Assembly: GCA_027604005.1 (NCBI GenBank)
Contig: JADGJT010000317.1
Location: forward strand, 1-27,270
Length of the DNA: 27,270 bases
From: Dinochytrium kinnereticum
Lineage: Eukaryota; Chytridiomycota; Chytridiomycetes; Chytridiales; Chytridiaceae
Direction: 5' to 3'
Of the stretch, positions 1 through 27,270 are shown one piece after another. Made by a program: the position numbers and the translations under genes. Under the pieces are notes generated by a model. The model made no database searches. It had not been told where the DNA came from and saw nothing but the letters and a program-made list of their open reading frames with translations. The first letter of the stretch is position 1, and every line of letters starts with the position of its first letter.

Positions 1-315
1 CCCCAACACTTAGGGTCACCGCCATGTCCCCACGTCACCCCCACCCAAACGACAATACTGATAAGTGTTTATTATTCATAATGATCATGATTATTATTAT
101 TTTCAATTTCAAACCCTTCTTCCCCCCCTCATCCCATCCCATCCCATCCATCATCTTCTTCTTCATCATCCGATTTCCCCCTCAAAAACTTTTGTACATA
201 AAATTATTATTTAGTACTAATTATTATTGCCACCTCACTCACCTCACACCGTCTTTCCCACGCTCACCCCCACCCTCACCCCACACCCCACATCCCACAC
301 CCCATCCGTCCATCC
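1..315. other. Upstream region of the Q-rich gene, simple sequence
   Basis: No gene is supported here. The stretch is C- and T-rich. It holds short ATT repeats near 88-105 and a run of about four CATCC units at 130-155, followed by CACC/CCCA-rich sequence from 240 to 315. It is best read as promoter and 5' UTR of the gene that begins at 316. Open frames across it have simple-repeat composition and look like chance. Confidence 0.5.
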
Positions 316-1925
316 ATGCACTCGCCGTCATCATCCCCGCACCCATCCCCATCTGCATCCCTCAAGGACATGGCCGCCGACGACGAGCAAGCTGCCGCCC
401 CCTCGGCCCCTTCTCCCCCACCCCCGCTGCTCCTGATGGAGCCTCCATCTCTCACCTGCGAGGATTCTGCCTCCTCAAGGGGCTCCTCTCCTTCCGCATC
501 CATCGCGTCTTCCTCATCCTCCTCTTCTTCCACTATGCTGAGAAAACAACAGCGCTCCGCTGTTTCGTTCCGTGAGGTACCCTTCCTCCCCCCCCATACC
601 ACAATTTTTTTTCTCCTTTTTGTTTTTCTCTTTTTGCTTGCTTATCATGCCCTAACTGGGTTGACGCACTCAACGCCTGCGGTGCCCACCCTTCTCATTG
701 ACTCGCATGAGTGGTCTGGGATCTCCTGTTGTCACCCGCCACTAAACAATCATTTTTTTGCTTTCTTCAGGTGGTTGTCGTGGGATACACACACGCAAAG
801 TACGACTACGACCGTACCAGCACCACCGTGGACCCTTTGACTCCTCTAGATGTTCAGGACCTGTTGGAGATGCGCTCAGAGATGAAAAAGACCACGGATG
901 ACATGTACAGGTCTGCTGCCCTTCGTGCTCTCATGCTCAGCAGCCAGCAGCCACAGCAGCATCAGCAAGGTCTCAATTCCTCCGCTTTGTCGCAATCCCT
1001 TCTTTTCCAGCAGCAATCGAACAGCTATGAGCAAGCCTGGGATGCAGGCTACTTGAAACCTCAGCAAACCCTGAATGCCCACTCGATGATGGACTCTGCT
1101 GTGGTGATGTCTGTCGTTGACTCTGTCCTCTTTTCAACATCACCACGCTCCGATGACCTCCCCGCCGCTCTCTCTTCCCGCATGTCCCTCGGCTCTGCCC
1201 CGTCGGCAAAACCTGCGCCATCCTATTCGCAGCAGCAGATGCTATGGGCTCCTTCGAATGAGCAGCTGCAGTATATGCACCGAAATGCCACCAATGCTCT
1301 TCCCCCTTTTCCTCTTCCTCAGGCTGCTGCTTGGCAGAACGGAGGTACCAACAAGCCAATATCGGGGCCCACGACTGGGTATGGTAGGAACTCAAACCCG
1401 AGGACCCCAGTCACTGCCAATACTTTGAACCAGCCTTCAGTTTCGTTTGGAGGGATGGTATCTCTGCCACCTTTTCAGGGTGGTCAGGCATTGGCGGGAC
1501 AGGCGGGGAATAGGAATTCGGGGACTGCTTATGGAAAACAGACTCACCATCAGCAGCAACAGCAAATATATTCGTGGCCTCAGTCTGCTTCGAATGCATC
1601 CCAGCACTCTGTCAGGACGAATGCTGCGCTTTCTCAGTCATCCCTTGCGGCTCTTCACCAACAGCAGCAGCACCAACGCCAGCTTCAGCACCAGTTTACT
1701 CACCAGGTGGATAATCCTGCGATTTCGGGCTCTGGTGCATGGAATCAGCAGAGCGGGGGATTCCGACAGCCTCATCAGCAGCAAGGCTGGATGGCAGGTC
1801 CTGCAGGGATGAACTATCAGCAACAGCAGCATAGATATTTCAGCGGAGTGCCTGCTGGGAATGCCGCATTTCAGACGAGTATGATGCCAAGGACCGTTCC
1901 GGTTGGGCCTGTATATTTTGGATAG
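316..1925 (+). CDS. Q/S-rich protein of unknown function, two exons
   Basis: Exons 316-576 and 771-1925 give 471 aa. The intron (donor GTACCC after a phase-0 GAG, acceptor CTTTCTTCAG) removes 194 nt and joins SFRE to VVVVGYTHAKYDYDR. Residues 1-75 are Ser/Pro-rich and acidic. About residues 80-130 are the only ordered-looking part: VSFRE, then YTHAKYDYDRTS, then a charged helix (DVQDLLEMRSEMKKTTDDMYR). The remaining 340 residues are low complexity, with many Q runs (QQPQQHQQ, QQQQHQRQLQHQ), S, N, G and aromatics, like prion-like or RNA/transcription-associated proteins. No catalytic domain, signal peptide or membrane segment is visible. The VSF-then-YDR arrangement resembles a short motif I recall from other fungal proteins, without an assigned function. 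The product is unrecognised; the start is the first ATG giving this frame. Confidence 0.75.
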
Positions 1926-2883
1926 ATTTATATTATGCCTTCTTTTTTTTTTCTCTGCCTGTTTTTATCTTTGCTTTTCGTGTATGTATCGGAATCACTC
2001 GTCCCTAAACCCCTAGTTCTCCTCTGTCTATTTTTGGTTATTGTGTGAAATAGTCTCGATAGAAAACCCCAATTTTTTAAGTGTGTTCTTTACCTTCGCC
2101 TCACAATTATTTTATATGTAGCGACCTTCTTTCATTCCCTTTCCCCATCCCCACTTTTTTTTTTTTTTTTGCCTTTCCTACCCCTATTTCTATTTCACTC
2201 TTTTTGTACGTGCAAGAACTTTAGACCACGATTTATCTTACTATACATTCCTCTTTTTCTTATATAGCAGTTACTTTTTTTTCACATCCCCTTTGTACCC
2301 CAACCCACCCTTCACTCGCACTTGATATAATATTTTTTTTCAACCTTCTGTTTTTTTCTTCTCTTACCTCCCCTTCGAACCTGTAATTTGCGGATGATTA
2401 TTCTGGCCTTATTTTCCTCCATTTATTATATTTTTTTTTTCCAATTGGAATTTATCGGAGGGAGGCAATATGTTTTTGTTTTTGTTTTTTGTGAAATTGG
2501 TAAATATTTTTTTGTTTCTTCTTTCCTTTTTTCTTTTTTTTTTTTGTTTGTTGCTGTCGTGTTTGTGTGAAGCCTTTAGCCATTCTTTTTATTATCCTAT
2601 TATAATTTTGGAACCTTTATCTTCATGTGAAAACAAGCTTCTTCTTTTTTATCTTTTCTTTCTTCTTTGGATTTCTTGTCCGAGGGTTTATTGTCTTCCT
2701 GTTTTATCTTCTTCTTGTTGTTGTTGTTTCTGACGATTGTGACGATGGATGCTTCATGCTTCAGCCTGTCGATCAATAACCTCTGGGTCGCCCCCTTTTC
2801 CGCATTCTGTAATTTCATAATAAACATCCAAATCCACCAGGGTATTTGTCACTTTTGAAATTTCGCAGCATCTTGAACCCCAC
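1926..2883. other. T-rich intergenic region
   Basis: There are 958 bp between two genes on the same strand. Nearly all of it is T-rich on the plus strand, with several runs of T (for example 2155-2170 and around 2530-2545). It probably holds the 3' UTR of the first gene and the promoter of the next. I see no convincing gene; the open frames here encode F/L/S-rich low-complexity peptides made by the T runs. Confidence 0.6.
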
Positions 2884-4955
2884 ATGGGGGAAAGCGAGAC
2901 GACATCCCCAAAAGGGCCAAAACCGAACCTCCCATACTTCTACAAAGACAAATCGAACGTGCTTCCGAAGCTGATAGTGGAATGGCTCATGCCAAAGATG
3001 CAGAGGGTCATTGACCTTTACGTTGAGCAAGCGAAACCATCCAACCTGCATGGACTCAAGGCCTCTCAGCTTGTTTATCACATCTCTTTTGGAGGGAAAC
3101 TTGAAGTGTGAGGACTTGTCTCTTCCTTCTCTGACCCGTTTCAAGTCTGATTTTCTTTTCGTCTAATCGTCCTCTCCCCTATTCCTCTTCATATTGAAAC
3201 AAACAAAACCATCAATAGGTCCGCCATTCCCACCCCAGAACACTGCCTGACAGTGATATGCTACCTCCTCGTTCTCCACTTTCTCAAAATGATACCCCCA
3301 GGCATTTCCTCCAGTAATAACGTCCATGATCTACGGTACGGAACACACTTTGAACAAGGATGGCAACCTCCCTTTCCTCTTTTTTGGGGAAAGTTGACGT
3401 TGGATAATTGGGCAGTTTTGAAGGATGGTAGGCATATGATTGGGGTTTTTTTGGATCGGGTTTCCGAGGGGTTGGGGGAGGAGGATTTGGGGGCTTGGGA
3501 GGGGGTTGCGGCTGTGATGTGTTTTGGACATGTTATGGTTGAGGCGTTGATGTTGCATACGCCTATTTCTAATGGTATCTTTTTTTTTTTTCATTGTCTC
3601 TTTGTTCGTTTCACTTGCGTTTTGTTTTTATTCTTCTTCGTTGGTCACCTTGCTGTTGCTTCTTTATCTTTTTTTAGCGGACGCGCTTGTTTCGCAAAAA
3701 TCGTTGCTCCTACTAGACACTGACGATCGACTCCACAGAATACAGCATCTTGTACCGCGCCCTCGCAACCTTCCACGCCCTCCAATGCATCCGTCCCCCC
3801 AAAACCACCCGCGAGCGTCAAACCCTCTCAAATCACACCACAATCCGCGACATTCTCCAAGACGGAGGCCTGACGCTAAGGTTCTTCCAAAACCCCCACG
3901 TCCCACCCTCAATTCAACGCGTCACGACCAAATCGATCCTGACGCTTCTGGATGAAGCGGATGAGACTCAGGACGATCAGCTTGGGCAATCGCTGATCAA
4001 CTTGATGAGGATGAGGAACTCGGAGGAGTATGATGCCATCTTGAAGAGGTTGCAGAGGTTGCAGAGGTTTAGGGCTGGGTTGAGGAAGTCGGGGGGGTTG
4101 GGGAAGGTGGATGGTGGGGAGTTGGGGAGTCCTGTTGTCGTTCCGGGTGTTTTAGGGGTGCCACATACGAGCGTGGGGAAAGAGGGTCGATCTGAGGATG
4201 CTGCACCCAGAGTTGTTGATGAACGTCTGACGGTCACGAGAACGTTTGAAGGGTCGGATGATGTGAGATCAGTGTCTCAGTTTCAAACAATTCAAGAGGT
4301 TCCCGCAAACATTGTCATCAGCGTGGACATGGGAGGAGCTCCAAAGTTTGATCTGAACGCGTCGGGTGAGGGCTTGGAGTCTGAAAGAGATGTGGGGATT
4401 GAGATTGAAGTCGACAACACTGCTGCAACTTCAAGGATAAGCTCGGTTCAATCTCTTCCTCAGATTGAGCGGCAAAGTGTTCTGGAGACACTAGGACATG
4501 TTTCACAGAACCTTTCAACCCTCCCAACAGCCGAAACCATCATTGCACCCTCCATCTCTATCAAACGCATTCTGGAAGAGCCTGATTCAAGTCAAAAACA
4601 CCCCGAGCCACCCAAAAAACCACGCATCGAACCTCCAACAATTACATCCCCACAACCCACCTGGATGACCACAACCGCATTAGAAGCCCAACAATCTCTC
4701 GCGTCTCTCTCTATCTCAATCTTCCCATCAGGGGTTGTGGCGTTCCATGAAACTCCTTTGAAGCAGGGCTGGCACCATGCTGAGGTGTTTAGAAAGGACA
4801 AGTTGGTGGTTTCGGAGGTGATGTCGGAAGTGAAGGAGGTGGGGAATATTCCTGGGGAGATTGTGGAGGTTCTGAAGACGGTGAGGAGGTCGAGGGATAT
4901 GGCTGTCAAGTTTCAGAAGGCTGTTGATGGACTTGCGAGGATGGTTCCGAGTTGA
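2884..4955 (+). CDS. Unrecognised 598-aa protein, three exons
   Basis: The preferred model is 2884-3107, 3219-3574 and 3739-4955. Intron 1 (GTGAGG...CAATAG) splits a Val codon and joins KLEV to SAIPTPEHCL. For intron 2 (donor GTATCT after AATG) I chose the acceptor CCACAG at 3737-3738 because it restores the long downstream frame and joins HTPISN to EYSILYRALATF. The acceptor TTTTTTTAG at 3676-3677 looks stronger but leads into a frame that stops at 3955. Residues 1-300 look globular and helical, rich in Leu, Trp and aromatics (VLPKLIVEWLMPKMQRVI; LRFFQNPHVPPS). Residues 330-520 are variable and charged, and the last 80 form another helical segment. I recognise no family. A faint likeness of the FFQNPHVP stretch to meiotic Mei4-type proteins is too weak to use. 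Confidence 0.7.
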
Positions 4956-5478
4956 TTTTTGTGGGTGGGGTTCATGTTGGGATTTGGGGTGATTTTTTTT
5001 TTTTTTTTTTGCCGTCGTGGCTATCTTATTATATAAAGAAGTATGGCTGCTTGCATGCAATGCCAACACCACTTGACGGCGAAAAGATGTGGCGACGTAA
5101 GCGCCTATGTAAGAAAATGAAAAAAAGAAGGAAAGCTTACAGGGACGTGCAAAAAAGATGACAAGCAATTATTCATTTGATTCTTTTTAAAAAGGTCCTT
5201 GCGACTGTTGCAGCGTTCCTTTAAAATCCAGATCCAAACAACAAGCTACTCTTCTCTTTCCGTCCCCAAGTATGGTCAGAAAGTAAGCCTCTCAACAATA
5301 AAATAAAATACAACCCCAACAAACGAACGCATCAGCATGCGAGATCTCTAAAAAAGTAAATTTTGCAGTTTCATTTTTGCAATGCCACAACGACAAAACA
5401 GCGTTCGTATGCCTCTCCCAGGCCCAAAGGTATATTCACATCGATCGCCTCATCCCTACCCGCAATCAAACGCCCGAA
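4956..5478. other. Intergenic region, 3' UTR then carrier promoter
   Basis: There are 523 bp between two plus-strand genes. A run of about 19 T near 4992-5010 lies just after the stop codon of the upstream gene. The rest is A-rich and not repetitive. Overlapping short open frames at 5363-5585 include the first carrier exon but do not encode a separate protein. Confidence 0.5.
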
Positions 5479-6758
5479 ATGCATCAAGGACAGCATGCTC
5501 ATCCCTCTCTACAGGACTTTATCGCGGGTTGCTTGGCGGGGATGGCCCAAGTAAGAAGATCTCTAGAGCCCATGACATAGAATAACAACGATTTTTTTTT
5601 CTTATGAATAATAAATAAAGGTTGCGGTTGGACATCCTCTGGATACGGTTAAGGTCCGGTTACAGTTGGAAGGGTCTTCAAAGTTTAAAGGTTTTGTTGA
5701 ATGCTTCTTTTTTTTTTTTGTGTGTGTGAATCCAAAGTCTGAATGGAGTGAGTAGGCCCTTTAGATTGCATTTTAAAGACAGTCAAATATGAAGGCATTC
5801 TTGGTCTCTACAAAGGCATGGCCGCTCCTCTAGCCGGTACGATCCATGACTTACCTTTGCATTCACCCAAATATATATAAACTAACCAAGCGCATTTCAC
5901 AGGAATCGGTCTCGTCAACGCCGTCCTCTTCTCCGCCTACGGCTGTTGCAAAGAGATTCTCAAAGACCCGAAACACCCCGAACGACCTCTGAAGATTCGC
6001 CAAATGGCAGCAGCCGGGGCTGGAGCCGGGATCATCCAGGCATTCGTCGCGGGACCGATCGAATTGCTCAAGATCAGGTTGCAGGCTCAGTACACTGCTG
6101 AGGCGGGGAGCGCGAAAAGTCATCTAGGGCCTGTTCAGGTTGCTAGATCGTTGATTCGGGATCATGGAATTGTGAGAGGGTTGTTTCATGGCACTTGGGC
6201 GACAGTTGTGAGGGAAATTCCGGTTGGGGTTACTTCTTCTATTTTCAGCTAGTGTTTTTGTTTTGTTTTTTTCGGTGGCGAGGCATGAATGCTCAAATTG
6301 TTTTGTTTTCTTTTTTCAGGCTTATGCTGGGTTTTATGGTGGATTTGAGTATACCAAGCGTTTCCTATCATCTAAAACCCACCCGGACGCACCACTCCCT
6401 GTTTCAAGGTTAATGATTGCCGGAGCGGTTGGCGGGGTAATGTATTGGACATGCTGCTGTAAGCTCGTATCCCTTTTACCCCTCCTCACCTGTTCGTTAT
6501 CGTAGATCCTCTGGACGTTGTCAAATCGCGCATCCAACACGCTCAGCCTGGGACGCGATCCACTGCGATTTTAACGAACCTTCATGAGATTTACATGGAG
6601 GTGGGATTGAATGGATTGTTTAGAGGGTACGTTACGAGCGTTGTGAGGAGCATCCCTGCTGCAGGTATGGAGCGATGTTTATCGTTTTTTGGTGTGTCTA
6701 AATTGATGCAGCTGCTACGTTCACTGTTTATGAGTTGACTGTTCGAGCTTTAACTTAA
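5479..6758 (+). CDS. Mitochondrial carrier family (SLC25) transporter, carnitine/basic amino acid type
   Basis: Seven exons are proposed: 5479-5550, 5621-5690, 5783-5836, 5903-6222, 6320-6458, 6506-6664 and 6712-6758, about 286 aa. The three tandem carrier repeats are clear. Each carries the PX[DE]XX[KR] signature: [24 protein letters not shown] and [11 protein letters not shown]. The expected repeat elements LYKG, LFHG and LFRGY and six amphipathic membrane helices follow. Such proteins exchange solutes across the inner mitochondrial membrane. The [10 protein letters not shown] form of repeat 2 and the start [19 protein letters not shown] recall the carnitine-acylcarnitine/basic amino acid group (SLC25A20/29/45, plant BAC2), but the substrate cannot be fixed by eye. 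The exon 2/3 junction is the weak point: the model drops about nine residues of matrix loop 1. The start is the first in-frame ATG, 11 residues before LQDFIAG. Confidence 0.88.
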
Positions 6759-7120
6759 ACAATTTGTTTGACGATTGGCTATAGTTGTAATGTGTTGGGT
6801 CGCCTTATTTGAACCCATGATACCCCCGACCAAATATGTTCTTTCAAGAGTCGTTTTGTAATACTTTTTATTCTTAATAGATAAGGAATAGCACTAGCCG
6901 TGAATAGAACAGAGGAAACATAACAAAAAAAGAAAACAAACAGCTGTACAGTTATTCTTTACAGGGCACAAAGGGAAAATGGTCAAGAAAGAAAGGTGGT
7001 GAGGGTAGGGGGCGGGGAGATGGAAGACTGACCATGGCGGTTTACAGAGAAAAAAACAAAAGCACTTTGGTGAAAGGAACAAAAACACACTTGTCGATCT
7101 GGAAGACTGGAGGGACCCCT
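6759..7120. other. Convergent 3' intergenic region
   Basis: There are 362 bp between the stop codons of two genes that converge. It carries both 3' UTRs. No further gene or repeat is visible. Confidence 0.6.
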
Positions 7121-10100
7121 TTACTCTGCCTCCGCCCCAGCCGCAACGCCACCTTCCGCATCAATAGGCGGGTTAGCGAGCGCCGAAGTAGGTCGGCTGG
7201 GATGTCTCGACCCCGCCTTCGACATTGCCCTAGATGCTGCCTTGCTCCCAGTCTTACTTCCAGGCCGAGTGTTTGGCTGAGTCGACGGCTGCTGGGCCAC
7301 AGGCTGACTTTCCTCCACTTCACCTCCCTTCACACTCGCGGTAGACTGAGAACGCTTGGGCGTTTGTGCCGCTGAAGGTCTTTTCGACTCCTCCCCTGCA
7401 GCTTTAACGCTATGAGTAGATGGGGAGCGTTTGGGTGTATGGGGTTGAGCCTCTGAGTCCTCCCCACCTTTAATACTTGGAGCCCTCTTTGGCGTTTCAT
7501 CACCTCCTTTCAAACTCGACGATGACGGGACGCGTTTGGGGGTTTGAGCGGGGGACTGTCTCTCCTCACCATTCTTCATGCTTGAAGATGATGGCACACG
7601 TTTCGGGGTCTGAGCTTTCAGACTCCCAGAGGATGGCACCCTTTTCGGAGTTTGAGCCTCCGAGCCTTTGGAGGGTGTTGACGGGTTGGTCCTCCGTGAT
7701 TTATTTGGGGATTCAGGTCTCGATGCCGACGGTGTCACTGCAGCTGTTGGGGGTTTGGGAGCAGGGGTCTTGGACGGATCTCCAAAAATGATACGGATCT
7801 CTCGGTTCGCTGATGCAGGGGAATCGGATCCGTGAACGGCGTTTTGGGAGCCGTCTGTGCCAAAGAGTGCTCGGATCGAGTTGGGAGAGGTTTCGCGGGC
7901 CTTTTCGGAGTTGGTGGGACCGGCGAGGTCGCGCCAGGCTTTTATGGCTGCGGGTTTTTCGAGGATCATGGCGTAGATGGGTGCGCTGGTTTTTTTGGGG
8001 GAGGGGTGAACGGAAAACGGGTTAGATGGTTCGTATTTTTTGTTATTGTTTTTATTTGTAGAATGGAAGACCATAAACAACCAGAAAGGGAAATGTTTGG
8101 GAAGGGTAACGGGTTTAAGACCACAAACCTGCTCATCCAAGTAGTAAGCGTCTCATAAAATGCCTTCCCAACATGCTCCCCATAAAACTCTCTCGCCATC
8201 TCCTCAGACATAACAACCTCCATCTCCCTCACAACCGTGAACCCGTCCCCATGAATCCTCTCCAAGATCTCATCCTTTTTCATAGGATACACATCAGGCT
8301 TGATCAATGCAAGAGTCTGCTGAACCTCCTCATCGCCAAAGACAACCTTGATCTCTCGTTCAGCTGATGCGGGGGAATCGGATCCGTGAACGGCGTTTTG
8401 AGAGCCGTCTGTGCCAAAGAGAGCGCGGATAGAGTGTGGGGAGGTTTCGCGAGCCTTTTCGGAGTTGGTGGGGCCGGCGAGGGAGCGCCAGGCGGTGATG
8501 GCGCCTTCTTTCTCGAGGACTATGGCGTAGATTGGGGCGCTATTTAACAAACAAGAGAGTTAATGTTTGATGTACAAACGTACCCAATCTGACGATAAAG
8601 GCGATTTAAAAACTCACCTGCTCATCCAACTCGTAAGCTCCTCATAAAATCCTTTCCCCAAATGCTCCTTGTAAAACTCCCCAGCCCTCTCCTTGCTAAA
8701 CCTAACCTCCTTTTCCTCAACAACCTTAAACCCATCCTCCACAATCCTCTTTAAAATCTCATCCTTCTTATCCGGATAAGCATCCGGTTTAATCAACGCA
8801 AGCGTTCTCTCCACAGCAGCAACCTCAACGTGAGGCTCAGAAGAGTTAAAGACGACATTGATCTCTCTTTCGGCAGATGCAGGGGAATCGGATCCGTGAA
8901 CGGCGTTTTGAGAGCCGTCTGTGCCAAAGAGAGCGCGGATAGAGTGTGGGGAGGTTTCGCGAGCCTTTTCGGAGTTGGTGGGGCCGGCGAGGGAGCGCCA
9001 GGCGGTGATGGCGCCTTCTTTCTCGAGGACTATGGCGTAGATTGGGGCGCTATTTAACAAACAGGAGAGTTAATGTTTGATGTACAAACGTACCCAATCT
9101 GACGATAAAGGCGATTAAAAAACTCACCTGCTCATCCAGCTCGTAAGCTCCTCATAAAATCCTTTCCCCAAATGCTCCTTGTAAAACTCCCCAGCCCTCT
9201 CCTTGCTAAACCTAACCTCCTTTTCCTCAACAACCTTAAACCCATCCTCCACAATCCTCTTTAAAATCTCATCCTTCTTATCCGGATAAGCATCCGGTTT
9301 AATCAACGCAAGCGTTCTCTCCACCGCAGCAACCTCAACGTGAGGCTTGGAAGATCCAAACACAACATGGATCTCTCGTTCAGCAGACGCAGGGGAATCG
9401 GATCCGTGAACGGCATTTTGGGAGCCATCTGTGCCAAACCGAGCTCGGATCGAGTTGGGGGAGGTTTCGCGGGCCTTTTCGGAGTTGGTAGGACCTGCGA
9501 GGGAGCGCCAGGCGGTGATGGCGCCTTCCTTCTCGAGGATCATGGCGTAGATTGGGGCGCTTTTGGGGGGGGGAAGGGGGTGGTTGAAAAGTGGTGAGTA
9601 AATGTCAACTGAAAGTTATTCCAAAATATCAAGAACCAAAAAAAGAACAGCATGAAATAACATGAGTTTAAAATTTCAGCGTTGTGTGTTTGTTTTCGGT
9701 TTACAAAACAGACTACCAAAATCCCATCTCAAAAAAGGAAAAAGTCAAAAATTAACTAACCTGCTCATCCACCCAGTAAGTGTTTCAAAGAACGGCTTCC
9801 CAACATGCTCCTTATAAAACTCCTCCGCCATCTCCCTACTGAACGTCACCTCCCTCGCCTCAAGAATCTTAAAGCCCTCCCCAACAATCGCCTCTAAAAT
9901 CTCCTCCTTCCTCCCAGGATACGCATCCGGTTTTATTAATGCAAGCGTCCTCTCAGTCACCTCCGGTTCCGGTACAACAGCCGAAACAGTGTCACCAAAC
10001 ACCACATGAATCTCACGCGTCGCAGAGGTCGGGGAATCCGAGCCGTGGACGGCGTTTTGGGACCCGTCGGTGCCGTAGAGGGCTCTTAGGCTGTCGAAAA

Positions 10101-13100
10101 AGTTTAGGGGAGGTGTGAGGAAGGGGTGGAGGGTTACCTTTGTGGACTTTCTTGCCGGGCTTTTTCCGAGTTGGTGGGACCTGCGAGGGCTCGCCAGGCT
10201 TTTATGCCGTCGAGCTTTTCGAGCACCATGGCGTAGATCGGGGCGCTTTTTTGGGGGGTGAGAATGTGTGGTTGTGGTGAGTAAATATGCAATAAAAGTT
10301 ATTTCAAAGAATCAAGAACCGAAAAAACAGAACAGCATAAGACAACAAGAGTTTGAGATTTAAGAGGTTTGTTTGTTTGTTTTACAGTCAGAGGTCGGAA
10401 AAAAAACCATCTACAGGAACCCCAGCAAAATAAAGGAAAAAGGCAAAAAACTAACTAACCTACTCATCCACCCCGTTAGCGTCTCAAAGAATGGTTTCCC
10501 GACATGCTCCCCATAAAACTCCTTCGCCATTTCCAGCGACATAACTACCTCCTCGCCCTTAACAATCCTGAACCCCTCCCCGGCAATCCTCTCCAAAATC
10601 TCCTCCTTCCTCCCTGGATAAACATCCGGCTTAATCAACGCAAGAGTTCTCTCCATCACAGGAGTAGCAGCTTGCTTAGGTTTCTCGGCTATCCCACCGG
10701 CCATGCTGTTTCGAAGGGATCGGGTGCCGAGGACGATGGAGTTCCGGTTCGTACCTGGTCTGGAGTCGAAGAGGGCGGAGAGGGAGGCTGTGCTATAGAG
10801 GTAGTGGGGGAAGAGTTGGCTGATTTCGCGGACGGCCGTTTCGATGGTGGAGGAGCCGTGGGCGGCGTTGTGGGTTTTGTCAGTTCCGTAGATAGCTCGG
10901 ATGCTTTTTCGATGTGGGCGGGGGTGGGGGAAGTGATTGCAGTTCGAATTTCGTTTTTGTTAGCGATGGGTTAATGGTATATTGGAGGGAACACTTGGGG
11001 GCGGGGAAATGGGGGGTAGATTGATTGCTTTGTTCCCGGTGGTGTTGGCAGAATAATTGATGAATAAAGAGGTACTTACGACATCGGACGGGTTTTCTTG
11101 GCTTCGGCGGGGTCTTCGGGGCCGAGCATTTCGTTCCATGCTGCAATAACATCTTCACCCTTTAACACCAAGCAAATCGAAGGGCCGCTTTAAATGCAAA
11201 ACAAAATAAAGGTTAAAAACCACACATATTCAAATACAAAAAACAGAAACAACAACACAATGCTTCAACAAAAATAAAAGGCAAGCAAACAAAAAACACC
11301 CACCTCGTAAGAAACTCTACAACCCCCTCCTCGGTTCCCTCCCCACCGAAAAGTTCCAGAACCTTCTCCCCGTTTAAAACCGTCTCCTCCCTCTTCTGAA
11401 CCTTAAACCCTCTCCCAACAATCCTCCCAACAATCTCATCGACCTTTTCCACCGCATCTGGTTTAATGATGGCTAGAGTCTTTTGCGGGGACAAGCTGTT
11501 CTGATGACCAGATTCTCCGGGTGAGATAAAGGGCAGATCGATTAGGTTCGGGGAGTTAGTTTCGCCGAAGAGGAAGTCCAGTTCTCGCGTGGAGGACGTT
11601 TGACTGTCGGAGGCGTGAAAGGTATTCATCAGGCTGTCGGTGCCATATAGAGCTCGGAGGCTTCGTTCGTGTGCAATGGGGTAAGAGATGGCAAAAGGAG
11701 TGAGTAAAGGCTTGTTTTGGCTGGAAAATGGGAAGGCTGTGAGGGGGAAGGAGTTGTACCTTTTTGGGTGCTCCGCTTTGGCTTGTTTTGGGTCTTTGGG
11801 ACCAACGATCTCCCTCCACAGAGAAATGCAGTGAGCTTTCGACAGTTCCATGGCCAAGATAGGCGCGCTGTTTATAAGAAAAAAAAGTAAGAAAAACTAG
11901 CCCGCAACAAACAAAAAAGCCATAACTCATACCACTAAAAATTGCAAAAAAAAATCACGCAACTTACTTTGAAATATAATTGATCAAACTCGGAAACCAC
12001 TCTTTAGCCTCATGCTCTCTATAAAGCTCGGCAACCTGTTCCCTCGAAAGCCAAACCTTTTTAACCCTAACAACCCGAATCCGGTGTCGATGAATCGTCC
12101 CTAAAATCTCCTCAATAATCGAAGGGTGCATCCCATCCGGCTTAATCATCCCAAGCGTCGTCTCCGTCGGCGCGTCCCCATCCTCTTCAGTCGGATCCGT
12201 CGAGACCGAGTTCACTTGATGAGTGGATGACGAAGCGATGTTGACTCCACTAGAGGTCGCACCTTCTTTGGGAGGAGTGGGTTCGTCAAGGTCGTCGTCG
12301 TCTTCGGAGGACTTTTCGTCTTTTTTGACATCGCGGTCGCGAAGGACGTCGAGCGCGAGTTGTAGGGAGGCGATATCGTCGGTTATTTCGAGCTTTATTG
12401 TGGTTGGGGAAAAGTTGAGGGTGTTGGTTAGGATTTTTCGGAGGGAAATGTTGTGGTGAGGAAGGGATCGGGATTATTTTACCTGAGGAAGAGAGTGTCC
12501 TTGCTTGTGGAGGTCAACTTGATCTTTAATAATCTTTTCGACGAGAGGGGCGTTGGCGCCCCGAACTAATTTAACTGGGACCCCGTTCTGTTGTAGAATT
12601 AGGAAGGTTAGAAGAGGCATCTATATTTGTTGAAGTTGGAGATAAAAAACTCACATAGAAAAATATGAATAGCGGGCAAGATTTATTCCTGAAACTTTCA
12701 AAGGCAGCAATGCCATCCGACTGGGCCTAAACGTGAGAAATTGATATGGCGAGTTAGGTGGTAGAGTAAACGAGGCTAATAGGAGGGAAAAGAAATCTCT
12801 CATTACCTGGACAAAGCTGACCATATCGCCATAATCAACCTTGAGCCTTTTAAAGACATTGGTCATGGGCTCGCAAGGGCCAGCAAACTTAGCTGTAGGA
12901 AAAAAAGCACAGGCGTAATCAGCTTTCATCAAGTTCGTTGTTAAGAGGTGAAAAGAATCTATCCGTCGGGGAACGGACTTACCATATATATCAAACACTA
13001 TCTCGCGAGAACGAGGCGTTAAAAAGAGTGGAAGAAAACGACACGGTCAGCCATCGCTATCTGCCCAAAAAAGAAATATCCAAACCTTTGATCCCCGGTT

Positions 13101-13182
13101 TCTGTAGATGATTCGCAAGGTCAGCATCCTCCGTGATCAGAGTCGATGTTACAATTTCAACCCTCTTTGCGTGGGCACTCAT
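7121..13182 (-). CDS. Thioredoxin domain + seven NDK domains + TPKR-repeat tail (TXNDC3/NME8-like axonemal protein)
   Basis: Sixteen exons: 13182-13086, 12997-12983, 12892-12807, 12726-12655, 12587-12483, 12392-11968, 11867-11760, 11660-11304, 11187-11080, 10903-10460, 10245-10138, 10090-9761, 9559-9128, 9049-8618, 8539-8129, 7985-7121; 1464 aa, phases consistent throughout. Residues 1-120 are a thioredoxin fold matching TXNDC3 (VFDIYAKFAGPC, then RGANAPLVEK). An acidic linker follows. NDK domains lie near 203-333, 363-490, 542-673, 688-820, 832-964, 976-1108 and 1114-1245. All keep the IKPD lysine and the phospho-accepting His (five read NAVHGSDSP, the second NAAHGSS, the first NTFHASD). Residues 1246-1464 are a basic Ser/Pro tail. 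Known relatives (TXNDC3/NME8, sea urchin outer-arm dynein IC1) have three NDK domains and sit in axonemes, so a flagellar role is inferred. Domains 3-7 keep all the catalytic residues I could check. The start is the ATG in a GAAAATG context just before KRVEIVTSTL. Confidence 0.88.
7150..7720 (-). repeat. TPKR repeats in the C-terminal tail
   Basis: Six imperfect repeats of about 10-20 residues occur in the last exon of the thioredoxin-NDK gene. Each contains TPKR followed by Ser/Pro and usually SLK/SMK/SVK (AQTPKRVPSS three times, then ETPKRAPS, HTPKRSPS and AQTPKRSQS). A Ser-Lys-rich segment with GSKTGSK, AMSKAGS and SRHPSRP follows. TPKR fits the minimal proline-directed kinase site followed by basic residues, and such tails often bind microtubules. 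That role is inferred. Confidence 0.8.
8365..9360 (-). repeat. Near-perfect tandem duplication, 510-bp period
   Basis: Bases about 8365-8850 and 8875-9360 match at an offset of exactly 510. The match covers most of an exon, its whole intron (8540-8617 against 9050-9127) and the start of the next exon. In the intron I find only two differences, and the exon part from 8373 to 8540 looks identical to 8883-9050. Each unit encodes the second half of one NDK domain plus the first half of the next. The neighbouring copy (9375-9560) is related but clearly more diverged. Confidence 0.9.
12983..12997 (-). other. 15-nt microexon of the thioredoxin-NDK gene
   Basis: This exon encodes VFDIY plus the first base of the next Ala codon. 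It lies between an acceptor ending GATAG and a strong donor GTAAGT. It is supported because it restores both frame and length against the TXNDC3 thioredoxin domain: the beta strand before the active site would otherwise be missing. The other nearby acceptor leads at once to a stop codon. Confidence 0.75.
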
Positions 13183-15193
13183 TTTCCAGTCTTCCTCTCC
13201 ACCGGTCAAACGTTTCGAATATTCTACAGCAGTGTCACAAGGAAGACAAGACTCGTCTTCAGCCTCTGATACTTCCTGACGACTACTCTCCTCCAACAAG
13301 GTTCCGCAAAGTCGGTCTAGAAACGAGGAAGCTTCGTCAACCACCCAGCTGTTGGAAGAGGACGACGGGGGCGATCCAAGGAGCGGGAGGGCGGATGATT
13401 TGAAGGTGCAGAGGAGAGTTGTTGATAGTGTTTCGAGACGGTCTCTGAACGGTGGGACGGCGAGGGCAGCGAGAAGGAGGGTGACAGTGGCGAGCGACCT
13501 CGTCAACAAAATGACAAACCTCCTTTTTTGAAAATAAAAATCAGGTTTTGAGAAAAAATCAAATAAATACTCTTTTGTATATACTGCAGAAGGGAGATTG
13601 CCACAGGGAGCGGAATGCAATGGACAGCGGTGATAGCATCCATCAGAAAGCGCGGGAGGTGTAAGAAGAGGAGGAAGAAGGAAGAAGGATGAAGAGTAGG
13701 GAGGGGAGGGAGTGGAGGGAGCATGGGAGGTAGTGGCAAGCACACGCGCAGTGCTTTCTTTGCATATGCAAGTAGTATTGTCTCGTGTGTGTGAGAAGGA
13801 GAGAAGGAAAGAATGGATGGATGGATAGTTACATCAAGGTGTTTATGAATCTCTTTACAGTCGCTGAGAAATGAAGGTGCAAAACTGAGTCAAACTTGGG
13901 CTGGGCATGCACCAAAAACCACGTTTAAAGTATTTATAAAGTTAATACCTATCCGTATCAACAATTTGTGCCTTTTTACTGTTGCTTTGGATGCATAAGC
14001 ATATAGAGGAGAGGATGTTCCTAACCCCAATTCAAGTTTAAGGATTCAGGACGAGGATGGAGGACTAAGGCTCCTCACTGCTTCAAGACTGTCATGTGTA
14101 AAATTCTGCAGTGCCTGAGACCCCTGTTCTCCTTCAACCGCCACCACCCATCACGGAACAACGAACAGGTGAAGGTGCGCTCAAGGAACACGTCAAGACA
14201 CGGCTACTATCAGTGAATGAGAACAGGGTTTTTGCTCTTGTCTTCGTCCTTTTTTCCCCCCTCCCCCCCAACCCTTGCACTTGGACTGGAACTGATGTTG
14301 AAATGGACGAGGGCAGTGGTTGCCGAGGATATATTTAATGTTGAAATGGGAACATTCCCCTGAGGATGCCTTTGACTTCTCTAATTTCTGTTCATCTATA
14401 TGTGGTCCTGGTTTTTTTTATTGGTGATATCTTTTGTTTTGTTCTTTCTGAGTGATTTGTTTGAGAGGGAGCGCAAGGTTAGTTATCTGAACGGATAATA
14501 TCCCAGCTTTCGGGAACTAACACTCCTGAGGGGGGGTCAATATTCCGCTTTAACACACCAAAAGGGTGGGTCGTTGGTTCTTTGATTTTTTATCTTTATT
14601 ATATCTGCTCTTCACTAATAATAACATAGGTCCATTCAATGATGGTGTACTAGCCATTTCTTTCCACTAATCGTTCCCCACGTTCTACCATAATTATTGC
14701 TGTTGGCGCGAGCTCGGCTCTAAATTGTTCTAAATGGGTATCTGATAACATCCATTACAAGGCATGCTCACACTTCATGCCTGCATTCGGTTAGCAAATA
14801 AAAGCAACCTTAGTACACTCACCCTCAGCGCTCACTCTTCCCTTCCTATCCATCCATTCCATGCTCTCTACGCCATTCTGCACTGTGCAGCAACCATCAG
14901 CACACTCCATCTGAAATAATCACGCTACAACATGTGGCAGCAATTGGCTGTGATTGTTTTCCTTCTGGTAAGTTTATTCAACGTCACACAGCACCCCCTC
15001 CTTTCACGCCCCCGTCCATCCATCCATCCACCATCCACATCCGTTTGCAACTTCGCAACCACCGTCACTCAGCCCCCACCCCCTCCTCATTCTCATCCCT
15101 GCTGCTGTGATCCCTACACCATCCCCATCAGCATTGACAAAAAACACCTCCACTCCAAGGCACGATCGGCATTGCATTACTTCACCATCAACA
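13183..15193. other. Divergent intergenic region, about 2 kb
   Basis: This separates the start codons of two divergent genes, and both promoters must lie here. On the minus strand the frame of the thioredoxin-NDK gene stays open upstream to 13743, encoding a Ser/Pro/Leu-rich peptide that looks unlike any homologue's N terminus. A short ATGG run sits near 13814-13828 and a CCATC-rich stretch near 15010-15035. One TTCGGGAA (TTCnnGAA, heat-shock-element-like) lies near 14511; a single copy means little. Open frames at 14111-14338 and 14932-15393 are not convincing. I see no RNA gene. Confidence 0.45.
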
Positions 15194-17625
15194 ATGTCTC
15201 TAACGAAAAAGTTTGGCCAGCTGCGTCAGGTATGCGCCTTATTCCAACCACCAAAGCCAGATTTCTTTCTCTCTGTTCATGCAATACTTTCATCTCTTTG
15301 TTTGAATCGTATCCCATTGCATGCACGCCTTGTCTCTTTTTTAAATTAAAGAGTGGTGTATGGGCTGGGCTGATCATGCTGATCATTGACTAAATTTATT
15401 TCATCATCGACTTGCTCTATTCCTTCGTTACTTTTGCTTTTCTGTGCGGTGCTTGCATGGTATATCGATATCTTAATGGCCTTTGGTAGTGGACCGGTAA
15501 GATCCTTGTTTTTGCTTTGTAGCCTGCCTTTTAAGTCATTAAAAACGTGGGAATTTACCGTTGCTCTTCCTTCCTTTCTTTTATTAGGCGAGAAGTTTGG
15601 AGGCGCTCAGAAGACAGGTTAGTCACAGGCTTGTTTGCTTCCTGCTCCGATCAAGGCGGACCTCTGACTCACTTTTTTCTGCTTCATCACTCTCTTGAAC
15701 AGAAACAAGTGATGAGTTCAAAAAAATGGAGCATGAGACCGAGCAACGAAGAGAATACACTGAAAAACTTCTTGACAGCTGCAATACCTACCTAAAAATG
15801 ATGGGTGAGTAAAAAAAACTCCTCCTCAATTCCACATTTTATCAACTCTATGCTCAATACACCAACAACTATCCCCTCCCATCAGGCCGCAAAAAGGACG
15901 GCCGAGACGCCAAACTCCCTATGGAATCCCTCGCCTCCTCCATGATCAACTTTGGCTCTGTACTAGACGAAGAATCCAGCTATGGCCGTGCCCTCCTCCG
16001 CGTGGGAGAAGCCCATGAAAAGATTGCCACCCTTCAAACCAACCTTGCGGCGGCAGTTCAAGACGGCTACGTGAACCACTTGAACAATATAACGACCGAT
16101 ATGAAGGAGTACCAAAAGGTGAAGACAAAGTTGGAGAATCGACGACTTGATTTCGATGCCAAGTTGAATCGGGTACATAAGAGCAAGAAGGAGAATACGG
16201 TGCTTGAAGAGGAGATTAGGGTTGCACAGAATAAGTATGAGGAGAGTTTGTCGGATACGACGGATAGGATGATCGCTCTGAATAGTAATGAGGATGAGCA
16301 GCTGCATGGGCTTTTAGATTTTGTAGATGCTGAGGTTGAGTATTTTAAGAGCACTTTGCAGATTTTGGTAAAGCTTCAATCAGATATATCTGAGTACGTT
16401 GGGCTGTCCTTTTATTTGTCTTTGTGCTTTCAACACTTAATTCTTTTATTGTATCTTCAAGCCCCTGTTTACTCGTTTCTCTATCCCCCCCCCCTAATTT
16501 TATCCTTATCACCAACCGCCTCAACCCTCCCCCATCAGACTTCGCGACGTGGTCAACTCAAAACCGAAAACTGGGATCTCCCACCGATCCCCCAGTTACT
16601 CTACCAACAACTACGACGAAGAAGAAACCACCCAAAGCTCTCACATGAGTCGAAGCTCCAGTTACAACACTATGGGAGGTCCTGATCGAAAGATGAGTGC
16701 GTACGGCGGGGTAAAGCAGTCGCCTACTTTACCAGCTCGAACTAGCATAGGTTTGACATTTGTTTTGATTTTTTAAGGCTTTTTGAGGGAAGGGGTGGTT
16801 GGAGAAGGGCCTTTGGCTTTTAAGTTGTCATTAGAGATGTCCTCTTCTGTGGTATGGCCTCATTTTTAACTTTGGTTTTGGATTTCAGCACCTACAAGCG
16901 GTGCGGTGAAGAAAGTAAAAGTGCTTTACGACTTTGACGCAGAAGGACCAGGAGAACTATCAAGTCAGTATCATTTCTTTCCTCGCTCTTTACCCTCCCC
17001 AGAAAAGAAGACAAGCTGACATAGCATTTAACCCCCCAAAAAAATCAAATACACTCCCAGTCCGCTCTGGAGACATCATCAACGTCACCGTAGAAATAGA
17101 CGAAGGATGGTGGGAAGGCGAGCTAACCGACGGCTCCGGCGCCGGCGGGATGTTCCCGAGTAACTACGTTGAAGTAATTGAAGAGCATGCATCTATTCGA
17201 GTGCCACCCATGCCATCCAGACCGTCGTCTCAGGTGAATTCGATCCACTCCAACGGTGGGGGATCTGCTAGAGGCAGCTTGTCGAATACTGCGGGGAGGA
17301 CACCGTCCGTTACGCCGCCCAGACCTTCTGGTGGGGGTGGAGGTGGTGGGGGGAGAGGATATGGTGGTGGTGGAGGTGTGATGGCTTGTTCGACTTGTAA
17401 TTGTTCGGAGTTTATTGAGAATGCGTTTAAGCCTGGACAGTGTAGGACTTGCTTCCATAAGTGAGTTTGTGTTTTTTTTTTAACTGGCCCCCCTGTATCT
17501 CTTCCCTTCAACACTTCGGACTGGCTGGGTCCACCCTTTAGTTCATTTTTATTAATTTTTGAGCTCGTGTTTGCTCCACACTAAAAACTAATATCTCTTC
17601 TCATTTCTTCTCACTTAGGCATTGA
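15194..17625 (+). CDS. Endophilin-like BAR-SH3 protein with C-terminal Cys/His motif
   Basis: Nine exons: 15194-15229, 15490-15496, 15588-15617, 15703-15804, 15886-16393, 16539-16750, 16889-16963, 17061-17460 and 17619-17625; 458 aa. The N-terminal amphipathic start (MSLTKKFGQLRQWTGEKFGG) and residues to about 245 match an endophilin N-BAR domain (FKKME, FGSVLDEES, RRLDFDAK, EYFKSTLQIL). A Ser-rich linker follows. An SH3 domain lies near 308-362 with LYDFDAEGPGELS, EGWWEG and GGMFPSNYVEV. After a Gly-rich stretch the protein ends CSTCNCSEF...CRTCFHKH, a probable zinc-binding tail. Endophilins bend membranes and recruit dynamin and synaptojanin at endocytic sites, and this role is inferred. 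Exon 2 is only 7 nt, and the last exon supplies just the final bases with the stop codon. Without that last splice the protein would end one residue earlier. Confidence 0.9.
15490..15496 (+). other. 7-nt microexon of the endophilin-like gene
   Basis: The bases TGGACCG lie between an acceptor GGTAG and a strong donor GTAAGA. Exon 1 ends in phase 0 and exon 3 must be entered in phase 1, so seven bases fit exactly and give the peptide RQ-WTG-EKFGG. Skipping it would shift the frame. Confidence 0.7.
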
Positions 17626-18065
17626 GATCCGCCAATTTGCTCATAACTCGTTTACTTTTTGTGTTGATAACCCATAGCTGTTTGTACTTCTGTTTGTTAA
17701 AAAAACATGGCTGGTTTCTCTGATTCATTGGGGTCATCACCCCCAACCAACTCTCTCTTCCCAAACGCCTATAGCGTGTCATAGTTTTTTAGCTCTTTTT
17801 CTAATACAGCATGTGGACCACATGTACCTGGCCATCACCTTTTCCCCTCCCGCGTGTTTGGCAGTGCTTACCCGAGCCATGCGAATAACATGTATTTACC
17901 AGCGTCCGCTCGATCTCAGTGCACGTTGAGGAATAATGGCAAGCAGTTGTTACTTGTTTGGTCAAGAAGGTGATGGAAAGAAACCGACACGTCACACAGA
18001 CGAAATCCGAACATAAAAACCCAGACTACCCTCACCCAAAAGCATCTACCGATTACTGAAGAGAA
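17626..18065. other. Intergenic region between endophilin-like and Cyp40 genes
   Basis: There are 440 bp holding a 3' UTR and the promoter of the next gene, both on the plus strand. No coding potential, repeat or RNA gene stands out. Confidence 0.5.
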
Positions 18066-19951
18066 ATGACTGGAGCGAACGTCAGGTAAGCCGTATTCCA
18101 TCGTCCCGTCATCGCCAACATTCCGCCACCGCCGACTTCAAACTGCCGTCCATTCTTCCTCTCTTACAAGGCACCACTCTAACCCTTCCTTTCTCAACTT
18201 TGCGACCCTACCACGCCAAAAAAAAAAAAAATAGACCCAGAGTCTTCTTCGATATCACGATTGGCGGTGAAACCGCCGGCCGGGTCGTTATGGAGCTTTT
18301 CTCGGATGTTGCGCCAAAGACTTGTGAGAACTTTAGGGTGCTCTGCGTTGGGAACACGGTGTCAAGTGGGACTGGGGTGAAGTTGGCTTTTAGGGGGTCT
18401 AAATTTCACCGGGTCATTGAGAGGTTTATGATTCAGGGAGGAGGTGGGTGATATCTCTTTTCTTTTTTAAGGGTGAAATACGCTGTGCGTTTTTTGATCT
18501 CGGTGTGGGGTTCTGGGTTGTTTTTTTATTATTTTTTTTTTATTGTATGGACTACTAATTGCACATTGTATATGTTTTTTTGTTTTTTTTTTGAAGACTT
18601 TACCCGCGGAAATGGAACCGGAGGAGAAAGCATCTACGGGGAGAAGGTGTGTGCTTCTCATCTCAAATACAAATGTGTCGTGTTTCAATCAAAGTTCCAA
18701 TCAACTCAATACTAAAGCCCCGTTTTGCAGTTCGAGGATGAGGACTTTTCAATCAAACATGACAAGCCTGGACTTCTTAGCATGGCGAACGCAGGTCCAA
18801 ACACCAATGGAAGGTAATCTCCGGTCAACGTGGTCCAATAGATTTATTTATCGTCGAATAGCCAGTTTTTCATCACCACGGTTCCCACCCCTCACCTCGA
18901 CAACAAGCATGTTGTGTTTGGTCAAGTTATTAAGGTAACCCTTTTATCTCTTCATAATATCCACCTTCCAAAAGACGCAAACCTCATCACAACACCTAAC
19001 CCAACCTGAAAACCAGGGCATGTCAATCGTTCGCCGGATCGAAAAAACCGAAAAGGGTGAAAATGACCGCCCACTTTTGGACTGCGTGATTGAGGAAGCT
19101 GGAGAATTGATGCCAGGGGATGATGGCGTAGTGGCAAAAGCTGATGGGGATGTGTACGAGGATTACCCTGAGGATCAGTTTGTGGGAGCCGAGGTTCCTG
19201 CTCCCGAGGTGCTTGTGAAGATTGCGGGTGAGATTAAGGCTCTAGGGAATGAGCTGTTTAAAAAGGTGGGGATTGGAGGGGTTTTTTTTCTTGTGTTTTT
19301 TTGTTTGCTTGTTTTGGGTGGGGTTACGTTTTATGGAAAGACATTCGGTTGCATTATTTGTGTTTGACGCGTGTTGGTGATGCAGTGGTTACTAAATTTT
19401 TTTATATGATGTAGGGAGATCATAAAGCCGCCGCCGAGAAATACCAAAAGGCGATTAGGTACCTCAACGAGCTCCACCCCTCCCCCGAAGATTTGGCCGA
19501 GCTTCCTATCGAGTTAAAGAAACAATACTTCCTTACCAAAGTCTCCTCCCTCCTCAACATATCAATGGTAACGTTACGTCCACCTCCCCCTGCCTTATAA
19601 AAAGAGCAACACTGACCCACCTCGTTCCCACAGTGCTACCTTAAACTCCAAAAGTGGCTACTGGCCTCCAACGAAGCCACCAAAGTTCTCGACCTCCACA
19701 ATACGCTCTCAGCCCGAACAGATGGGCTCGAAACCCTAATGACGGTTCAAGATGTTACCAAGGCTCGATTCCGAAGAGGCCAGGCGAAAGTTGGGTTGAA
19801 GGAATTAGAGTTTGCAATTGCTGATTTGGGGGAGGCTGCCAAGCTGAGTCCTGAGGATAAGATGATTGCGAGGGAGCTTGCGCTTGCGCAGAAGGCTGTG
19901 AAGGATAGGATTGAGAAGGAGAAGAGGGCCTATGCTAAGATGTTTGCGTGA
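18066..19951 (+). CDS. Cyp40-type peptidyl-prolyl isomerase (cyclophilin + TPR), Hsp90 co-chaperone
   Basis: Eight exons: 18066-18085, 18235-18443, 18597-18646, 18731-18813, 18862-18934, 19017-19265, 19415-19567 and 19634-19951; 384 aa, close to the usual 370. The cyclophilin domain spans about residues 7-185, with [32 protein letters not shown] and HVVFGQV, so the catalytic Arg (in FHR) is present. The Trp of cyclophilin A that contacts cyclosporin is His here (TPHLDNKHV), as is usual in Cyp40. A TPR domain follows. It shows the carboxylate-clamp pattern expected for binding the Hsp90 MEEVD tail: [25 protein letters not shown] and KARFRRGQA. The protein acts in the cytosol on Hsp90 clients. 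The 48-nt intron at 18814-18861 is the shortest well-supported one in the window. Confidence 0.95.
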
Positions 19952-20232
19952 GCGTGGGGATTGTCTGAGGGTTGGAGGGATTGGTTGGGATGGGTTTAGT
20001 GAGATGCACACTAACTACGCGAATACGAACACTGCTTTGGCGGTTAAAATCCTTTTTGAATGTGATGTTGTTGTGATGGGCACCCGAGAAGTTAGTTCTT
20101 CGTGCATACTATTGGCACTGCTCCAACGCGTCGTTCGTTACAAAGCATCTACCAGAATTATTTCCATTCATTTGGTATGGTTTATCACCGCGTCATGTGA
20201 GCAATGGTGGAAGTTCGTTTGAAAGATTATCA
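19952..20232. other. Short intergenic region
   Basis: There are 281 bp between two plus-strand genes. No gene or repeat is seen. Confidence 0.5.
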
Positions 20233-21340
20233 ATGGGACCCAAACCAAAAACTCGAAATTTGTGTTTTCCAAACAATGCAATGACGGGGCCCGAATCAAG
20301 AGGCCATGACGGAGCCATCGCAGTCCCCCGTCACCGCCGGCATCTTCCCCTTGAGCTCTGGGGAGAAATAATTTACCACGCGGCAACCTCACTCCATCAC
20401 CTTAGCATTCTCTCCTCCATTTCAAGAAACATTCGATCATTCGTTTGGGCTTCACCCAAATTCAAGGCCCAAGTTCTCATCAAGAATTCAACGAGCAGGA
20501 TCACTCATTCGTTTTTTGCGTTCTTTTCCTTGCCGGATAGCGCGGCGATTTTGTCTTGCCTTATCGAGGCAAAGTATATTACGCCTGAGAAATGCCCGAG
20601 AGCAATCAGTCTCACGCAGCCGTTTCATAACTCGCCGCATATTATGAGAACGTTATTGAAGGAGGGGTTTCCGCCGGAATCTTCGACGCTTTTAGTTGCT
20701 GCGAATAGGTTTGTTAGGCTTCTTCTTGGTTTCTCCTTCTTCGCCTCTGAGGCCTGGCCTTTATTAACAACCAAGAAGAGGGTACTTTGATATATTTACG
20801 GACCTCATCAAGTCGCAAGAAATCTCTCCGGTGCCGTTTGTCCTGACAGCAGCCGCAGCCATGGGCCACGAAACGATCGTCGAAATCCTACTCGCCCGCA
20901 ACCTCATTCCCGACCCACTAGCCCTTATCGCCTCCTCTGCAGGCGGACACACTTTAACCGTCCAACGCCTCCTCGACAACATCCACATCAAAACCATGGA
21001 CAAGTCGGTCATGAGTCCCGCGCTTCGAGATGCGGCGAAAGGCGGTCACGCCAAGATTGTCAAGATGCTCATTGATTTTGGGGTTCAGGATGCTGGAGCT
21101 CTTTCTGCGGGCATCGCTAGTGGGGATGCTGAGGTTGTGGGATTGCTGCTGATGAATGGGGCTGTTCCGAGAGGGATGGATTGGGCGGCTGCGAAAAAGT
21201 TTCCGGCGATTCGGCAGAGGTTGAAGGAGGCCATGAATGAGAGGAGGAAGGCGGCATTTGGGGTGAATGTGAAGAGGATGACACAGTTGTTGACTTTCAG
21301 GGGTTTGAGGAGAGGAGATGGGATGGGGGGAGAGAGGTGA
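20233..21340 (+). CDS. F-box-like / ankyrin-repeat protein
   Basis: Two exons, 20233-20708 and 20779-21340, give 345 aa. The 70-nt intron has donor GTTTGT and acceptor AAGAAG and splits an Arg codon, joining VAANR to GYFDIFTDLIKSQ. This is the only nearby acceptor that avoids a stop. Residues 37-75 look like an F-box (LPLELWGEIIYHAA, then SISRNIRSFVW). From about residue 110 there are degenerate ankyrin-type repeats: VLTAAAAMGHETIVEILLARN, IASSAGGHTLTVQRLLDN, RDAAKGGHAKIVKMLIDFG and AGIASGDAEVVGLLLMNGA. F-box/ankyrin proteins commonly act as substrate adaptors in SCF ubiquitin ligases. No specific partner can be named. The F-box call is weaker than the ankyrin call. Confidence 0.8.
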
Positions 21341-21827
21341 AGGGGACCCTTCTCTTCATTTGGAAAAAAACCCGATGCATTTGTAATGGAAGGCCTTTCC
21401 TTTATTTATTTAGTTTTGAGTGGGCATTGCCGGCGTGGCTGCCATAGGCGCCGTCTATGGGTCTCTCCACTGATGAAAAGTTACGTTATTACTTATTGCT
21501 GCAATGAAAATATATTATAGACCGACTTTTTTTTCCTTTGCATTTTCGTAAACCTTGCGGGATTTTCTACAAGAACACCAGCGTCTGAGGATAAAACACC
21601 ATCCAAACAACTAAATAAGCCGCATGTTCATTTCATTATCTCAGGAAGTAAAAAAACATCTGCCATGTAATTGTGAAATGCAGTTCTATTATAACGTTTA
21701 TACATCCTCTTGACAAGGTAGAATGGTCTCTCAAAACTTAGTACAATGATATGGACGCCGATGTGGAAATAAATCGCGGAACTTCTTCAACTCAAATACC
21801 CGAATGGCTTTCAAGCCCTTAATTTTA
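21341..21827. other. Convergent 3' intergenic region
   Basis: There are 487 bp between the stop codons of the ankyrin gene (plus) and the R-SNARE gene (minus). It is AT-rich and carries both 3' UTRs. No gene is evident. Confidence 0.55.
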
Positions 21828-22484
21828 TCAGGCGCTGCCAGATGCCTGAGACGGAGCTATAAAAATATTTAAACATGAATGTTGAAAGTGGTGATTACTT
21901 GAAACAGTGTTCCTGAAGGTCGTGACGAGAGGAACAATGATGACGATAAGAACCACAATAATAATTCCCGCGATGATGAGCTTCAGCTTGAGATCCTGTT
22001 TAATAAAAGCATGAGTGTGATGAGTAATGTAGTGAAGCAGTAAGCAATCGTTACCTTCCACCACTATCATCGAGCAAAGATGGGGTTGAAATCAAAGAAG
22101 GAATTGTTAGCGTCTGGAACAAATTGACTTCACCCATGACAAGCTGCTCACCCTGAAGAAGAATTGTCAGCTGTACTCGACTTCAGAAACAAACAACTCA
22201 CATTTGTGACTTGACCTTGGCTGCACCTCGCTTGAACTGCAAGGCTCCCTGCTGCAGATCATCGGTCTTGTTCTGAAGCGAATCCAGCTTCTCTCCACGC
22301 GCAATAACCTTCTCAATGTTGTTGTGCATCACCGATATAACCTCGTCCACCTAAAGAGGCAGAAGAATGAGATCTGGCTTGCATGGACGTCTGCCCTTTT
22401 CCTTACCTGGGCCTGAATCTCAGTGGTCTTAGCAGGGGGGTTTCCGCTGGGTCCCGCGCTAGGAGCTCTTCCTTTGCCTGACAT
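21828..22484 (-). CDS. VAMP/synaptobrevin-family R-SNARE (Snc-like)
   Basis: The proposed exons are 22484-22407, 22350-22202, 22152 (one base), 22063-22055 and 21995-21828; 134 aa. After a short Pro/Gly/Ser-rich N terminus, residues 27-76 form the SNARE motif. It starts VDEVISVMHNN, carries the zero-layer Arg in VIARGEKL, and ends GAAKVKSQM. WWKDLKLKL follows, then a transmembrane anchor LIIAGIIIVVLIVIIVPLV. It would sit on secretory or endosomal vesicles and pair with Q-SNAREs on the target membrane. Alignment with VAMP2 (AAKLKRKY-WWKNLK) fixes the spacing as AAKVKSQM-WWKDLK. That spacing can be met with GT-AG introns only if a single G forms an exon of its own. A 41-nt-class intron in the last exon is possible and would alter a few tail residues only. 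Confidence 0.88.
22152..22152 (-). other. Candidate 1-nt exon in the R-SNARE gene
   Basis: On the minus strand a lone G lies between the acceptor TTCTTCTTCAG and the donor GTGAGC. The preceding exon ends CAA AT before GTGAGT. The next coding piece is TGGTGGAAG, directly preceded by in-frame TAG, so it cannot be extended leftward. AT + G gives the Met of KSQM-WWK. The flanking introns would be 49 and 88 nt, within the local range. Confidence 0.55.
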
Positions 22485-22791
22485 TTTCCTAACGTTGGAT
22501 GAAGAAACAAGGAGGGTCGAAGATGCTGATGAGGATGATGAAAGTTGGTTGCTTGAACAAGAGGCAGAGTTTCCTTTTATCAAGAATCCGATTGAGTAGA
22601 ACTTATTATGAATGTGAAAAGGCCCAAACAATCACCAGAAACAATAGTTATATTCTTGTAAGAGATTTACATCGAAGGTTTCAAAAGGGATGTACGGCCG
22701 CATTTCAGCGACAATCCAGTCCAGAAAGGTGGGGAGGGGGCATGATTCTGTGCTCCGTACTTGATCACCTCTAGAGTTGGGATTCCGTTTC
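22485..22791. promoter_or_regulatory. Shared divergent promoter region, R-SNARE / coiled-coil gene
   Basis: Only 307 bp separate the two start codons, so the promoters and 5' UTRs of both genes must lie here or overlap. I can name no defined element. Confidence 0.4.
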
Positions 22792-25700
22792 ATGTCGTTT
22801 GCTTGGGATCAGATTGATGCGAGGAACAAGCAAAAGCTGGAGCGGGATCGTGAGGTGAAGGAGTTTCAAAGGAGGCAGCAGGAGGAGTTGAAGAGCAGGT
22901 TGGCGATGGCAATATAGGGCTATTCAGAACTGAGCTTTCTATTTTCAGGAAAATTGCTCAGAAGGTTAATGACAGGAATGAGTATCAAAATGCATTGGGA
23001 GGGGTTCGTATCGTTACATCAGTGGAGGGTGGACTGATGTATTTTTTCTAATTAGCGCGACCAAAGCCCTATCCCATCAATGGCCAATACCTTTCAATAT
23101 GGGTACAAAAGCGGCCTATCTCCGTCCCCAATGCCGCCAAGTCCGATCCCGTCCAACTACCCACCCATGAACTACCCTCCACCCAACATGAACGGAAGGC
23201 CAACCGACGTCAACCTCTCAAACTTTATGCGCTCTCCTGAACCAATTAAGATGGGACTGCCCGACCTCAGAAACGCCATAACAAACGGAAACTCTGACCT
23301 CCCCGCTCCAATGTTCAAAACCTTTGACCCTGGTTCAAGCGTTCCATATCCCACACCACCCATCACGGACGACATCATATCAAAGCTTAGATTCGCTGAG
23401 GAGCAGCTGCAGTCGGAGCGAAGGTCCCGGAGCTGGCTCGAAACGGAACTTCAGCTTGGGAAATCACTGGTGGCGACTCTCACGGCCAAAGTTGAGAGAA
23501 TGCAGGAGACGATGATGTCGGATAGTCAGACGATCAAGGATTTGGTGAGGCAGAGTGAGCAGACGGAGAAACGATCTGTCGCTGCTGATCAGGACATTGT
23601 CGCGAGGCTGGAGAGGGAGCAGTCAAAAATGCAGAATATCATTGCTGATCTGACTGCGAGACTCAGGATGAATGAGCAGAGGGAAGACGAGGAGGCAGAA
23701 AGACAAAAGATGATGGTGAATGAGCTCAATGATCTAAGGTATAAGGTGGAGACATTCTCTATGAAGACGCATGAGGTTGGGCAGGAGTTTCGAGCGAAAG
23801 CACGGGACTGGGAGCTAGAGTCTCATCGCGGAATGGATTTCACCCGTATGTTAAGAGATCATCAGATGGCTTTAGAAGGGCTCCAGCATGGACTCGATAG
23901 TGTATCAGACTCCACGTCCAAAAAACTTGAGATGTCGTTACTTGACCTTCGTCAGAAGATTGATCAAGAAGCAAAATCACGCTACCATTTCGAAGGAGGC
24001 ATGAGAGACCTTTTCAGTGAAGTCAAAAAGGCAGTTTCAAGCCAAGATAGAGAACTCCACGATCGGATTGAAGTCATCAAGAACCAAATCATCATGGCTA
24101 TTGACCGAGAGAGGCAGGATAGGGAGAAGACCGTTCTTCTTATCGCGGAGCAGATGAGAGCCTTGGAGCGAAACCTCCGAGATGCTCAACAATCGGCTCT
24201 TGATAAACTCGCGAGTCAGGTTGCGGGTGTTGAGGACCAATTTGCTCAAGAACGGTCTGCTCGTGGAAAGTTAGAAGTTCAGTGTCGGACTGACATGCAA
24301 GATGGTTTCAAAGCTGTTCAAGAGGTTGTGGATAAGAAAACAGGAGAGATGCAGCAATCTCAGCAAGACCTTAAGCATCATGTTGGTGGGGTTGTGAAAG
24401 CATTAAAGGAGTCTGTTATCTTGGTTGAGAAAACTGCTGACCAGAAACTTCACTCTCTTGAAGAGGTTCTACGAGCCGAAATCAAAGCTAGAATGGAGCT
24501 TGACCGGAATCTGAACGAATTACACGAGACGTTGGAGACAAAAGTCAACACGGTTGAGCGAAGAGCCTTTGAAGCCATCGCTGATGCTATCGAGGAAAGC
24601 AAAGTAACATCCGAGAAGTTGGAAGAAAGCATCCAAGCGGCTGCTGAACAGCTCGCCTCCTCAAAATCCCGAATGATGGAGGACCTCGATAAACAAGTCG
24701 CCCAAATCCGCACTCGCGTAAAAGATTTCGAAACCGAGCTCAACTCCAAATTTCGTCAACTCCAACTCTCCGCTGAGCAAATAGGTCGTGATGCACAGCA
24801 AAATCTCGAAAATGCCGAAGCGAAAATAGAGGGAAAGATCGCGGCTGCCTTTGTGAATGAAGATGAACTTGCTTCAAAGATTCGAGACGTTGAGACGCGA
24901 TGTGAATTGGTTAAAGCTGAGATGGAGGATAAACTTAACATTAGGACACTTCAAGTCGACTCGGCTTTTGAGGCGCTGAAGTCGGAGCTGGATCTCCGAT
25001 CTTCTAAGAAGGACGCTGCAGATATGGAGGTGAGGTTCGAAGCCTCTCTAGCGAACGTGCAAGCGTCAGTATCGAAACTCATGGAAGCCAACAAGGAAGT
25101 AAGGGATGAAGTGGAACTCCGATCCACGCGGAAGGAACTGGATGACATGGAGGCAAGGTCAAAACTTCTGATAGCAAATCTCCAGGCGCGGGCCGCCGAA
25201 ACAGATGCAACCGTTATAGCACTCAAAGAAGACGTCTCTGGGCGCGGATTGAAGAAGGAAATGGAAGACCTCGAATCTCGAATCAAATCATCTATTCTCG
25301 ACCTACAAGTCCGCGACGCCGATCTCGACAATCAGATAGACCGCGTCAAAGAAGATATCAGCGGGAGAGTCAGCAGAGAGCAAATGACCGTGTTTGAGGA
25401 ACGATTCCGGGACCAGATTCAGAACACTGAGCTAAGAAGCGACCGTATCGTCGAGTCGGTTTCAGAGCTTCGAGATGCCCTTGCATTGAAGGTAACTAAG
25501 ATTGAGCTCAATGAATATGAAGGCCGCTACTCGGACTCAATCACGGCGCTTGATGAACGTATTAACGACGTGAACACTGCGGTTCTCGAAACGAGGGGGG
25601 ACTTGAGCAAAGCGATACGTGATGATCTCGAGGAGATGGTTGGGAAAATCAACGCTTCCTTGGAGGAGATGCAGGTCAAGATTGATAATTACGAGGGGTC

Positions 25701-27270
25701 GATGGAGGCCATCAAGATCCGTATATCGGACGCAGATGTCGCCAGCCGCTCACGTCTCCAGCAAGTATCCGACACCCTTCAAGCCGTGATCGCAGAGCAC
25801 TCACTCTCGGTGACAGGCATGAAAGAGCTCACCTCCCAAAAACTAGAAGACTTTTCCATCCGTCTCGAAGAGATGCCTAGACAGCTCCAAGCCGCCGAAC
25901 AACAATACGAGGAATTCCGAAGAAAACTCCTCGAGTTCAACCGATCTGACAGCGAAAAGTTGAACCAGTTGTTGACCAGCATGCGGGACAGCGTCTCACA
26001 GAAAGTTTCCGAGCAGGAGTTTGACCGACTTCAATCAGAGATTCGAGGGTCTGTGCAGCGGATTTTGGCGCAGCAGGAGATGGAGCAGGTGACGGCTGAG
26101 CAGGCGAGACTTCGTTTGCAAGAGGTTGAATCGGCTTCAAAGGAACGGTACCGCGAATTAAAATCCCTGCAGGACCGTGCGATTGAGGAGCAGATGCTAT
26201 CCATTCGAATCATGAAGGAATCATCGGCCAAGAAGCTTGATGAGATGGATTCGAGAATCAGCGGGCTCCCTAAATCAATCGACCAAGCCTGGATGGAAAT
26301 TCGAAAACTTCACGCAGAAGTCGATGATCGAATTCGAGCCGATTTGATCAAGGTCGAGAGGGATTTGACTTTAATCCGAGGTGAGCTTGGGGCAAGGGTG
26401 ACCGAAAAGTCGATGGAGCTATCAATCCGTGAGGCGGTGTCGCCCGTTTCCATAAAAGTTGAGCGGATCCACCATGATCTCGACGATCTGAGGTTCATGA
26501 CAGATCGCATCAAGGCTGAGGTTAAGGCCAATGCGATGGAGAACACGAATGGGAATTCAGGTTACTCAGGGAAGCCTCCCCCCGTTCCTGTTCAGATGGG
26601 AAGCGTTCCACCAAAGAGAGATTTATTGGGCCAGGACCCGTTTAGATCTGGTCAGGAGTCAGGACCTAATGATGGTGTGCGGGGTGGCAACTATTATAAA
26701 CCCGACTTTGCAAGAGGGGGTTGGTATTATTTTTCCATCTCTTTTTTTTATCTCTCTTTTACTACCTGTTTTGCCTTCAATCCTTTTATTTCTCTTTTGG
26801 TCCACTGCATAACAAATTCTCTTTTTTTTATTTATTTATTTTTTTTTTTTTTAGATGGAAAGCTACCACCTTTGGGATATAATCAATCTAGTGAAAGACC
26901 CCAATACGGGACTATCGATCCACCTGGTAAGTGCCTATCGTCTTTAAGGCTCATTTCGCTTTACACCACTCCGTCCTCCTCTCTTACCCGCCCCTCCGCC
27001 GTCCCTTCATCACGCCTTATCTTTCTAGAACGATACCCACGAGCAGAATCTCCTCGCACTTCGAACCCGGAACCATCACGAATCACATACAGCACAGATC
27101 CGCCACCCCAACAAAACATCTTCCGCCCACCTAACAGCAGAGAAAACCAAGGTAAGACGCAAGCACTTTTTTGGTTCCTTACAAACCAAAATTCATCCAC
27201 TAAACAAACCAACCACCACACCCATCCTCCAAAAAAACATCAGCGTCGCTGGATCATCTCGTGGACGACA
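22792..27270 (+). CDS. Giant coiled-coil protein, 3' end outside the window
   Basis: Exons 22792-22898, 22949-23003, 23056-26719, 26855-26926, 27029-27151 and 27244 onward give at least 1349 aa. The start is the first ATG after an in-frame stop. The N terminus (MSFAWDQIDARNKQKL) is a short basic helix, followed by a Pro/Asn/Ser-rich stretch. From about residue 165 to 1230 the protein is one almost unbroken coiled coil, rich in E, K, R, Q and D, with no catalytic motif. Between 24946 and 25560 it shows a regular 41-residue repeat. The C-terminal exons are Pro-rich and disordered (KPPPVPVQMGSVPPK, STDPPPQQNIFRPP). Such rods are typical of centrosomal, basal-body or axonemal scaffolds. That fits a zoosporic organism but is inference, and I recognise no named family. 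Confidence 0.85.
24946..25560 (+). repeat. Five tandem 41-residue coiled-coil repeats
   Basis: The units are 24946-25068, 25069-25191, 25192-25314, 25315-25437 and 25438-25560. Each unit has a centre like ELRSTRKELDDMEAR or ISGRVSREQMTVFEER and ends in a hydrophobic-spaced segment such as IANLQAR or ITALDER. Unit length is exactly 41 residues with no gaps in my alignment. Protein identity between units is low, so the repeat is old. Similar cores recur further on (VSQKVSEQEFDRLQSEIR near 26000). Confidence 0.7.

What the first reader, a model, noticed from the sequence alone, without database searches (positions are those of the whole stretch)
7121..13182. Thioredoxin-NDK protein expanded to seven NDK domains
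Seen: one thioredoxin domain and seven NDK domains in one continuous, phase-consistent gene model. Known: the TXNDC3/NME8 and sea urchin IC1 proteins of outer dynein arms have three NDK domains. Inferred: a lineage-specific expansion that would make a longer, possibly multivalent axonemal NDK scaffold or nucleotide-handling unit. I know of no described protein of this family with seven.
Basis: partly seen in the sequence, partly recalled or inferred. Interest (0 to 1): 0.8.

Follow-up and report, generated by a model that had tools for sequence, protein, structure and literature searches.

The report
Flagellar-type protein with seven kinase domains
A chytrid fungus carries a flagellum-type protein in which one nucleotide-shuffling enzyme domain has been copied in tandem to give seven such domains in all, and fungal relatives carry from two to nine, so the number of enzyme units on what is probably a motor-attached protein has changed many times in evolution.

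Summary
The minus strand 13182-7121 carries one continuous gene model (16 exons, 15 GT-AG introns, 1464 aa): a thioredoxin domain, seven NDK domains and a basic tail. The contig is public as Dinochytrium kinnereticum, with an automatic model of the same seven-NDK gene. It is not peculiar to this species. Among chytrid relatives the usual order is Trx-NDK1-NDK2-(NDK3)n; 22 of 27 well-modelled non-Blastocladiomycota proteins have 4-9 NDK. All 6 Blastocladiomycota rows and 24 of 25 animal rows counted have 3. In the 31 well-modelled proteins the seven catalytic residues are complete in 0 of 31 first, 7 of 31 second and 84 of 91 later domains. Units of the window's array are under purifying selection. 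So an apparently active kinase unit was multiplied. The thioredoxin domain is nearest to outer-arm dynein thioredoxins, but in 39 of 39 readable non-Blastocladiomycota rows it has lost the first active-site cysteine. Best reading: a variant NME8/TXNDC3 dynein-arm protein working as a tethered NDP-kinase array. Activity and location are inferred, not shown.

The parts
7121..13182 (-). Trx-(NDK)7 gene; CDS exons 13182-13086, 12997-12983, 12892-12807, 12726-12655, 12587-12483, 12392-11968, 11867-11760, 11660-11304, 11187-11080, 10903-10460, 10245-10138, 10090-9761, 9559-9128, 9049-8618, 8539-8129, 7985-7121
   Evidence: splice model; same gene annotated publicly as P0002
12549..13137 (-). thioredoxin domain (aa 16-103, with introns), outer-arm-dynein type; active-site equivalent AGPC at 12884-12873 instead of CGPC
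   Evidence: coordinates worked out by hand from the exon table
11552..12164 (-). NDK1 (aa 202-339), catalytic set KYRKRNH (one position changed)
   Evidence: coordinates by hand
10804..11485 (-). NDK2 (aa 362-491), catalytic set KFNERNH (three positions changed)
   Evidence: coordinates by hand
9982..10653 (-). NDK3 (aa 542-678), array unit, complete set KYRTRNH
   Evidence: coordinates by hand
9343..9954 (-). NDK4 (aa 688-824), array unit, complete set KYRTRNH
   Evidence: coordinates by hand
8833..9321 (-). NDK5 (aa 832-968), array unit, complete set KYRTRNH
   Evidence: coordinates by hand
8323..8811 (-). NDK6 (aa 976-1112), array unit, complete set KYRTRNH; near-copy of NDK5 (98% aa)
   Evidence: coordinates by hand
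7769..8322 (-). NDK7 (aa 1113-1249), array unit, complete set KYRTRNH
   Evidence: coordinates by hand
7121..7768 (-). C-terminal tail rich in Ser/Thr/Pro and Lys/Arg with repeated QTPKRxPS-type motifs, plus stop codon
   Evidence: (tail as cut there: 218 residues, 35 K/R, 18 D/E, 40% S/T/P); the tail of a relative is predicted disordered
8338..9357 (-). recent tandem duplication: 510-nt units 8338-8847 and 8848-9357, 15 mismatches, intron included

Best explanation
This is a chytrid member of the NME8/TXNDC3/sea-urchin-IC1 group (thioredoxin plus NDK proteins of outer dynein arms), in a variant whose third NDK domain has been tandem-duplicated. Proposed working: the N-terminal Trx-NDK1-NDK2 half, no longer fully catalytic, is the attachment part that binds the outer-arm dynein. 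The repeated NDK3-type units form a flexible chain of active nucleoside diphosphate kinases held beside the ATP-consuming motors, exchanging phosphate between nucleotide pools and levelling local nucleotide. The basic tail may touch the microtubule. Shown here: domain content, gene continuity, family relationship, catalytic residues kept in the array and mostly lost in NDK1/2, purifying selection between units, dynein and docking-complex-like genes in the same genome. Inferred: dynein-arm location, catalytic activity, phosphate shuttling, tail function.
For: Trx domain: the best three PDB matches are human TXNDC6 in the axoneme map 8j07 and the 14 kDa and 16 kDa flagellar outer-arm dynein light chains of 8glv (Chlamydomonas, recalled), ahead of free thioredoxins. 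Trx and NDK1 both match human TXNDC6, described in PMC10886578 (passages) as binding the tail of the outermost outer-arm dynein. Position-based count in 31 filtered proteins: complete catalytic set in 0/31 first, 7/31 second, 84/91 third and later domains; 1 to 7 complete domains per protein, 5 in the window's. dN/dS (NG86) between the window's array units 0.12-0.30 in 10 of 10 pairs. Own genome has ODAD1_CC matches on two contigs (best 113 bits) and Dynein_C matches on 11 contigs. A group II NDK with the full residue set, Chondrus Nme5-like, is reported as a functional multimeric NDP kinase (PMC13256974 passages; residue set in the PMC7024210 section read). Mammalian axonemes tether AK7, AK8 and AK9, with 1, 2 and 4 catalytic domains, to radial spokes as an ATP-regeneration system (PMC11779644 section read); a review argues for local nucleotide channelling in flagella (PMC5473427 passages).
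Against: No expression, localisation or activity data. Human NME8 and NME9 are said to show no detectable NDPK activity (PMC13256974), and PMC5473427 calls the NDPK domains that expanded with flagella catalytically inactive. Nme5-type NDKs carry a Kpn-loop insertion that may prevent hexamer assembly or activity (PMC7024210). NDP kinase cannot make ATP from ADP without another NTP, so the energetic benefit is unclear. Synchytrium (P0099) has Trx and only two NDK, no array, and there NDK1 is complete, against a fixed division of labour. Some four-NDK relatives keep only one complete domain (P0036, P0041, P0043). Basidiobolus, which has no flagellum (recalled), keeps relatives with 5 and 4 NDK. 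The AlphaFold model of a relative gives folded beads with uncertain mutual orientation (pTM 0.45). The 2026 fungal flagellum survey does not name thioredoxin, TXNDC, NME or NDP kinase in its main text (PMC13358043; supplements not seen).
Confidence: 0.55

Rival explanations
1. Structural scaffold: the NDK units are spacers or binding modules in a long dynein-arm or inter-arm linker, and catalytic residues are kept for nucleotide binding or fold rather than turnover.
For: Copy number varies widely, with at least 14 changes on a 41-protein tree, as expected for a length-tunable spacer. NME8/NME9 in animals lack measured NDPK activity. The model of a relative shows beads on short linkers. Three four-NDK relatives keep only one complete domain.
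Against: 84 of 91 third and later domains keep all seven catalytic residues while NDK1 and NDK2 in the same chains mostly lose them; a pure spacer should decay likewise.
Confidence: 0.25
2. A nucleotide enzyme of the zoospore cytoplasm or another cytoskeletal structure, not part of the dynein arm.
For: Basidiobolus, a fungus without a flagellum (recalled), keeps relatives with 5 and 4 NDK (P0040, P0080). Array-type NDKs 58-69% identical occur in short database proteins of fungi without flagella (recalled), 7 of 8 of them labelled partial.
Against: The Trx domain is nearest to outer-arm dynein thioredoxins; the named Trx-bearing rows come from chytrid-type fungi and animals; the genome has dynein and ODAD1-like genes.
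Confidence: 0.15
3. The count of seven is partly wrong: an assembly or gene-model error merged separate genes or duplicated a unit.
For: NDK5 and NDK6 units are about 97% identical over 510 nt, intron included, a pattern that short-read assemblers can mishandle; the assembly has 558 contigs.
Against: The two copies differ at 15 sites; frame and intron phase run through all domains; relatives in other assemblies have similar numbers, e.g. Powellomyces 7 (longest contig 2.0 Mb) and Polychytrium 6 (1.1 Mb).
Confidence: 0.05

Closest known systems
NME8 / TXNDC3 / sea urchin IC1 / Ciona TNDK-IC (alias DNAI8)
   Same: N-terminal outer-arm-type thioredoxin followed by tandem NDK domains; Ciona (P0121) matches 99% of the Trx-NDK1-3 query at 30% identity.
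   Different: 24 of 25 animal rows counted have three NDK (the exception is a partial snail entry, P0051, with six hits) and the three animals inspected keep CGPC. Here: seven NDK, AGPC, altered NDK1/2, five complete NDK3-type units and a basic tail.
NME9 / TXNDC6 (human LC3 equivalent in the outer arm)
   Same: Trx and NDK1 align; it is modelled in the axoneme entry 8j07.
   Different: One NDK only; keeps both Trx cysteines (CGPC in the alignment).
NME7 (microtubule doublet protein) and NME5 (radial spoke)
   Same: Group II NDK domains of axonemes; the array units resemble NME7 and NME5 NDK.
   Different: NME7 has two NDK with a DM10 domain, NME5 one NDK with DPY30; neither has Trx. Separate NDK genes, one NME7-like by eye, lie elsewhere in this genome.
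AK7/AK8/AK9 of radial spokes
   Same: Tethered axonemal phosphotransferases with variable numbers of catalytic domains (1, 2, 4).
   Different: Adenylate kinases, a different fold and attachment; an analogy, not a relative.

Membership tests
NME8/TXNDC3 (TNDK-IC) | N-terminal thioredoxin domain of outer-arm type | tested here: met
   PF00085 21.2 bits, below its cut-off of 23.5; best PDB matches 8j07_v1 2e-19, 8glv_DC 3.5e-11, 8glv_DO 5.5e-11
NME8/TXNDC3 (TNDK-IC) | tandem C-terminal NDK domains in the same chain | tested here: met
   7 NDK stretches
NME8/TXNDC3 (TNDK-IC) | three NDK domains, as in animals | tested here: not met
   seven here; 24 of 25 animal rows have three; 2-9 in fungal rows. 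I therefore call it a variant, not a standard member
NME8/TXNDC3 (TNDK-IC) | CxxC thioredoxin active site | tested here: not met
   AGPC here; non-Cys (35 A, 2 S, 2 V) in 39 of 39 readable non-Blastocladiomycota rows, 30 further such rows without a readable motif; Cys in 4 of 5 readable Blastocladiomycota rows and in the 3 named animals and 1 unnamed protein inspected
NME8/TXNDC3 (TNDK-IC) | subunit of the outer dynein arm | not testable with these tools
   needs axoneme proteomics or cryo-EM; own genome has ODAD1_CC and Dynein_C matches
active NDP kinase | catalytic residues K12, Y52, R88, T94, R105, N115, H118 (numbering recalled) | tested here: met
   complete in NDK3-7; NDK1 has T94 changed to K, NDK2 has Y52, R88 and T94 changed
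active NDP kinase | phosphotransfer activity and oligomeric state | not testable with these tools
   no experiment; group II members vary

The most novel reading that the evidence does not exclude
Chytrid outer dynein arms carry a tethered NDP-kinase array of evolvable length: a largely inert Trx-NDK1-NDK2 anchor plus 1 to about 7 active kinase units, a motor-bound nucleotide buffer analogous to but independent of the radial-spoke adenylate kinases of animals, tuned by tandem duplication of one unit.
Probability: 0.4. Interest if true: 0.72.

Novelty: new variant of a known kind. Interest (0 to 1): 0.55.

Why it matters
Animal NME8 is described as lacking detectable NDP-kinase activity, and the function of the NDK domain of TXNDC6 as unknown (PMC13256974, PMC10886578; passages). 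Chytrids offer a natural series in which the same protein carries 1 to 7 catalytically complete domains while its other NDK and thioredoxin domains decay. That makes two questions testable: is the NDK part of the dynein arm an enzyme, and does its dose set beat frequency or swimming endurance of zoospores, whose flagellum must be fuelled along its length.

Tried and rejected
Separate genes: rejected because one frame with matching intron phases runs through all domains and the public model agrees. Pure assembly duplication: rejected as the main cause (and relatives). Pfam matches Amidohydro_2 and AP3B1_C had no stretch passing on its own and are taken as chance. Active dithiol thioredoxin: rejected, AGPC. 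A conserved mitochondrial-carrier neighbour: not upheld, the relative orientation differs (see Noticed in passing). Domain-by-domain orthology between animals and fungi was not resolved: on the 111-domain tree the animal NDK1, NDK2 and NDK3 each form clades of their own (bootstrap not settled, few columns). AlphaFold gave confident single domains but no usable mutual arrangement (pTM 0.45); the 50 rows shown of the Foldseek search were doublet-microtubule and radial-spoke NDK chains (NME7, NME5 types) and single NDKs, with TXNDC6 at rank 49. Papers: PMC1550239 lists a Blastocladiella NDK EST without detail (passage); PMC8887899 has none of the terms thioredoxin, dynein or nucleoside diphosphate in its main text; PMC12700831 only lists LC3/NME9 as an outer-arm subunit (passage). 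Mention in print of chytrid proteins with more than three NDK was looked for in the searches and not seen in the listings or the passages read; PMC7024210 does report Nme8-like genes in Fungi (one section and passages read; its Table 1 and supplements not seen).

Rows dropped: only 120 of 318 hits and 120 of 1926 were listed and seen. One search used 75 rows. I left out P0002 (the window's own gene), P0049, P0084, P0085, P0088 and P0098 (origin unclear), P0051-P0060 (animals), P0062-P0074 (mostly adenylate-kinase fusions, single-NDK mucoralean and unnamed rows), and all of P0100-P0164 except P0107, P0116, P0124 and P0155. Some rows kept are unnamed (P0007, P0037, P0043, P0081, P0097). The 31 rows are those with a GPC motif and three or more NDK hits, all full length; 44 of 75 were dropped by that filter, among them Synchytrium P0099 with two NDK. 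The 41 rows were chosen by hand. Which rows are Blastocladiomycota is recalled.
Full report
What is there. On the minus strand 13182-7121 a single gene can be read: 16 exons, 15 GT-AG introns of 47-214 nt, 1464 codons, no in-frame stop. Pfam finds seven NDK stretches (PF00334, E 4.8e-284) and a thioredoxin domain just under its cut-off. All seven NDK domains have a phase-2 intron at the same place, as tandem duplication of an intron-bearing unit would give; NDK1-3 share a second intron that NDK4-7 lack. The public record of the same 27,270-base contig, Dinochytrium kinnereticum (order Chytridiales, family Chytridiaceae), holds a 1468-aa protein with the same seven NDK. It skips the 15-bp and 72-bp thioredoxin exons of my model and keeps an intron inside NDK1. 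My N-terminus fits the consensus of 36 relatives better, by eye.

Is the number real. DNA comparison shows two 510-nt units differing at 15 sites (NDK5/NDK6); the other nine array pairs are 72-83% identical in DNA and 71-81% in protein. A DNA search with this unit found no match outside this contig of the 22.4-Mb assembly. Close relatives have 6 (Phlyctochytrium planicorne), 8 (P. bullatum) and 8 (Irineochytrium) NDK. Artefact is therefore unlikely, though no long read has been seen.

How far it spreads. In 75 fungal or fungus-like rows, and in the 31 of them with a thioredoxin GPC motif and only full-length NDK hits (three or more), the usual pattern is Trx-1-2-(3)n. Totals in the 31 are 3 NDK (9 proteins), 4 (8), 5 (2), 6 (5), 7 (3), 8 (3), 9 (1); 22 of the 27 that are not Blastocladiomycota have more than three. 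The nine-NDK row P0007 is an unnamed metagenome protein whose first domain is classed as NDK2-like rather than NDK1. Synchytrium P0099 has Trx and only two NDK. All 6 Blastocladiomycota rows have 3 hits, and so do 24 of 25 animal rows counted, several of them isoforms of one gene; the exception, a partial entry of the snail Bulinus (P0051), has six hits in two similar sets of three. On a tree of NDK1+NDK2 from 41 hand-chosen proteins the count changes at least 14 times. The 111-domain tree puts fungal NDK1 (18 rows, 100/98), NDK2 (18 rows, 100/97) and all array units (66 rows, 97/93) in separate clades. Some array units pair within a species (Dinochytrium 5/6, Zopfochytrium 3/4/5, Blyttiomyces 5/6, Chytriomyces hyalinus A 3/5 and 4/6, all starred); others pair by position between species (Borealophlyctis and Rhizophlyctis: unit 3 starred, units 6 and 8 not). 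So older and recent duplications seem mixed. Support inside the array clade is mostly weak, and the bootstrap had not settled.

Which domains work. Using seven active-site positions (numbering recalled from human NDPK), the first domain is complete in 0 of 31, the second in 7 of 31 and later domains in 84 of 91. Counting by sequence class in all 75 rows gives 5 of 59, 10 of 60 and 172 of 184. Synchytrium, left out of the 31 by the filter, has a complete NDK1 and an incomplete NDK2. Complete domains per protein in the 31 run from 1 to 7; three four-NDK proteins (P0036, P0041, P0043) have only one. In the window's protein NDK1 is KYRKRNH, NDK2 KFNERNH and NDK3-7 all KYRTRNH. dN/dS between its array units is 0.12-0.30 in 10 of 10 pairs; dS is near saturation for some pairs. 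The thioredoxin domain reads AGPC. Of 69 non-Blastocladiomycota rows, 39 have a readable motif and all 39 lack the first cysteine (35 A, 2 S, 2 V); 30 could not be read. In Blastocladiomycota 4 of 5 readable rows keep it. The multiplied module is thus the kinase-type domain, while the redox pair and, mostly, two NDK active sites were given up.

Where it may act. The thioredoxin domain's best PDB matches are outer-arm dynein thioredoxins of 8j07 (human) and 8glv (Chlamydomonas, recalled), ahead of free thioredoxins. Reviews read in passages place TXNDC6/LC3 on the tail of an outer-arm heavy chain (PMC10886578) and list NME8 among outer-arm subunits (PMC8754002). Xenopus Nme9 was pulled down with Dnai2 (PMC7785291 passages). 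The genome holds ODAD1_CC matches on two contigs (113 and 102 bits on C53, 38 bits on C314) and Dynein_C on 11 contigs; Dynein_C does not tell axonemal from cytoplasmic dynein. An AlphaFold model of the five-NDK relative P0016 shows a folded thioredoxin and five folded NDK, two long low-confidence linkers (146-203, 545-583), short linkers between array units and a low-confidence tail; mutual orientation is not reliable (pTM 0.45).

Mechanism. I favour an anchor-plus-array reading: Trx-NDK1-NDK2 binds the arm, and the array of intact NDK equalises nucleotide triphosphates beside the motors. Animals tether adenylate kinases with 1, 2 and 4 catalytic domains to radial spokes for local ATP regeneration (PMC11779644), so several catalytic domains on an axonemal tether have a precedent. 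Against it stand the lack of measured activity in human NME8/9, the doubtful energetic gain from an NDP kinase, the Synchytrium protein without an array, and relatives in fungi without flagella.

Known or new. A 2010 study held Nme8 to be a choanoflagellate/metazoan innovation with 2 or 3 NDK (PMC2978717, passages). A 2015 review calls the Trx-NDK intermediate chain opisthokont-specific (PMC4415241, passages), and a 2019 paper found Nme8-like genes in fungi (PMC7024210). A 2026 review states three NDK for NME8 (PMC13256974, passages). My searches showed no paper on versions with more than three NDK. Hence: new variant of a known kind.

Noticed in passing
window 5881-6738 (+): Mitochondrial-carrier-like exons lie next to the array gene in convergent orientation (read by eye). 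In Irineochytrium (P0003) a public gene model joins a carrier domain (PF00153) to an NDK array on one strand, so the neighbourhood is similar but not the same and may be coincidence.
   Followed up: partly
P0171, P0173, P0174, P0176-P0178, P0181, P0182: Short NDK proteins, 58-69% identical to the array unit, mostly from zygomycete fungi without flagella (recalled; the organism name of P0171 is cut off), 7 of 8 with all seven catalytic residues. Seven of the 8 are labelled partial and the search only takes lengths near one domain, so single-domain status is unproven.
   Followed up: partly
P0040, P0080 (Basidiobolus): Relatives with 5 and 4 NDK in a genus without a flagellum (recalled); both entries are labelled partial and hold no thioredoxin part.
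   Followed up: no
P0084, P0085, P0088: Unnamed proteins of about 560 aa with four full NDK and no room for a thioredoxin domain: arrays of more than three NDK may exist outside this family too.
   Followed up: no
P0051 (Bulinus truncatus, partial): An animal entry with six NDK hits in two similar sets of three; a gene-model fusion or a real duplication.
   Followed up: no
P0014, P0030 (Chytriomyces hyalinus); P0024, P0035 (Podochytrium sp. JEL0797): Some chytrids have two paralogues, in Chytriomyces with different NDK numbers (6 and 4); in Chytriomyces hyalinus A a two-unit block appears duplicated almost without change.
   Followed up: partly
P0099 (Synchytrium microbalum): Trx plus two NDK only, with NDK1 catalytically complete: a possible loss of the array.
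   Followed up: partly
window 23056-27270 (+): Long open frame of about 1400 codons, largely coiled-coil-like by eye, running off the window end.
   Followed up: no
L004-L007 (G000 C148, C204, C45, C138): Other NDK genes of the genome: two look like group I enzymes, C45 like NME7 with two NDK, C138 like a divergent group II NDK (by eye).
   Followed up: partly
window 7121-7768 (-): C-terminal tail with several QTPKRxPS-type repeats, reminiscent of basic Ser/Pro-rich microtubule-binding tails (recalled); similar basic tails in several relatives.
   Followed up: no
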